64,000 nt of DNA. It comes from Streptomyces purpureus. GTDB lineage: Bacteria; Actinomycetota; Actinomycetes; Streptomycetales; Streptomycetaceae. Within the stretch, counting starts at the first letter, position 1, and every line of letters begins with the position of its first letter. This document shows positions 1 to 64,000 of this stretch, piece after piece. The stretch covers positions 28,223 to 92,222 of the forward strand of contig NZ_BMQQ01000005.1 of the NCBI RefSeq assembly GCF_014648195.1, given 5' to 3'. The notes beneath the pieces are model-generated. The model was not told where the DNA came from. It made no database searches and was given only the letters and a program-made list of their open reading frames with translations. Made by a program: the position numbers and the translations under genes.

Positions 1-101
1 CGACCCGACGTCCGCGCGGCGCGCGCTCCGCACACGGGGCCCGGGCGGCGGGCAGTCCGGCCCCCGTGCGCCGGAGATGGCGCACCGGGCAGGATGGGGC
101 C

Positions 102-1004
102 ATGCAGCCTTCGCGTATCGCGGTCACCGGATCGTCCGGACTCATCGGCTCCGCTCTCGTGCGCTCCCTGCGCGCCGACGGCCATTCCGTGGTGCGGCTG
201 GTACGCCGGCCGGCGCGCGGCGGCGACGAGGTGGAGTGGGATCCCCGGCGCGGTCATGTCGACGCTGCGGGGCTGGCCGGCTGCGACGCCGTGGTGCATC
301 TGGCCGGCGCGGGCGTCGGGGAGCGGCGCTGGACCGAGGCGTACAAGCGGGAGATCCGCGACAGCCGGGTCCTCGGCACCCGCGCGATCGCCCGGGCCGC
401 CGCCTCGCTCGCCGACCCGCCGAAGGTCCTGATCTGCGGCTCGGCGCTCGGCTACTACGGCGACACCGGCAGCCGCGCCGTCGACGAGGACGCCCCGGCC
501 GGCGACGGCTTCCTGCCGTCGGTCTGCGTGGAGTGGGAGGCGGCCGCCGCCCCGGCCGAGGCGGCCGGCATCCGCGTCGCGTATGCCCGTACGGGCCTCG
601 TCGTGGCCCGCGAGGGCGGCGCCTGGGGGCGGCTCTTCCCCGTCTTCCGGGCAGGCGTCGGAGGCCGGATGGGCTCCGGGGAGCAGTACTGGAGCTTCAT
701 CGCGCTGCATGACGAGGTCGCCGCGCTGCGCCACATCCTCGACACCGACAGTCTCTCCGGTCCCGTGAACCTCACCGGCCCGGAACCCGTCACCAACCGC
801 GAGGTGACCGCGGCCATGGGCCGCGTCCTGCGCCGCCCGACCCTCTTCACGATCCCGCCGTTCGCCCTGCGGCTCGCGCTCGGTGACTTCGCGCAGGATG
901 TGCTGGGCAGTCAGCGGGTCCTGCCGGGACGCCTCCTGGAGTCCGGGTTCAGCTTCGCGTTCCCGCGGATCGACGACGCGATCCGCGCGGCGGCACACGC
1001 CTGA
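102..1004 (+). CDS. TIGR01777-family NAD(P)-binding epimerase/oxidoreductase
   Basis: A 300-residue extended-SDR protein. The N-terminus carries the Rossmann glycine motif VTGSSGLIGSALV (about residues 6-18). The middle has the family's CGSALGYYGD segment, where the tyrosine sits in the usual YxxxK-like region. The C-terminus GSQRVLPGRLLESGF matches the DUF1731 tail typical of TIGR01777 proteins (SulA/YfcH-like), whose substrate is not established. The ATG at 102 is preferred over the in-frame GTG at 66 because homologous proteins begin just before the Rossmann strand. No strong Shine-Dalgarno is present; CAGGAT lies 7 nt upstream, so a leaderless transcript is possible. It probably acts in the cytoplasm. 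Family call is firm, reaction unknown. Confidence 0.9.
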   Translation: MQPSRIAVTGSSGLIGSALVRSLRADGHSVVRLVRRPARGGDEVEWDPRRGHVDAAGLAGCDAVVHLAGAGVGERRWTEAYKREIRDSRVLGTRAIARAAASLADPPKVLICGSALGYYGDTGSRAVDEDAPAGDGFLPSVCVEWEAAAAPAEAAGIRVAYARTGLVVAREGGAWGRLFPVFRAGVGGRMGSGEQYWSFIALHDEVAALRHILDTDSLSGPVNLTGPEPVTNREVTAAMGRVLRRPTLFTIPPFALRLALGDFAQDVLGSQRVLPGRLLESGFSFAFPRIDDAIRAAAHA

Positions 1005-1255
1005 CCCCACTCCGCGCCGTCGCACAGCAGCATCATCCGGACACCGCCGGCGACCTGAACCGCCCCCACGACCGGATCCGGCCGCCCCCGACGACCGAAA
1101 CCGTACGCCCGTGCGACCCCGTGCTCCGGTGACCCGGGTACGCGCGACCCCCACACCCGGCGCCCCTTTCTACCCTCGATCCGAACTCGGGCATTCCGGG
1201 GGCCTGTTGGGGGCATGAGCCTCCCACCAGCCGGGCCGACCTCGGGGAGGGGCAC

Positions 1256-2578
1256 GTGCTCAGTACCTCACGTCATACGGACGTCGTCATTGTCGGAGCC
1301 GGAATCGCGGGGCTGTCGGCCGCTCATCAGCTGACCAGCGCCGGCGTCACCGTCACCGTCCTGGAGGCCGCGCCCCGGGTGGGCGGGCGGATGGCAACGG
1401 AAGTGGTGGACGGCTTCCGGCTCGACCGGACCACTCAGCTGCTCAACACCTCGTACCCGGAACTGCTGCGCCTGCCGGGCCTGGACGGCGCGGCACTGCG
1501 GACGTTCTCGCCCGGCGTGCTGGTGCGCGCCGACGGACGGCTCGTCAGGACCGGCGAGGTCGGCGGGGCGCGCTGGGGCTCCCCGCACGGGCTGCGGGGC
1601 GGCGCCTACACCGTGGCCCGCGCCCTCGCGGGCTCGCCGCGCTCGCTCGACCAGGCCCGCCTCGGCGCCTCGCTGGCCCGGCTCGCGGCGATCCCGCCCG
1701 CGCGGCTGCTCGCCCGGCCCGAACGGACCGCCCGGGAGGCTCTGTCCGCCCGGCTCCCGGCCCGTACGGTCCAGGGGTTCCTGCGGCCCCTGCTTGCGGC
1801 GCTGCTGTGCGACCCGGACCTGTCCACGTCCAGCCGGTGCGCCGATCTCGCGCTGCGCGGCTTCGCGCGCGGCCGGCTGTGCGTACCGGAGGGCGGCGCC
1901 GCGACCCTGCCCGAGCTCCTCGCGCGGGCGCTGCCGCCGGGCACGGTGCGGACGGGCGTACGGGTGCGGGAGGCGTCGATCAGTTCGGTGGCGACGGAGG
2001 AGCACGGCGAGTTCGGCTGCCGGTCGGTGGTCCTTGCGACGGGCGCGCGCGCCGCCGCCGAGCTGCTGCCGGGGCTGCGGGTGCCGTCGTTCCGCCCGGT
2101 GACGGTGGTGCATCACACGGCACCGGTCGCGCCGCTGTCCGAGCCGGCGCTGCTGCTTTCGTCAGATCCGTCCGAGCCGGTGAGCCACACGGCGGTGATG
2201 AGCGCCGTCGACCCGACGCGCGCCCCGGGGGGCCGGGCCTTGATCACCTCGACGGTGCTGGGGACGCCCCCGCCGGACCTGGACCACCGGGTACGCACCC
2301 AGCTCGCCCGGCTGTACGGCTCCCCCACCGACGACTGGGAGCTCCTGGACGTCCATCACGCCCCGGAGGCGGTCCCGGCGATGCTCCCGCCGCACGACCC
2401 CCGCCGCCCGGTCCGTCTCCTCGACGGTCTCTACGTCTGCGGCGACCACCGCGACACCAGCACCGTCCAGGGCGCCCTCTTCTCGGCCCGCCGCGCGGCC
2501 CACGCGGTCCTGCGCGACTTCGGCATCCGCGCGGGGTACGGGGCGATCCCCCTGGAGGCGGCGGAAGCGGCGGCATGA
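1256..2578 (+). CDS. FAD-dependent amine-oxidase-like oxidoreductase
   Basis: A 440-residue flavoprotein. The N-terminal dinucleotide-binding motif is visible at residues 12-22 (IVGAGIAGLSA), followed by LEAAPRVGGR, the second FAD contact of the amine oxidase/phytoene desaturase/protoporphyrinogen oxidase superfamily. The C-terminus has the FAD-closing segment GLYVCGDHRDTSTVQGA. The GTG start at 1256 is preceded by GGGGAGGGGC, a good ribosome binding site. No signal peptide is seen. The substrate cannot be told from sequence; annotation would be NAD(P)/FAD-dependent oxidoreductase. It is 250 bp downstream of the epimerase and convergent with the regulator at 2827, with a hairpin between them. 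Confidence 0.88.
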   Translation: MLSTSRHTDVVIVGAGIAGLSAAHQLTSAGVTVTVLEAAPRVGGRMATEVVDGFRLDRTTQLLNTSYPELLRLPGLDGAALRTFSPGVLVRADGRLVRTGEVGGARWGSPHGLRGGAYTVARALAGSPRSLDQARLGASLARLAAIPPARLLARPERTAREALSARLPARTVQGFLRPLLAALLCDPDLSTSSRCADLALRGFARGRLCVPEGGAATLPELLARALPPGTVRTGVRVREASISSVATEEHGEFGCRSVVLATGARAAAELLPGLRVPSFRPVTVVHHTAPVAPLSEPALLLSSDPSEPVSHTAVMSAVDPTRAPGGRALITSTVLGTPPPDLDHRVRTQLARLYGSPTDDWELLDVHHAPEAVPAMLPPHDPRRPVRLLDGLYVCGDHRDTSTVQGALFSARRAAHAVLRDFGIRAGYGAIPLEAAEAAA

Positions 2579-2636
2579 CGCACGGGTGCCCCGGACGGCG
2601 TCCCGCCCGGGGTACCTGCCAGGCGGCCGGGGAACC

Positions 2637-2665
2637 GGGGAGCGGGCCCGCGCGGCCCGCTCCCC
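2637..2665. terminator. Hairpin between convergent genes
   Basis: A perfect 12-bp stem (GGGGAGCGGGCC / GGCCCGCTCCCC) with a 5-nt loop lies 58 bp past the oxidoreductase stop. It has no U-tract, which is common for Streptomyces terminators. Confidence 0.7.
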
Positions 2666-2686
2666 GATCGCTGTCAAAATCTGACC

Positions 2687-2772
2687 GTTGTCAGTCGTCA
2701 GTCGTCAGTCATCAGCTGTCAGCCGTCAGCCCTCACCCGTCAGCGGTCAGCTGTCATCGGTCACCAGTCAGC
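2687..2772. repeat. Degenerate tandem GTCAGYC/GTCATCGGTCA repeat
   Basis: About 86 bp made of roughly twelve imperfect copies of a 7-8 bp unit (GTCAGTC, GTCAGCC, GTCAGCG, GTCATCG). It lies between the 3' ends of two convergent genes, just past the hairpin. A shorter stretch of the same motif, including TGTCATCGGTC, occurs at 10821-10857, also between convergent genes. Function unknown. Confidence 0.75.
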
Positions 2773-2826
2773 CGGCCACGGTGACCGAGCGGCCCACGCC
2801 CCCCGACCGCCGTCCGCCGACCCCCG

Positions 2827-4269
2827 TCAGCCGATGGCGGCCACCCGGTCCCGGTAGCTGCGGACGGCCGCCGCGTCGCGGTACGGCTCCAGGCGGCGCT
2901 CGAAGTCCCGGACGTACTCCACCGCGCGCGCCGAGCGCATCTCGGAGGCCTGCTGGGCCGCCTCCGCGCCCAGGGCGCACGCCTGGTCCAGCTCACCGAG
3001 GCCGAGCCGGGCGGTGGCGAGCACGATCCGGCAGAAGAGGCGGCTGCGCGCATAGGCGGGTGAGCGCAGCTGGAGGGACCGCTCCGCGTGCTGCGCCGCC
3101 GCCCGGAACTGCTGCAGATCGCGGTGGCAGTGGCCGAACTCGTCGGCGAGCTGCCCCTCGTCGAAGTTCCGCGCCCAGTACGGCACCTCGTCACCGGGCC
3201 GCGCCGCCTCCAGGGCCCGCTCCGCGCGAGCCAGGGACGCGCTGCACGCCCGTACCTCACCGAGCACCGCGTGCCCCCGCGCCTCCACGCCGTGCAGCAG
3301 CGCCTGCACCACGGGCGGGGCGGCCGACCCGACGCCCTGCTGGGCGACCCGGGCCAGCTGCACCGCCTCCCGCCCGTGCCCGAGGTAGACCGCCTGGCGG
3401 CTCATGGTGATCAGGACATACGAGCCGTACGCCCGGTCCCCCGCGGCCTGGGAGAGCCGCAGCGCCTGGACGAAGTAGCGCTGCGCGAGGCCGTGCGCGG
3501 CGATGTCGTACGAGGTCCAGCCGGCCAGCCGGGTCAGATCGGCGGCCGCGGCGAACAGCCTGCGCCCGACCGTCTCGCCGTACGTACCCCGCAGCATCGG
3601 CTCGGCCTCGTGTTCCAGGTAGCGGACGAGGGCCTGGCGGGCGTGACCACCGCCGTAGGCGTGGTCGAGGGTGCGGAAGAGCTCGCCGACGGAGCGCAGG
3701 GCGGCGATGTCACCGCCGGAGACCCGCTGGCCGGGGCCGCGGTCGGTGGTGCGCTGGCGCGGTACGGAGGGGCGGCCCTGGGCCGGCACCCGCAGGCCGG
3801 CCGGGCCGGGGTCCCCGCGCCCCACCCGGTCGTCGGGCCGGCCGATCAGCCAGTCACGGCTCGGCACGACCAGCCCGGCCGGGGTGAAGGCGATCTTGCG
3901 CAGTTCGGCGTGGCTGCCGGAGTCCTTGCGCCACAGGCCCCCGACGATGTCGACCGCCTCTTCGGGGGTCGCGGCGAATTCGAGGCCCGCGTAGACCGGG
4001 GCGCAGGCGTCGAGACCGAGGTCCTGGGCGGAGAGCCGACGGCCGAGGCGCCGGGTGAACACCTCGGCGATCAGTGCGGGTGTCGTGCCGCGCGGCTGCT
4101 GCCCGCGCAGCCAGCGGGTCACCGACGTCTTGTCGTACCGGAGGTCGAGCCCGTGCTCCAGGCCGAGCTGGTCCACCCTTCTGGCCAGGCCCGCGTTGGA
4201 GAACCCGGCCTCGGCGATGAGCGCGGCGAGCTGGCGGTTCGGGATGCGCTGCGGGGGTCGTTCCGTCAT
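2827..4269 (-). CDS. HTH/TPR transcriptional regulator (NsdA-like architecture)
   Basis: A 480-residue cytoplasmic protein. Residues 10-80 form an XRE-like DNA-binding region (NRQLAALIAEAGFSNAGLAR then YDKTSVTRWLRGQQPRG). Residues about 180-480 are alanine-rich helical repeats with TPR spacing (for example YGSYVLITMSRQAVYLGHG and CRIVLATARLGLGELDQA). This is the architecture of a large Streptomyces family that includes NsdA/NsdB-type developmental regulators. It is divergent from lipB with a 263-bp gap. On its own strand TAAATT at 4328-4333 could be a -10. No ligand or target can be inferred. Confidence 0.8.
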   Translation of the reverse strand: MTERPPQRIPNRQLAALIAEAGFSNAGLARRVDQLGLEHGLDLRYDKTSVTRWLRGQQPRGTTPALIAEVFTRRLGRRLSAQDLGLDACAPVYAGLEFAATPEEAVDIVGGLWRKDSGSHAELRKIAFTPAGLVVPSRDWLIGRPDDRVGRGDPGPAGLRVPAQGRPSVPRQRTTDRGPGQRVSGGDIAALRSVGELFRTLDHAYGGGHARQALVRYLEHEAEPMLRGTYGETVGRRLFAAAADLTRLAGWTSYDIAAHGLAQRYFVQALRLSQAAGDRAYGSYVLITMSRQAVYLGHGREAVQLARVAQQGVGSAAPPVVQALLHGVEARGHAVLGEVRACSASLARAERALEAARPGDEVPYWARNFDEGQLADEFGHCHRDLQQFRAAAQHAERSLQLRSPAYARSRLFCRIVLATARLGLGELDQACALGAEAAQQASEMRSARAVEYVRDFERRLEPYRDAAAVRSYRDRVAAIG

Positions 4270-4478
4270 CAGCTGTGCGGTCTCCTGCCTTCCGGGCCCG
4301 GGCTGCGGCCCTCATGGAACGGCGTGAATTTAGCGGCCCCCGACGTCCGTACCGCCACCTTCGCCCCACATTCATCCGATCGTGTGAGGATTGGGGGCGG
4401 CGCTGACGGGGACCGCGGAATCCGTCGCCGGAGGCCGGGCCCGACCGCCCTGCCCGACCCTCGGCGCGAGCGCCGCCG

Positions 4479-4525
4479 TACAGTGGCGGGGGCGCGACAT
4501 GTGCACCATGCAGTTGCTAGGGAGG
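4479..4525 (+). promoter_or_regulatory. Candidate lipB promoter and RBS
   Basis: TACAGT (4479-4484) fits a Streptomyces -10 hexamer about 50 bp before the lipB start. GGGAGG at 4520-4525 is the ribosome binding site for the GTG at 4533. No convincing -35 was found. Confidence 0.45.
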
Positions 4526-4532
4526 CGTTGCC

Positions 4533-5414
4533 GTGAGTGAGCTGCGATTCGCCCGTCTGGGCTTCGGCGAACAAGCCGTCGAGTACCGGACGGCCTGGGA
4601 CAAGCAGCGCGAGGTGCACGCGGCCAGGTTCGCCGACGAGATCCCCGACACCTGCCTCCTCCTGGAGCACCCGCCCGTCTACACGGCGGGACGGCGCACT
4701 GAGGACAGCGAGCGCCCCCTGGACGGGACGCCCGTCGTCGACGTGGACCGCGGCGGCAAGATCACCTGGCACGGCCCGGGCCAGCTCGTCGGCTACCCGA
4801 TCCTCAAGCTGCCCCGCCCGGTCGACGTCGTGGCGCACGTCCGCCGCCTCGAGGAGGCCCTGATCCGTACGGCCGCCGAGTTCGGCCTGGAGACCACCCG
4901 GGTCGAGGGGCGCAGCGGCGTCTGGGTCCTCGGCGACCCCGTCGAGCAGCGGCCGGCGCTCGGCGGGCTGTCGCTGGACTTCGACCCGCGGCTGCACGAC
5001 GAGGAGTTCGACCCGCGGCTCAACGGCCCGGAGTACGCGCCCTCCAACGCCGGCCAGCGCCGCGAGGACCGCAAGCTGGCGGCCATCGGCATCCGGGTCG
5101 CCAAGGGCGTCACCATGCACGGCTTCGCGCTGAACGTGAACCCGGACAACACCTGGTTCGACCGGATCGTGCCGTGCGGCATCCGGGACGCGGGCGTGAC
5201 CTCGCTCTCCAACGAGCTGGGCCGGGAGATCACCATCGCCGAGGTCCTGCCGGTAGCGGAGCGGCATCTGCTCGATGTCCTGGAGAACGCGGAGCTCAAG
5301 CCGCGCCTGGTCGAGCGCCCCGCCGAGGCCGGCGCCGACACCCGGTCCGCCACGGAATCCGCAGGCCAGGGCGTAGTCACGGCCGAACGCGAGGCGGAGA
5401 CGGCCACCGCCTAG
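4533..5414 (+). CDS. lipB: Octanoyl-[acyl-carrier-protein]-protein N-octanoyltransferase LipB
   Basis: A 293-residue lipoyl(octanoyl) transferase that moves an octanoyl group from octanoyl-ACP to the lipoyl domains of 2-oxoacid dehydrogenases and the glycine cleavage H protein. Family signatures are visible: TAGRRTED and [16 protein letters not shown] near residues 51-92, the catalytic-lysine strand [21 protein letters not shown], and the catalytic cysteine in [14 protein letters not shown]. An insertion of about 25 acidic residues between the substrate-binding motif and the lysine strand, plus a roughly 35-residue low-complexity C-terminus, make it longer than E. coli LipB. The GTG start has a good RBS. 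lipA follows 100 bp downstream, the usual pair. Confidence 0.96.
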
Positions 5415-5514
5415 GGAATGCCCGGTCATGGCCAGAGGTTGGCCAGGCGTAAGGCATGCGAAGCAACGGGCGTACCCTGGTGTACGCCGAAGAATCGAAG
5501 CTACAGGAGCCGAT

Positions 5515-6468
5515 GTGTCCGCAGTCGCACCCGACGGACGCAAGATGCTGCGCCTGGAGGTCCGGAACAGCCAGACCCCCATCGAGCGCAAGCCCGAGTG
5601 GATCAAGACCCGGGCGAAGATGGGCCCCGAGTACACCAAGATGCAGAGCCTGGTGAAGACCGAGGGTCTGCACACGGTCTGCCAGGAAGCGGGCTGTCCG
5701 AACATCTTCGAATGCTGGGAGGACCGCGAGGCGACCTTCCTCATCGGCGGTGACCAGTGCACCCGGCGCTGCGACTTCTGCCAGATCGACACGGGCAAGC
5801 CCGAGGCCCTGGACCGTGACGAGCCCCGCCGCGTCGGCGAGTCGGTCGTCACGATGGACCTGAACTACGCCACCATCACCGGCGTCGCCCGCGACGACCT
5901 GGCGGACGGCGGCGCCTGGCTGTACGCGGAGACCGTGCGCCAGATCCACGAGCAGACCGCGGGCCGCGCCGACGGCCGTACGAAGGTCGAGCTGCTCGCC
6001 CCCGACTTCAACGCGGTCCCGGAGCTCCTCGAAGAGGTCTTCGCCTCCCGCCCCGAGGTCTTCGCGCACAACGTCGAGACCGTGCCGCGGATCTTCAAGC
6101 GGATCCGCCCCGGCTTCCGTTACGAGCGCTCCCTCGAGGTCATCACCAAGGCGCGCGACTACGGCCTGGTGACGAAGTCGAACCTGATCCTCGGCATGGG
6201 CGAGACCCGCGAGGAGATCAGCGAGGCGCTCCAGCACCTGCACGAGGCGGGCTGCGAGCTGATCACCATCACGCAGTACCTGCGCCCGTCGGTGCGGCAC
6301 CACCCCGTGGAGCGCTGGGTGAAGCCGCAGGAGTTCGTGGAGCTGAAGGAGGAGGCCGACGAGATCGGCTTCTCCGGAGTGATGTCGGGCCCGCTGGTCC
6401 GCTCCTCGTACCGCGCCGGCCGCCTGTACCAGCAGGCCATGGAGCGGCGCGGCGAGACCGTCGCGTAG
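5515..6468 (+). CDS. lipA: Lipoyl synthase LipA
   Basis: A 317-residue radical-SAM enzyme that inserts two sulfurs into protein-bound octanoyl chains. The auxiliary cluster cysteines are C56, C61 and C67 ([12 protein letters not shown]). The radical-SAM CxxxCxxC cysteines are C82, C86 and C89 (CTRRCDFC). The conserved tail RSSYRAG supplies the RSSY serine ligand. The GTG at 5515 is chosen because AGGAG sits at 5505-5509 and the upstream in-frame extension is not LipA-like. It works on substrates made by LipB encoded just upstream. Confidence 0.97.
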
Positions 6469-6534
6469 CTCGGGGCGGCCCCGCGCCGTGTGAATTCCCG
6501 CACAAGGCATTACCGGCCAGTAACGGCCGATTCG

Positions 6535-6582
6535 ACGCGGTCCATACGTCCCCCGCAGGTCCGGGGCCCGTATGGGCCGCGT
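6535..6582. terminator. Long inverted repeat downstream of lipA
   Basis: Arms of 14 bp (ACGCGGTCCATACG / CGTATGGGCCGCGT, one mismatch) enclose an inner CCCC/GGGG stem. The resulting cruciform-like hairpin begins 66 bp past the lipA stop and is probably its terminator. Confidence 0.6.
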
Positions 6583-6612
6583 CGGCGTGCGGGGGCCGCG
6601 TATCAAGGCTTC

Positions 6613-6653
6613 ATTGGTGTTTGACCGGTCGGTCACGTCCTGGTAACACCAAT
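6613..6653. promoter_or_regulatory. Inverted repeat with TetR-like core upstream of the 70-aa gene
   Basis: Perfect 9-bp arms ATTGGTGTT (6613-6621) and AACACCAAT (6645-6653) flank TTGACCGGTCGGTCA, a half-site arrangement (TGACC/GGTCA) like many TetR-family operators. No TetR gene is adjacent. It could be an operator or part of a 5' UTR structure. Confidence 0.5.
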
Positions 6654-6755
6654 CAGTGAGCCTGGGCTGACTGAACGCGACGAACGCGACCGACCGCCGC
6701 GGCGCAACCGCGCACCCCCCACCTCGTCTCATCCACCTGAGGGAGGACCTCCACC

Positions 6756-6968
6756 ATGCAGGCCGCGACCCATGTACGCGCCAGTGCGATCCCGTCCGTC
6801 ACCGGCGCGCTCCGCGCCGTCGAATCGTTCCTTCTGCGCGGCGGACAGCGCACGGCCCGCCGTAACGCCTGGACGTCCGTCCTCGAGGACCGCCGCCGGG
6901 CCAAGGACCGGGTCGAGGCTCAGCATGTGATGGAGGCCGTGGCTGGCCGCGCTTCGCGGGCCACGTAA
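6756..6968 (+). CDS. Small conserved protein of unknown function (70 aa)
   Basis: A basic 70-residue protein without membrane segments or known motif. It is arginine-rich, with a helical C-terminal half (DRRRAKDRVEAQHVMEAVAG). The ATG has GGGAGGACC about 8 nt upstream, a strong RBS. It lies 10 bp before the DUF4191 gene, so the two are probably cotranscribed. I recall a gene of this kind at this place after lipA in other streptomycetes. Function unknown. Confidence 0.75.
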   Translation: MQAATHVRASAIPSVTGALRAVESFLLRGGQRTARRNAWTSVLEDRRRAKDRVEAQHVMEAVAGRASRAT

Positions 6969-6978
6969 ACTTCAGGAC

Positions 6979-7686
6979 ATGGCGAGGAAGGCAAACACAG
7001 ACAGCGTTGACGCTGATGCGAACCCCGGGCGACTGAAGCAGATCGCCCTGACGTACAAGATGACCCGACGGGCCGACCCGAAGGTGGGTCTTGTCGTCGC
7101 GGGTGTCGGCATCGTCACTCTCGGCGTCTTCCTCGGGATCGGTTTCGCGATCGACCATCCCGTCTATCTGGGCATCCTGGGCTTCATCCTGGCCCTGCTC
7201 GCGATGGCGATCGTGTTCGGCCGCCGTGCCGAGAAGGCCGCCTTCGGACAGATGGAGGGGCAGCCGGGCGCGGCCGCCGCGGTCCTGCAGAACGTGGGAC
7301 GCGGCTGGACGACCACCCCGGCGGTGGCGATGAACCGCAGCCAGGACGTGGTGCACCGGGCGGTCGGCCGGGCGGGCATCGTCCTGGTCGCCGAGGGCAA
7401 CCCCAACCGGCTGAAGCCGCTGCTGGCCGCGGAGAAGAAGAAGATGGCCCGGATCGTGGTGGACGTGCCGGTGCACGACATCGTCGTCGGCAACGACGAG
7501 GGCCAGGTGCCGCTGAAGAAGGTCCGCGCGACCATGCTGAAGCTGCCCCGCGTCCTGTCCGGCCCGCAGGTCACGGCGGCCAACGACCGGCTGCGCGCGA
7601 TGGGCGACCTGATGAGCAACATGCCGCTGCCGAAGGGCCCCATGCCCAAGGGCATGCGGATGCCGCGCGGCGGAAAGATGCGCTGA
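6979..7686 (+). CDS. DUF4191 domain integral membrane protein
   Basis: A 235-residue protein with two adjacent transmembrane helices (about residues 36-58 and 62-81), then a cytosolic domain of about 150 residues containing GRGWTTTPAVAMNRSQDVVHRAVGRAGIVLV, characteristic of DUF4191. The C-terminus is Met/Lys/Arg/Pro-rich (MPLPKGPMPKGMRMPRGGKMR). In actinobacteria this family sits next to lipA and glnA. Biochemical role unknown. It follows the 70-aa gene by 10 bp and ends just before a strong terminator. Confidence 0.88.
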   Translation: MARKANTDSVDADANPGRLKQIALTYKMTRRADPKVGLVVAGVGIVTLGVFLGIGFAIDHPVYLGILGFILALLAMAIVFGRRAEKAAFGQMEGQPGAAAAVLQNVGRGWTTTPAVAMNRSQDVVHRAVGRAGIVLVAEGNPNRLKPLLAAEKKKMARIVVDVPVHDIVVGNDEGQVPLKKVRATMLKLPRVLSGPQVTAANDRLRAMGDLMSNMPLPKGPMPKGMRMPRGGKMR

Positions 7687-7699
7687 GGCGCCAGTACGT

Positions 7700-7742
7700 A
7701 CGAGAAGGGGCTCCCCGGTCGGACCGGGGAGCCCCTTCTCGT
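7700..7742. terminator. Strong bidirectional terminator hairpin
   Basis: An almost perfect 20-bp stem (ACGAGAAGGGGCTCCCCGG and its complement) lies between the DUF4191 gene and the convergent RDD gene. Confidence 0.9.
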
Positions 7743-7796
7743 ATCTGGCCGGATGCCGTGACTCTGGGAGCTGGATCCGGACCTGGACGGCGCGGA

Positions 7797-8264
7797 CTAG
7801 ATCCGGACCTGAACGGCGCGCGAGAGGCGGTCGTGCAGGCCGCGGCCGTCGCGGTCCCAGATCAGCGCCGGGACGGCGACACAGACGAGCGCGCTGCGGG
7901 CCAGGACCCGGACGATGCCGAGGCGGCCGCCGTCCACGGAGATCACCCGCAGGCCGAAGAGGCGCTTGCCCGGGGTGCAGCCGATGGTGCCGACGGTGAG
8001 TACGCTCAGTACCAGGAAGATGAGCAGCGCCCAGTTGCCGGTGGCCTGGTTGTAGCCATGGGTGACCAGGCCGTATGCGATGAGCATGCACAGGGCCCAG
8101 TCGACGGCGATGGCACCGATACGCCGGCCGGGGCGGGCGATCGAGCCGGGGCCCTCCTCGGGCAGACCGAGCTGCTGGCCCCGGTAACCGAAGTCGACAC
8201 CCGCTTCTTCGGCGGCCGCGCGGGGCCCGGAGAGCCATGATCCGATTGCTTGCCTGTTGTCCAC
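7797..8264 (-). CDS. RDD family membrane protein
   Basis: A 155-residue protein. The RDD domain begins with RPGRRIGAIAVDWALCMLIAYGL (first TM with the R..D signature), continues through a second TM (WALLIFLVLSVLTVGT) and the motif GCTPGKRLFGLRVI, and ends in RDGRGLHDRLSR. RDD proteins are small polytopic proteins, some linked to ion or osmolyte transport; the role here is unknown. The GTG start is supported by TACCGT (8271-8276, reverse strand) ending 6 nt before it, which suggests a leaderless message. It is divergent from glnA. Confidence 0.88.
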   Translation of the reverse strand: MDNRQAIGSWLSGPRAAAEEAGVDFGYRGQQLGLPEEGPGSIARPGRRIGAIAVDWALCMLIAYGLVTHGYNQATGNWALLIFLVLSVLTVGTIGCTPGKRLFGLRVISVDGGRLGIVRVLARSALVCVAVPALIWDRDGRGLHDRLSRAVQVRI

Positions 8265-8359
8265 CGGACCACGGTACTGCGCCCGTTTTTGATCACTTCG
8301 ACCCGGGTCGGCTACGGGCCCCGTGGCCGGGTCGCGGGCTGCGCCGGGCGCCCAGCCCG

Positions 8360-8398
8360 GTTAACTTGGGCGAAACAAATGGGTCACGCTTGAGAAAT
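8360..8398 (+). promoter_or_regulatory. Tandem GlnR binding site upstream of glnA
   Basis: Two consecutive GlnR boxes: a-site TTAAC-N6-GAAAC (8361-8376) and b-site GTCAC-N6-GAAAT (8383-8398), with 22-bp periodicity. This fits the consensus gTnAC-n6-GaAAC-n6-GtnAC-n6-GAAAc known for Streptomyces GlnR, the global nitrogen regulator. Confidence 0.9.
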
Positions 8399-8495
8399 CC
8401 CGCCTGCCTAAGGTCGGGACCAGCGTGTGCCACCGCACTGGCCGCACGACCGAGCTACAGCCCCGCCCGGCCCGGGCGGGAGTAGGAGGAGTTGG

Positions 8496-9905
8496 ATGTT
8501 CCAGAACGCCGACGACGTCAAGAAGTACATCGCGGACAACGACGTCAAGATGGTCGACGTCCGGTTCTGCGACCTTCCCGGCGTGATGCAGCACTTCACG
8601 ATCCCGGCCACGGCGTTCGACCCCGCCGAGGAGCTCGCCTTCGACGGTTCGTCGATCCGCGGCTTCCAGGCGATCCACGAGTCCGACATGGCGCTGCGTG
8701 CCGACCTGTCGACCGCGCGGGTGGACCCCTTCCGCCGCGACAAGACGCTGAACATCAACTTCTTCATCCACGACCCGATCACGGGCGAGCAGTACAGCCG
8801 CGACCCGCGCAACATCGCCAAGAAGGCCGAGGCCTACCTCGCCTCCACCGGCATCGCGGACACCGCGTACTTCGGCCCCGAGGCCGAGTTCTACGTCTTC
8901 GACTCGGTGCGCTTCGAGACCTCGGCGAACCAGGGCTTCTACCACATCGACTCCGAGGCCGGCGCCTGGAACACCGGCGCGCTCGAGGACAACCGTGGCT
9001 ACAAGGTCCGCTACAAGGGCGGCTACTTCCCGGCCCCGCCGGTCGACCACTTCGCCGACCTGCGCGCGGAGATCTCCCTGGAGCTCGAGGCGGCCGGCCT
9101 CCAGGTCGAGCGCCAGCACCACGAGGTCGGCACCGCCGGCCAGGCCGAGATCAACTACAAGTTCAACACGCTGCTCGCTGCGGCCGACGACCTGATGCTC
9201 TTCAAGTACATCGTGAAGAACGTCGCCTGGCGCAACGGCAAGACCGCGACCTTCATGCCGAAGCCGATCTTCGGTGACAACGGCTCGGGCATGCACGTCC
9301 ACCAGTCGCTGTGGTCGAACGGCGACCCGCTCTTCTACGACGAGACCGGCTACGCGGGCCTCTCGGACACCGCCCGCTACTACATCGGCGGCATCCTCAA
9401 GCACGCCCCGTCGCTGCTGGCCTTCACCAACCCGACGGTGAACTCCTACCACCGCCTGGTCCCCGGCTTCGAGGCCCCGGTCAACCTGGTCTACTCGCAG
9501 CGCAACCGCTCCGCGGCCATGCGTATCCCGATCACGGGCTCCAACCCGAAGGCCAAGCGCGTCGAGTTCCGCGCGCCGGACCCGTCCTCCAACCCGTACC
9601 TGGCCTTCTCGGCGCTGCTGCTGGCCGGCCTCGACGGCATCAAGAACAAGATCGAGCCGGCCGAGCCGATCGACAAGGACCTCTACGAGCTGGCCCCCGA
9701 GGAGCACGCGGGCGTCGCGCAGGTCCCGACGAACCTCGAGGCCGTCCTCGCGGCCCTGGAGGACGACAACGAGTACCTCCAGGCCGGTGGCGTCTTCACG
9801 TCCGACCTGATCGAGACGTGGATCGACTACAAGCGCACCCACGAGATCGCCCCGATCCAGCTGCGCCCGCACCCGCACGAGTTCGAGCTGTACTTCGACC
9901 TCTAA
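8496..9905 (+). CDS. glnA: Glutamine synthetase type I
   Basis: A 469-residue GSI-beta subunit catalysing ATP + glutamate + ammonia to glutamine; the family forms dodecamers. Visible motifs are the N-terminal beta-grasp segment with FDGSSIRGF, the metal/glutamate-binding strands ([25 protein letters not shown]), the ATP motif [27 protein letters not shown], and the adenylylation loop with Tyr397 in DLYELAPEE. Tyr397 matches the canonical modified residue, so GlnE-dependent control is expected. The ATG at 8496 has AGGAGGA at 8484-8490. The GlnR site lies about 100 bp upstream and a terminator follows. Confidence 0.98.
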
Positions 9906-9935
9906 GCGGACCGGCAGGTCGCACCGGCGTGACGA

Positions 9936-9975
9936 CGAAGCCCCGCCGCTCTCTTCGGAGAGCGGCGGGGTTTCG
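9936..9975. terminator. Terminator after glnA
   Basis: A stem of about 17 bp (GAAGCCCCGCCGCTCTC / GAGAGCGGCGGGGTTTC) begins 31 bp after the stop and ends in a short T-run. Confidence 0.9.
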
Positions 9976-10014
9976 CGTTCCGGTGCTGTGCCGTTCCCGT
10001 GTTCGCCGGGTGGG

Positions 10015-10290
10015 TCAGCGGCCGTAGCGGATCAGGGCGCGGACCATGCGGCAGGTGGTGTCGGACGGCGGGTGAATACCGAGGCGCTCCGCCGTGTCGC
10101 GTATGGCCCGGTTGTGGGCTCGGGCGGTGTCGTAGACGCCCGAGTCGAGCAGGGCGATCGCCAGGCGCATGGCCTTGAGGCGGCGGTTGTGGTTGATGTA
10201 CCACTCGCGCGGCAGACCTGCCGGCAGTGGCTTCTTCGTCAGCGGCTTCCAGGGTTCGAGGGACAGCGTCGTGAGCGCGGCAACAGCCAT
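10015..10290 (-). CDS. Conserved hypothetical protein (91 aa)
   Basis: A 91-residue basic protein with no signal peptide or membrane segment and a helical central part (HNRRLKAMRLAIALLDSGVYDTARAHNRAIRDTAERLG). The ATG is preceded by CCAGGAGGTCGCCG, an excellent RBS, which supports real translation. It is convergent with glnA across the terminator. The helical pattern could suit a nucleic-acid-binding or HTH-like fold, but no named family is recognised. Confidence 0.7.
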   Translation of the reverse strand: MAVAALTTLSLEPWKPLTKKPLPAGLPREWYINHNRRLKAMRLAIALLDSGVYDTARAHNRAIRDTAERLGIHPPSDTTCRMVRALIRYGR

Positions 10291-10447
10291 CGGCGACCTC
10301 CTGGTGCAAGGGGGTGGGAGCCCTCCCCGGGACCCTCACCTTCATCTACGATTTTAGTGGCCGGCACTGACAATCGCCCCTGGCCAGACGGGCTTTGAGC
10401 GGTCCGGCACCGAGCGCGGGGGCGAGGCCGGGGGTACGGTGGCGGGC

Positions 10448-10807
10448 ATGGAGATCTGGATCAATCCCGCCTGTTCGAAGTGCCGCAGCGCGGTGAACCT
10501 GCTCGACGCGGAGGGCGCCGAGTACACCGTTCGCCGCTATCTGGAGGACGTACCGTCGACCGACGAGATCCGGGAGGTCCTGGACCGGCTCGGGCTGGAG
10601 CCATGGGACATCACCCGGACCCAGGAGGCGGCCGCGAAGGAGCTCGGGCTGAAGGAGTGGCCGCGGGAGGCCGCCTCCCGTGAGCGCTGGATCGGCGCGC
10701 TGGCCGCGCATCCGAAGCTGATCCAGCGGCCGATCATCACCGCGGACGACGGCACGGCGGTCGTGGCGCGGACGGAGGAGGCCGTGCGGGACGCGTTGTC
10801 CCGCTGA
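10448..10807 (+). CDS. ArsC/Spx/MgsR-family thioredoxin-fold protein
   Basis: A 119-residue protein with the ArsC-like fold. The N-terminus MEIWINPACSKCRSAV carries Cys9 and Cys12 in a CxxC, and HPKLIQRPII is the conserved cis-proline region. Arsenate reductases use the first Cys; Spx-type regulators also have a CxxC. No ars operon is adjacent, so arsenate reduction is not supported by context. TACGGT at 10435-10440 ends 7 nt before the ATG, indicating a leaderless transcript. Confidence 0.85.
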   Translation: MEIWINPACSKCRSAVNLLDAEGAEYTVRRYLEDVPSTDEIREVLDRLGLEPWDITRTQEAAAKELGLKEWPREAASRERWIGALAAHPKLIQRPIITADDGTAVVARTEEAVRDALSR

Positions 10808-10820
10808 CGGTGTGCGGCGC

Positions 10821-10857
10821 CTGTCAGTTGTCATCGGTCGGTTGTCATCGGTCAGCC
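10821..10857. repeat. Short GTCATCGGTC direct repeats at convergent 3' ends
   Basis: TGTCATCGGTC occurs at 10829-10839 and again at 10843-10853, preceded by CTGTCAG. The motif matches the longer array at 2687-2772, and the second copy overlaps the stop codon of the hydrolase gene. Confidence 0.6.
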
Positions 10858-11721
10858 GCCATCTGCCGGGCGCCATCCGTCCAGGAACTGGGCGATCCGG
10901 GCGTTCATCTCCTCCGGTGCCGCGATCGGCAGCGTGTGGTGCGTGGCGTCCGGCAGCGTCGCCGTTTCCAGCTTCGGGGCGAGGGCGCGCGCCCGGGTCG
11001 CGAGCTTCCGGATGTCATGGGCTTTGCTCCGTTCCGCGAGGAGCAGCAAGGTGGGCGGTGTCAGACCGCGCAGCTCGGCCGGGGTCGGGCGAGGACCGGT
11101 CACCGGGCGGGTGGTCGGGAAGTCGGCGGTGAGGCCGTCGAGGCGTACCCAGTCTGGGTCGAGGGGCGTGCCGTCGGTCTCCCATTCCATGAAGGAGCGG
11201 TTCCGGCCGGGGGTGGGGCGCAGCAGCATCGGCAGGGCGCGGAGCAGGTAGCGGGGGCTGAAGCCGGTGAAGCAGTTCGTCGGGTCGAGGAGGACGAGCC
11301 GGTGGACACGGTCGGGGGCCGTGAGCGCGTGGCGGAGGGCGATCCAGGCTCCGTACGAGTGGCCGACGAGGGCTGCGGTGTGCAGGCCAAGGCCGTCGAG
11401 GAGAGTGTCGAGCCAGTGGGTCAGGTCGGCGGCGGTCTTCAGGGGCCGGTCGCCGGGGACGCTGCGGCCGGGTTCGCCGATGAGGTCGGTGGCGTGGACG
11501 CGGTGGGTGTGGCCGAGATGGGCGGCGGTGGCGTACCAGACGGTGGAGGTGGCGCCGCCGCCGGGCAGCAGGAGGACGGGCGGGCCGTTGTGGGGGCCGT
11601 AGCTGTGGACATGGGTGGTGCCGTAGGGGGTGGCGATGTCGTGGTGGGTGGTTCCGTGGGGCCATTTGGCGAGGACGGCGTCGTATGCGGTGAAGAAGTC
11701 GCTGGTGGGCGTCGCGGGCAT
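10852..11721 (-). CDS. Alpha/beta-fold hydrolase
   Basis: A 289-residue protein with the full alpha/beta hydrolase set: oxyanion motif LLLPGGGATSTVW, nucleophile elbow GHSYGAW (Ser), the strand LLLLAERSKAHDI carrying the acid position, and catalytic His in LPDATHHTLP. The ATG at 11721 is preceded by GGGAGGC. A longer in-frame extension reaching past 12.5 kb is antisense to marR-like coding sequence and was rejected. It is transcribed divergently from the MarR gene with a palindrome between them, which suggests MarR controls it. The substrate is unknown. Confidence 0.88.
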   Translation of the reverse strand: MPATPTSDFFTAYDAVLAKWPHGTTHHDIATPYGTTHVHSYGPHNGPPVLLLPGGGATSTVWYATAAHLGHTHRVHATDLIGEPGRSVPGDRPLKTAADLTHWLDTLLDGLGLHTAALVGHSYGAWIALRHALTAPDRVHRLVLLDPTNCFTGFSPRYLLRALPMLLRPTPGRNRSFMEWETDGTPLDPDWVRLDGLTADFPTTRPVTGPRPTPAELRGLTPPTLLLLAERSKAHDIRKLATRARALAPKLETATLPDATHHTLPIAAPEEMNARIAQFLDGWRPADGG

Positions 11722-11758
11722 GGTGGGCCTCCCAGGTGAGATGACTCGTGGAGCGATA

Positions 11759-11775
11759 ATCTCGCCGAGCGAGAT
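11759..11775. promoter_or_regulatory. Perfect palindrome, likely MarR operator
   Basis: ATCTCGC-CGA-GCGAGAT is a perfect 7-bp inverted repeat with a 3-bp centre. It sits between the divergent hydrolase and MarR genes, ending 9 bp before the marR start. Size and position fit a MarR-family autoregulatory operator. Confidence 0.75.
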
Positions 11776-11784
11776 GTTACGGGC

Positions 11785-12288
11785 ATGAGTGGAGAGGAGG
11801 CGGGTCTTTTGTCCGAGGGACGGGAACGCGGATCCGAGGAGGGGCCCGAGCGGGAGATCTTTCATCTGCTCCGGGCCGTCACGGTCGAGTACGGGCTGCG
11901 CCAGGCCGAGTTCGCGAGCGACAACGGCATGCACGCCACGGACGTACGTGCGTTGATCTGCCTTCTGGACGCCGAGCGGGCCGGTGTCGAGGCCACTGCC
12001 GGGTGGCTGGGCGGGCAGCTGGGAGTGAATTCGGCCGGTACGACGGCTGTGATCGACCGTCTGGAGCGGCTCGGCCATATCGCGCGGGTGCGCGACGGGC
12101 GCGACCGGCGGCGGGTCCTGCTGCGAGTGGAGGACCGGGCCAAGGAGCTGGGCTGGGCGTACTTCGGCCCGCTCATCGGCGGTACGGACGCGATGCTGAA
12201 GGGCTTCGACGACAGTGAGGTCGCCGCTGTGCGGCGCTTCCTGTCGGGCGTGCTGGGCATCATGGCGGGTTCGAAGGACAACACGTAG
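11785..12288 (+). CDS. MarR-family transcriptional regulator
   Basis: A 167-residue winged-helix regulator. Residues about 60-120 hold the wHTH: ALICLLDAERAGVEATAGWLGGQLGVN, then the recognition region GTTAVIDRLERLGHI and the wing RVRDGRDRRRVLLR with the MarR DGRDRR signature. The ATG at 11785 lies directly after the palindromic operator. It is divergent from the alpha/beta hydrolase, the usual layout for a ligand-released repressor. The ligand is unknown. Confidence 0.92.
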   Translation: MSGEEAGLLSEGRERGSEEGPEREIFHLLRAVTVEYGLRQAEFASDNGMHATDVRALICLLDAERAGVEATAGWLGGQLGVNSAGTTAVIDRLERLGHIARVRDGRDRRRVLLRVEDRAKELGWAYFGPLIGGTDAMLKGFDDSEVAAVRRFLSGVLGIMAGSKDNT

Positions 12289-12325
12289 TGGGGGAAATGC
12301 GGCGAGTGGCGGCGAGACGAGTGGC

Positions 12326-13318
12326 ATGGCGAGCGGCACCGTGAACGGGCTGGGGCGGCTGCGGTTTCCGGAGGAGTACGTCGACATCATCGGCTCGGGT
12401 ACGGTCCGGGGCGCCGAGGCGGCCTGTACGCCTGACGATGTGACCGTGTTGCTCGGGGAGGACTCCTTCGAGGATGTGACGGAGGACCATCGGTTCCGGT
12501 CGTACGGCTCCGACGGGATCGTCGAGTTCTGGTGGCGGCGGCCGGAGGACGACGGGCTGTATTTCAGCGTCAAGCCGTTCCGGCTGGAGGAGCCGCTGTC
12601 GATGGCGGTGCTGTTGCGGGCGGCGGAGGCGGCGGGGTGTCCGCTGGAGTTCCAGGGCGGTGAGTCCGGCTGGGTCCGCTATCTGCGTGCCGAGAGCGGG
12701 ATTCAGGTCACTGGCTGGGAGGACGGCGCGGAGGTGTACTCGCTGTTCTCCGGAGGGGGTACTCCCCCGTCCTACGGGCCGCGCTGGTCGCGGCAGGCGA
12801 TGAAGGGTTCGCTCGCGTTTCTGCTGGATGTGGACGGCTCTGGGCGCAGGCGCTGGCTGGAGCGCCGGGTGGGGGATCCGGAGCGGCCGGAGTGGTGGTG
12901 GAGGGTGCTGGGCGGTGTCTGCGAGGAGTTGATGGAGCGCGGGGGGCCGCAGGAGCGCGGGAAGTGGCTGAAGCTGCGGCTGTGGTTGGCGCGGTCTGGG
13001 GGTGCGTACGGGGTTGTGGGCGCCGAGGAGGCGGCGATGGAGCTGTCGTATGTGACACATCGGTTGTACGCGGACGGGGTGTTCGACGCGGACGAGGCCG
13101 TACGGGCCTGTCTGGCGGCGATGCCGGTGGCGACGCCGTCGCAGGTGCCGACGCGGGGGACGACCGTACTGGCCCGGGAGAACCTGGAGGCCATGCGGTT
13201 GTCGCGGCGGGTGCGGGTGGTGGTGGAGGCGGCCGCGCCACATCTGGGGAGGGTGCGGGATCCGGCCGTGCGGGCCGAGCTGGCTGCCTGGGTGGGGTTG
13301 CGGGAGCGGCTGTTCTGA
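12326..13318 (+). CDS. Hypothetical protein (330 aa)
   Basis: Soluble protein with no signal peptide and no family I recognise. It has an acidic N-terminal domain (GEDSFEDVTEDHRFRSYGSDGIVEFWWRRP in two blocks), a central region around residues 100-160, and a helical C-terminal domain rich in E/A/R. The start at 12326 is the first ATG clear of the marR stop; an upstream in-frame extension would overlap marR. Around residue 145 the sequence SGGGTPPSYG is encoded by a palindromic GGAGGGGGTACTCCCCC segment that looks like an inserted repeat. The next gene starts 13 bp downstream. Confidence 0.7.
   Translation: MASGTVNGLGRLRFPEEYVDIIGSGTVRGAEAACTPDDVTVLLGEDSFEDVTEDHRFRSYGSDGIVEFWWRRPEDDGLYFSVKPFRLEEPLSMAVLLRAAEAAGCPLEFQGGESGWVRYLRAESGIQVTGWEDGAEVYSLFSGGGTPPSYGPRWSRQAMKGSLAFLLDVDGSGRRRWLERRVGDPERPEWWWRVLGGVCEELMERGGPQERGKWLKLRLWLARSGGAYGVVGAEEAAMELSYVTHRLYADGVFDADEAVRACLAAMPVATPSQVPTRGTTVLARENLEAMRLSRRVRVVVEAAAPHLGRVRDPAVRAELAAWVGLRERLF
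12752..12768. repeat. Palindromic GGGGGTACTCCCCC element inside coding sequence
   Basis: A 14-bp perfect palindrome core within the 330-aa hypothetical gene. It is read in frame as Gly/Thr/Pro-rich residues and resembles the small GC palindromes scattered in Streptomyces genomes. Confidence 0.5.
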
Positions 13319-13331
13319 TACGAATCCTGGC

Positions 13332-14768
13332 GTGGCAGGTACGTGGATCGATGTGGCTGAGGCGCTGGGCGCCGATCTGCATCTGGAGCTGACGGGGTCG
13401 GGCAGCCGGCGGGCGGTGCTGATGCGGGCGCTGCGGGAGGCGGTGAGCAGTGGGCGGCTGGCGCCGGGGACGCGGTTGCCGCCGTACCGTTCGCTCGCGG
13501 CCGATCTGGGGATCGCGCGGAACACGGTCGCCGACGCGTATGCGGAGCTGGTCGCCGAGGGGTGGCTGACGGCGCGGCAGGGGTCGGGGACGCGGGTTGC
13601 GGAGCGGGTGGCTCCGCTGAGCCCGCGCGGTCCGGCGGTGGTGGGGCCTGGGAGTACGGAGGGGCCGGGCGGCCCGGCACGGGGGGCCGGGGTTCGGTTC
13701 GATCTGGTGCAGGGGAAGCCGGATCCGTCGTCGTTTCCGCGTACGGCGTGGTTGGCGTCGGCGCGGCGGGCGCTGGCTGTGGCGCCTGCGGAGGCGTTCG
13801 GTCCGGGTGATCCCCGGGGGCGGGTGGAGCTGCGGCGGGCGCTGGCGGGGTATTTGGCGCGGGTGCGTGGGGTGCGTACGGCTCCGGAGCGGATCGTGGT
13901 CTGTTCGGGTACGGCGCATGCGCTGCGGTTGCTGGCGCGGGTGGTGGGCGGGCGGTGGTCGGTGGAGGCGTACGGGCTGCCGTTCCATCGGTCGTTGCTC
14001 GCTGAGGCGGGTGTGGCGACGGTGCCGGTGGGGGTGGATGAGGAGGGCGCGCGGGTCGGTGAGGTGCGTGGGCGTGCGGTGTTGTTGACGCCGGCGCATC
14101 AGTTTCCGACGGGTGGGCCGCTGGGGCCGGAGCGGCGGGCGGCGGTGGTCGCCTGGGCGGGGCGGTCGGGCGGGCTGGTGCTGGAGGACGACTACGACGG
14201 GGAGTTCCGGTACGACCGGCAGCCGGTGGGGGCGGTGCAGGCGTTGTCTCCGGAGCGGGTGGTGCTGATGGGTTCGGTGAGCAAGAGCCTGGGGACGGCG
14301 CTGCGGCTGGGGTGGATGGTGTTGCCGGAGGAGTGGGTGGATGAGGTGGTGGCGGCGAAGGGGGCGCGGGAGCAGTACGCGTCGGTGGTGGATCAGCTGA
14401 CGTTGGCGGATTTCGTGGAGTCGGGGGCGTACGACCGGCATGTGCGGCGGATGCGGCAGGGGTATCGGCGGCGGCGGGATGTGCTGGTGGGGGCGTTGGC
14501 GGAGCGGGTGCGGGTGCCGGGGGCGCGGGTGACGGGGATCGCGGCGGGGCTGCATGCGGTGGTGGAGTTGCCGGCGGGGAGCGAGGGGCGGGTGGTGGAG
14601 CTGGCCGCGGCGCGTGGGCTCGCGGTGGAGGGGCTGGGGGCGTTTCGGCATCCGGCTGCGGTGGGTGTGGGCCCGGACGGGCTGGTGGTGGGGTATGCGA
14701 CGCCGCCGGAGTATCTGTATGCGGAGGCGGTGGACGTGCTGTGTGACGTACTACGGGAGGCGCTGTAA
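13332..14768 (+). CDS. MocR-type GntR/aminotransferase transcriptional regulator
   Basis: A 478-residue chimera: an N-terminal GntR winged helix (residues about 15-85; APGTRLPPYRSLAADLGIARNTVADAYAEL in two blocks) joined to a fold-type I aminotransferase domain (about 110-475). The PLP lysine is in GSVSKSLGTALRLGW, and EDDYDGEFRYDRQP supplies the PLP-ring aspartate region. MocR proteins sense PLP or amino compounds; PdxR and GabR are known examples. No pdxST or gab genes are adjacent, so the target is open. The GTG start lies 13 bp after the preceding gene. Confidence 0.93.
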   Translation: MAGTWIDVAEALGADLHLELTGSGSRRAVLMRALREAVSSGRLAPGTRLPPYRSLAADLGIARNTVADAYAELVAEGWLTARQGSGTRVAERVAPLSPRGPAVVGPGSTEGPGGPARGAGVRFDLVQGKPDPSSFPRTAWLASARRALAVAPAEAFGPGDPRGRVELRRALAGYLARVRGVRTAPERIVVCSGTAHALRLLARVVGGRWSVEAYGLPFHRSLLAEAGVATVPVGVDEEGARVGEVRGRAVLLTPAHQFPTGGPLGPERRAAVVAWAGRSGGLVLEDDYDGEFRYDRQPVGAVQALSPERVVLMGSVSKSLGTALRLGWMVLPEEWVDEVVAAKGAREQYASVVDQLTLADFVESGAYDRHVRRMRQGYRRRRDVLVGALAERVRVPGARVTGIAAGLHAVVELPAGSEGRVVELAAARGLAVEGLGAFRHPAAVGVGPDGLVVGYATPPEYLYAEAVDVLCDVLREAL

Positions 14769-14873
14769 CCCGTGTGATTTGGGGGGCAGTTGAGACGATC
14801 CGGCTTGCTACCCGTACGTAGGGGCACACGGAACCGATCCGGCCGCTTATCGCGCCGGGGACAGGAGCCACAC

Positions 14874-15548
14874 GTGTCACGCAAGAGGATGTTGAGCCGG
14901 AAGAAGAAGATCGCGCTGCTGGTGGGGGGTGCAGTGCTGGCGGGCGGTACGGCGGTGCTGATGACCGGGACGAGCCAGGCGTCGGTGGCGTGTGACGGCC
15001 TGGCCACGGCACTGGCGAACAACGAGCGGTTCATCGCTGATCAGCGTGCGAATCCGGATGCGCTGTCGGAGGCGCGGATCGCGAACCGGCAGGCGGTGAT
15101 CGAGGAGATCCGGCGTAAGCAGGCGGCGTCGGGGTGCGCGGTGGGAGCGGGAGGTGGCGCTGACGCCGGGGCCGGAGCCGGGCCTGGCGCTGAGCCACCG
15201 GTGGTGGTGGATCCGCCGGCCTCGGCGCAGCCGCCGGCGGGGCAGCCGGACCCGGGGGCAGGTGGTACGGGTGGTGGCGGCGCGGGGGGTGATGTCTCCG
15301 GCGACGTGGTGTGTGCGGGGTCGACGGTCACGCTCTCCGGCGAGGGTGGCGCCCCGGCGGCGTCGAGCAACCAGTTCCCCGTCGGGACGCGGCTGAAGGT
15401 GACCAATCTCGACAACGCGAAGTCGACGACGGTGGAGGTCACGTCGGTGTCGGGGAGCTGCGTGCTGCTGAACAACGCGGCGTTCGAGCAGGTCCGCGAG
15501 CCGGGGAAGTTCCTGATCCGTAAGGCCCGGATCGAGCGGGTCGGGTAG
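14874..15548 (+). CDS. Secreted/anchored protein with DPBB (RlpA-like) C-terminal domain
   Basis: A 224-residue exported protein. The N-terminus has a twin-basic region (RKRMLSRKKK) and a hydrophobic segment (IALLVGGAVLAGGTAVLM) followed by TSQASVA, a likely signal peptide or anchor. Residues about 85-130 are a Gly/Ala/Pro linker. The last 80 residues (NQFPVGTRLKVTNLDNAKST, then SCVLLNNAAFEQV) fit the double-psi beta-barrel of RlpA/expansin-like proteins: the PFGTRLKVTNL motif is clear, but the usual Asp-rich catalytic end is changed. The GTG start at 14874 has AGGAG at 14863-14867. It may bind the cell wall; no enzyme activity can be asserted. Confidence 0.75.
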   Translation: MSRKRMLSRKKKIALLVGGAVLAGGTAVLMTGTSQASVACDGLATALANNERFIADQRANPDALSEARIANRQAVIEEIRRKQAASGCAVGAGGGADAGAGAGPGAEPPVVVDPPASAQPPAGQPDPGAGGTGGGGAGGDVSGDVVCAGSTVTLSGEGGAPAASSNQFPVGTRLKVTNLDNAKSTTVEVTSVSGSCVLLNNAAFEQVREPGKFLIRKARIERVG

Positions 15549-15670
15549 CCCGCCGACGCGCGAGGGCGGGGCAGGGGGCCGCCGACGGGGGGACGGGATT
15601 CCGGGCGATGGGGTTGTCCTACTAGGGGCTGATTCCTCCCCGGACCTCTCGTCCCCTTTGAGGAGGGATT

Positions 15671-15685
15671 GGGCGCTTTGCGCCC
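15671..15685. promoter_or_regulatory. Perfect GGGCGC-TTT-GCGCCC hairpin before the membrane-protein gene
   Basis: A 6-bp perfect stem with a TTT loop, immediately upstream of the TATGGT hexamer (15687-15692) that fits a leaderless promoter for the GTG at 15699. It may be an operator or a terminator remnant. Confidence 0.4.
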
Positions 15686-15698
15686 GTATGGTGGGCGT

Positions 15699-16166
15699 GT
15701 GCGCCAATGGATGTTCGGCGGCGTGTACGGCACCGTCCTCGCGAGCGCCCTGCTGGCCGCTCTGCACAGCGAGGGTGACCGTTACACGCCCTACTACGAC
15801 GCGGCCTGGATTCTGGTGACGGCCGCCACCGCTGCCCTTGTGCATGGCTATGCCCGTTACATGTCCACCCACGAGGCCTCCGGCGCTCATCCGTGGCGGC
15901 GGTTGACTCGTGAATTGGCCGACGAGTGGCCGTTGGTGGTGGCCTGTCTGCCGACGGTGCTGCTGCTGTGCGTGGCCGGGCTCGCGGGGTGGCCCGAGGA
16001 GTCGGTGACCACGGTCGGGCTGGCGATCAACATCGCACTGCTGGCCGTCTGGGGAACGTTCGCGGCGCTGCGGGTGGGCTATCGGCGCTGGACAGCGGTG
16101 CTGATGGGAGCGGTGGACGCGGCGGTCGGCCTGGGTATCGCCGTGGCGAACGCGCTGATCAAGTGA
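15699..16166 (+). CDS. Integral membrane protein of unknown function (155 aa)
   Basis: Four predicted transmembrane helices (about residues 5-20, 32-52, 81-100 and 108-150 as two). The pattern resembles small conserved Streptomyces membrane proteins without named function. The GTG at 15699 is preferred over the TTG at 15669: TATGGT ends 6 nt before it, and the GAGGAGGG near 15662 is too close to the TTG. Three tandem repeats begin 12 bp after its stop. Confidence 0.7.
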   Translation: MRQWMFGGVYGTVLASALLAALHSEGDRYTPYYDAAWILVTAATAALVHGYARYMSTHEASGAHPWRRLTRELADEWPLVVACLPTVLLLCVAGLAGWPEESVTTVGLAINIALLAVWGTFAALRVGYRRWTAVLMGAVDAAVGLGIAVANALIK

Positions 16167-16178
16167 TCGGTGACCACC

Positions 16179-16243
16179 GGCGCGTACGGTGACATGGCAC
16201 CGCGCGTACGTGACATGGCACGGCCCGTACGGTGACATGGCAC
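16179..16243. repeat. Three tandem 21-22 bp repeats, operator-like
   Basis: Units at 16179-16200, 16201-16221 and 16222-16243 share SGCSCGTACG(G)TGACATGGCAC. Each contains GTGACATGGCAC, a near-perfect palindrome. A perfect version, GTGACATGTCAC, occurs at 18132-18143 inside the second gene of the downstream cassette. The array lies 185 bp before the vWA-like gene. Helical phasing of about two turns suggests a cooperative regulator site. Confidence 0.7.
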
Positions 16244-16427
16244 GCGGCCCGGCACCGCGGAAATGCGGTGGCGGGCCGTGGCATGTGTGGTGTTACGTTT
16301 TTCCGGCCGGCCGCGGGACTCCGGCGCGACTTCCGGGACTTGCTTCTGACGCAGTGATTTCGCTGTTCGCGCCCCCATTCCCCGGCCGGCTCCATGTTTC
16401 GTGGGGTGCATACGGGGGCGCGGCATC

Positions 16428-17834
16428 ATGACCGAGACGTACGCCGATCTGATCGCGGCCGAGGACGTCCTGCTCTTCGTGAACTCCGCCGTCACGTCCA
16501 CGGGGCAGCGTGAGTTCCGTTCGGACGCCTATGAGCAGCGGCTGTCGCTGGCGTTCGTGCACGAGTACGTACGGGTCAACTACCGCTCCGTGTATGCCGC
16601 TTCGCTGGCGCTCGACATCAACGACCACAACGCGGCGCGGATCGTGACGCAGCTGCTGCGGACGGCCGGTGAGGCCGACGCGGAGCAGAAGCGGGTGGAG
16701 GGCCGGCTGATCGCGGCGCGGCTGGCGGTGCTGCCGCCGCAGCGGGTCTACCGGATCTTCCGTGAGCTGCGGGCGGCGGGGGTGAACAACCGCCGGACGC
16801 GGGCGATCGTCCGTGACTGGCTCGCCGCGCGGCCGGATCTGGCGCATGACGCGGTGAAGTACCGGCCGGGCCTGAAGGCGGCGGCCCGCCACGCCCACCT
16901 GCCGCTCGACCGGGGCGAGTTGGGGGACTTTCTGTTCGCTCCGGGGCGGCGTGTGCGGTACGAGCACCGGTTCCTGGACGCGTACCGCCGGGCCCACTAC
17001 GAGCAGGCGGCCCTCTACGAGCTGCCGTTCACGGTCGCCGAGGGGTTCGCGGCGCGGCACGGGGTGGAGCGGAAGGTCTTCCTGGAGCGGATCGCGCCTC
17101 GGATGACGCGGCTGGAGCGGTTGCGCTCGGGTCGGGCGGCCGATGCGGACCTGGCGGTGATGCCGCTGACGCGGCTGGCGCTGTACGTGCTGTCGCTGGG
17201 GTTCGAGGAGCGGGTGGCGCGGCGGGCCGAGCTGACGGGGGCGCTGCGGGCGGCCGCGCGCCGGGCGGCGGGGCCGTACGCCGGGACGTGGGGCCGGGTC
17301 GCGGCCGTCCTGGACGACAGCTATTCGGCGTCGGGGTCGGGGGTGAAGCGGCGGCGGCCGCTGGCGGTGGCTTTGGGGTGTCATTTTCTGCTGGAGGCAC
17401 TGGCGGGGTCGTACGTTCCGCTGTGGACGTCGGGTGCGCGCGATCCGCTGCTGGTCCGGCCGTGGGGGCCGACGCCGCTGGGGGTGCGGATCGTGGACGC
17501 GCTGGAGGCGGCGCCCGAGCGGCTGGTGATCGTCTCCGACGGCTGGGACAACGCCCCGCCGGGGCTGGCGGGCGAGGTGCTGCGGGTGTGGCGCACGCAG
17601 CTGGACCAGGAGCGGCGGACCAGCGTGGTGCATATGAACCCGGTATACGACGCGGCCGGTTTTGATGTGCGGCGGCTCGCGCCGAGTGTGCCGACAGCCG
17701 GGATCCGTGATGCGGAGGATCTGCCGGCGCTGGTGGAGATCGCGCAGTTCGCGGAGGGCCGGACGGGGCTCGGGGAGCTGCGGGCGTATCTGGACCGGCG
17801 GGTGGAGCTGTTCGTGAAGGGGGTGGCGGTGTGA
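16428..17834 (+). CDS. Ro60/TROVE-like protein with vWA-type MIDAS domain
   Basis: A 468-residue cytoplasmic protein. Residues about 5-260 are all-helical repeats (SLAFVHEYVRVNYRSVYAAS, then HNAARIVTQLLRTAG). Residues about 285-460 look like a von Willebrand A fold: LDDSYSASGSG matches the MIDAS DxSxS, and VIVSDGWDN is the second MIDAS aspartate strand. Helical repeats followed by a vWA domain is the layout of Ro60/TROVE RNA-binding proteins, though I cannot confirm the TROVE family itself. The ATG at 16428 is chosen. The gene overlaps the next by GTGA, so the pair is translationally coupled. Confidence 0.65.
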   Translation: MTETYADLIAAEDVLLFVNSAVTSTGQREFRSDAYEQRLSLAFVHEYVRVNYRSVYAASLALDINDHNAARIVTQLLRTAGEADAEQKRVEGRLIAARLAVLPPQRVYRIFRELRAAGVNNRRTRAIVRDWLAARPDLAHDAVKYRPGLKAAARHAHLPLDRGELGDFLFAPGRRVRYEHRFLDAYRRAHYEQAALYELPFTVAEGFAARHGVERKVFLERIAPRMTRLERLRSGRAADADLAVMPLTRLALYVLSLGFEERVARRAELTGALRAAARRAAGPYAGTWGRVAAVLDDSYSASGSGVKRRRPLAVALGCHFLLEALAGSYVPLWTSGARDPLLVRPWGPTPLGVRIVDALEAAPERLVIVSDGWDNAPPGLAGEVLRVWRTQLDQERRTSVVHMNPVYDAAGFDVRRLAPSVPTAGIRDAEDLPALVEIAQFAEGRTGLGELRAYLDRRVELFVKGVAV

Positions 17835-19071
17835 GCCGGATCGATCTGACCGGGCTGCGGGTGCTGCCGGCGCAGGTGTGGGGCGGGGTCCGGTTGGTGC
17901 CGCTGGTGCGGGAGGAGCCGGTGGCGGGGCTGCGCCTGCACCGGGAGGTGTACGGCGGCGTGGGCGGCGTGGGCGGCGGGCTCGGGGTGGTGGATGTGGG
18001 GGACGGCACGTCGTACGCCTCGTACATTCCGCATGGGTTCGTCGCCGACTGGTCGCATGCCGAGAACGGGGACGGGGGCGGGGGCGGGAGCAAGGCCGGG
18101 GGCGAGTCGGCGGCGTACGGCACGCGGCTCGGTGACATGTCACACCACTGTGTGCCGGTGCGCCGCCACCACCGGATGGCGAAGCGGGCCCGTGCGAAGC
18201 AGGCCCGTACGAAGCGGGCCGAGTCCCGGCTGCGGTTCCTTCCCCTGCATCTGGCGCTGGAGGGGTATCTGGCGCTGCACTTCGGCGGCCCGTCCATGGT
18301 CTGGGAGGAGTGGTCGCGGCAGGCGCTGCGCCAGGGTCTTTCGCCGCGCGCGGAGGACGCGTACGCGGGGTGGGAGGTGCGGGGCCTCGGGGAGGCGCTG
18401 CGGGTCTTCGAGATCCATCCGGGGCAGTGCGGTGTGATGGTGTACGCCGGTGACGCGCTGGCGGCGGCGTTCGTGGTCCCGCACCCGGAGGACTACCGCG
18501 TGCTGCATCCGACGCTGGTGCAGGACCTGTACGGGGAGCTGGTGCATCAGTACGCGTGGTTCGGGGCGCCGGTGCCGGAGTTCACGGCCCGGATCCGGGA
18601 CACGTACGTGCGCTCGCTCGACGGTCTGCGGGCGGCGGCCGAGGAGCAGGGCCGGGCCTGGGCGGCGGCGCACGACTCGGTGATGGCGCGGGATCTGCTG
18701 GAGACGCCGTACGCCTTCGAGCGGGTGTACCGGATGGGGGGCGTCCGGGGGGGGCGGCGGCGGATTTCACGTTGTACCGCTTCCTGCCGCCGTTCCAGCG
18801 GGGCGGACGGGAGCAGCACATCGGTGAGATGATCACGGACCGGAAGGGCCGGGCGGCGTATCTGAAGACGTTCCGGCTGTCGGAGAACCAGGTCCGGCGG
18901 GGGTATCTGCTGCAGAGTCTGGCGGATCACGACTGGCATCTGGGACGGACGGCGCAGGCTCTGGGCAGCAGCTATGCCGAGGTGGTGCGGCGGATCCGGG
19001 CGGCGGGCTTCGGCTCGCTGCTGGACGCGCACGTGGTCGCACGGCGCACACGGGAATCACAGGAAAGCTGA
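17831..19071 (+). pseudogene. ARPP-like partner protein with Fis-type HTH C-terminus, frameshifted at a G8 run
   Basis: The open frame from the GTG at 17831 stops at 18832 after an unrelated Arg/Ser-rich tail. Homology-like sequence continues in the -1 frame (TLYRFLPPFQRGGREQHIGEMITD...) to 19071. The switch occurs at GGGGGGGG (18747-18754); one more G would give a continuous protein of about 413 residues. Sections: an N-terminal LTGLRVLPAQVWGGVRLVPL domain (from memory like the ARPP-2 family), a basic KRARAKQARTKRAE linker, FLPLHLALEGYLALHFGG, and a C-terminal Fis-like helix-turn-helix (SLADHDWHLGRTAQALGSS). It is coupled to the vWA-like gene by a 4-nt overlap. Sequencing error, phase variation or a genuine mutation are all possible. 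Confidence 0.65.
18132..18143. promoter_or_regulatory. Perfect GTGACATGTCAC palindrome inside the ARPP-like gene
   Basis: A 12-bp perfect palindrome matching the near-palindromic core of the three repeats at 16179-16243; possibly an internal site for the same regulator. Confidence 0.4.
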
Positions 19072-19109
19072 GTAACACGGGGTTCACAGTCGGGCAACGG
19101 CCGGGAAAT
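19072..19109 (+). promoter_or_regulatory. Tandem GlnR binding site upstream of glnII
   Basis: a-site GTAAC-N6-TTCAC (19072-19087) and b-site GCAAC-N6-GAAAT (19094-19109), with the same 22-bp periodicity as the glnA site. The site begins immediately after the preceding stop and lies about 110 bp before the glnII start. Confidence 0.85.
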
Positions 19110-19217
19110 CCCGTGTTGCCAAGCTGCGCCCATACCGCGTACCCGCCGCGCACCGTCGCGTACCCGCACCGTACGCACCGGCGCGGTACCCCGCAGCACC
19201 GCAAAGGATGAGGCCCC

Positions 19218-20237
19218 GTGACCTTCAAGGCTGAGTACATCTGGATCGACGGCACCGAGCCGACCGCGAAGCTTCGCTCCAAGACGAAGATCCTCGCCGA
19301 CGGCGCGGAGCTGCCGATCTGGGGCTTCGACGGTTCCAGCACGAACCAGGCCAAGGGCCACGCCTCCGACCGCGTGCTGAAGCCGGTCTTCACCTGCCCG
19401 GACCCGATCCGTGGCGGCGACGACGTGCTGGTGCTGTGCGAGGTCCTCAACACGGACATGACGCCGCACGAGTCGAACACGCGGGCCGCGCTGGCCGAGG
19501 TCTACGAGAAGTACGCCGCGCAGGAGCCGATCTTCGGTATCGAGCAGGAGTACACCTTCTTCGACGGCGAGCGTCCGCTCGGCTTCCCGGTGGGCGGCTT
19601 CCCGGCCCCGCAGGGCGGCTACTACTGCGGTGTCGGCTCGGACGAGATCTTCGGCCGTGACGTGGTCGAGGCGCACCTGGAGAACTGCCTGAAGGCGGGC
19701 CTGGGCATCTCCGGCATCAACGCCGAGGTCATGCCGGGCCAGTGGGAGTTCCAGGTGGGCCCGCTGGCGCCGCTGGAGGTCGCCGACCAGCTGTGGGTGG
19801 CCCGCTGGCTGCTGTACCGCACGGCGGAGGACTTCAACGTCTCCGCGACGCTGGACCCGAAGCCGGTGAAGGGCGACTGGAACGGCGCGGGCGCGCACAC
19901 CAACTTCTCCACGAAGGCGATGCGCGAGGGTTACGACGCGATCATCACGGCGTGCGAGTCGCTGGGTGAGGGCTCGAAGCCGCTGGACCACGTCAAGAAC
20001 TACGGCGCGGGCATCGACGACCGCCTGACGGGCCTGCACGAGACGGCCCCGTGGGACCAGTACAGCTACGGCGTCTCGGACCGCGGTGCGTCGGTCCGTA
20101 TCCCGTGGCAGGTCGAGCAGGACGGCAAGGGTTACATCGAGGACCGCCGCCCGAACGCGAACGTGGACCCGTATGTGGTGACGCGTCTGCTGGTGGACAC
20201 GTGCTGCGAGGCGCTGGAGAAGGCCGGCCAGGTCTGA
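19218..20237 (+). CDS. glnII: Glutamine synthetase type II (eukaryotic-like)
   Basis: A 339-residue GSII subunit; this family forms octamers or decamers and is not regulated by adenylylation. Signatures: AEYIWIDGTEP at the N-terminus, ELPIWGFDGSSTNQAKG (residues about 34-50), GIEQEYTFFDG, AEVMPGQWEFQVGP, the ATP-binding WNGAGAHTNFSTKAMR, and DRGASVRIP. The GTG start follows AAGGATGAGG. Together with glnA it gives the cell two glutamine synthetases, both under GlnR-type boxes in this window. A hairpin follows. Confidence 0.97.
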   Translation: MTFKAEYIWIDGTEPTAKLRSKTKILADGAELPIWGFDGSSTNQAKGHASDRVLKPVFTCPDPIRGGDDVLVLCEVLNTDMTPHESNTRAALAEVYEKYAAQEPIFGIEQEYTFFDGERPLGFPVGGFPAPQGGYYCGVGSDEIFGRDVVEAHLENCLKAGLGISGINAEVMPGQWEFQVGPLAPLEVADQLWVARWLLYRTAEDFNVSATLDPKPVKGDWNGAGAHTNFSTKAMREGYDAIITACESLGEGSKPLDHVKNYGAGIDDRLTGLHETAPWDQYSYGVSDRGASVRIPWQVEQDGKGYIEDRRPNANVDPYVVTRLLVDTCCEALEKAGQV

Positions 20238-20258
20238 TCGGTCGGTTTTCGTCGGTGA

Positions 20259-20294
20259 GGGGCGCTCCGCCGGGTTTCCGGCGGGGCGCCCCTT
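20259..20294. terminator. Terminator after glnII
   Basis: A stem of about 14 bp (GGGCGCTCCGCCGG / CCGGCGGGGCGCCC, one G-T pair) with a TTT-containing loop, starting 22 bp past the stop. Confidence 0.85.
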
Positions 20295-20361
20295 CAGCCT
20301 CCACGGCAGCGCCTCGGATCTCAGTTCGCCTCAGTTCGCCAGATGCACCGGCTTCGGGCCG

Positions 20362-20685
20362 TTAAAACCAGTTACCCCAGCCGAAGGTTGCACGGTAGGC
20401 GCGTTGGAGAGCGTCCACCCCCCGGCCTCCCCCGAGCAGAACGACCAACAAGGCGATTGAGAACCATCCGCCCAGCACGGCCACGAGGACCACCGCCCAC
20501 CGGAGTTCGAATACAGCGCCTAGAACCACGGTGGCGACGAGGCTCAGCGCCGCGCCCATGTGCGCTGCGGGTAGGTCTACCCTCAACGAGTCCCGCACGG
20601 CTTCACGGTCGGCTTGCAGGTCACTGCGGTATCGACGGGCACTGTCATCGTCATCACCGGATCGAACCAGATCTTCGTTCTCCAC
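20362..20685 (-). CDS. Small two-TM membrane protein, candidate immunity protein for the RHS toxin
   Basis: A 107-residue protein with a charged, acidic N-terminal 40 residues and two hydrophobic helices (about residues 44-60 and 63-86). No named family is recognised. The GTG start at 20685 has AAGGGGG upstream. It is on the same strand as the RHS gene, 83 bp after that gene's stop, exactly where polymorphic-toxin immunity genes sit. Two membrane helices would suit protection against a membrane-acting toxin, since the RHS tip is itself hydrophobic. Assignment is by position only. Confidence 0.6.
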   Translation of the reverse strand: MENEDLVRSGDDDDSARRYRSDLQADREAVRDSLRVDLPAAHMGAALSLVATVVLGAVFELRWAVVLVAVLGGWFSIALLVVLLGGGRGVDALQRAYRATFGWGNWF

Positions 20686-20768
20686 TCGAGCCCCCTTGCC
20701 TTTGAGTCCACCGCAGCGTCAGTCGCTGATGCCCGACGCCCACTGGGCGGCGCCTATGCCATGCTTGA

Positions 20769-23700
20769 TCACATCAGATTCCGGAGCCACCCCTTGAGGG
20801 CAGATCCCCATTGCTTCTGTGGGACTCCGGAGAAGAGTGGATCTGATCCGCCTCTACCATTAGACAAGGCTGAATGGTACTTGGGCGCCTTGGGGCCCCG
20901 GATAGCTGCCATTCCGGCGCCACGGCCAAATGTCGCGCCAGCCACCATCCCCTCAACCTGCGAGATCGCTGTGGGCAAGATGAACTTTTCCGGATTTTTC
21001 GCGTCCACCTCATCCGCCAGTGCTATATGAGCACCGAGCCCGACGGCGAACAGAGACAGGGCCCCAACTGCGAATAGACCCGCGCCGCAAATCGCTGAGG
21101 CTATGCATGCAGTCGTTCCGACCGTTGCCAGGAATTTTATACCAAGGTCTACGCCCGTATGCGTCCACCAGTATCGGCTACCTAGACTGTTATCGAAGGC
21201 ATCCTTGAAATTCCCTTTCGCAATGCTGGCCAGGATGCCATTCTCCTTCTTGCGCCGCTCTGCCTCAGCCCGAGCAGCTCGTTCCTTGGCCCGCTTCACC
21301 GCCTGGGCCTTGGCCGCCGCCACCGCCTTCGCGTTGTAGTGGTACACCTTGTAGTGACTCGGGTTCGCCCGGTACGCCCTGTACCGCTTCTGCGAGTCCG
21401 CGTCCTTCCTCGGGGTCTGGTGCCAGATCCACCGGCCGCTCTTGTACGTGTAGCCGGCGCTCATGCCCCGTTCCTTGGCCCAGAAGTAGTCGGCGACGCC
21501 GTTGCCGCCGACCGGGCCGTCCGGGCGGAGGCCGTCCGGGTCGGACTTGGTGACCGGGTTGTTGTGGGCGTAGCTGTAGGCGTTCATCTGGGCCGGGTCG
21601 TCGTGGTCGATGATCGGGTCCACCGACAGGAAGCGGCCCAGAGTGGGGTCGTATTCGCGGGCTCCGAGGTGGGTGAGGCCCGTCGGGTCGTTCGTGCCGC
21701 CGACGAAGCCGCGGGGGCCGAAGTCGGTCGACTGCTCCGACCGCAGTCCTCCGAAGGGGAGCTGCTTGCGACGGGTGATCGCGAGCGTGCCGAGGGCGAC
21801 GGCTGCCATGGCCGTGCCCTGGTGGTCGCCGAACAGGTAGGCGGTCTCGGCGCCTTGGCGGACGGCGACCGTCTCGCCGTTGTGCGTGTAGTAGCGGGTG
21901 CCGGTCTTCGCGCCGCCGGCGGAGACCTTGAGCTCGTCGCCGTTCGGGAGCGTGAGGATGCTGCTTCCGTCCGCGTTCCTGGTGACCATCCGGCCGCCGT
22001 CCGCGTCGTACAGGTAGCTGGTCGTCTTGCCGCTCTCGACGAGCGTGGCCAGGTGGCCCTCCGTGTTCCAGGTCAGGTCCTGGACGCGGGTGCCGATGGT
22101 GCGCTTCTTCGTGTTCCCTGTCTCGTCGTAGGTGAAGGTGCTCTTGCGTCCGTCGTTGGCGCCGCCCTTCACCACCGCCTGCTGCACGGCGTGAGGCAGG
22201 TTCCCCTTGGGGGCCGGGTGGGTGTAGGTGGTGGTGGCGTCCGATCCGGCGAGGGCTCCGGTGCCGTGCTCGACGAGCTGGGTGCGGTTGCCGGCCGCGT
22301 CGTAGCCGTAGGTGTGCCAGTACGCGTCCGGGCCGCCTACGCTGCTCGCCGAGGGGGCTGCCGCGCAGTCCGCCTTGGCGGTCCAGGCCTCGGTGAGCCG
22401 GCCCAGGGGGTCGGTGGTGAAGCACTGAGTGTCCGTGGACTTTGTGGCGTCCTGACCGCTTACGGTCGTCACGCCTCTGATGTTGCCCGCCGGGTCGTAG
22501 GCGTACGTGGTGTCGTCGATACGTTGCGGGGCGATGCTTCGGTCGGTGGTCTGCCGGGTCAGGCGGCCGGTGTGTTCGTCGTAGCTTCTTGCCTGCCTGA
22601 CGCTCTTGCCCAGGGGGTCGCCGAACTCGGTGACACCGGGCCGTGCGAAGGCGTCGTACAGGGTGTTGGCGACGAGCGCGATGCCGTCGCGGCTGGTGCG
22701 GAAGGGCAAGTCGTCACTGTTGTAGTTGGTGGTCACGCGCTCGGAGGGCACGTTGCCGACCGCGGGGTTGAGCGTCCATTCCAGGGCACCGGTCTCGGCG
22801 TTGTAGCCGTATCTCCAGGCGTAGGTGCCCGCCAGTGCACCGGCCGCCGTCGGTGCGGTGAAGCTCGTGGAGGTGGGCTGGTACCGGTCGGTGTAGCCGC
22901 CGGTGGATGTGGTGTAAGCGGCGCCGTCCACGTAACGAGTGGCGCTGGTCAGCTGCCCCTTCGCCACGGTGTCATAGGTCCACTTGGCGAGGAGGATAGG
23001 GCCGTTCTTCACCTCCGCCTTGCGGCCGAGCTCGTCGTAGACGGTGGTGAGAATGGCCCCGCGGGCGTCGGTCGTGGTGGCGACGCGACCGGCCCTGTCG
23101 TAGGTGAGCTTGGACAGGCCCTTGTCGGGGTCGTCGACCTGGGTCTTCTGGCCCCGGCTGTCGAAGGTGTACGTCCAGGTGTTGCCTGCGGGGTCGGTGA
23201 CGGTCTGCGGTTCGTCGTACTTGCCATAGGTGTACGTCGTCTTCTGCGGCTGGGTGAGGTCCGCGCCCGCGTACTGCAGGAGCTCGGTCGTGCGGCCGTC
23301 CGCATCGGTGACCTTGGTGGTCGCCGTGCCTCCCCGCGGCGGGATCAGCGTCACGCGGTCGCCGCCGTACGTGGTGGTCGTGCGCCACTGCTCGTCGCCG
23401 AACTTCAAAGAGAGCGAGGCCGTGACGCGCCCCATGCCGTCGAAGACGTTCTCGGTCGCGACCGGCACCTGGTTGACGGACTTGGCGGTGAACAGGGTGG
23501 TCGAGGGTGCGATGTCGGCGATGTAGGCGCCGAAGCTCCTCCAGGCCCGTCCGTGACTGTCGTAGTGCGTCTCGGTCACGACCGTCTGTTGCGTGCCGAT
23601 GGCGGGGCTCTGGGTCTGCCGCTCGCGCAGTTGACCGTCGAAGAGCGCGTATGACGTGCGGTACTCGCCGTTGTGCTTCAGGGACTTGGTGGTGACGGAG

Positions 23701-26700
23701 TTCGCCTCGGTGCGGGAGATCCGGTAGCTGTACTCCTCGGAAGGCTGTGTGCTGTGGTCCGCCTTGGACCAGCCCGGCTGCCACACCTTCAGCACGCGGC
23801 CGAGGCCGTCGTGGACGGCGTCGGTGCGCTTGCCGTTGGCGTCCACCACGGAGGTGGCGACACCGCGAGCCGGTTCGTAGGTGGTTGTCATGGTGTGGCC
23901 GAGTGCGTTCGTCTCGGTCTTCGCGGTGGGCGCGAGGACCGTCGCGGGGGTGTAGGCCGTGGTCGTGGTGTGGCCGAGCGCGTCGGTCTCGGTCAGTTCG
24001 CGGCCGTGCTGGTCGTAGGTGTGCCTTGCCGTGGTCAGGAAGCCGTTGCCAGTTTCGTCCTGTTCCTCCAGCCGGGTCACGTCGCCCTCGACGGGAGCCG
24101 CGGTGAGGCTGGTCGCTCCGTCGTAGTACCGGCGCTCGACGGAGATCAGGTCCGCGGGCAGTGTCGGCACGGTGGTGCAGGGCTTGGCGACGGTCTTGGC
24201 CTCGGCCAACAACGTGAGGATGTTCTTGGCGGTGTTGCGGGCGTAGGTGTTGGTGACGCACTCCTCGTCGCCGGCCTTGGCGGTGTCACCGAGCTTGGAC
24301 TCGGTGAGCACCTGGCCGACGGCGTCGAAGGTGCGAGTCGTCTGCGTGGTGCGCCAGCCGGCGCCGACAGCGGTACGCGATTTCTCGGCTTTGCCGCCGG
24401 TCGCGTGTGCCTTGCGCGCGGGCAAGCCTTCCGCGCGGGTCTCGGTGGCGGTGGCCGCCGAGAGCCATGGTTCGTAGCTGGTGACGGACTCCAGCTTTCC
24501 GCCGTCGCCGTTGTACGTGGCTTCTTCACGGGTCATTCCGGCGAAGGGTTCCCAGTCGGTAATCGCCACACCTTCGGAGTCCTTGACGGCAGCACCCTCG
24601 ATGCCCCGGAAGTAGCGGTACTCCTTGAGCGTCTTGCGGGCGCTGTCGTCACCGGTGCGAATCTGGATCCGGCCGTAACCCTTGCGGTCGCTGTAGGTCA
24701 GGTGCTTGGCCTTGGTGAACTCGTCGTCCTTCGACTTGCCCCAGGCCATTCCGTCCAGGTACGCGTAATCCGTTCGCTTGGCCGGCGCTCCGCCGGTCTG
24801 GTCGGTCTCCAGCACCTGGGTGACCACGTAGGAGTGGAACCAGTCGAGGTAGGGCTCGTAGTCGTCGGCCGGGGCGTCCGGCGGGGACCAGATGACCGGA
24901 TAGCACCGCCGGGTATTCGTGGCGGGTGACGGCACGTCTCCGGCCTTGCAGTCCCGCGCCGAGTAGGTCACACCGATGACGCCGCCCGTCTCGGTCTCGA
25001 TGCCGTACACGCGGTGACGCCACAGGGGCGGTACGGGGTCGGGGTCGCCGCCGGTCGTCGCGCCCTCCACGCGGTTGGGGAGCGGCAGCGCCTTGAACGT
25101 CACGGCGGGCATGGTGACATCACCGGCGCCGGTGTGGCCGGTGCGTGTGATGGAGGCGAGCCAGAGCGCCGGCTTCATGCCGTCCCCGCTGGCGGGGAAC
25201 TGCTGGCCGAGCGTCCAACTGTCGACGGGCTTGTAGACGCTGCCGACAAGCACCGAGGTGGCGATCTTGGTCAGCCGCATCCTGGACCAGAAGGACGGAG
25301 AATAACGGTCCTTGCACTCCGTTCCTGACGCGCAGTACTGATCGAAGGGGACGTCCGGCCAGTTGGCGGCGTGCCCCTTGTCGAATGCGGAGCAGTTGGT
25401 GAGGCAGCGCTCGGCGACGGTGAAGTCCACCTTGGCGGCCGGCTTGGCCCCGTACATGTCGGTGCCACGCAGTCCGTACTCGATGCGGTCGAGGGTGCCG
25501 CCGCGTGCGTACACGGTCGCGGTGGAAGCGCCGGTCGACGCGTTCACGTTCCGGCCGTAGTAGTTGAGCTCCTTGTTCCAGTAGTAGGCCATCGCGTCAC
25601 CGTGCGGATCCACGACATAGTCGAGATTCCACCGCCAGGCCTGCCTGCACCACGAACCGCTGAACGAACTGCTGTAGCACGGCTCTCCGGCGTGGTTGCC
25701 GAACACCGGGACGGTCCAGGCGGAGTCGGTCTCAGGCTTGCCGGACACCCAGCCGGGGAGCCGGTTGTAGCCGAAGTAGTACTGGGTGCCGTCCGGGGTG
25801 GTCACCTTCCAGTACTCGCCGTCGGCGTCCTCGTTGCCGCGGCCCGAATCGGCGACCTTGACGATCTGGGTGCCGTCGTCGCTCTCCAGGTGCCATTCGC
25901 CGCTGGCCGTGTCCTTCACGAGGGTGTTGGTCCGGCCTCCCAGATTGAGGACGGCGTTGTCCTTCTTCCAGCACAGGTCGCCGACCTTCGCGGCGGTGTT
26001 GTTACTGCCGGCTTTGTCATCGGTGCAGGGAATGTACTGCCGCTCGATGTAGCCGGGGTCCATGGACCAGCCCTCGCCGATCCAGTTGGCCTGGTTGTTC
26101 GTCGCGGCGGTACGGCCGTCCACCGACTGGGAGGAGTAGGCCAATTGCAGCTTGGGGGCCACATCTCCCGGGACGTCGGGCGTGTGGATGTCGTAGTTCC
26201 AGGTGAAGCCGCCGTTGGAGCCGCCCGCGGTCCAGGACGCCGATGCGGCGAGCGAGGTCGCCTTGAAGTCGCCCGCAGAGCCGGACGCGCCGGCGGTCAC
26301 GGCGAACAGCGCGGTGCCGGAGCCGTCCGCGAGAGCAGTGGTCCGGGGCGCCGCTTTCCCTGCGGAGGTTTTCGGAGCGATGGGCGCGGCCCCCGGAAGC
26401 TCCACCCTGGCTTTGAGTGTGCCGGCCTTCGCGTCGTTGGTGGAGGGGACGTCCTGGCCCCCTCCACAGCCTTTGACGCGAGGGGTGGTCAGGGCGCAGG
26501 CGGGCAGCTGCCGGAGTTTCAGGCGGCTTCCCCAGTCGCCCCCATAGGCGTCGCGGAAGGGCCTGTAGTCGACTTCGACGCCGACCTTGCCCTTGGAGCC
26601 CCTCGTGGCACGCAGGGCGACGACCAGACCGTCTACGCCCAGGGCCTCGCTCGCCTTCCGGTCGAGGATCCGGACCTGGGCCTGCTCAGGACCTGCGGCG

Positions 26701-27101
26701 GAGGTGACTCCGCTGCTCGTCCCGGATCCGCCGGAAGCCTTCCCCGACGGACTCGTCGCCTTGGCCGTGGGCACCTTCACCAGACGCACCGGTCCGGCGT
26801 TCCGGCCTTCGGTGAGCACGTCGACCGTCGCCGTGCCCGCCTTGGGCCAGGCCACCTTCGGTGCGCCCTTCCAGGCGTTCCGTGCCGCGAAATCCGTGAG
26901 GCCCGACGCCTTCGGTTCTACCTCTTTCGTCGGCACCGGAGCCGGGTTCCTCAGCCCAAGCTCCTCCAGTGCCGCCGCGGCCGCGACCGGGCCGCCCAGT
27001 AGACCGGTCAGCAGCAGCCCGGCCAGAACCGCGGCTGTCTGCCGCGTCCATACGGCCCATGCGGCCCCGCGTCTTATGCCGCCGCCCCTCACCTGAGACA
27101 T
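20769..27101 (-). CDS. Secreted RHS/YD-repeat polymorphic toxin-like protein
   Basis: A 2110-residue exported protein. It has a basic N-terminus with a long hydrophobic segment (residues about 20-45, a signal peptide), an N-terminal beta-rich region, then many YD repeats (for example YDQHGRELTETDALGHTT, YTFDSRGQKTQVDD, YDAAGNRTQLVEHG) across about 1000-1800. The RHS core signature LGAREYDPTLGRFLSVDPI lies near 1810, followed by NPVTKSDPDG. The last 250 residues form a variable tip: a Lys/Ala/Arg-rich helix, then two hydrophobic segments (about 1987-2032), then an 80-residue end. The tip DNA (20769-21250) is visibly lower in GC and uses rarer codons, a sign of exchange. No known nuclease motif is seen in the tip. 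The family's shell encloses the toxic end. Confidence 0.88.
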   Translation of the reverse strand: MSQVRGGGIRRGAAWAVWTRQTAAVLAGLLLTGLLGGPVAAAAALEELGLRNPAPVPTKEVEPKASGLTDFAARNAWKGAPKVAWPKAGTATVDVLTEGRNAGPVRLVKVPTAKATSPSGKASGGSGTSSGVTSAAGPEQAQVRILDRKASEALGVDGLVVALRATRGSKGKVGVEVDYRPFRDAYGGDWGSRLKLRQLPACALTTPRVKGCGGGQDVPSTNDAKAGTLKARVELPGAAPIAPKTSAGKAAPRTTALADGSGTALFAVTAGASGSAGDFKATSLAASASWTAGGSNGGFTWNYDIHTPDVPGDVAPKLQLAYSSQSVDGRTAATNNQANWIGEGWSMDPGYIERQYIPCTDDKAGSNNTAAKVGDLCWKKDNAVLNLGGRTNTLVKDTASGEWHLESDDGTQIVKVADSGRGNEDADGEYWKVTTPDGTQYYFGYNRLPGWVSGKPETDSAWTVPVFGNHAGEPCYSSSFSGSWCRQAWRWNLDYVVDPHGDAMAYYWNKELNYYGRNVNASTGASTATVYARGGTLDRIEYGLRGTDMYGAKPAAKVDFTVAERCLTNCSAFDKGHAANWPDVPFDQYCASGTECKDRYSPSFWSRMRLTKIATSVLVGSVYKPVDSWTLGQQFPASGDGMKPALWLASITRTGHTGAGDVTMPAVTFKALPLPNRVEGATTGGDPDPVPPLWRHRVYGIETETGGVIGVTYSARDCKAGDVPSPATNTRRCYPVIWSPPDAPADDYEPYLDWFHSYVVTQVLETDQTGGAPAKRTDYAYLDGMAWGKSKDDEFTKAKHLTYSDRKGYGRIQIRTGDDSARKTLKEYRYFRGIEGAAVKDSEGVAITDWEPFAGMTREEATYNGDGGKLESVTSYEPWLSAATATETRAEGLPARKAHATGGKAEKSRTAVGAGWRTTQTTRTFDAVGQVLTESKLGDTAKAGDEECVTNTYARNTAKNILTLLAEAKTVAKPCTTVPTLPADLISVERRYYDGATSLTAAPVEGDVTRLEEQDETGNGFLTTARHTYDQHGRELTETDALGHTTTTAYTPATVLAPTAKTETNALGHTMTTTYEPARGVATSVVDANGKRTDAVHDGLGRVLKVWQPGWSKADHSTQPSEEYSYRISRTEANSVTTKSLKHNGEYRTSYALFDGQLRERQTQSPAIGTQQTVVTETHYDSHGRAWRSFGAYIADIAPSTTLFTAKSVNQVPVATENVFDGMGRVTASLSLKFGDEQWRTTTTYGGDRVTLIPPRGGTATTKVTDADGRTTELLQYAGADLTQPQKTTYTYGKYDEPQTVTDPAGNTWTYTFDSRGQKTQVDDPDKGLSKLTYDRAGRVATTTDARGAILTTVYDELGRKAEVKNGPILLAKWTYDTVAKGQLTSATRYVDGAAYTTSTGGYTDRYQPTSTSFTAPTAAGALAGTYAWRYGYNAETGALEWTLNPAVGNVPSERVTTNYNSDDLPFRTSRDGIALVANTLYDAFARPGVTEFGDPLGKSVRQARSYDEHTGRLTRQTTDRSIAPQRIDDTTYAYDPAGNIRGVTTVSGQDATKSTDTQCFTTDPLGRLTEAWTAKADCAAAPSASSVGGPDAYWHTYGYDAAGNRTQLVEHGTGALAGSDATTTYTHPAPKGNLPHAVQQAVVKGGANDGRKSTFTYDETGNTKKRTIGTRVQDLTWNTEGHLATLVESGKTTSYLYDADGGRMVTRNADGSSILTLPNGDELKVSAGGAKTGTRYYTHNGETVAVRQGAETAYLFGDHQGTAMAAVALGTLAITRRKQLPFGGLRSEQSTDFGPRGFVGGTNDPTGLTHLGAREYDPTLGRFLSVDPIIDHDDPAQMNAYSYAHNNPVTKSDPDGLRPDGPVGGNGVADYFWAKERGMSAGYTYKSGRWIWHQTPRKDADSQKRYRAYRANPSHYKVYHYNAKAVAAAKAQAVKRAKERAARAEAERRKKENGILASIAKGNFKDAFDNSLGSRYWWTHTGVDLGIKFLATVGTTACIASAICGAGLFAVGALSLFAVGLGAHIALADEVDAKNPEKFILPTAISQVEGMVAGATFGRGAGMAAIRGPKAPKYHSALSNGRGGSDPLFSGVPQKQWGSALKGWLRNLM

Positions 27102-27398
27102 GCCTACAACTCCCCCACCCTGACAGAAAGATCACAGTTGGGCACGGAAGGTAGCAGCAGCCCCAAGGGACAACAGCCGGAATATTTCATTCAGCATCTA
27201 CTTTTTGGACAGGTCAACGGCGCGCCCGTCGAGCCCCTCGCCGCAGGGAACGCCCATGAGGGGCTCATGGCGGCCTTTTCAAGCCATTCCCCATTTGGGA
27301 GGAACACAGGAAAAGGCCCGCCGACGAAACCCATCCCCGAAATCCCGCCAAACGATCTAAGGTGCAAGGCGATTCAAATCGGGAGGGGAATTGCCACG
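27102..27398. other. Divergent regulatory gap between RHS and DNRLRE genes
   Basis: About 297 bp of lower-than-average GC with no convincing gene. It must hold both promoters. GGGAGGGG at 27381-27388 is the RBS for the downstream gene. I see no clear inverted repeat. Confidence 0.6.
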
Positions 27399-30300
27399 AT
27401 GAGATCTCCAACGGTCAAGGTGAGACAGAGATGGTGGGGGACCGCCGTTGCCGCGGCGGTGACAAGCGCCGTATGTGCCACTCTGCTTCCGCAGCAGGCG
27501 TTCGCCACACCAGATGCCTCGGCGGCACACGGCGCCTCCACCGCAGCGATGGGGGAGGCCGGCTCCGCCGAGAACCAGGCGCTGTCAAAGGCACGCAAGA
27601 TCGGCAAGCGCGTCGAGGTACTGGCGCAGCGAACCGAAACGTCCCAAGTGTTCGCGAACCCGTCGGGGACGTTCACCGAAGAGCGGTACACGACACCCCA
27701 ACGGGTGCGTCAGGGAAATAAGTTGGTGCCCATCGACACCACCTTGAAGACTGCCGCCGACGGCCTGCTCTCCCCCAAGTCAGCCGCGCTGGGCATCGCC
27801 TTCTCAAGCGGCGGCCGCGGTCCGCTGGCCACGCTGACCCGGGACGGCCGCAGCATGTCGCTGACTTGGCCGTCGCCGCTGCCGGCCCCGGAGGTCGAGG
27901 GGGACTCGGCCACGTATCCGGAGATCATGCCGGGAGTCGACCTGAAGCTGCGGGCCTCTGCCTCGGGCTTCAGCCAGCTGTTGATCGTGAAGACGGCGAA
28001 GGCGGCGGCCAATCCGGCGCTGAAGTCCGTGGGCCTGAAGCTCTCCACGAACGGCGTCACGCTGTCGTCGGACAAGCGGGGCAATCTGATCGCCGTTGAC
28101 CCCGCCGGGCAGAAGGTCTTCACCGCGCCGACGCCGCTCATGTGGGACAGCTCCGGCGCCTCCCCTGCCGGCCCCTCGGCCCGTGCCGGCACCTCCGCGG
28201 CCTCCCGCATGGGCGCGTTCGAACCGAGTCACGGCGCGAAGCAGTCGGCGATGCCCGTCTCCGTCACCCCGGGGAAGCTCACGCTGACTCCGGACCGATC
28301 ACTGCTGACCGGGGCGAAGACGACCTACCCGGTCTACATCGACCCCTCCTTCGGTGGGGTCATGCAAGCCTGGACCATCGCGTACAAGGGATCGAAGAAC
28401 CAGAACTTCTACAACGGTGCCGGCTGGAGGAATCCGGACGGGTCGACCGGCACGGATCTGGCGCGGGTGGGCTACGAGGACTGGACGGACGGACTGTCCA
28501 GGTCGTACTTCGGCATGAAGACCACCGGCCTTCGGGACAAGCAGGTCATCAGCTCCACATTCCGGATCAAGAACACGTGGTCCTACTCCTGCACGCCGAG
28601 AACGGTCGAGGTCGGCCTGACCGGTGCGATCTCCACCTCGACCACCTGGAACAACCAGCCGACGTGGATTCGCACACTCGACTCGGTCAACGACTCCAAG
28701 GGATGGGGCTCTTCCTGCCCCGCCGGGAATCTCGCCTTCGACGTCACGTCCGCAGCACGTGACGCCGCCGCCAAACGGTGGACGAACATCACGTTGGGCA
28801 TGCGTGTACCGGCCTCGCTGGAGGGCGACCGGCTCGGGTGGAAGAAGTTCGCCGCCACGTCGGCGGTGATGTCCACGGAGTACAACAGCAGACCAGCCGC
28901 GCCGTCGGCCCTCGGCACGATCCCCTCCTCCGGCGGGTGCGACACAGCAGCGCCGTACACCTCGATCGGCAACACGGACGTCTATCTGACGGCGAAGGTG
29001 AGCGACCCGGACGGCGGGACCGTACGGGCCCAGTTCCGGCTCTGGGGCAGTAATGACCTGTCCGGCGGAGCTCAGATCTTCAACCAGGTCGTCTACGCCA
29101 CCTCCGGCACGGTCGCCAAGGCCAAGGTGCCCAAGGAGACGCTGGTGAAGTACCTCGCTGCCGCCCGTGGAAATTACGCCTGGATGGTTCAGACCCTGGA
29201 CTCGTCGTCCACGTCGGTGTGGGTGCCCGTCGGTGCGACGTGCCGCTTCGACTTCGACCCCACACGTCCCAGCACCCCACCCGGCATCGCCTCGACCGAC
29301 TTCCCCGACGGCTCCGACGGCTGGCCTGCGGCAACCGGCCGGTCCAGGACCCCGGGCGTCTTCAAGCTGACCAATGGCGGAGTCACCGATGTGAAGTCGT
29401 ACGAGTACTGGACCGACTGGGACGCGACCGTGCGGCCGGCCGCACTGAAGAAGACGACCATCAAGGAGGAGATCGACGCGGACCTCGCAGAACTGACGCT
29501 CACGCCCCCTGCCGCGGGTTCCATGCGTCTGTTCGTGCGCAGCGTCGACGGGGCCGGCAACCGCTCCGACCGCGCCGACCATCTCTTCTACGCCAATGGT
29601 CCGGCGACGCCGGACAAGCCCGGCGACCTCAACGGTGACGGCAACGCCGACTTCTACGGCGTGCGTGGCGACAGCGGCGAGCTGTGGCTCTACACGGGGC
29701 ACGGCAACGGCCGGGTCGGCACCTACACCGTGGTCAGCAACACGAACTTCGACGGTGCGTCGATCACGCATCGCGGGGACTGGACCGGCGACGGCTACGA
29801 GGACCTGGTCGCCGCAGTGCCCGGCGAGCGCGGCAAGTCGCTCCACGTGTTTCCCAACAACGGCTTCGGGTGGGCCTGCACCGCCCGTAACGAGGCCGCC
29901 GACGGAGCCTCCAGGAGCTGCCTGTACGACGAACAGGACCTGGAGGTCTACGACCCGGCGAACAACCACTGGGCCAACGCCGAGCAGGTCCTGGCCATCG
30001 GCGACGTCGACGGCCCGCTGGACACGAACGGCGATGGCACGCCCGATGTACGAGGCTTCCCCGACCTCCTGGTCAAGGAGGGGGATCTGCTGTGGCTGTA
30101 CTTCGGTTCGGACGACTTCCGGCTCGACTCCCGACGTCCCCCGGTGCTCGTCGGTACGTCGTGGACGAACTACAACCTCGCGGCGCCCGGCGACCGTGAC
30201 GGCAACGGCCGCGTCGATCTCGTGGCGCGCCACAAGATCACCGGCGATCTTCGTCTCTACTCGGGCACAGGGCCGAGTGGTGAGGGGCTGGGCGACGGTC

Positions 30301-30500
30301 CCGCCTCCGTCGTGATCGGCCGGAGCTGGACCGCGGCCAATCGTCCGCTTCTCACGGCCGTTCCCGACGCCGATGGGGACGGCAAAGCCGATCTGTGGGC
30401 CACGGGAGGGGACAGCAAGCTCTACAGCTACTCCGACCTGTCCGGTAGTGGAGTCGTCGTGGGCATAGGCAGCTGGTCGAATTTCCAGGCCCTCAGCTGA
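27399..30500 (+). CDS. Large secreted DNRLRE and FG-GAP/VCBS repeat protein
   Basis: A 1033-residue exported protein. The ATG at 27399 (RBS GGGAGGGG) begins a Sec signal peptide (WWGTAVAAAVTSAVCATLL, cleavage near AFA). Residues about 300-500 carry a DNRLRE-type carbohydrate-binding-like domain (YPVYIDPSF start, TWNNQPTWIRTLDS, FDVTSAARD). A fibronectin/Ig-like part follows, then C-terminal FG-GAP/VCBS repeats with calcium-type loops (DLNGDGNADFYG, GDWTGDGYEDL, DTNGDGTPD, DADGDGKADLW). Such proteins are often found beside RHS genes in streptomycetes. It is divergent from the RHS gene and ends before a strong terminator. It may assist display or adhesion; function unproven. Confidence 0.85.
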   Translation: MRSPTVKVRQRWWGTAVAAAVTSAVCATLLPQQAFATPDASAAHGASTAAMGEAGSAENQALSKARKIGKRVEVLAQRTETSQVFANPSGTFTEERYTTPQRVRQGNKLVPIDTTLKTAADGLLSPKSAALGIAFSSGGRGPLATLTRDGRSMSLTWPSPLPAPEVEGDSATYPEIMPGVDLKLRASASGFSQLLIVKTAKAAANPALKSVGLKLSTNGVTLSSDKRGNLIAVDPAGQKVFTAPTPLMWDSSGASPAGPSARAGTSAASRMGAFEPSHGAKQSAMPVSVTPGKLTLTPDRSLLTGAKTTYPVYIDPSFGGVMQAWTIAYKGSKNQNFYNGAGWRNPDGSTGTDLARVGYEDWTDGLSRSYFGMKTTGLRDKQVISSTFRIKNTWSYSCTPRTVEVGLTGAISTSTTWNNQPTWIRTLDSVNDSKGWGSSCPAGNLAFDVTSAARDAAAKRWTNITLGMRVPASLEGDRLGWKKFAATSAVMSTEYNSRPAAPSALGTIPSSGGCDTAAPYTSIGNTDVYLTAKVSDPDGGTVRAQFRLWGSNDLSGGAQIFNQVVYATSGTVAKAKVPKETLVKYLAAARGNYAWMVQTLDSSSTSVWVPVGATCRFDFDPTRPSTPPGIASTDFPDGSDGWPAATGRSRTPGVFKLTNGGVTDVKSYEYWTDWDATVRPAALKKTTIKEEIDADLAELTLTPPAAGSMRLFVRSVDGAGNRSDRADHLFYANGPATPDKPGDLNGDGNADFYGVRGDSGELWLYTGHGNGRVGTYTVVSNTNFDGASITHRGDWTGDGYEDLVAAVPGERGKSLHVFPNNGFGWACTARNEAADGASRSCLYDEQDLEVYDPANNHWANAEQVLAIGDVDGPLDTNGDGTPDVRGFPDLLVKEGDLLWLYFGSDDFRLDSRRPPVLVGTSWTNYNLAAPGDRDGNGRVDLVARHKITGDLRLYSGTGPSGEGLGDGPASVVIGRSWTAANRPLLTAVPDADGDGKADLWATGGDSKLYSYSDLSGSGVVVGIGSWSNFQALS

Positions 30501-30525
30501 GGTTCGCGAGCCGTTTCCTCACCCC

Positions 30526-30564
30526 GGATGCCCGTCCCTGGGAGAAGCCCGGGGACGGGCATCC
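30526..30564. terminator. Terminator after the FG-GAP gene
   Basis: GGATGCCCGTCCC pairs with GGGGACGGGCATCC around an 11-nt loop, 26 bp after the stop. Confidence 0.88.
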
Positions 30565-30678
30565 GCGTGCAGGGGGCGCAGATCCCTCGCATGGCCGCCC
30601 GCATCGCGGCCCGTATGCTCTCGGGGACCAGTACGGCCTTCGCTCACCTGATCGGTGGGCACGCGAGGTGATGCAGCA

Positions 30679-31440
30679 GTGGTAGAAGCCGGTCGGCGGG
30701 ACACGGGCCCTCTGGGCACCGTGTTGGTGATCATTCCGACGTACAACGAAGCCGAGAACATCGAGTCGATCATTTCTCGGGTCCGGGCGTCGGTGCCCGA
30801 GGCGCACGTTCTCGTCGCCGACGACAACAGCCCGGACGGTACGGGGAAGATCGCCGACGAGCTCGCGGGCGCCGACGACCACGTCCACGTGCTGCACCGG
30901 AAGGGCAAGGAGGGCCTGGGGGCGGCCTATCTCGCCGGATTCCGGTGGGGGATCGACCGTGGGTACGCGGTGCTCGTGGAGATGGACGCGGACGGGTCGC
31001 ACCGGCCCGAGGAGCTGCCGCGGCTGCTCGACGCGCTGCCGGGGGCCGATCTGGTGCTCGGGTCGCGCTGGGTGCCGGGGGGCAGTGTCGTGAACTGGCC
31101 CAAGTCGCGGGAGTTCCTGTCGCGGGGCGGCAGCCTGTACTCGCGCCTCATGCTGGGCGTGCCGATCCGGGATGTGACGGGCGGCTTCCGGGCGTTCCGC
31201 CGGGAGACGCTGGAGGGACTCGGCATGGACGAGGTCGCCTCGCAGGGCTACTGCTTCCAGGTCGACCTGGCGTGGCGCACGGTGAAGGCGGGCTTCCGGG
31301 TGGTGGAGGTGCCGATCACGTTCGTGGAGCGGGAGCGCGGCGACAGCAAGATGAGCCGGGCGATCGTGGCGGAGGCGCTGTGGCGGGTCACGGCGTGGGG
31401 TGTGGGGAGCAGGGTGAAGGCGCTCGCGGGAAGACGCTGA
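30679..31440 (+). CDS. Polyprenol-phosphate mannosyltransferase-like GT2 glycosyltransferase
   Basis: A 253-residue GT2 enzyme of the DPM1/Ppm1 type, which transfers mannose from GDP-mannose to polyprenyl phosphate for protein O-mannosylation or wall glycans. Motifs: IIPTYNEAENI, ADDNSPDGTG, the catalytic DAD in VEMDADGSH, and the ERERGDSKMS end typical of DPM synthases. It has no C-terminal membrane anchor and no Lnt-like domain. The GTG at 30679 has GAGGTG about 10 nt upstream. It is convergent with a polytopic membrane protein. Confidence 0.92.
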   Translation: MVEAGRRDTGPLGTVLVIIPTYNEAENIESIISRVRASVPEAHVLVADDNSPDGTGKIADELAGADDHVHVLHRKGKEGLGAAYLAGFRWGIDRGYAVLVEMDADGSHRPEELPRLLDALPGADLVLGSRWVPGGSVVNWPKSREFLSRGGSLYSRLMLGVPIRDVTGGFRAFRRETLEGLGMDEVASQGYCFQVDLAWRTVKAGFRVVEVPITFVERERGDSKMSRAIVAEALWRVTAWGVGSRVKALAGRR

Positions 31441-31463
31441 GCGGCGCCGATGCGCGATCCACC

Positions 31464-31495
31464 GTGTGGGGCACTCCGGCCGGAGTGCCCCACAC
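31464..31495. terminator. Bidirectional terminator
   Basis: A perfect palindrome, GTGTGGGGCACTCCGG and its complement, between two convergent genes. Confidence 0.9.
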
Positions 31496-31500
31496 GGCTT

Positions 31501-32808
31501 TCAGCTGGGTCCGGGGACCTGCGCGCCTCTGCGCCGGGTGACCTGGTCGAGCAGGAGCGGCAGGCCGAGGACGGCCACGATCCACACGTTCACCATGAGC
31601 CGGTCCCCCTGGCTGTAGACCGGGTGCGCGATTTCCGCGGCGAGACCGGTCATGCCGACGGCGAGGACCGGCCACGCGAGCGCGCGGTTGTGCCGGAAGA
31701 GTCCCCACGCTCCGAGGCCGACGGCCGCGATCAGCCAGGGGCTGCGGGCCTGCTCCTGGAGCCAGTGGGTCCAGTAGTTGGCGTTGAGCTCGCCGAGCAT
31801 CGGCCAGGGGGCGTCGACGTCGGGCTGGGCGAAGTGGTTGGTGAAGGTGTCCTGGAGGGTTTCGGAACTGCCCGGCAGGCTGTATCGGATGCTGAGGACG
31901 CCGATGCCGATCACCGCAGCCGTGTTGAGCGCGGCGAGCAGGTATGTGCCCCGGTGCCTGGTGCCGGCCACGATCAGCAGGCAGACGAGCGCGGCTGCCC
32001 CGAGCGCACCGGCGACAAGCAGGAACGTGGAGTACTTGACGGCGGTGCCGACCAGGAGCGATCCGGCCAGCATCAGCGATCCGGCGGTCGTTCTGTGGTT
32101 CAGGAGCCACCAGGAACCGAGAAGAGCGCCGATGGTGAGGGCGAGAACGGGGCCTTCCGTCAGGGGAAGGCCGCCCCACCAGCCGATGGGGCTGGCGTAG
32201 TAGAAGGCCTGGCCGATCGCGGCGGTCCCGCGGCCCGTTCCGACGGCGCGCAGGAGGAGGTACACCAGGACGCCGCCGAGCACGGTGAACAGGACCGAGG
32301 TGACGAGCAGCCCAGGCCCCGCGCCGAGGACGGCGACGGCCGGTACGGCGAGGACCGCGAACCCGGGGCGCACGTCGAAGATGCGCTCGTACCGAGGGCT
32401 CGTCGGCTCCAGGCCCTTTGCCGAGTTGATCAGGCAGCCCTTGTACCGCTTGGCGCGGTCCGGGCCGGCCGGTGCGTCCTCGCGCAGGTTCTGCGGATCC
32501 AGGCCTTGATATCGAAGGTCCCAGTGCACCTTGTCGCGGCAGTACGCCTTGAGTGCGGTGTGCTGTGCCTGCTCGCGGGAGTCGCCGAGGATCTCCAGGG
32601 TGGCGCGCGCGTAGCGGTATGCGTCGTTGGCCGGTGGCAGCGTGGGCTTGCCGACGATCTGGAGGAGGACATAGGCCACGGCGATCAGGGCCGGGAGCAT
32701 CCATCTTCGGGTTCGGCGTATGCCCTGGGACCGGTGGGTCCGGGCGGGCCCCTTGTGGTTGCCTTCGGCGCGTATCGCAGCGGCGTCGAGGCTGGTGGGA
32801 CTGGTCAC
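31501..32808 (-). CDS. Polytopic membrane protein, GT-C glycosyltransferase-like
   Basis: A 435-residue protein with about ten transmembrane helices starting at residue 37. The first extracytoplasmic loop contains PPANDAYRYARATLEI, an acidic site just after TM1 as in GT-C polyprenol-sugar-dependent transferases. The gene is opposite a polyprenol-P-mannose synthase-like gene, which fits such a role but does not prove it. The ATG at 32808 opens an Arg-rich cytosolic N-terminus. The specific substrate is unknown. Confidence 0.65.
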   Translation of the reverse strand: MTSPTSLDAAAIRAEGNHKGPARTHRSQGIRRTRRWMLPALIAVAYVLLQIVGKPTLPPANDAYRYARATLEILGDSREQAQHTALKAYCRDKVHWDLRYQGLDPQNLREDAPAGPDRAKRYKGCLINSAKGLEPTSPRYERIFDVRPGFAVLAVPAVAVLGAGPGLLVTSVLFTVLGGVLVYLLLRAVGTGRGTAAIGQAFYYASPIGWWGGLPLTEGPVLALTIGALLGSWWLLNHRTTAGSLMLAGSLLVGTAVKYSTFLLVAGALGAAALVCLLIVAGTRHRGTYLLAALNTAAVIGIGVLSIRYSLPGSSETLQDTFTNHFAQPDVDAPWPMLGELNANYWTHWLQEQARSPWLIAAVGLGAWGLFRHNRALAWPVLAVGMTGLAAEIAHPVYSQGDRLMVNVWIVAVLGLPLLLDQVTRRRGAQVPGPS

Positions 32809-32990
32809 GACCGAGCATATTAACCTACCAAATCAAGAGTAGATTTCCGTCACTCGGTTGTTTGTCGGGCATGTCGGATCCTCCTCCATGGCAAGCCCGC
32901 TAGCCGACGGAGCGTCAAGTTCCTGCCAAGACCGGGCCCATGGCCCGGAGGGCCCTGCTGGAGCGGGCGGGTGTCTGATTGAATGGGGAC

Positions 32991-33113
32991 ATGGCAAGCC
33001 TCCAGGACAACACCGCGACGGGTCGCAGCGACCTCGAGCCGTTCTGGCCTTCCCGTCAGCACCACGACTTCGACCGGGTGTGTTGCCGCGCGATGAACGC
33101 GCCGGCCCTCTAA
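32991..33113 (+). CDS. Small ORF (40 aa), possible regulatory leader peptide
   Basis: ATG at 32991 preceded by GGGGA, ending TAA at 33111-33113. The peptide ends ...FDRVCCRAMNAPAL with adjacent Cys codons and a basic/His stretch before them (SRQHHDF). This recalls actinobacterial Cys-containing leader peptides of the RRHVDFxRV...C type. A perfect CGGCC-TTC-GGCCG hairpin lies between it and the winged-helix gene 90 bp downstream. It may be a small protein or an attenuating uORF; no experimental support. Confidence 0.5.
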   Translation: MASLQDNTATGRSDLEPFWPSRQHHDFDRVCCRAMNAPAL

Positions 33114-33203
33114 AGCCCGATCGGCACCGTCGATCCCGCGGCCTTCGGCCGACGCGCAAGACGTACCCACGTCCGTCCCTCCGCGCGAAAGAGCTGACCT
33201 CTC

Positions 33204-33746
33204 ATGGCCAATGCCCGTCCCTTCCCCGCCCCCGCCACCACCCTGCCCCCCGTCGGCCGGCACCGGCTGCGTGCCGTCGACCGTGACGAGGTGGTGGACG
33301 TCACCGACTTCCTTCCGCCCGGCGCGACCTGGCTGCCCGCGCCGCAGCACACCCTGCCCACCCTGCCGGGGCAGCCGCCGATGATCGGCTACCTGGTGCT
33401 CGTACCCGCCGATCAGCAGCCGCCCGTACCGGCCGCGCCGGTGGCCGGGGCGCCGGTCGCCCAGGGCGGGCCCGTGGCGATCGACAGCGCGCGGCGGACC
33501 GCCGTCGTGGACGGGCGGCCGCTGGATCTCACGTACCTGGAGTTCGAGCTGCTCGCCCATCTCGTGGCGCACCCGCACCGCGTGCACACCCGCGACCAGC
33601 TGGTCACCACGGTGTGGGGGTACGGACACGTGGGCGACGGGCGGACCGTCGACGTCCATGTGGCCCGGCTGCGGCGCAAGCTCGGCGCCGAGCACCGCCA
33701 CACGATCCAGACCGTACGGCGGGTCGGCTACAAGTACGCGCCCTGA
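33204..33746 (+). CDS. Orphan winged-helix (OmpR/PhoB-type) DNA-binding protein
   Basis: A 180-residue protein. Residues 1-95 are a Pro/Ala-rich region with no receiver-domain motif. Residues about 97-178 are a complete Trans_reg_C winged helix (LDLTYLEFELLAHLVAHPHR, TRDQLVTTVWGYG, GRTVDVHVARLRRKLG, IQTVRRVGYKY). It lacks the phosphorylatable receiver of normal response regulators, so it must be controlled in another way. The ATG at 33204 has only a weak RBS. A strong terminator follows. Confidence 0.88.
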   Translation: MANARPFPAPATTLPPVGRHRLRAVDRDEVVDVTDFLPPGATWLPAPQHTLPTLPGQPPMIGYLVLVPADQQPPVPAAPVAGAPVAQGGPVAIDSARRTAVVDGRPLDLTYLEFELLAHLVAHPHRVHTRDQLVTTVWGYGHVGDGRTVDVHVARLRRKLGAEHRHTIQTVRRVGYKYAP

Positions 33747-33753
33747 CCAGGTT

Positions 33754-33791
33754 TGAAGGGGGTGGCCGGTGATCACCGGCCACCCCCTTCG
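33754..33791. terminator. Strong bidirectional terminator
   Basis: A perfect palindrome with 17-bp arms (GAAGGGGGTGGCCGGTG and its complement, centred on GATC), between convergent genes. Confidence 0.92.
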
Positions 33792-33805
33792 TCACGCCGT
33801 GTCCC

Positions 33806-35245
33806 TCACGCCTTGGCGCGGGCCCTGGCCACCAGGCCCAGGGCGATGTCGCCCGCCAGGAACACCAGCAGGCTGACGCCCAGCATCGGGATGAACCAGC
33901 CGATCAGGGCCGTCACCGCCGCCAGCGGCAGCAGGGCCGTGACGGGGATCTTGCGCCACGCGCCGCGGGCCACCGGCCGGCCGACGCCGAAGGTGCGCTC
34001 CTTGGTCGGGCGGCGCAGCCACCACATGCGGTAGCCCCAGACGATCAGCAGGATCAGGGCGAGGGCGAGCGCGGCCAGCGCGAGCTGGTTGAACAGGCCC
34101 AGGAAGACGCCCATGTGGGCGTCGATGCCGAAGCGGGTGAGCTGGGCGAGCAGCGGGTAGTCGGCGAACCGCAGGGTGTCCATGACCTTGCCGTCGGCCG
34201 GGTCGATCGCCGCCGAGTCGAGGTGGACGGGGAAGGTGGCGTCCGTCTCCTTGACGACGTAGCCCTTGCCCTCGCTGGGCAGGACGACGGACAGCTGTCC
34301 GTCGACACCGACGGCGCGGGCCGCCTCGACGGCCTTGTCGATGCCGACGTCCGGTCCCTTGGGGGCGGGCGTGTGGTGGCCGCCGCCGTGGCCCTCGTGC
34401 TCGGAGGCGCCGGTGTCCCCGCCGATGCTCGCCGAGACCGTGGGGGTGGCGCCGCCGAGCTGGCCGCGGACCGCGTCGATGTTCTCGCCCGCGTACTTCG
34501 ACCAGGTCAGGCCGGTCGCGGAGAGGATGAGGAGACCGGCCACCGACCACAGGCCGACGGTGCCGTGCCAGGAGAGGGTGCGGCGGCGGGACTTGGGGCC
34601 GCGCTCGGGGACGAAGAGGCGGCGCGTGGCCGAGCGCCTGCGGCCGAGCCACAGGAGCAGGCCGCCCAGGGCGACGACCCACAGCCAGCTGGCGGCGAGC
34701 TCGCTGTAGTTGCGGCCGAGGTCACCGAGGTGCAGGTCGCGGTGGAGTTCGTCGAGCCAGGTGCGCAGCGGCAGGGCGCCGGAGCTGCCGTAGCTGGGGA
34801 GTCGGCCGCGTACCTCGGCGGTGTACGGGTCGACGAAGACGGCGAGGGACTTGCCCTCCTCGACGTCGGGGTCGGCCATCAGGACGCGGGTGGTGGCGCC
34901 GTCCTCGGCGGAGGGCCAGACGGCGGTCACGGTGCCGTCGGGGTTGGCCTTGCGGGCGGCCTCGACCTGCTCGGAGAGGGGCAGGGCGCGGTCGCCGACG
35001 GGCACCTCCAGCTCATGGCTGTAGATGATCTTCTCGGCCTGGAAGGAGAGGGCGTAGAGGAGGCCGCTCGTGGCGGCTATGAGCAGCAGCGGGGCGATGA
35101 GCAGGCCCGCGTAGAAGTGGAGGCGCAGCAGGAGCGGGCGCAGGGCGCTCCAGGTGGAGGGCCGGCCGGTCCGGGCCGCCTCGGCGGCCTCCTGTTCCGT
35201 CTCGGTCCTGGTGTCGGCTGCCCGTACGGGGTCGTCGATGGCCAT
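33806..35245 (-). CDS. PepSY-associated transmembrane protein
   Basis: About 479 residues from the ATG at 35245, where AGGAC lies 8 nt upstream; an in-frame ATG at 35272 would add 9 residues but has no RBS. It has four main membrane helices with the PepSY_TM pattern: LRLHFYAGLLIAPLLLIAATSG, then a PepSY-like external part, LDELHRDLHLGDLGRNYSELAA, LSWHGTVGLWSVAGLLILSATGLTWSKY, and a C-terminal TM pair. A His-rich insert (EHEGHGGGHH) occurs in an external loop. Family members are linked to metal or siderophore reduction. It follows a His/Met-rich membrane protein gene by 48 bp, probably an operon. Confidence 0.85.
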   Translation of the reverse strand: MAIDDPVRAADTRTETEQEAAEAARTGRPSTWSALRPLLLRLHFYAGLLIAPLLLIAATSGLLYALSFQAEKIIYSHELEVPVGDRALPLSEQVEAARKANPDGTVTAVWPSAEDGATTRVLMADPDVEEGKSLAVFVDPYTAEVRGRLPSYGSSGALPLRTWLDELHRDLHLGDLGRNYSELAASWLWVVALGGLLLWLGRRRSATRRLFVPERGPKSRRRTLSWHGTVGLWSVAGLLILSATGLTWSKYAGENIDAVRGQLGGATPTVSASIGGDTGASEHEGHGGGHHTPAPKGPDVGIDKAVEAARAVGVDGQLSVVLPSEGKGYVVKETDATFPVHLDSAAIDPADGKVMDTLRFADYPLLAQLTRFGIDAHMGVFLGLFNQLALAALALALILLIVWGYRMWWLRRPTKERTFGVGRPVARGAWRKIPVTALLPLAAVTALIGWFIPMLGVSLLVFLAGDIALGLVARARAKA

Positions 35246-35293
35246 GGTGGTCCTAGGTGTCGGCGTAGACATGGGGAAAGAGGCCCCCAGAGG

Positions 35294-35956
35294 TCAGACG
35301 TGCGCTCCGAGGACCGTGGCGTGGGTGACGGAGGGGACGGGCGGGCCGCGGCGGGAGAGGGTGTGAGCGAGGACGACGCCCTGGTGGCGTCGGACGGTAC
35401 GGGTACGGGGGCGCGGCGGCCGGGGGGCGGCGGGCGGGCGGACGGCCGTGAGCAGCAGTCGCAGCGGGGTGAAGGCGGACCGGGCGACGGCGTGGGCGAG
35501 GGTGAAGAACGCGGCCTCGCCGCGGGCGAGCCACAGGCCGCAGACGGCGGCGGCCAGGACGTGGGCGGCGAGCATGCCGGTGGAGCCGTGGCCCGCCATC
35601 GCCGCCAGGTGCGCGTCCGGGGACATCTCCATCGTCATGGAGGGGTCCATGGCCGGGTTCGCGTGCGTCGCGGCCGGGTGGTGGTCGGGCATGGCGGCGT
35701 GGCTCTGGCCGCTGGAGAAGATCAGGTGGAGTGCGCTCTGTACGGCGAGGAGGCCGGTGGCGATGGGTAGGGTGCCGCGGCGGCGGCCGGAGGCGAGCCA
35801 GGCCAGGGCGCAGGTGACGGCGAAGGCGAGGAGGAGCGCGCCGGGCGGGATCTCATGCCCAGACATGGACGAATGCCCCATCGCGGCCAATATGACGCAC
35901 ACCGCCGCGAAAAGTGCGGCTCGCAGGGCGCGTATCGGCGAGCGGGTATCCGTCAT
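35294..35956 (-). CDS. His/Met-rich membrane protein, possible copper-related
   Basis: A 220-residue protein with about five membrane helices. The external loops are rich in His and Met: MGHSSMSGHE, HAAMPDHHPAATHANPAMDP, MTMEMSPDAHLAAMAGHGS. Such clusters bind copper in other families, but no copper pathway is established here. It is the first gene of a likely two-gene unit with the PepSY protein. The ATG at 35956 is selected; upstream in-frame sequence overlaps the opposite-strand epimerase region. Confidence 0.75.
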   Translation of the reverse strand: MTDTRSPIRALRAALFAAVCVILAAMGHSSMSGHEIPPGALLLAFAVTCALAWLASGRRRGTLPIATGLLAVQSALHLIFSSGQSHAAMPDHHPAATHANPAMDPSMTMEMSPDAHLAAMAGHGSTGMLAAHVLAAAVCGLWLARGEAAFFTLAHAVARSAFTPLRLLLTAVRPPAAPRPPRPRTRTVRRHQGVVLAHTLSRRGPPVPSVTHATVLGAHV

Positions 35957-36142
35957 GGTGCGCACATCGTGCCACTGCGGTTCCGGCCACGGGAGCCCCG
36001 GCCCCTCCGGTGCCGTACACGTATCTCCCCCGCACCTCTCCCGCACCTCCCCCGCACCACCTTGGCGATCTTTCCGCTCCTGGCGATTCCCCTGACAGCC
36101 AAATCCCGCCACCGCGCGGCCCCATGGGGGCACAGTCGCCTC

Positions 36143-37129
36143 ATGAGACTTCTGATGCTGGGTGGGACGGAATTCGTGGGGCGCGCGGTGGTGGACGCGG
36201 CGCTGGCCCGTGGCTGGGAGGTGACGGTCTTCCACCGGGGCCGTCATGAGCCGCCGGCCGGGGTGCGGACGCTGACAGGCGACCGGACGGCGCCGGACGG
36301 GCTCGCGGCGCTCGCCGAGGGCAGCTGGGACGTCGTCGTCGACACCTGGTCGGCGGCGCCCTCGGCGGTACGGGACGCGGCGCGGCTGCTCGCGGACCGG
36401 GTCGGGCGCTATGTGTACATGTCGAGCAGGTCCGTGTACGCGTGGCCGGTGGCCGCCGGTCTCGACGAGGACGGCCCGCTGGTCGAGGGGTCCATGGACG
36501 CGGGGGACGTGCCGTACGCGGAGGCCAAGCGGGGCGGCGAGCTCGCGGCCCTCGACGCGTTCGGCGCGGACCGCACGCTGCTGGTGCGGGCGGGGCTCAT
36601 CATCGGGGCGTACGAGAACGTGGGCCGGCTGCCCTGGTGGCTGAACCGGATAGCGCGCGGCGGTCCCGTCCTCGCTCCGGGCCCGCGTGAGCTCGCGGTG
36701 CAGTACGTGGACGTAAGAGACCTCGCCGAGTGGACGCTCGACGCGGCCGAGGCCGAGCTGTCCGGACCGTACAACGTGGTGTGCCCGCCCGGCCACGCCA
36801 CCATGGGCGAGCTCCTGGAGAGCTGTGCGGAGGTCACGGGCTCGGCGGCGGAGCTGCGCTGGACCGAGCCGGAGGCGATCCTCGCGGCGGGGGTGGAGCC
36901 GTGGAGCGACCTGCCGGTGTGGCTTCCGCCGGGCGAGATGCACGACGCGATGCACGCCGGGGACGTGTCCAAGGCGGTCGCGGCCGGGCTGCGGTGCCGG
37001 CCGGTGGCGGAGACGGTCGCCGAGACCTGGGCGTGGCTGGTGTCGCTGGGCGGGGTGGCGCCGCAGCGGCCGGACCGGCCGTCGGTCGGACTCTCCCCGG
37101 AGGTGGAGGCGAAGCTGCTGGGGCGGTGA
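36143..37129 (+). CDS. NAD-dependent epimerase/dehydratase-like protein
   Basis: A 328-residue atypical extended SDR. It starts with the Rossmann motif LMLGGTEFVGRAVV (residues 4-17), followed by VTVFHRGRH. Catalytic-region residues YMSSRSVYAWP (Ser/Tyr) and YAEAKRGGE (YxxxK) are present. The C-terminal half (ELAVQYVDVRDLAEW) is typical of reductases of the NmrA/isoflavone-reductase-like or csp41-like subgroup. The ATG at 36143 has CACAGT 6 nt upstream. The substrate is unknown. Confidence 0.87.
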   Translation: MRLLMLGGTEFVGRAVVDAALARGWEVTVFHRGRHEPPAGVRTLTGDRTAPDGLAALAEGSWDVVVDTWSAAPSAVRDAARLLADRVGRYVYMSSRSVYAWPVAAGLDEDGPLVEGSMDAGDVPYAEAKRGGELAALDAFGADRTLLVRAGLIIGAYENVGRLPWWLNRIARGGPVLAPGPRELAVQYVDVRDLAEWTLDAAEAELSGPYNVVCPPGHATMGELLESCAEVTGSAAELRWTEPEAILAAGVEPWSDLPVWLPPGEMHDAMHAGDVSKAVAAGLRCRPVAETVAETWAWLVSLGGVAPQRPDRPSVGLSPEVEAKLLGR

Positions 37130-37149
37130 CGGGGGCGGCACTCCTGTCA

Positions 37150-37170
37150 CCGCCCCTGTCACAGGGGCGG
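37150..37170. terminator. Hairpin between epimerase and sensor kinase
   Basis: Perfect 9-bp arms CCGCCCCTG / CAGGGGCGG with a TCA loop, 20 bp past the epimerase stop. Confidence 0.75.
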
Positions 37171-37356
37171 CGCTCCCGGGGCGTGACGGCCCCGCGCGGC
37201 TCGGCGGGGGGCAGGGTGGTGCCAGATACACCCCTGGCCGGGTGGGAAACCCCGTGACCCGTGCGGTCGCCGACGGCGATCATGGATGGAGAGCACCGGC
37301 CGGGAGCAATGTGACCGTGCACGGTGGTGTCCACACAGGGGGAGAGATTCGCGACC

Positions 37357-38634
37357 ATGACCAGACCGGCAGAGTATCTGCGCGGCCAACTGATCTCCGC
37401 CGTACGGGGGTTCGCGCTCTCCTTCCTCTGCATCGTGGCGTCGACCGTGCTGTTCTGCTTCAGTGTCGTCTCGATCGCGCTGGTCCCCCTCGGGGTGGGG
37501 GTGCTCACCACCCCGCTGGTGCTGGCCGCCGTCCGGGCCCATGCCGACCGGCGGCGGCTGCTGGCCGGGCGGTGGACGGACATCAGGATCGCGCGCACAT
37601 ACCGGCCACTGCCCGCCGACGGGCGCGGCGGGATCGCCGGGCACGTCGAGCGGTGTCTGCTGCTGCTGAAGGACCCGGCGACCTGGCGGGACCTGCGCTG
37701 GCTGCCGGTCGACATGACCGCGGGGTATCTCGTCGCGCTGCTGCCGGCGGTGCTCGTGCTCTACCCCGTGGAGGGGGCGGTGCTCGCGGCGGGCCTGTGG
37801 CGGGTGTTCACCGAGGATCCGAACTGGTACGGCTTCGTGCCCGTCGACAGCCAGGCGAGCGCTCTCGCGGCGCTGGCGCTCGGTCTTGTGATTCTCGCCG
37901 TGGGGCTGCGGTACAACAGCACATTGCTCCGCGGGCACTTCGCCCTCGCCAAGGCGCTGCTTGACCGGCCGCTGGAGGCGGAACTCTCCGAGCGGATCGA
38001 CCGGCTGACCGAGACCCGGCACGACGCGGTGGACACCTCGGCCGCCGAGCTGCGCCGGATCGAGCGGGACCTGCACGACGGGGCGCAGGCCCGGCTGGTC
38101 GCCATGGGCATGCATCTGAGCACGATCGAGGCGCTGATCGAGAAGGACCCGGCCCAGGCGAAGCAGCTGATCTCGATGGCCCGGCAGAACTCCGCGGAGG
38201 CGCTGACCGAGCTGCGCGACCTGGTCCGCGGGATCCATCCGCCGGTGCTCGCCGAGCGCGGACTTCCCGACGCGGTACGGGCGTTGGCGCTGCGCCTGCC
38301 GGTGCCGGTGCAGGTGGACGTGGACCTGCCCGAGGGCGCCGTACGGGCCGAGGCGCCGGTGGAGTCGGCGGCGTACTTCGCGGTCAGCGAGCTGCTGACC
38401 AACGCGGTCAAGCACGCGCAGGCGGACGCGATCTGGGTGGACATGTCGTACGCGGCGGGGGCGCTGCGCGTGTCGGTCGGTGACAACGGCCGGGGCGAGG
38501 CGGCGGTCGGCGGCGGTTCGGGCCTCAGTGGGATCGAACGCAGGCTCGGTACATTCGACGGTGTCCTGGCCGTCAGCAGCCCCGCGGGCGGTCCCACCAT
38601 GGTCACCATGGAGATCCCTTGCGCGTTGTCCTAG
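37357..38634 (+). CDS. NarL-type two-component sensor histidine kinase
   Basis: A 425-residue kinase. It has an N-terminal membrane region (about residues 15-60 and 110-190, a sensor-like domain of four helices), then HisKA_3 dimerisation with the phosphorylated His240 in RIERDLHDGAQARLV. The HATPase_c N-box is ELLTNAVKHAQA, with G-boxes GDNGRG and GSGLSGIERRL. The start has GGGGGAGAG upstream. It overlaps the response-regulator gene by 16 bp, so the two work as a pair. The signal is unknown. Confidence 0.92.
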   Translation: MTRPAEYLRGQLISAVRGFALSFLCIVASTVLFCFSVVSIALVPLGVGVLTTPLVLAAVRAHADRRRLLAGRWTDIRIARTYRPLPADGRGGIAGHVERCLLLLKDPATWRDLRWLPVDMTAGYLVALLPAVLVLYPVEGAVLAAGLWRVFTEDPNWYGFVPVDSQASALAALALGLVILAVGLRYNSTLLRGHFALAKALLDRPLEAELSERIDRLTETRHDAVDTSAAELRRIERDLHDGAQARLVAMGMHLSTIEALIEKDPAQAKQLISMARQNSAEALTELRDLVRGIHPPVLAERGLPDAVRALALRLPVPVQVDVDLPEGAVRAEAPVESAAYFAVSELLTNAVKHAQADAIWVDMSYAAGALRVSVGDNGRGEAAVGGGSGLSGIERRLGTFDGVLAVSSPAGGPTMVTMEIPCALS

Positions 38635-39266
38635 CCGAAGACCTCTTCCTGCTGCGCGACGGGCTGGTGCGGCTCCTCCAGGCGTACGGCTGCGAGATCC
38701 TCGCCGCCGTGGAGTCGGGGCCGGAACTGTCCAAGGCGCTCGCCGAGCTGGAGCCGGACGTCGCGGTCGTGGACGTGCGGCTGCCGCCGTCGCACACGGA
38801 CGAGGGGCTGCAGTGCGCGCTCGCCGCCCGCCGGGCGCGGCCCGGGCTGCCCGTGCTCGTCCTGTCCCAGCATGTCGAGCAGTTGTACGCGCGTGAGCTC
38901 CTCGCGGACGGCAACGGTGGCGTCGGCTATCTGCTCAAGGACCGGGTCTTCGACGCGGACCAGTTCGTGGACGCGGTACGGCGGGTGGCGGCGGGCGGGA
39001 CCGCGATGGATCCGCAGGTGATTTCCCAGCTGCTGTCGCGGCGTTCGCAGGACAAGCCGCTCGGCGGTCTCACCCCCCGCGAAAGGGAGGTCCTGGAACT
39101 GATGGCCCAGGGCCGGTCCAATACGGCCATCGCGGGGCAACTCGTCGTCACGGAACGGGCCATCGCCAAACACACCTCGAACATTTTCGCGAAGCTGGGG
39201 CTTGAGGTGTCGGACGACGACAATCGCCGTGTCCTGGCCGTTCTCGCTTTTCTCGATCGAGGCTGA
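38619..39266 (+). CDS. NarL/FixJ-family response regulator
   Basis: A 215-residue regulator: a receiver domain (residues 1-120) with the phosphoacceptor Asp52 in VVDVRLPPSHTDEG and the conserved Lys in YLLKDRV, then a LuxR-type HTH (residues about 148-205; LTPREREVLELMAQGRSN). The rare TTG start at 38619 lies inside the kinase gene with GGAGA just upstream, consistent with translational coupling. The cognate kinase is immediately upstream. Confidence 0.94.
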   Translation: MRVVLAEDLFLLRDGLVRLLQAYGCEILAAVESGPELSKALAELEPDVAVVDVRLPPSHTDEGLQCALAARRARPGLPVLVLSQHVEQLYARELLADGNGGVGYLLKDRVFDADQFVDAVRRVAAGGTAMDPQVISQLLSRRSQDKPLGGLTPREREVLELMAQGRSNTAIAGQLVVTERAIAKHTSNIFAKLGLEVSDDDNRRVLAVLAFLDRG

Positions 39267-39329
39267 ACGCATCACGCGTCCCATCCGTATGGAACGGAGC
39301 GCTACTTCCCTCCCCGGGATTGGAGTTCC

Positions 39330-40826
39330 ATGGGACGCACACGAAAACGTTCGACGCTGGCCGGCCGCGCGATCGTCGCCTCCGCCGCACTGATTCTGGG
39401 CGGGGGTGGGCTGGTGGCCGTGAATGTCTACGCATCCGCGGGCGAAGGCTGGTCCGGCCCATGGCAGCAGCAGGGACAGCGGCAGACCCAGCAGCAGCTG
39501 ATGTCCACGATCGACTGCCCCGAGGTCGCCAACGGGCTGCCGCAGGTTCCCCAGGGCGTGCGGGGCGAGGTGGACCGTGAACTCGCCACGCTCGACACCC
39601 AGATCACCACCGCCTATCAGCGATTCGCCGAGAACAAGCAGCGGATCGCGCAGGACCCCGCCTACGGCGAGCAGCAGATCCTGGCGCCCTTGAGAAACGA
39701 ACGGCTGGTCATTCTCCAGCGGATCGTGGCCATGATCGACCGGGAGGCGCCGCGCCCGCAGGGTCTTGAGGCCATGGCGCCCTGCACCCTGCGCGCCGAC
39801 GACGAGGCCAACCAGACCCTGAACCAGGGCCAGGGCCAGGACCAAGGCCAGGGCCAGGGCCAGGACCAGGGCCAAGGCCAGGACCAGGACCAGGGCCAGG
39901 GCCAAGGTCAGGGTCAGGGTCAGGCGGGCAACGGGCCCGTCGCCTCCGACTTCGTCGACATCCGGAACGTACAGCCCAATGTCAGCAATCCCCGGCAGCG
40001 CGGCGGCGCTTCGCGGGGCACTTTCATCACCAATTGCGGACGGAACGAGAACGGAAAGTTCAATCCGGACAATGTCATCGTCGCGCCCGGCGTGAGCAAC
40101 GGCGCCCACCATATGCACGACTATGTCGGCAACCAGGCCAACGACGCCTTCGCCAGCGACGACGATCTCGCCCGCGGCCGCACCACCTGCCGTAATCAGG
40201 GCGACAAATCCACCTACTACTGGCCCGTGCTCCGGCTGCAGAACGGGCAGAACGAGAACGACGCCAATGCCGACGGCGGCGGAAAGGACCAGAACGTCGG
40301 AGAGATCCAGACGCCCTCGCAGGTCACCCTGAATTTCGTCGGCAGCCCGGTCTCGAAGGTGACGGCCATGCCGCGTTTCCTGCGGATCATCACCGGTGAC
40401 GCCAAGGCGTTCACCAACGGCGACGCGAACGCGAACGCGTCCTGGAGCTGCACCGGATTCGAGAACCGGCAGCTGAAGGACAAATATCCGATCTGCCCGC
40501 AGGGCAGCCAGGTGGTGCGCACCTTCAAGTTCCAGAGCTGCTGGGACGGGCGGAACACCGACAGCGCCAACCACCGCACCCATGTCGCCTTCGCCGACGC
40601 CGCCGGGCGGTGCCCGAACGGCTTCCGGGCCATTCCGCAGCTGGTCCAGCGGATCGTCTACGACGTGCCGCCGCCCTCCGCCGGAGGGCCCCGGTTCGCC
40701 GTCGACTCCTTTCCCGAGCAGCTCCACAAGCCGATCACCGATCACGGCGACTTCATCAACGTCTTCGACAGCCGGCTCATGAAGAGGGTGGTGAGCTGCA
40801 TCAACGACGGGCGTCGCTGCGCCTGA
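39330..40826 (+). CDS. Secreted DUF1996 protein with Gln-rich spacer
   Basis: A 498-residue exported protein. Its signal peptide ([21 protein letters not shown]) is followed by a helical region and, at residues about 165-199, a low-complexity GQGQDQ spacer. The C-terminal half (about 210-495) is the DUF1996 domain: [54 protein letters not shown]1996 occurs in secreted bacterial and fungal proteins, and its function is not established. It is the next gene after the two-component pair, which might regulate it. Confidence 0.88.
39822..39926. repeat. Minisatellite of CAGGGC/CAGGAC hexamers in the DUF1996 gene
   Basis: About 105 bp of near-perfect 6-bp repeats (CAGGGC, CAGGAC, CAAGGC, CAGGGT), encoding alternating Gln and Gly/Asp. 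Because 6 is a multiple of 3, copy-number change keeps the frame and would only alter the linker length. Confidence 0.85.
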
Positions 40827-40829
40827 ACC

Positions 40830-41291
40830 TCAGTGCTGCCCCGCACCGTGTGACGTGTGACCCTTCGGCGTCTCACCGTGCGGGGCACCGCTGTGCGACG
40901 CGTCCGGCCGGTGCGGCTGGTGCGGCGGGGCGGTCTCGACCGTTCCGCCGAGCCGGCCGCGCACCGCTGTCACGACCTTGGCCTCGCCGGCCACGACCCA
41001 CTTACGGCCGACCAGATAGGAACCGCCGTAGTCCTTCGACTCGTTGATCCACTCCCGCTGACCGCGGTCGGTCGCGAACGTGGTCAGAATGTAGTTCCCG
41101 TCTGCGGTACGGCAGTTGGCCTGCCGGAGCTCTTCGGCGTCGGTCTGGATGTTGGGCTCGCACTCCGCCTTCGCGGCGAGCTCCTCCAGGGTGCCGGTGG
41201 CCTCCTCGGGCGCCTCGGGCGCGCTGTCACAACCGGTCACCAGCATGAGGGCGGCAAGGACGGCCGCCGCCACGGTTCGCTCCGTACGCAT
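40830..41291 (-). CDS. Lipoprotein with His-rich C-terminus
   Basis: A 153-residue lipoprotein with an N-terminal signal and lipobox LVTGC, so the lipidated Cys is residue 21. The body (NCRTADGNYILTTFATDRGQREW, YLVGRKWVVAGE) is a small globular domain of unknown function. The tail is rich in His and Pro (HQPHRPDASHSGAPHGETPKGHTSH). It is divergent from the phosphatase and convergent with the DUF1996 gene by 3 bp. The tail could bind metals. Confidence 0.8.
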   Translation of the reverse strand: MRTERTVAAAVLAALMLVTGCDSAPEAPEEATGTLEELAAKAECEPNIQTDAEELRQANCRTADGNYILTTFATDRGQREWINESKDYGGSYLVGRKWVVAGEAKVVTAVRGRLGGTVETAPPHQPHRPDASHSGAPHGETPKGHTSHGAGQH

Positions 41292-41417
41292 GTGCCCATC
41301 CTGCCCCTTCGGTCACACGGACCGCTGGCGAACGCCAGGAGTCGTACGAACCTCTGGGGAGACCTCCCCCTCGGTTACGGTTTGCACTGAAACACCCGTT
41401 TTCTCCTGGAGTCGCCC

Positions 41418-42221
41418 ATGCCCGCCATCCCCGCCACCACCGTCGCCAATCTGCGCGACCTGGGCTCCACTCCCCTGCCGGGCGGGCGCGCGGTCCGATC
41501 CGGGCTCGTCTTCCGGTCGGCGCGGCTGGACCGGCTGGACCCGGCGGCCGACCCGGCGGTGGCCGGTCTCGGCATCCGTACCGTCGTCGACTTCCGTACG
41601 GCCGCCGAGCGGGCCGAGCGTCCCGACCATGTGCCCCTGGGCGGCCGGCTCCTCGTCGCCGACGTGCTGGCGGACTGGCTGGCGACCAGCGGGCTGCCGC
41701 CGGCCGCCAAGCTGAAGACGCTGCTCGCCGAGCCCGCCCTCGCCGAGCAGGAGCTGGGCGGCGGCCGGGCGCATGCCGTGTTCGAGCGGACCTACCGGGC
41801 CTTCGTCACGGCGGAGTCGGCGCGGCTGTCGTACGGGGCGTTCCTCACCGAGCTCGGCGATCCCGGCTCGACCCCGCTGCTGTTCCACTGTACGGCGGGC
41901 AAGGACCGGACCGGCTGGGCCGCGACGATCGTGCTGACGCTGCTGGGCGCGGACGAGGAGACCGTCCTGGCCGAGTACCTCTCGGTGAATCCGGCGGTGC
42001 GGGAGGCGTTCGCGCCGCTCATCAAGGGGTTCGCGGCGCAGGGCGGAGATCCTGACCTCGCACTGTCACTGGTCGGGGTGGTGCCTGCCTATCTGGCGGC
42101 GGCGCTGGACGAGGTGGCGGTGCGGCACGGGTCGATGGAGAAGTACGTACGGGAGGGGCTGGGCGTCGCGGACGAGGTGGTGGAGCGTATCCGCGAACGG
42201 CTCGTCACGGCGTCCGCGTAG
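41418..42221 (+). CDS. Protein-tyrosine phosphatase (PtpB-like)
   Basis: A 267-residue enzyme with the phosphatase signature HCTAGKDRTG (Cx5R) around residue 158 and the N-terminal NLRDLGSTPLPGGRAVRSGLVFRSA of the Y_phosphatase3/PtpB family. The C-terminal helices (VREGLGVADEVVERIRERL) complete the fold. Members act on phosphotyrosine or phosphoinositides. The ATG has CTGGAG about 8 nt upstream. The partner is unknown. Confidence 0.9.
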   Translation: MPAIPATTVANLRDLGSTPLPGGRAVRSGLVFRSARLDRLDPAADPAVAGLGIRTVVDFRTAAERAERPDHVPLGGRLLVADVLADWLATSGLPPAAKLKTLLAEPALAEQELGGGRAHAVFERTYRAFVTAESARLSYGAFLTELGDPGSTPLLFHCTAGKDRTGWAATIVLTLLGADEETVLAEYLSVNPAVREAFAPLIKGFAAQGGDPDLALSLVGVVPAYLAAALDEVAVRHGSMEKYVREGLGVADEVVERIRERLVTASA

Positions 42222-42268
42222 CCCGAGCAGCGAGGTGACCATCGCATGATTCGCTCGTTCTGCTGAAT

Positions 42269-44203
42269 GTGAGCACCCAGGAGAACCAGGAACTCGCCCC
42301 CTCCCCCACGACCGCGCCCATCGATGTCGAGCAGGCCGAAGCGGCGCTGGTCGAGCACTATCCACGGCTGGTGCGGATCGCGTATCTCGTGCTTCCCCCC
42401 TCGCTCGGGCGCAACCGGCGGGTGGTGACCGCGCACGCGGTGGTCCAGCGGTCGCTGCCCCGGCGGCGCACGGGCGGCGGCGGGCCCGGCGCGCCCGGGC
42501 CGGGCCGCCCGGAGGACGCGGTCGATCCGGGGTACGCATACGTCCGCGGGGAGGTGCTGCGGCAGGCGCTGCTGGCGGGGCGCCCGCTGCGGCGGCTCGC
42601 CTGGCCGAGCCGGGCGCAGTTCCCGCCGCTGCTGCCGATGGTGTGGGGGCTGAGGGTGTTCCCGAGGGCGGGCGGCGCCGACGAACTCGCCCTCGACCAG
42701 CGGCTGTCGGCGCTCTCGGGGGCGGGGCGGGCGGCGTATGTGCTGCGTGGCCTGGAGCGGCAGGGCGATGCGGAGGTACGGCGGGTGCTGGCCGTCGCGG
42801 GGGTGGCGGAGCCGGACGCGGCGCTGGCGGAGGCGGACGGGGTCGGGGCGATGTACGCGCTGCTCGGCTCGGCGGAGTTCGATCCGTGTTCGCTGCAGGC
42901 GCGGCCGCCGGATCTGATGCGGCGGCGGCAGCACGCCCGGGCGGCGGTGGCGGCCGCGGCGGCGGTGGCCGTGTGCGGGGCGCTGCTGGGGCTGCCGGGT
43001 GAGGGCTGGGGGCCAGGCGGGGCGGCGGCGCCGTCGTACGCGCGCAATCCGGCGTCGGAGGCGGCGCTCGACCCGGGGCGGCTGCGGCGGGTGGCTCCGG
43101 CGGTGTGGCAGCGCTCGGCGCGGACGGATTTCACGGTGTGGCCGGTGCGGGGTGACCTGACCGGTGACAGTGCACTGCTGCGGCGGGCGCTCGCGGTGTG
43201 GGCGCGGCCGGGCCGTACGGTGCTGGCGTCGGCGACGCCGGGCACCCCGCCGGGTCCGCCGATGGGGGCGCCGCAGCTGCTGTTCGCGGGGCGGGTCGAC
43301 GCGGCGCGGGTGGTGCTGTTCCACGACGGTCTGCGGGTGGTGCGCTATGCGGAGCCGGTGGAGGGGGCGGGTGGCGCGGTGCTGGACTTCGCGCGGACGG
43401 ACGGCGCGGACATGGCCGCGTCCGGGGCGCTGGTGGTGGGGCGGGCGGCGGGCAACGTCCGCTATCTGACGGCGCCTTGGGTACGGACGGCCGGGGTACG
43501 GGATCTGCTCGTACCGGACGGGGCGCCGAGGCCGCTGCGGCGGGACGCGCACGGGGTGACCGATCCGGTGCCGAGCCCGGCGCAGGCCCGGCACTGCCGG
43601 TCCTGGGACGTGCTGGAGGTCGGCGACGGGGTGGCGGTGCGGCTCCTTACGGACCTGGGTGAGCTGACTCCGGCCCGGCTCACCTGGGGTCCCCCGGCGG
43701 CGCCCGGCGAGGTGGCGTCCGAGGCGGCGCGGGCCGCGTGGGCGCGGACGGCGTGTCTGCTGCCGTCGGTCCGGGGGCACGGGGTGCGGGCGGTGAACTC
43801 CTGGCAGTTCGCGCGGCAGCGGCTGCCGGAGGGCGGCGGCAGTGCGGTGTGGCTGTGTACGCGCGCGGAGACCTGGCGGGGTACGGGCGTGCGGGTGCTG
43901 GCCCAGTTCCAGGCGCCGTCCGCGGAGCCGGGGGCGCCGGGCGCGGTGGCGGCGAAGGCGGAGGAGTCACCGGTCTGCGGGCCGCGTGATCCGCGGGTGC
44001 TGGCGGGGGTGTTGTGGAAGGCGCGGGGCGGCCAGTGGTACGTCCTGGCCGCCGGCGGCCCCTCCATCACGTCGCTGGACACCTCGGGCGGCGTCCGGGC
44101 GCACGCGGAGGGCCGCCTGCTGGCAGCCAGGACCACGCCGGGCGCCCGGGCCCAGCTGACGGGCCGCACACAGGACGGCACCCAGGTGGGCGCTCTGCGC
44201 TGA
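42269..44203 (+). CDS. Membrane protein with degenerate sigma-factor-like N-terminus
   Basis: A 644-residue protein. Residues 22-60 (EAALVEHYPRLVRIAYLVLP, then VVTAHAVVQRS) resemble ECF sigma region 2, and residues about 145-195 (RLSALSGAGRAAYVLRGLER, then AGVAEPDAALAEAD) resemble region 4 without its usual DNA-contact motif. A single membrane helix follows (about 224-243, AAAAAVAVCGALLGL), then an external domain of about 400 residues of no recognised family (SWDVLEVGDGVAVRLLTDLG, LPSVRGHG, WLCTRAETWRGTG). The GTG start is at 42269. It could be a membrane-tethered regulator or a protein that has lost sigma activity. Confidence 0.6.
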   Translation: MSTQENQELAPSPTTAPIDVEQAEAALVEHYPRLVRIAYLVLPPSLGRNRRVVTAHAVVQRSLPRRRTGGGGPGAPGPGRPEDAVDPGYAYVRGEVLRQALLAGRPLRRLAWPSRAQFPPLLPMVWGLRVFPRAGGADELALDQRLSALSGAGRAAYVLRGLERQGDAEVRRVLAVAGVAEPDAALAEADGVGAMYALLGSAEFDPCSLQARPPDLMRRRQHARAAVAAAAAVAVCGALLGLPGEGWGPGGAAAPSYARNPASEAALDPGRLRRVAPAVWQRSARTDFTVWPVRGDLTGDSALLRRALAVWARPGRTVLASATPGTPPGPPMGAPQLLFAGRVDAARVVLFHDGLRVVRYAEPVEGAGGAVLDFARTDGADMAASGALVVGRAAGNVRYLTAPWVRTAGVRDLLVPDGAPRPLRRDAHGVTDPVPSPAQARHCRSWDVLEVGDGVAVRLLTDLGELTPARLTWGPPAAPGEVASEAARAAWARTACLLPSVRGHGVRAVNSWQFARQRLPEGGGSAVWLCTRAETWRGTGVRVLAQFQAPSAEPGAPGAVAAKAEESPVCGPRDPRVLAGVLWKARGGQWYVLAAGGPSITSLDTSGGVRAHAEGRLLAARTTPGARAQLTGRTQDGTQVGALR

Positions 44204-44331
44204 CGCCCGACCGCAACACCCGGCCCGCGACACCGGGGCCCTGGGTCGCGGGCCCTGGCTTCGGGGCCCGGCTCGGGGGCCCTGGCCGAAATTCCCCGTG
44301 CACGCCCCTGTCGCACGTGCTTACCCGTCAG

Positions 44332-44343
44332 TACATTGACGCC
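44332..44343 (+). promoter_or_regulatory. Leaderless promoter (-10) of the metal-dependent hydrolase
   Basis: TACATT at 44332-44337 is followed by 6 nt and then the ATG at 44344; no Shine-Dalgarno is present. This fits a leaderless Streptomyces transcript. Confidence 0.55.
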
Positions 44344-45228
44344 ATGTCTAATACGCAGCCTGCACCGGGGGCGTCGGAGCACATACCCCTCAAGGCCCGG
44401 AAGGTCTCCTTCGACTGGCAGGAGACCCCGCTCCACTGGGTTCCCGGCGACCCGTTCACCACGCACACGATCAACGTGCTCCATCTGCTGCTCCCCGCGG
44501 GCGAACGCTGGTTCATCCACGTCTACAAGCAGGTGCTGCCGCTCATCACCGACGACCGGTTGCGCGAGGACGTCATCGGGTTCATCGGGCAGGAGGCCGT
44601 CCACTCGCAGGCCCATGACGACGTCCTGCCCCACCTCAAGGAGCTGGGGCTCGACCCCACCCCGTACACCGCGCAGGTGGACTGGTTCTTCGAGAAGCTG
44701 CTCGGCGACCGGACACTGCCGCCCGGCCGGCCCCGGCGGTGGTGGCTGATGGAGCGGGTCGCGCTGATCGCCGCGATCGAGCACTACACCGCGTTCCTCG
44801 GCAACTGGGTCCTCAACGCCGAGGAGCTCGACCGGCGCGGCGCCGACCCCGCCATGCTCGACCTGCTGCGCTGGCACGGCGCGGAGGAGGTCGAGCACCG
44901 CTCGGTCGCCTTCGAGCTGTTCATGCACCTGGACGGCGGCTACCGGCGGCGCGTGCGCACCTGGGCGGCGGCCTTCACCGCGCTGGTCTTCTTCTGGCAG
45001 CGCGGCGCCCGCTTCTTCATGGAGAACGACCCGACCCTGGCCGACGGCCGGGCGTCGGTGGGGCAGTTCGTCCGCAAGGGGCGCCAGGGTCTGCTGCCCT
45101 CCACCCCGGACATGCTGCGCTCCATCCCGCGCTATCTGAGCCGCGGCTACCACCCCTCCCAGGAGGGCTCCACCGCACAGGCCGTCGCCTATCTCGCGAA
45201 CTCCCCCGGCGCCAACGGAGGCCGCTGA
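44344..45228 (+). CDS. Metal-dependent hydrolase family protein (PF10118-like, diiron ferritin-like)
   Basis: A 294-residue protein. The carboxylate/His ligands of a diiron-type helical bundle are visible: FIGQEAVHSQAHDDVL, EHYTAFLGNW, and HGAEEVEHRSVAFELF (EExxH). This matches the family named predicted metal-dependent hydrolase (DUF455/PF10118 type). It probably acts as an oxygenase or hydrolase on lipid-like substrates. Its stop overlaps the reductase gene start by one base (ATGA region), so it likely receives electrons from that enzyme. Confidence 0.85.
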   Translation: MSNTQPAPGASEHIPLKARKVSFDWQETPLHWVPGDPFTTHTINVLHLLLPAGERWFIHVYKQVLPLITDDRLREDVIGFIGQEAVHSQAHDDVLPHLKELGLDPTPYTAQVDWFFEKLLGDRTLPPGRPRRWWLMERVALIAAIEHYTAFLGNWVLNAEELDRRGADPAMLDLLRWHGAEEVEHRSVAFELFMHLDGGYRRRVRTWAAAFTALVFFWQRGARFFMENDPTLADGRASVGQFVRKGRQGLLPSTPDMLRSIPRYLSRGYHPSQEGSTAQAVAYLANSPGANGGR

Positions 45229-46304
45229 TGAAACGACTCACCACCGTCGTCCTGGTGGCCGGGGCCGCGCTGGTCGCCGCCCGCGCCAAGCGCGCCATGG
45301 GCCGCCGGATCGAGGCGTCCCCGCTGTGGCCGATGCCCGCCCTGGACGAGCCCGTCTCCGGCCGGGGCCGCCACTCCACGACCACCCTCCGGGCCCTGGT
45401 CACCGAGCGGACCACGCCCGCCGAAGGCGTCGTCCAGCTCCGGCTGGAGGCCACCGGCCTGCCGTCCTGGGAGCCTGGCGCGCACGTGGACCTGGTCCTG
45501 CCGTCGGGGCTCGTACGGCAGTACTCGCTCTGCGGCGACCCGGCCGACACCGGCGCGTACACCGTCGCCACCCGCCTGATCGGGCCGGAGGACGGCGGCC
45601 GCGGCGGCTCGGTCGAGGTGCACGAGCAGCTCCACGAGGGCACCGAGGTCGAACTCCGCGGGCCGCGCAACCGCTTCCCGCTGGTCGACGCCCCGGCCTA
45701 CCTCTTCGTCGCCGGAGGCATCGGCATCACGCCCGTCCTGCCCATGCTGCGCGCGGCCGACGCGGCCGGAGCCGACTGGCGGCTGCTGTACTGCGGGCGC
45801 GCCCGGGCGACGATGCCGTACCTCGACGAGATCCGGAAACTCGACGGCGCCGGCACGCGCGTGACGGTCGTCGCCGAGGACGAGGACGGCCTGCCCGATC
45901 TGTCCTTCCTGGCCGGGGTGCCGGCCGAGACGGCCGTGTACTGCTGCGGCCCCGACGGCCTGATGGACGCCGTCACCGTCGCGCTCCCGGACGGCAGGGA
46001 GCCCCGGCTCGAACGGTTCGCGCCGGGCGCCACCGCCCCCGGCGGCGCCTTCGAGGTCGAACTGCGCCGCTCGGGACGTACGGTGGCGGTCGCCGCGGAC
46101 CAGTCGGTGCTGGCCGCCGTCCGCGCCGAGCTGCCCCATGTGTCGTACTCCTGCGAACAGGGCTTCTGCGGCACCTGCCAACAGCGGGTCCTGGAGGGCG
46201 AGATCGACCACCGCGACGAGCTGCTCACCGACTCCGAGCGGGGCGACTCGATGCTGATCTGCGTCTCGCGCTGCACGGGCCCCCGGCTGGTCCTGGACCT
46301 GTAG
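45228..46304 (+). CDS. Ferredoxin reductase-like 2Fe-2S flavoprotein
   Basis: A 358-residue protein. An N-terminal hydrophobic stretch (LTTVVLVAGAALVAARA) is followed by a phthalate-dioxygenase-reductase-like FNR domain (RQYSLCGDPAD, FVAGGIGITPVLPML, YCCGPDGLMD). The C-terminal plant-type 2Fe-2S domain has its cysteines in CEQGFCGTC (C309, C314, C317), with the last in ICVSRC. The gene begins inside the preceding hydrolase stop codon. This pair resembles an oxygenase/reductase couple. Confidence 0.93.
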   Translation: MKRLTTVVLVAGAALVAARAKRAMGRRIEASPLWPMPALDEPVSGRGRHSTTTLRALVTERTTPAEGVVQLRLEATGLPSWEPGAHVDLVLPSGLVRQYSLCGDPADTGAYTVATRLIGPEDGGRGGSVEVHEQLHEGTEVELRGPRNRFPLVDAPAYLFVAGGIGITPVLPMLRAADAAGADWRLLYCGRARATMPYLDEIRKLDGAGTRVTVVAEDEDGLPDLSFLAGVPAETAVYCCGPDGLMDAVTVALPDGREPRLERFAPGATAPGGAFEVELRRSGRTVAVAADQSVLAAVRAELPHVSYSCEQGFCGTCQQRVLEGEIDHRDELLTDSERGDSMLICVSRCTGPRLVLDL

Positions 46305-46323
46305 CCCTCCCCCCGGATGGGTC

Positions 46324-46620
46324 CTACGGCAGCAGGAACCAGTCGGCGGCGAGCGCGGTGAGCAGCCCGCCCGCGAGCAGCCAGGTGCCCAGGCGGGTAC
46401 GGCCGTTGCGGGAGAGCTCGATCACCACACCGCACAGGATCATGGCCAGTCCGTACACGCCGACGACGAGCACGGAGGTGCGGCTGGCCAGCCGTACCGC
46501 GAGGACCGTGGCCAGGGCCACCAGCAGCACGGAGGCGACGACGATCCGCAGCCGGCGGGCCTGCCCGGGGGTCAGGCCCTCGGCCGCTGCCTGCGGCGTG
46601 TCCTGGTCAGAAGCGCTCAT
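46324..46620 (-). CDS. Small membrane protein (98 aa)
   Basis: Three hydrophobic helices (about residues 24-44, 47-66 and 75-97) after a 20-residue acidic N-terminus. No family is recognised. The ATG at 46620 is preferred over an in-frame ATG at 46725 that lies inside the TetR gene. TACGCT (reverse strand 46634-46629) ends 8 nt upstream. It is divergent from TetR with a shared inverted repeat, so TetR probably controls it. Confidence 0.75.
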   Translation of the reverse strand: MSASDQDTPQAAAEGLTPGQARRLRIVVASVLLVALATVLAVRLASRTSVLVVGVYGLAMILCGVVIELSRNGRTRLGTWLLAGGLLTALAADWFLLP

Positions 46621-46628
46621 GTCGTGGG

Positions 46629-46652
46629 AGCGTAACGGACGACGGTTAGGCT
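46629..46652. promoter_or_regulatory. Inverted repeat covering both divergent -10 boxes (TetR operator)
   Basis: AGCGTAAC (46629-46636) and GTTAGGCT (46645-46652) match at 7 of 8 positions as inverted arms with an 8-bp spacer. Each arm contains the -10 hexamer of one of the two genes (TACGCT reverse, TAGGCT forward, which ends 6 nt before the tetR ATG). Confidence 0.65.
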
Positions 46653-46658
46653 GTTCGC

Positions 46659-47396
46659 ATGACGACCGGGGTACGCCGCAGGATGGGCGTCGAGGAGCGC
46701 AGGCAGCAGCTGATCGGGGTGGCACTGGAGCTGTTCAGCCACCGCTCCCCCGACGAGGTGTCGATCGACGAGATCGCCGCGGCCGCCGGGATCTCACGGC
46801 CGCTGGTCTACCACTACTTCCCCGGCAAGCAGAGCCTGTACGAGGCGGCGCTGCGGCGGGCCGCCGACGAGCTGGCCGCCCGGTTCCTGGAGCCGCACCA
46901 AGGGCCGCTCGGGGCGCGGCTGCTGAGGGTGATGGGCCGTTTCTTCGACTTCGTGGAGGAGCACGGTCCGGGCTTCTCGGCGCTGATGCGGGGCGGCCCG
47001 GCGGTCGGTTCGTCGACGACCCACGCGATGATCGACGGGGTGCGGCAGGCCGCGTACGAGCAGATCATCGCGCACCTGGGGATCGCCGACCCGCCGGCCC
47101 GGCTGGAGCTGGTCGTGCGGTCGTGGGTGTCGCTCGCCGAGTCGACCGCGCTGATCTGGCTGGACGGGCGCCGGGTGCCGCGTGCCGAGCTGGAGTTGCA
47201 GCTGGTGCACGACTTCGCGGCGCTGGGCGCCGTGAGCGCCGCGTACGACGCGGAGATGGCGTCGATCCTGCTGGCCATGCTCGCCGACGAACCGGCCGAC
47301 GGTCCCTTCGGTGACCTGGTCGGCCGGCTGCTGGCGCTGGCGCCCGCCGTGACCTCCGGTGCCGGGGCGCACGTACCGGCTCAGCGCCTGCGGTAG
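46659..47396 (+). CDS. TetR-family transcriptional regulator
   Basis: A 245-residue repressor-like protein. The N-terminal HTH (residues about 10-58) has GVALELFSHRSPDEVSIDEIA, AAAGISRPLVYHYFPGKQSLYEAAL, the standard TetR_N signature. The C-terminal ligand domain has helices from 75 to 210. The start lies 6 nt after TAGGCT, a leaderless arrangement. It is divergent from the 98-aa membrane gene and close to the oxygenase/reductase pair. The ligand is unknown. Confidence 0.92.
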   Translation: MTTGVRRRMGVEERRQQLIGVALELFSHRSPDEVSIDEIAAAAGISRPLVYHYFPGKQSLYEAALRRAADELAARFLEPHQGPLGARLLRVMGRFFDFVEEHGPGFSALMRGGPAVGSSTTHAMIDGVRQAAYEQIIAHLGIADPPARLELVVRSWVSLAESTALIWLDGRRVPRAELELQLVHDFAALGAVSAAYDAEMASILLAMLADEPADGPFGDLVGRLLALAPAVTSGAGAHVPAQRLR

Positions 47397-47725
47397 GCGG
47401 GTTCGAGGTCGCGTACCTCGGCGGAGATCCGTACGCCCTCCGGCGACTTGAGGTGCCGGGGCACGAGGGCGACCACGGCCTCGGCGAGGCGTGTCTTGGC
47501 CTCCGGTGCCCGGCCCGCCATGATCGCGATGGTGACGTGGACGACCGCGTCGTCGCTGGATCCGTCCCCGCAGACCGTCTCCTCGGCCCGGCGGAAACGG
47601 GACTTGCAGTTGTCGATGTGGGTGCTGATCGTCTCGCCGACGACCGGGTGCAGGGCGAGCGCGAATCCCCGGCGGTCGAAGGTGTCGTCGAGGGACGCGG
47701 AGTAGTCGACGGTGATCTGCGGCAT
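47381..47725 (-). CDS. 5-carboxymethyl-2-hydroxymuconate isomerase-like tautomerase
   Basis: A 114-residue tautomerase-superfamily protein. Pro2 after the initiator Met (MPQITVDYSASL) is the catalytic base in this family. CKSRFRRAE and HVTIAIMAGR fit the CHMI (PF02962) pattern. The gene overlaps the 3' end of tetR by 16 bp on the opposite strand. The RBS GGGAGTG is upstream. No homoprotocatechuate pathway genes are near, so the real substrate is uncertain. Confidence 0.85.
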   Translation of the reverse strand: MPQITVDYSASLDDTFDRRGFALALHPVVGETISTHIDNCKSRFRRAEETVCGDGSSDDAVVHVTIAIMAGRAPEAKTRLAEAVVALVPRHLKSPEGVRISAEVRDLEPAYRRR

Positions 47726-47787
47726 GTGGCACTCCCGGTCACGGTGCGGTCGTACGGACGTCTGAGCTCACCCTTATGGTGATCGTC

Positions 47788-48303
47788 ATGACCGCACAAC
47801 TCACCTTCCGGACGGCCGAAGAGAACGACATCGGCAGGTTCGTGGACCTGTACGACGGGGCCGCGTCCTGGATGCGGACCATGGGCATCGCGCAGTGGAA
47901 GCCGGGCGAGAAGGACGCGGAGCACTTCCGGCGCAGGATGCGGGAGGGTGAGCTGTGGCTGGCGGCCGACGGTGCGGGGCGGGCCGTAGGGGCGTACGAG
48001 CTGTGGTGGGACGACGAACCGGCCTGGGGGGCACAGCCGCCGGTGGCCGGATATGTACACCGGCTGATGACGGACCGGGCGGCCGCGCCCGCCGGATCGG
48101 GGCGGGCGCTGCTGGCGCACGCGGAGCGGCGGATCGCGCGGGGCGGGCGGCGGCTGGCCCGGCTGGACTGCCTGTCGAGCAATCCGCGGCTGCGGACGTA
48201 CTACGAGGACGCGGGGTACCGGGTCGTCGGCGAGCAGCCGGGGAAGGTGGCGGCGGACGGCAGCCGGTACGGCGTGACGCTGCTGGAGAAGGAGCTCGGG
48301 TGA
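47788..48303 (+). CDS. GNAT-family N-acetyltransferase
   Basis: A 171-residue acetyltransferase. The acetyl-CoA-binding loop is in PAGSGRALLAHAERRIARGG, followed by LDCLSSNPRLRTYYEDAGYRVVGE, typical of motif A/B. The ATG at 47788 is chosen over that at 47776: TATGGT (47775-47780) ends 7 nt before it, giving a leaderless start. It is divergent from the tautomerase gene. The acceptor is unknown. Confidence 0.9.
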   Translation: MTAQLTFRTAEENDIGRFVDLYDGAASWMRTMGIAQWKPGEKDAEHFRRRMREGELWLAADGAGRAVGAYELWWDDEPAWGAQPPVAGYVHRLMTDRAAAPAGSGRALLAHAERRIARGGRRLARLDCLSSNPRLRTYYEDAGYRVVGEQPGKVAADGSRYGVTLLEKELG

Positions 48304-48312
48304 AAAGGGGGA

Positions 48313-48344
48313 CGGGCCCGGCCGGGGTGTCCCGGCCGGGCCCG
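48313..48344. terminator. Terminator between GNAT and pullulanase genes
   Basis: A perfect 13-bp stem (GGGCCCGGCCGGG / CCCGGCCGGGCCC) with a 4-nt loop between convergent genes. Confidence 0.9.
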
Positions 48345-48354
48345 CCCTCACCGG

Positions 48355-53670
<5,316 letters not shown>

Positions 53671-53704
53671 GAGGTTCTCCTGATCCGGTACGGGAAGGGG
53701 AGTC

Positions 53705-53743
53705 GCCGCTCCGCGCGCAGCGGGGATGAGCGCGCGGAGCGGC
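53705..53743 (-). terminator. Terminator after the alpha-amylase gene
   Basis: Perfect 14-bp arms GCCGCTCCGCGCGC / GCGCGCGGAGCGGC with an 11-nt loop lie between the amylase stop and the pullulanase start, so the two are probably separate units. Confidence 0.88.
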
Positions 53744-53764
53744 CGTCAGGGGGACACCGGCTTC

Positions 53765-55468
53765 CTACGAGCGCCAGGTGTCGGTGAGGGCGACGGTGCC
53801 GGAGGACGGCACGGTCGCGGTGCGGTTGGCTCCGGACTCCCATGTCACATGGCCCGCGGTGTCCTTGCGCAGGTACTTGTACGCGAAGGACGTGCCCGCG
53901 GGCAGGGACCGCTCCAGCTTCCAGAGCGGGTAGGACGAGGGGTCCAGCTTCAGGGCGGCGGCCGGGGCCCAGTTGCCGAGCTCCGGACGGTCGCCGGTGA
54001 CGTAGATGTTCTCGCCGGGGACGGTGGTGGCGTGGACGGCGAACGAGGCGCCCGTCGCGGTGGACGAGCCGCACGAACGGGCGCCCGCGTGCAGGGCGAC
54101 CGCCGTGTTCGCCGGCAGGGTCGCCGTGAACTGGCCGGAGGCGTTCACCGTCACACCCCGCCCGCTCTGGACGTCGCAGTAGTCGCCGGCCGGCAGCGAC
54201 GTCTGGAACGTCCGGGTCAGGGCGGAGGGCTCGTGGTTGAGGGCTACGTAGGCCTTCGTGCCCCGGCCGAAGGCGATCGCGTCCGCGCCGTTGTCCCACC
54301 AGTTGGTGACGGCCTGGCCGGCCGAGACGTTGCGCAGGGCGACCATCGAGGCGATCTCCCGCCAGGCGTGCTGGCACTTCCAGCCGTCGGTGTAGCAGGA
54401 GTTGACCGTGCCGCCGTTCGGCGGGCCGGCGTCCTTGTCGGACCACTCGTAGCCGGAGTGGACGTCGGGCGAGCCGTAGGGCCAGGCCAGCATGAAGACG
54501 TTGGCGAGGGTGTAGTCGGCGCCGTTCTTGTAGTTGAGGGTGTCGCCGCCGCGCTCGGTGTCGTGGTTGTCGACGAAGACGCCGGCCTTCGCGGACTGCA
54601 TGTAGCCCCAGCCCTCGCCGTAGTTCTTCAGGTAGGCGAGGTTCTCGTTCTGGAAGACCCGCTTGAGGTCGCGGGCGTACCGGAACTCCTGGACGTCGCC
54701 GTTGCCGAGGTACTCGGTGGGCGAGACCGCCTCCCCGGCGCCGTATATCGCCTCCTGCTTCCAGTACACGGACGGGTTGCTCAGGCGCGACTTCACGGCG
54801 GCGAGGTCGGCGGCGGGCATGTGCTTGGCGGCGTCTATACGGAAGCCGTCGACGCCCAGCGAGAGCAGGTCGTTCAGGTAGGCGGCGATGCGGTCGCGTA
54901 CGTACGCCTCGCCGGTGTCGAGGTCGGCGAGGCCGACGAGTTCGCAGTTCTGGACGTTGCCGCGGTCCTGGTAGTTGGTGATCTGGGAGCGGCAGTCGTC
55001 CATGTCGGCGCCGGAGTAGACGCCGGGGTAGCCGTACTTGTCGTAGCTGGATCCGCCGGTGCCGGTGCCGGGCCCGGCGGCCATGTGGTTGATGACGGCG
55101 TCGGCGACGACCTTCACCCCTGCCGCGTGGCAGGTGTCGACCATGTTCTTGAAGGAGGTGCGGTCGCCGAGGCGGCCGGCGATCTTGTAGCTGACGGGCT
55201 GGTACGAGGTCCACCACTGGCTGCCCTGGATGTGTTCCTGGGGCGGGGAGACCTGGACGTAGCCGTATCCGGCGGGGCCGAGGGTGTCGGTGCAGGCCCG
55301 GGCGACCGAGTCGAACTTCCACTCGAAGAGGACGGCGGTGACGTCCTTGTCGCCGGGGGGATCGGCCTGCGCCTGTGGGGCGTACACCATCACACTGCAC
55401 AGCACCCCCGCCGCCAGGGCGAGGGGCGCGATGCGTGGTCGGCGGGCTCTGGCACTTCTGCGGGCCAT
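53765..55468 (-). CDS. Secreted alpha-amylase with CBM20 starch-binding domain
   Basis: A 567-residue exported GH13 enzyme. Signal peptide at residues 1-35. Catalytic residues lie in [10 protein letters not shown] (Asp), YGAGEAV (Glu) and [10 protein letters not shown] (Asp). Residues about 470-567 are a C-terminal CBM20 ([46 protein letters not shown]) that binds raw starch. The ATG at 55468 has GGAGG 7 nt upstream; a longer frame from 55618 was rejected. Direct CTTGC-type repeats upstream suggest control by the LacI/MalR-type repressors of this locus. Confidence 0.95.
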
Positions 55469-55556
55469 GAGGAGCCTCCTGAGTGAGGGGGAGGGATAGG
55501 CCTTGTGCGGGGCGGCTCGCCCGGTCCACAAGGCCCGTTCAGGAAACGTCTGAGAG

Positions 55557-55587
55557 TTCTTGCTGAAACAACGCAGAAACTTCTTGC
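55557..55587 (-). promoter_or_regulatory. Direct TTCTTGC repeats upstream of the amylase, candidate MalR sites
   Basis: TTCTTGC occurs at 55557-55563 and 55581-55587, spaced 24 bp, with GCAG (55573-55576) between. Streptomyces amylase and mal promoters are known to carry CTTGCAG-type operators for the LacI-family MalR; a match is expected here. Confidence 0.55.
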
Positions 55588-55657
55588 AGACCGTACGAGC
55601 GCCCCGCCCGGCGGTCAACCCTTTCCGCGCCCCCTGTCCCGCCCGGGACGGCCGGGC

Positions 55658-56710
55658 CTACGCCCGGCGTACCTGCCCGGTCGAGCCGCGCACCACCAGC
55701 TCGGGCTGGAAGACGAACTCCGTGCGCTGCACGGGGTTTCCGTCGATCTCCTCGAGCAGGGCGCCGACCGCCGCGGTCGCCATCGCCTGCACCGGCTGGC
55801 GCACCGTGGTCAGCGGCGGGTCGGTGAAGGCGATCAGCTGCGAGTCGTCGAAGCCGACGACGGAGACGTCGCGCGGCACGTCGAGGCCCCTCGCGCGCAC
55901 CGCGCGGATCGCGCCGAGGGCCATCATGTCGCTGCCGCAGACGATGCCGGTGCAGCCCTGGTCGAGCAGGGCGCCGGCCGCGGCCTGGCCGCCCTCGACC
56001 GTGAACAGGGTGGGTTTCACCAGCAGTTCGGCCTCGTCATGGGCGATGCCGAGGGATGCGTGCAGCGCCGCGACGAACCCCTCGGCCTTGCGGCGCGAGG
56101 GCACGTAGCGGGTCGGCCCGATGGCCAGGCCGATGCGTTCATGGCCCAGCTCGACCAGGTGCCGTACGGCCATCCGGGCCGCCGACCGGTCGTCCGGTGA
56201 GACGAAGGGGGCGGCGACGTGCTCGTTGTAGCCGTTGATGAGGACGAACGGCACCTTGCGGGCGGCGAGTTCGACGTACCGCGTGGGGTCGGCGGAGGTG
56301 TCGGCGTGCAGCCCCGACAGGAAGACGATGCCGGTGACACCGCGCTCCTCCAGCTGCTCGACGAGCTCGTCCTCGGTGGCGCCGCCCGGCATCTGGGTGC
56401 ACAGGACCGGGGTGTAGCCGTGCCCGGCCAGGCTCTGCTCGATGACCTGGGCGAACGCCGGAAAGATGGGGTTGGTCAGCTCCGGGATCACCAGACCGAC
56501 CAGACCGGCGCTGCGTCTGCGCAGCCGTACGGGACGTTCGTAGCCGAGCACGTCGAGTGCGGCGAGGACGCGGTGGCGGGTGGCGGCGGCCACGCCGGCC
56601 TTGCCGTTGAGGACGCGGCTGACCGTGGCCTCGCTGACATGGGCCTGCGCGGCGATGTCCGCGAGCCGCGGGGCGCTCTGTTCGGCGCCCCGCGGCCTGG
56701 GAAAGGTCAC
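55658..56710 (-). CDS. LacI-family regulator, MalR-like (copy 1)
   Basis: A 350-residue repressor. The N-terminal HTH (residues 14-50) is LADIAAQAHVSEATVSRVLN, with the LacI hinge following in ERPVRLRRRSAGLVGLVIPE. The periplasmic-binding-like sensor domain fills the rest (GATEDELVEQLEERGVTGIV, GFDDSQLIAFTDPPLTTVRQP). The GTG at 56710 overlaps the glucosidase stop by 4 nt (GTGA), so the gene is translationally coupled to it. An ATG at 56722 is also in frame. A near-identical partial copy lies at 63605. Confidence 0.93.
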   Translation of the reverse strand: MTFPRPRGAEQSAPRLADIAAQAHVSEATVSRVLNGKAGVAAATRHRVLAALDVLGYERPVRLRRRSAGLVGLVIPELTNPIFPAFAQVIEQSLAGHGYTPVLCTQMPGGATEDELVEQLEERGVTGIVFLSGLHADTSADPTRYVELAARKVPFVLINGYNEHVAAPFVSPDDRSAARMAVRHLVELGHERIGLAIGPTRYVPSRRKAEGFVAALHASLGIAHDEAELLVKPTLFTVEGGQAAAGALLDQGCTGIVCGSDMMALGAIRAVRARGLDVPRDVSVVGFDDSQLIAFTDPPLTTVRQPVQAMATAAVGALLEEIDGNPVQRTEFVFQPELVVRGSTGQVRRA

Positions 56711-58365
56711 ACCGCCCACCATGCGGCGGTGTCGGCGGGCACCTCGACAGTGCCGTCGGGGCCGTCCTCGGACGCGAGGTGCGCGCTGGCCAGCAGGAGC
56801 CGGCCGGGCGCGGGCAGCCGTACGGCCTTCTCCGTGGTGTTGACCGTGCAGACGAAGCCGTCCCGGCGGAAGGCGAGCACACCCTCGGGCGCGTCCAGCC
56901 ACTCCACCGCCTCGCCCGCGCCGAGGCCCGGTATCTCGCGGCGCAGCGCGAGCGCGCCGCGGTAGAGCTCCAGGGTCGACGTGGGGTCGCCGGTCTGCGC
57001 CTCGACGCTCAGCTCGGCCCAGGTCGCGGGCTGCGGGAGCCAGCTGCCGCCGTCGCCGAAGCCGTACGAGGGGCCTTCGGCGGTCCACGGGATGGGCACC
57101 CGGCAGCCGTCGCGCAGGCCCTCCTGGCCGTTCTCCTTGAAGAAGGACGGGTCCTGGCGCACCTCGTCGGGCAGGTCGGTGACCTCGGGCAGGCCGAGCT
57201 CCTCGCCCTGGTAGATGTAGGCGGAGCCGGGCAGCGCCAGCATCAGCAGCGCGGCGGCCCGGGCACGGGCGAGGCCCTGTGCGCCGTCGCCGTACCGCGT
57301 GACATGGCGTACGACGTCGTGGTTGGAGAGCACCCAGGTGGTGGGGGCGCCGACCGGGCGCATGGCGTCCAGCGAGTCGTCGATCGCGGCGCGCAGCGCC
57401 TCGGCGTCCCAGCCGGTGCCCAGGTAGTGGAAGTTGAAGGCCTGGTGCAGCTCGTCGGGGCGCAGGTAGAGCGCGGTGCGCTCGGCGCTCGGGGTCCAGG
57501 CCTCGGCGACGCCGATGCGGTCGCCGGCGTACTCGTCGAGGACCTTGCGCCACGAGCGGTAGATCTCGTGGACGCCGTCCTGGTCGAAGAAGGGCAGGAT
57601 CTGGTTGCCGAGGAGCTTGAGCTGCTCGCTGTGGCCGAGGTCGGGCAGGCCGGCGGCCTTGACGAGGCCGTGGGCGACGTCGATCCGGAAGCCGTCGGTG
57701 CCCATGTCGAGCCAGAACCGCAGGATGGAGCGGAACTCGTCCTGGACGGCCGGGTGTTCCCAGTTGAAGTCGGGCTGCTCGGGGGCGAAGAGGTGGAGGT
57801 ACCACTCTCCCCCAGCCTCCGGCTGGGAGGTGCCCCCATTGCCGTCCGGCTCCGCGACACGCGTCCAGGCCGGGCCGCCGAAGATGGACTCCCAGTCGTT
57901 CGGGGGCTCCTCGCCGCCCTCACCCCGCCCGGGGCGGAAGTGGAAGCGTTCGCGCAGCGGGCTTCCGGGGCCTTCGCGCAGCGCCTGCTTGAACCATTCG
58001 TGCTGGTCGGAGCAGTGGTTGGGGACGAGGTCGACGATGATGCGCAGGCCCAGGGCGTGGGCTTCGCGGATGACGGCGTCCGCGTCGTGCAGGGTGCCGA
58101 ACATCGGGTCGATGGCGCGGTAGTCGGCGACGTCGTAGCCGGCGTCGGCCTGCGGGGAGGCGTAGAAGGGGCTGAGCCAGACGGCGTCGACGCCGAGCTC
58201 CTTCAGGTACGGCAGCCGGCTGCGCACGCCTTCGAGATCGCCCATGCCGTCGCCGTTGCCGTCGGCGAAGCTGCGTGGATAGACCTGGTAGATCACCGCG
58301 TCACGCCACCAGCCGGGGGTGGTCCCGGTGGTCGGATTGGTGGGGGTAGCGAGGTGCTGGGTCAT
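56707..58365 (-). CDS. GH13 alpha-glucosidase (copy 1) with inserted palindromic repeat
   Basis: A 552-residue cytoplasmic enzyme (no signal peptide), GH13 oligo-1,6/alpha-1,4-glucosidase type. Catalytic residues: DGFRIDVAHG (Asp), GVAEAWTP (Glu) and LSNHDVVRH (Asp). It hydrolyses maltose and maltodextrins imported by MalEFG. Compared with the paralogue at 61939 it has about 13 extra residues (EPDGNGGTSQPEAG, before GEWYLHLF). These are encoded by a GC-rich palindrome at 57806-57838, an in-frame repeat insertion. It follows malG by 31 bp and couples to the LacI gene. Confidence 0.94.
   Translation of the reverse strand: MTQHLATPTNPTTGTTPGWWRDAVIYQVYPRSFADGNGDGMGDLEGVRSRLPYLKELGVDAVWLSPFYASPQADAGYDVADYRAIDPMFGTLHDADAVIREAHALGLRIIVDLVPNHCSDQHEWFKQALREGPGSPLRERFHFRPGRGEGGEEPPNDWESIFGGPAWTRVAEPDGNGGTSQPEAGGEWYLHLFAPEQPDFNWEHPAVQDEFRSILRFWLDMGTDGFRIDVAHGLVKAAGLPDLGHSEQLKLLGNQILPFFDQDGVHEIYRSWRKVLDEYAGDRIGVAEAWTPSAERTALYLRPDELHQAFNFHYLGTGWDAEALRAAIDDSLDAMRPVGAPTTWVLSNHDVVRHVTRYGDGAQGLARARAAALLMLALPGSAYIYQGEELGLPEVTDLPDEVRQDPSFFKENGQEGLRDGCRVPIPWTAEGPSYGFGDGGSWLPQPATWAELSVEAQTGDPTSTLELYRGALALRREIPGLGAGEAVEWLDAPEGVLAFRRDGFVCTVNTTEKAVRLPAPGRLLLASAHLASEDGPDGTVEVPADTAAWWAV
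57806..57838. repeat. Palindromic mini-repeat inserted in frame in alpha-glucosidase
   Basis: CTCCCCCAGCCTCCGGCTGG followed by GAGGTGCCCCC is the common Streptomyces GGGGGCACC...GCTGGGGGAG repeat (usually intergenic). It lies within the coding sequence, where the paralogue lacks it, and adds about 39 bp, keeping the frame. Confidence 0.75.
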
Positions 58366-58396
58366 GTCTTCCCTGGTAGTCGTGGAGGGCGGGGCG

Positions 58397-59287
58397 TCAG
58401 GACTTGGTGGCGCCGGCGGTGAGCCCCGAGACGAGGTGGCGCTGGGCGAGTCCGAAGACGATCGCCGCGGGCACCGCGATGATCACGGCGGCGGCGGTCA
58501 GCGAACCCCAGTCGCTGGTGTACTGGTTGACGAAGGACTGCAGTCCGCCGGAGAGGGTGAGGTTCTCCTCGCCGGTCATGAAGGCGGAGGCGTAGGCGAC
58601 TTCGGCCCAGCCGGTGATGAAGCTGTAGAACGCGGTGACCGCGAGGCCGGGCCGGGCGAGCGGCAGGACCAGCCGCCAGAAGACGCCGAAGGGGTTGAGT
58701 CCGTCGACGCGGCCGGCTTCGTCGATCTCGACGGGGATGCCGTCGAAGTAGCCCTTCATCATCCACGCGCAGAACGGCACGGCGATGGTGAGGTAGGTGA
58801 TGACGAGGCCGATGGGCTGGTTGAGCAGGCCGAGGGTCGCCAGCAGGTTGTACAGCGGCACGATCAGGACGGCGACCGGGAACATCTGGGTGATGAGCAG
58901 CATCCACATCAGCGGGCGCATTCCGGGGAAGCGGAAGCGGCTGACGGCGTAGCCGGTGGTGGCCGAGATGAACACGCCGATGACGGTGGTCAGGCCGACG
59001 ACGAGCAGGGAGTTGCCCAGCCAGTCGAGGAACGCGGTCTCGCCGAGGACGTGGCTGTAGTTGCCGAGAGTGAAGTCCTTGACGAGGGAGGTGTCGAAGG
59101 CCTCGGTCTTGGGCTTGAAGGAGGTGACCACGAGCCACAGCGGCGGGAAGACCGCGATGACGGAGGCGACCAGCAGGGTCAGGTGGAGGCCGACGGAGGC
59201 GAGCGGGGAGCGCTCGCCCCGGCCCCGTACCTTCTGCCTGGCCTGCTCGGTGGAGGACTTCGAGGGCACGGAGTGCGTCGAGGACAT
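58397..59287 (-). CDS. malG: Maltodextrin ABC permease MalG
   Basis: A 296-residue inner-membrane permease with six predicted helices. The EAA loop that docks the ATPase reads EIDEAGRVDGLNPFGVFWRL. The ATG is 2 bp after the malF stop. With MalF it forms the channel for maltodextrins delivered by MalE. It belongs to the CUT1 sugar subfamily. No ATPase gene is present here. Confidence 0.93.
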   Translation of the reverse strand: MSSTHSVPSKSSTEQARQKVRGRGERSPLASVGLHLTLLVASVIAVFPPLWLVVTSFKPKTEAFDTSLVKDFTLGNYSHVLGETAFLDWLGNSLLVVGLTTVIGVFISATTGYAVSRFRFPGMRPLMWMLLITQMFPVAVLIVPLYNLLATLGLLNQPIGLVITYLTIAVPFCAWMMKGYFDGIPVEIDEAGRVDGLNPFGVFWRLVLPLARPGLAVTAFYSFITGWAEVAYASAFMTGEENLTLSGGLQSFVNQYTSDWGSLTAAAVIIAVPAAIVFGLAQRHLVSGLTAGATKS

Positions 59288-59289
59288 GG

Positions 59290-60300
59290 TCACCACACCT
59301 CTCCCTGCTTGCGGAGCGCGCGGCGGTAGACCACGGCGAAGAGCGACAGGAGCAGCAGGATCAGCACGCCCCAGGCGGCGGATCCGGCGAAGTCGCGGGG
59401 GCTGACGACGAAGGAGAGCCGGTACGCGTAGGTGACCAGGATCTCGGTGGAGTCGCCGGGGCCGCCCCGGGTGAGCAGGAAGATCACCGGGAACATGTTG
59501 AAGGTCCAGATGGAGCTGAGCAGGACCACGGTGGAGCTGACCGAGCGCAGTCCGGGCAGGGTGATGTGCCGGAAGCGCTGCCAGGCGCTCGCGCCGTCCA
59601 TCTCGGCGGCCTCGTACAGCTCGCCCGGGATGGACTGCAGGCCGCCGAGCAGGGCGACGAGCATGAAGGGGATGCCGAGCCAGACGTTGACGGCGATCAC
59701 GGAGATCTTCGCCCACATGGGGTCGTTGAGCCAGGAGATGGTGTCGAAGCCGCCGCCGGCGAGGAGCTTGTTGAAGAGTCCGCCGCGTTCGTTGAAGAGC
59801 AGCCGCCAGGTGAAGACGGAGACGAAGGCGGGCACGGCCCAGGGCAGGACGAGGGCCATGCGGTAGAAGCCGCGGCCCTTGATCTTGCGGTTGAGCATGG
59901 TGGCCAGGACGAGGCCGAGGGTGAAGGAGAGGGCGACACAGCTGACGGTCCACACGAGGGTCCAGCCGAGCCGGTCCCAGAAGACGCTGTCGGTGAGGGC
60001 GGCCGTGTAGTTGTCGAGGCCGACGTACTCGTAGGTCGCCGGGATGTGGTTGACGCCGATGGTGCGCTCGACGTTGGCCTCGTTGGCGTCCGTCAGCGAC
60101 AGGTAGACGCCGCGGGCCAGCGGGTATCCGATGATCACGCCGATGACGATCACCACCGGGGCGACCATGCTCCAGGCGTACCAGTGGGTCGACAGCGCGC
60201 GGCGCAGCCGGCCCGGGTTCTTCTCAGTGCGGCGGCCGGGGCCGCGGGCGCTCTCGGCGCCCGCGGCCTTCGCCACCGACTGGCTGGTCTCGACAGCCAT
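59290..60300 (-). CDS. malF: Maltodextrin ABC permease MalF
   Basis: A 336-residue CUT1 permease with about six helices (first at 42-65). The EAA motif is ELYEAAEMDGASAWQRFRHI, and NHIPATYEYVGLDNY is an external loop. It has an N-terminal Ala/Gly-rich cytosolic tail. It is the second gene of the malEFG unit, 37 bp after malE. Its partner is MalG, and energy probably comes from the shared MsiK. Confidence 0.93.
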   Translation of the reverse strand: MAVETSQSVAKAAGAESARGPGRRTEKNPGRLRRALSTHWYAWSMVAPVVIVIGVIIGYPLARGVYLSLTDANEANVERTIGVNHIPATYEYVGLDNYTAALTDSVFWDRLGWTLVWTVSCVALSFTLGLVLATMLNRKIKGRGFYRMALVLPWAVPAFVSVFTWRLLFNERGGLFNKLLAGGGFDTISWLNDPMWAKISVIAVNVWLGIPFMLVALLGGLQSIPGELYEAAEMDGASAWQRFRHITLPGLRSVSSTVVLLSSIWTFNMFPVIFLLTRGGPGDSTEILVTYAYRLSFVVSPRDFAGSAAWGVLILLLLSLFAVVYRRALRKQGEVW

Positions 60301-60337
60301 GTCGTCGGTCAGCCCTTCCCGTGACTTCCCTCGGTGC

Positions 60338-61615
60338 TTACTTGTAGTCCTTGAGCAGCTTGGAGTAGGCCTCTCCGCTGCTCTTGGCGGCCTGCTCGGG
60401 GCTGGCCTTGCCGGTCAGGACGTTGGCCATCTCGACCTTGAGGGGCTCGAAGAGGGCGTTGCCCTGGGGGATCCAGGGGCGCTCGACGGCCTTGTCGACG
60501 GCGGGCTTGAAGAACTTGACCATCTCGTTGCCGGCGACCGAGGGCACGGCGTACACGGAGGTACGGGTGGGCAGCAGGCTGAGCTTCTCGGTGGTCTGCT
60601 GCTGCACCTTGGCGGAGCTCATGTACTTGGCGAACTCGTAGGAGGCGTCGAGGTTCTTGGAACCGGCGTAGACGGAGAGGTTCCAGCCGCCCTGCGGGGA
60701 GGCCTGCTTGACGCTGCCGGCCGGGACGGGGGCGATGCCGAGGTTGGACTTGTCGGTGAACTGCTTGCCGGAGCGGGAGTCCTCGATGGCCCAGGGGCCG
60801 TTGAGCATCATCGCGACTTCGCCGTTCTTGAAGGCGTTCTGCATGTTGTTCCACCCGTCGGCGGCGTCGGTGATGGCCGCCTTCGAGTCGACGAGGTCCT
60901 TGATCGTGGCGAACGCCTTGGCACCGGCCGGGTCGTCGACGGTGATCTGCTTGTCCTTGGCGTTGACCATGTCGCCGCCCTCGCCGTAGAGGAAGGGCAG
61001 GAACCAGTAGGCGTCGTCGCCGCGCAGGTAGAAGCCGGTCTTGCCGGTCTTCTGCTTGATCTTGGCGGAGGCGGCCTTGAGCTCGGCGATGTTGGCGGGC
61101 GGCTTGGCGACCCCGGCGTCCTTGAGCATCTTCTTGTTGTAGAAGAGCGCCATGGTGTCGATGACCTGCGGGACCGCGTAGGTCTTGCCCTGGAACTTGG
61201 TGGAGGCGGCGGCCTGCGGGAGGTAGTCCTCGGCCTTGTCGATGGCTGCGGTGCCGTCCAGTGGGGCGAGGTATCCGAGGCTGGCGAAGTCGGCCACCCA
61301 GGCGACCTCGGTACGCATCACGTCCGGAGCGCCGGAGTTTCCGCCGGCCGCGTTCTTGAACTTGGAGTTCGCGTCGCCGAAGGGGACGTTGACGTACTTG
61401 ACGTCGACGTCGGGGTGCAGCTTCTCGAAGCCCTCGGCCAGGGCCTGGTAGGTGCCCTTCTCGGCCTCGTTCGAGGTGTCCCAGAAAGTGACGGTGCCCG
61501 AGAGCTTGCCGCCCTTCTTGGCGCTGTCGCCCTTGCCGCCGCTGTCCCCACCGCACGCTGCCGTCGTCAGGGCCAGGGCCGCGACCAGCGCGGTGGCCGC
61601 TATGCCACGCCGCAT
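60338..61615 (-). CDS. malE: Maltodextrin-binding lipoprotein MalE
   Basis: A 425-residue extracellular lipoprotein. The lipobox is LTTAAC with Cys21 lipidated. The solute-binding fold has VTFWDTSNEAEKGTY at its start and ALFYNKKMLKDAG, GPWAIEDSRSGKQFTD further on; SBP_bac_1 family. The ATG has AAGGAG upstream. It heads the operon malE-malF-malG-glucosidase-lacI. The regulatory gap with its inverted repeats lies directly upstream. High expression is expected for a binding protein. Confidence 0.94.
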   Translation of the reverse strand: MRRGIAATALVAALALTTAACGGDSGGKGDSAKKGGKLSGTVTFWDTSNEAEKGTYQALAEGFEKLHPDVDVKYVNVPFGDANSKFKNAAGGNSGAPDVMRTEVAWVADFASLGYLAPLDGTAAIDKAEDYLPQAAASTKFQGKTYAVPQVIDTMALFYNKKMLKDAGVAKPPANIAELKAASAKIKQKTGKTGFYLRGDDAYWFLPFLYGEGGDMVNAKDKQITVDDPAGAKAFATIKDLVDSKAAITDAADGWNNMQNAFKNGEVAMMLNGPWAIEDSRSGKQFTDKSNLGIAPVPAGSVKQASPQGGWNLSVYAGSKNLDASYEFAKYMSSAKVQQQTTEKLSLLPTRTSVYAVPSVAGNEMVKFFKPAVDKAVERPWIPQGNALFEPLKVEMANVLTGKASPEQAAKSSGEAYSKLLKDYK

Positions 61616-61700
61616 GTGAACTCCTTCAAATGATCCCGGACGCTCCGTCGCGGCTCCGGGTTGCCAGAAACGTAACAGGGATGCAAATGAGCCGAAAGAG

Positions 61701-61721
61701 CTTGCGGCAATTTTCTGCAAG
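61701..61721. promoter_or_regulatory. Candidate MalR operator near malE
   Basis: CTTGC (61701-61705) and GCAAG (61717-61721) form an inverted repeat with an 11-bp centre, about 86 bp upstream of the malE start. Confidence 0.65.
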
Positions 61722-61834
61722 GGCGGCGGATCGTTACATCTGCGTGTCCCTAAGGTTGCCGATGGGTCGCTTGACAGACATGGGAAAGTCGGTGCGAGCT
61801 GGGGCGGGGCGGGGTTGCGGCCGCCGCGGGACCT

Positions 61835-61861
61835 CTGCAAGCCTTTCGTAAGCACTTGCAG
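61835..61861. promoter_or_regulatory. Candidate MalR operator near glucosidase copy 2
   Basis: CTGCAAG (61835-61841) and CTTGCAG (61855-61861) are perfect inverted arms with a 13-bp spacer, 77 bp before the second glucosidase start. The motif matches the sites near malE and the amylase gene. Confidence 0.7.
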
Positions 61862-61938
61862 GACCGTTTCAAGGCCGCCTGTCCTCTCGTTACCAGTGCG
61901 GCCCCCACCGCCACGGACCACGCGAGAGGGACACCCCC

Positions 61939-63579
<1,641 letters not shown>

Positions 63580-63604
63580 CGCGCGACCGGTACAGTCCCA
63601 TCCC

Positions 63605-64000
63605 ATGACCGCGCGGCTCTCCGACATCGCAGCCCAGGCGGGGGTCAGTGAGGCCACAGTCAGCCGCGTTCTCAACGGCAAGCCGGGCGTGGCCACCGCC
63701 ACCCGCGAGTCCGTGCTCGCCGCGCTCGACGTCCTCGGCTACGAACGGCCCGTACGGCTGCGCCAGCGCAGTGCGGGCCTGGTCGGGCTGATAACGCCGG
63801 AGCTGGACAACCCCATCTTTCCCGCCCTGGCGCAGGTCATCGGCCAGGCCCTGACCCGCCAGGGATACACCCCGGTCCTGGCCACCCAGACGCCCGGCGG
63901 CTCCACCGAGGACGAGCTGACCGAGATGCTGGTGGACCGGGGGGGTCTCCGGGATCATCTTCGTCTCCGGCCTGCACGCGGACACCACCGCCGACACCCA
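63605..64000 (+). pseudogene. LacI-family regulator (copy 2), cut by window end, apparent +1 frameshift
   Basis: The first 110 or so codons encode a LacI HTH very like copy 1 (LSDIAAQAGVSEATVSRVLNG, then ERPVRLRQRSAGLVGL). At the G7 run 63939-63945 the reading frame shifts. Removing one G restores the expected GVSGIIFVSGLHADTTADT (compare GVTGIVFLSGLHADTSADP in copy 1). It may be a sequencing error or a genuine disruption. The remaining part lies outside the window. Confidence 0.75.

Follow-up and report, generated by a model that had tools for sequence, protein, structure and literature searches.

A Streptomyces cassette encoding a predicted Ro60-like protein and an ARPP-2 protein lies downstream of a conserved structured RNA

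Introduction

Does the vWA-type protein encoded beside an ARPP-like gene in Streptomyces purpureus belong to the Ro60 type, and if so, with which RNA and which partner would it act? In humans, Ro60 forms a particle of RNA quality control. The locus lies in a window of 64,000 nucleotides (contig NZ_BMQQ01000005.1, positions 28,223 to 92,222), which is the whole stretch of DNA analysed and the source of the coordinates used here. A sequence-only reading had described two tandem genes, here termed gene A and gene B, and had proposed RNA repair or conflict as their role. The observation was partly confirmed and the interpretation partly supported; RNA repair or conflict may be what the cassette serves. 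The literature searched offered neither a link to the gene A cassette nor a tested activity of any ARPP protein. Functional study of bacterial Ro60 particles is almost confined to Deinococcus, according to PMC7790460.

Organisation and conservation of the cassette

Gene A and gene B are coupled by a four-nucleotide overlap at GTGA (Table 1), as had been read from the letters, and the conservation of the pair in other genomes was borne out at 92 of 92 loci. The gene glnII lies near the cassette in 59 of 80 loci, these 80 being the loci listed among the 211 relatives found. Locus counts do not all represent separate species, since L003 and L037 are apparently the same genome and L084 and L088 come from a single assembly. 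In the Streptomyces host the cassette adjoins a glutamine synthetase gene.

Table 1. Features of the cassette and its upstream region, with window coordinates.
Feature	Position	Strand	Evidence or remarks
Predicted -10 element TACGTT	16294..16299	+	90 distinct upstream sequences
85-nt structured RNA, proposed cognate Y-RNA-like RNA of gene A	16306..16390	+	Alignments A3 and A9, pair counts, covariance model R1, co-occurrence
Gene A, 468 aa	16428..17834	+	Predicted Ro60/TROVE fold: helical N-terminal part and MIDAS-type vWA C-terminal domain
Gene B, first part, ARPP-2 domain aa 4-303	17831..18832	+	Pfam PF22549; frame comparison with 91 relatives
Gene B, C-terminal part, Fis/NtrC-type helix-turn-helix region, other frame	18754..19071	+	HTH_8, NtrC4 fold match

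Predicted structure of the gene A product

The gene A protein consists of N-terminal helices followed by a C-terminal strand-helix domain with a DxSxS motif (D296, S298, S300), T349 and D371. All 12 aligned homologues, those from phage and Clostridia included, keep these five MIDAS residues unchanged. An AlphaFold model built without templates was compared with PDB entries using VIA-align, in which 1000 chains were re-aligned and one row was kept per entry. The ten best rows were all Ro60, Rsr or TROVE proteins aligned over 387 to 402 residues with Z scores of 12.0 to 15.9, a range to be read with the tool's own note that Z below approximately 13 may be chance for helical models; the rows that followed were lone vWA/MIDAS domains with Z of 9.2 and below. 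Rows 1 to 11 of a Foldseek search with the same model were likewise all Ro60/Rsr/TROVE proteins (E 6.2e-5 to 9.7e-3). Confidence in the model was moderate, with a pLDDT of 75.5 and values of 46 to 88 by block in the vWA part. On the predicted structure both the helical-repeat ring and the C-terminal vWA domain of the Ro60 fold are present, and a Ro60-like fold is predicted across nearly the whole length of the protein. The Ro60/TROVE-like layout attributed to the first gene by the sequence-only reading is upheld by the model and the PDB comparison.

Gene A had no family match in Pfam or NCBIfam. TROVE (PF05731) was matched by none of 24 gene A proteins, which yielded five chance matches to other families, each in one member (best E 0.0061). 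Alignment of gene A profiles with nine streptomycete TROVE proteins by hhalign gave a probability of 2.7% in one comparison and of 11.3% in another, the latter spanning 33 columns around DxSxS; HMMER with such profiles detected no TROVE protein of this set at E 10. Neither profile comparison nor PF05731 thus connects gene A with TROVE. Searches of PHROGs offered no route to a known family and no PADLOC model matched gene A or gene B. The best match in a PDB sequence search, Csm6 at E 0.7, was judged not credible. A TROVE-family gene is present elsewhere in this Streptomyces genome. It looks cut short.

A conserved structured RNA upstream of gene A

A survey for linked Y RNA had been proposed, and a conserved structured RNA that the sequence-only reading missed was found in the position expected of a Y RNA. 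Its architecture comprises an 8-bp end stem, an invariant bulged C9, a GGGA/UCCC stem, an internal loop, a 7-bp stem, an upper stem and a terminal hairpin. Folding of positions 16290-16400 gave a minimum free energy of -48.3 (z -3.3). Across loci the RNA is 84 to 87 nt long, its ends being deduced from sequence, which falls within the approximately 80-120 nt of Y RNAs, and the end stem is found in all 81 distinct sequences. The C at position 9, numbered relative to the inferred 5' end, is invariant in 81 of 81 sequences and in 56 of 56 of a set that includes Nostoc. The alignment contains 26 pairs, with 98.7% of 2106 cells paired. When identical RNA sequences were counted once, seven pairs were changed on both sides, compared with a mean of 2.0 in shuffles, none of 500 of which reached seven; with Nostoc sequences added, nine pairs and 36 cells were changed on both sides (0 of 500 shuffles). 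The core of the RNA is nearly invariant across two phyla.

The variation in length indicates that the RNA is not codon-phased, and a coding stretch was rejected on the basis of these lengths and the changes in paired columns. Identity with a known Rfam family was also rejected: there was no match at the gathering threshold, and no Y RNA was among seven weak matches with E up to 5. Vertebrate Y RNAs are reported to have a 3-nt bulge opposite C9, which is absent here, an internal loop beyond the 4-bp stem being found instead. YrlA has a tRNA-like module; ARAGORN called no tRNA in 16200-16500 or in the Nostoc locus L133, although a tRNA mimic need not be called.

Across the 90 distinct upstream sequences the predicted -10 element showed T at -12 in 82%, A at -11 in 81% and T at -7 in 85%. 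Judging from the spacing of this element, transcription is predicted to start with the first base of the RNA or next to it.

The RNA was found upstream of gene A in all 91 actinobacterial loci, that is, 80 of the 80 listed and 11 other orthologous loci. Covariance model R1 gave matches in 12 of 41 relatives, identical to the 12 that possess gene A and ARPP-2. Within the genus, 47 of 296 genomes contain gene A, whole or in two pieces. In every one of the 47 the RNA shares its contig and strand with gene A and ends 21-213 nt short of the matched gene A start. Three further RNA-positive genomes of the genus keep only remnants of the cassette.

Gene B: an ARPP-2 domain and a broken frame

The ARPP-2 identity proposed for the second gene was confirmed by Pfam, with a score of 406 bits against a cut-off of 27 (E 6.6e-122), and the family was matched in 19 of 19 gene B homologues. 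Gene B also weakly resembles ARPP-1. The second gene had been described as ending at 19071 in a Fis-like helix-turn-helix; the helix-turn-helix region exists and is kept by relatives, but here the gene is not one open frame. A run of G lies between the ARPP-2 frame and the frame of the C-terminal part, and the break falls near 18740-18765 in this genome as sequenced. The two parts share one frame in 90 of 91 relatives, the exception being L053. By Pfam the HTH_8 match is weak (E 0.095 here; among 19 homologues, six reach E 1 or better, with 0.013 as the lowest value), and the helix-turn-helix of an intact orthologue resembles the DNA-binding domain of NtrC4 (4fth) with a probability of 0.98 over 43 columns, but at E 1.0. 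The structural model of gene B was poor (pLDDT 62.5) and its ARPP part yielded no clear fold match (best Z 3.4).

Neighbouring genes and distant relatives

Nine recurrent neighbour representatives were scanned and contained no RtcB, ADP-ribosylglycohydrolase, macro, nuclease or rhodanese-phosphatase family. The linkage to RtcB raised by the sequence-only reading did not hold in this genome, whose sole RtcB match is on contig C8, the cassette being on C5. The nuclease linkage raised with it appeared once outside the scanned representatives, on the Nostoc plasmid L134, where a gene annotated as thermonuclease family adjoins ARPP-2 on the opposite strand.

Three Nostoc (Cyanobacteriota) plasmids, two of them typed as conjugative, carry the RNA, gene A (45-47%) and an ARPP-2 gene downstream. 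R1 detected the RNA directly upstream of gene A with scores of 57-60 bits (E approximately 1e-10). Five of the eight positions of the end stem differ with pairing still intact; the upper stem of 4 bp is missing. The RNA is the constant upstream neighbour, and an ARPP-family gene the constant downstream neighbour, of gene A in the actinobacteria and on the three Nostoc plasmids.

A relative of gene A next to an ARPP-1 (DUF6569) gene was found on one Clostridia plasmid (Alkaliphilus, Bacillota) and in one 462-kb jumbo phage. Searches of both loci with R1 and R2 detected no such RNA, the phage locus being negative by motif as well, which indicates that the pair of gene A and an ARPP gene can occur without it. 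Upstream of gene A in the Alkaliphilus locus L138, positions 5244-5428 have an unusually stable fold (z -4.4) and contain TGCGATTTCCGA, which resembles the core of the Nostoc RNA. The score of a local alignment between L138 and the Nostoc RNA was reached in 2 of 1000 intergenic shuffles and equalled on the opposite strand of the locus; this stretch is treated as a lead only towards a possible relative of the RNA. The ARPP-1 proteins of the phage and of Alkaliphilus contain a C-x-QQTQ stretch, whose cysteine is without counterpart in two ARPP-2 proteins aligned with them. Among viral contigs, a search with the A7 profile gave no match, and a query with the phage protein matched one contig, encoding an identical protein.

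Possible function of the cassette

The cassette probably encodes an RNP of the Ro60 type that has diverged in sequence and possesses a Y-RNA-like RNA of its own, together with an ARPP partner. The RNA would begin at the end stem, either processed from the gene A message or made separately, and the gene A protein would bind it via the lower stem and bulged C, in the manner of Ro60 with Y RNA. Such an RNP may gate the handling of damaged, misfolded or foreign RNA or serve as a scaffold for it, and would contact a partner in a MIDAS-dependent way. That dedicated partner could be gene B, which combines ARPP-2 and helix-turn-helix parts and would act on the RNA so captured, or on the ribose ends of this RNA, or would sense the state of the RNP.

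Known Ro60/Rsr systems resemble the cassette in the order of a helical part and a MIDAS vWA domain, here predicted, and in an adjacent small RNA with an end-pairing stem, internal loops above it and a bulged C9, the last being placed in the lower stem of Y RNAs in PMC4030889 and PMC4726728. They differ in that gene A lacks detectable TROVE sequence similarity, its constant partner is an ARPP protein rather than RtcB/RtcA, and the RNA stands outside Rfam families, without the 3-nt bulge opposite the C and with no tRNA-like module called. The Salmonella rsr-yrlBA-rtcBA operon, as outlined in PMC7790460, likewise unites a Ro60-type protein with a noncoding RNA that is structured and with a partner resembling an enzyme; there, however, the RNA follows the Ro60-like gene, whereas here it precedes it, the partner is of another family and RtcB is unlinked.

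There is an approximately even chance that these loci represent a second Ro60 branch, invisible to sequence searches and constantly paired with ARPP proteins in Actinomycetota, on Nostoc plasmids, on a Bacillota plasmid and in a jumbo phage, the first two with a covarying Y-like RNA, and forming an unrecognised RNA-handling machine for conflict or stress. If so, Ro60-type particles would be more widespread than counted, having been missed by TROVE searches, a new covarying RNA family would come with a ready protein partner, and ARPP proteins would gain a concrete candidate substrate. With its near-invariant core and bulged C, the RNA would allow its contact with the protein to be tested directly in tractable strains of Streptomyces and Nostoc.

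As to role, the scattered distribution of the cassette, its decay, and its occurrence on plasmids and in a phage suggest a stress- or conflict-related function rather than housekeeping. An anti-phage or inter-element conflict cassette, in which the RNP senses invading or phage-damaged RNA and ARPP-2 serves as effector or repair partner, is compatible with a Ro60-type RNP and is a tentative proposal with perhaps one chance in three. It accords with the confinement of gene A to a minority of the genus, with decay in other genomes, and with its carriage on the Nostoc plasmids and in the jumbo phage. PMC9503650 places ARPP proteins, with vWA proteins among their associates, in predicted ADP-ribose-centred conflict systems, a pairing that gene A and gene B share; unlike those systems, ARPP-2 here has a C-terminal helix-turn-helix, and the nine neighbours scanned include no ADP-ribosylglycohydrolase or rhodanese-phosphatase gene. 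Against a conflict cassette count the lack of ADP-ribosylglycohydrolase, macro and nuclease families among these nine, the single annotated nuclease being that on the Nostoc plasmid, the failure of PADLOC models to match either gene and the recurrent proximity of glnII, unlike a mobile defence island.

Because the RNA probably belongs to the 5' leader of the gene A message, it could instead be a cis-acting control element, to which the product of gene A or of gene B, for instance through the helix-turn-helix, would bind on the operon message and so set expression. The constant position of the RNA just upstream of gene A, the retention of the RNA beside operon leftovers in the remnant genomes and the lack of any terminator noticed on inspection between RNA and gene A in streptomycete loci fit this explanation. 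It is nevertheless unlikely: the spacing between RNA and start codon varies widely, promoter-like bases put the 5' end at the end-pairing stem, as in stable RNAs, and the core hardly changes between phyla. In Alkaliphilus, moreover, a hairpin and U run seen by eye, where a terminator scan found none, separate the structured region from gene A.

That gene A shares only the general arrangement of helical repeats and vWA domain and binds no RNA, with a promoter or operator block upstream, is very improbable: it would suit the missing TROVE similarity, the inflation of Z scores possible with helical models and the view of the authors who named ARPP, in PMC9503650, that associated vWA proteins are peptide-binding chaperones and not RNA binders, but the ten top fold rows are one family matched over both domains and ranked above the next rows, and the upstream block covaries as RNA stems, even the much-altered Nostoc end stem staying paired, which DNA operators do not need.

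Repeats and palindrome

A tandem operator array and an internal palindrome had also been taken to suggest dedicated control. The repeats are real, with GTGACATGGCAC at 16189, 16210 and 16232 and the palindrome GTGACATGTCAC at 18132, and the motif gave five strand-hits compared with 0.03 expected. Dedicated control is not supported, because exact copies occur in 3 of 127 loci, all three from this Streptomyces genome, and most occurrences lie elsewhere; the array was accordingly rejected as a part of the cassette. Across this genome the motif is found at 19 places (25 strand-hits, against 0 for the reversed control), of which 15 lie outside the cassette.

Gene pair and predicted fold

The window lies on contig C5 of a 7.54-Mb assembly with 94 contigs. 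Gene A encodes 468 amino acids and shares the sequence GTGA with the start of gene B, as first read. The pair is conserved: gene A was followed by gene B on the same strand at all 92 loci (91 relatives and the window), with the 4-nt overlap present at 60, and at one locus (L058) a gap of 644 nt lay between gene A and the matched start of gene B. Residues 4-303 of gene B match the Pfam family ARPP-2 (E 6.6e-122), with a weak match to ARPP-1 below the cut-off, and gene A yielded no family match in Pfam or NCBIfam. Gene B had been read as a single gene ending in a helix-turn-helix (HTH), which holds for the family, since 90 of 91 relatives encode both parts in a single frame (L053 and, additionally, the window copy do not), but not for the window copy, in which the C-terminal part lies in another frame past a G run. 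This break is either a real loss or an assembly error. Elsewhere in the genome a TROVE-family gene (L117) is seemingly truncated, hinting at indel errors in the assembly or at loss of both particles.

Coordinates of features in the window and at other loci
Feature	Sequence	Position	Strand	Remark
Three GTGACATGGCAC repeats	window	16189-16243
Structured RNA	window	16306-16390	+	85 nt
Gene A	window	16428-17834	+
Gene B, first frame	window	17831-18832	+	stops at 18832
Palindrome GTGACATGTCAC	window	18132-18143
Gene B frame break	window	18740-18765		near G run
Gene B, C-terminal part	window	18754-19071	+	other frame
Open frame, 2110 aa	window	20769-27101	-	repeats RHS-like by eye
TROVE-family gene	L117 (G000:C32)	around 46589		apparent truncation right after MIDAS motif
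XisH/XisI genes	L133, Nostoc plasmid	7451-8190		between gene A and ARPP-2; absent from L134
XisH/XisI genes	L135, Nostoc plasmid	7472-8211		between gene A and ARPP-2; absent from L134
Thermonuclease-family gene (annotated)	L134, Nostoc plasmid	8746-9435	opposite to ARPP-2	adjoins ARPP-2
Gene A match	L135, Nostoc sp. UHCC 0926	6001-7416		unannotated; reading contains stop
Strong fold with TGCGATTTCCGA, then hairpin and U run	L138, Alkaliphilus plasmid	5244-5428		upstream of gene A relative

An AlphaFold model of gene A, computed from a 10-sequence alignment without templates (pLDDT 75.5, pTM 0.70), is helical up to approximately residue 285 and continues as a less confident alternating strand-helix domain (pLDDT 46-88 by block). 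Ro60, Rsr or TROVE structures filled the first 11 PDB rows of a Foldseek search. In a VIA-align comparison with 1000 chains, one row per entry, they occupied ranks 1-10 (Z 12.0-15.9, rmsd 4.7-5.5), with 387-402 residues aligned between model residue 11 or 12 and residues 441-464; lone vWA/MIDAS domains followed at ranks 11-14 (Z 7.9-9.2). All 12 proteins compared, among them those of the phage and of Alkaliphilus, carry the MIDAS set D296, S298, S300, T349 and D371 unchanged. Gene A is thus predicted to have a Ro60-type fold. The layout of helices and a MIDAS vWA domain proposed in the sequence-only reading is supported by model and structure comparison. Sequence gives no link to TROVE: none of 24 gene A family members matched TROVE, and profile-profile comparison with nine streptomycete TROVE proteins gave probabilities of 2.7% and 11.3%. 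TROVE-family genes stand apart from the cassette in 27 of 41 genomes, that of the window included; they occur in 9 of the 12 genomes with gene A and also in genomes without it.

A structured RNA upstream of gene A

Alignment of the regions upstream of gene A brought to light a conserved block, present in all of the best 80 of 211 gene A relatives from a collection scan (78 Streptomyces, one Actinomadura and one Saccharopolyspora) and likewise in each of the 11 orthologues that a search of whole genomes had yielded. The 92 copies comprise 81 distinct sequences of 84-87 nt. The consensus fold is a long hairpin. It is closed at its ends by a stem of 8 bp, followed by a C at position 9 that is unpaired and never varies, and then by GGGA/UCCC. 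An internal loop separates this part from a 7-bp stem; past a further loop come a 4-bp stem and, at the tip, a hairpin of 3 bp. Paired bases occupied 98.7% of 2106 alignment cells, a figure biased upward because the structure was derived from the same sequences; pairing fell to 34-51% when partner columns were shifted by 1-3. Double-sided changes are the better evidence: seven pairs and 23 cells show them, whereas shuffles averaged 2.0 pairs and 2.3 cells and none of 500 reached either value. The window copy folds with a z of -3.3. No Rfam match was obtained.

Conservation falls off within about four bases 3' of the RNA. Counted back from the first base of the end stem, the strongest signal in 90 distinct upstream sequences is a T-A-n-n-n-T pattern with T at -12 (82%), A at -11 (81%) and T at -7 (85%); G is also conserved at -14 (87%) and -35 (78%), and A at -43 (82%). 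Read as the -10 element of a promoter, this pattern would, with the usual spacing, make that base the transcription start.

Co-occurrence of the three parts

The same 12 of 41 genomes (that of the window and 40 relatives) matched gene A, ARPP-2 and R1, the covariance model of the RNA, once each. Across 296 genomes of the genus, R1 matched 50 under stricter filters able to lose weak matches; the gene A profile and ARPP-2 each matched 52 (for ARPP-2, 51 above cut-off). Gene A was whole or in two pieces in 47 of the 52 profile-positive genomes. In every one of these 47 the RNA shares contig and strand with gene A, and a median of 39 nt (range 21-213) separates its end from the matched gene start. 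The other five matches (G435, G465, G515, G563 and G660) were remnants or weak (20.9-87.4 bits), and four of these genomes lacked the RNA. Three RNA-positive genomes were without a full gene A. The RNA adjoins pieces of both genes in G563 (L130), a C-terminal gene B piece in G653 (L128) and a 28-bit ARPP-2 piece in G517 (L129), where tblastn of the stretch gave no match at E 1e-3. The three decayed cassettes suggest that internal deletions led to the loss. As every RNA-positive genome has the cassette or its leftovers, the RNA was not seen alone in this sample. Of 396 genomes sampled evenly across the phylum, four matched the gene A profile (A8), all of the same genus, and in five ARPP-2 exceeded its cut-off.

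Relatives outside the actinobacteria

A tblastn search of 72,556 plasmid records found gene A relatives on three Nostoc plasmids (45-47% identity), each with ARPP-2 downstream (E 6e-113 to 2e-115), directly so in L134. No Nostoc sequence went into R1, which located the RNA immediately before gene A on each of the plasmids (57.2-60.5 bits, E 6e-11 to 3e-10). In the end stem, five of eight positions of the 5' strand are changed and all eight pairs are kept (one as G-U). The Nostoc RNA keeps the bulged C, GGGACU and GACUUCC, lacks the 4-bp upper stem, and folds with a z of -4.4. With Nostoc added to the alignment, which was fitted to the model, double-sided changes occurred in nine pairs and 36 cells (0 of 500 shuffles).

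More distant relatives of gene A are encoded by an Alkaliphilus plasmid (25% identity to the Nostoc protein, E 5e-15) and a 462-kb uncultured phage (22% to gene A, E 1e-19), and share 27% with each other. Downstream of each lies a gene for an ARPP-1 protein (E values 1.2e-22 and 6.3e-25). The RNA was looked for at both loci and not found; the folded stretch upstream of the Alkaliphilus gene is a possible distant cognate. A TerD gene is among the neighbours at the Alkaliphilus locus. At the jumbo-phage locus (L136, LR756500) a gene with a CYTH domain lies nearby, as do four tRNA predictions, one of them called tRNA-Pyl.

Proposed mechanism

The conserved three-part cassette of a Y-RNA-like RNA, a protein of predicted Ro60 fold and ARPP-2 is real, and no published description of it was found in the openly licensed literature searched. 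Gene A resembles TROVE proteins but does not match them by sequence, and the RNA resembles Y RNA but lacks the bulge opposite the C; the labels TROVE protein and Y RNA are therefore withheld and a likeness only is claimed. Fold, RNA structure and linkage are computed; RNA binding, expression and function are what we infer.

The proposed mechanism is joined from published descriptions. The ends of Y RNAs pair, and Ro60 binds the lower stem with its essential single bulged C (C9 in human), reportedly kept in bacterial Y RNAs (PMC4726728, PMC4030889). In Deinococcus, Rsr is tethered to PNPase by Y RNA, and RtcB/RtcA can accompany bacterial Ro60 genes (PMC7790460). ARPP proteins were described from predicted ADP-ribose conflict systems, in some of which accompanying vWA proteins were interpreted as peptide-binding chaperones; ribose moieties are the proposed target of the ARPP proteins (PMC9503650). 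By analogy, gene A would bind the 85-nt RNA via its lower stem, and binding would gate or position the gene A ring for damaged or foreign RNA. ARPP-2 would be a dedicated partner, whose HTH may contact the RNA or promoter.

Neighbourhood and upstream repeats

Neighbour clustering covered the 77 loci whose flanks were long; genes were called crudely, and gene A itself was missed in four. The nine recurrent neighbours scanned were glutamine synthetase, a MocA-type oxidoreductase, a response regulator, a histidine kinase, MocR, and epimerase, hydrolase, PepSY and DUF6891 families; none is RNA-related. RtcB, suggested as a linked gene to look for, is absent from these families, and the single copy in the window genome lies on a contig other than that of the cassette. 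A gene annotated as thermonuclease family adjoins ARPP-2 in L134 of Nostoc; none of the nine families is a nuclease. glnII was present at 59 of the best 80 of 211 relatives and 63 of 92 loci overall; the 21 collection loci lacking it in the stretch examined (a few flanks being short) still keep RNA, gene A and gene B in order.

The operator array and internal palindrome had been taken to suggest dedicated control of the cassette. Against this, the 12-bp operator-like repeats were confined to the window genome among the loci examined, and their common motif occurred at 19 places in that genome (25 strand-hits against 0 for a reversed control); it may be the site of some other regulator. Beyond gene B, the window also holds a long open frame with repeats that look RHS-like by eye.
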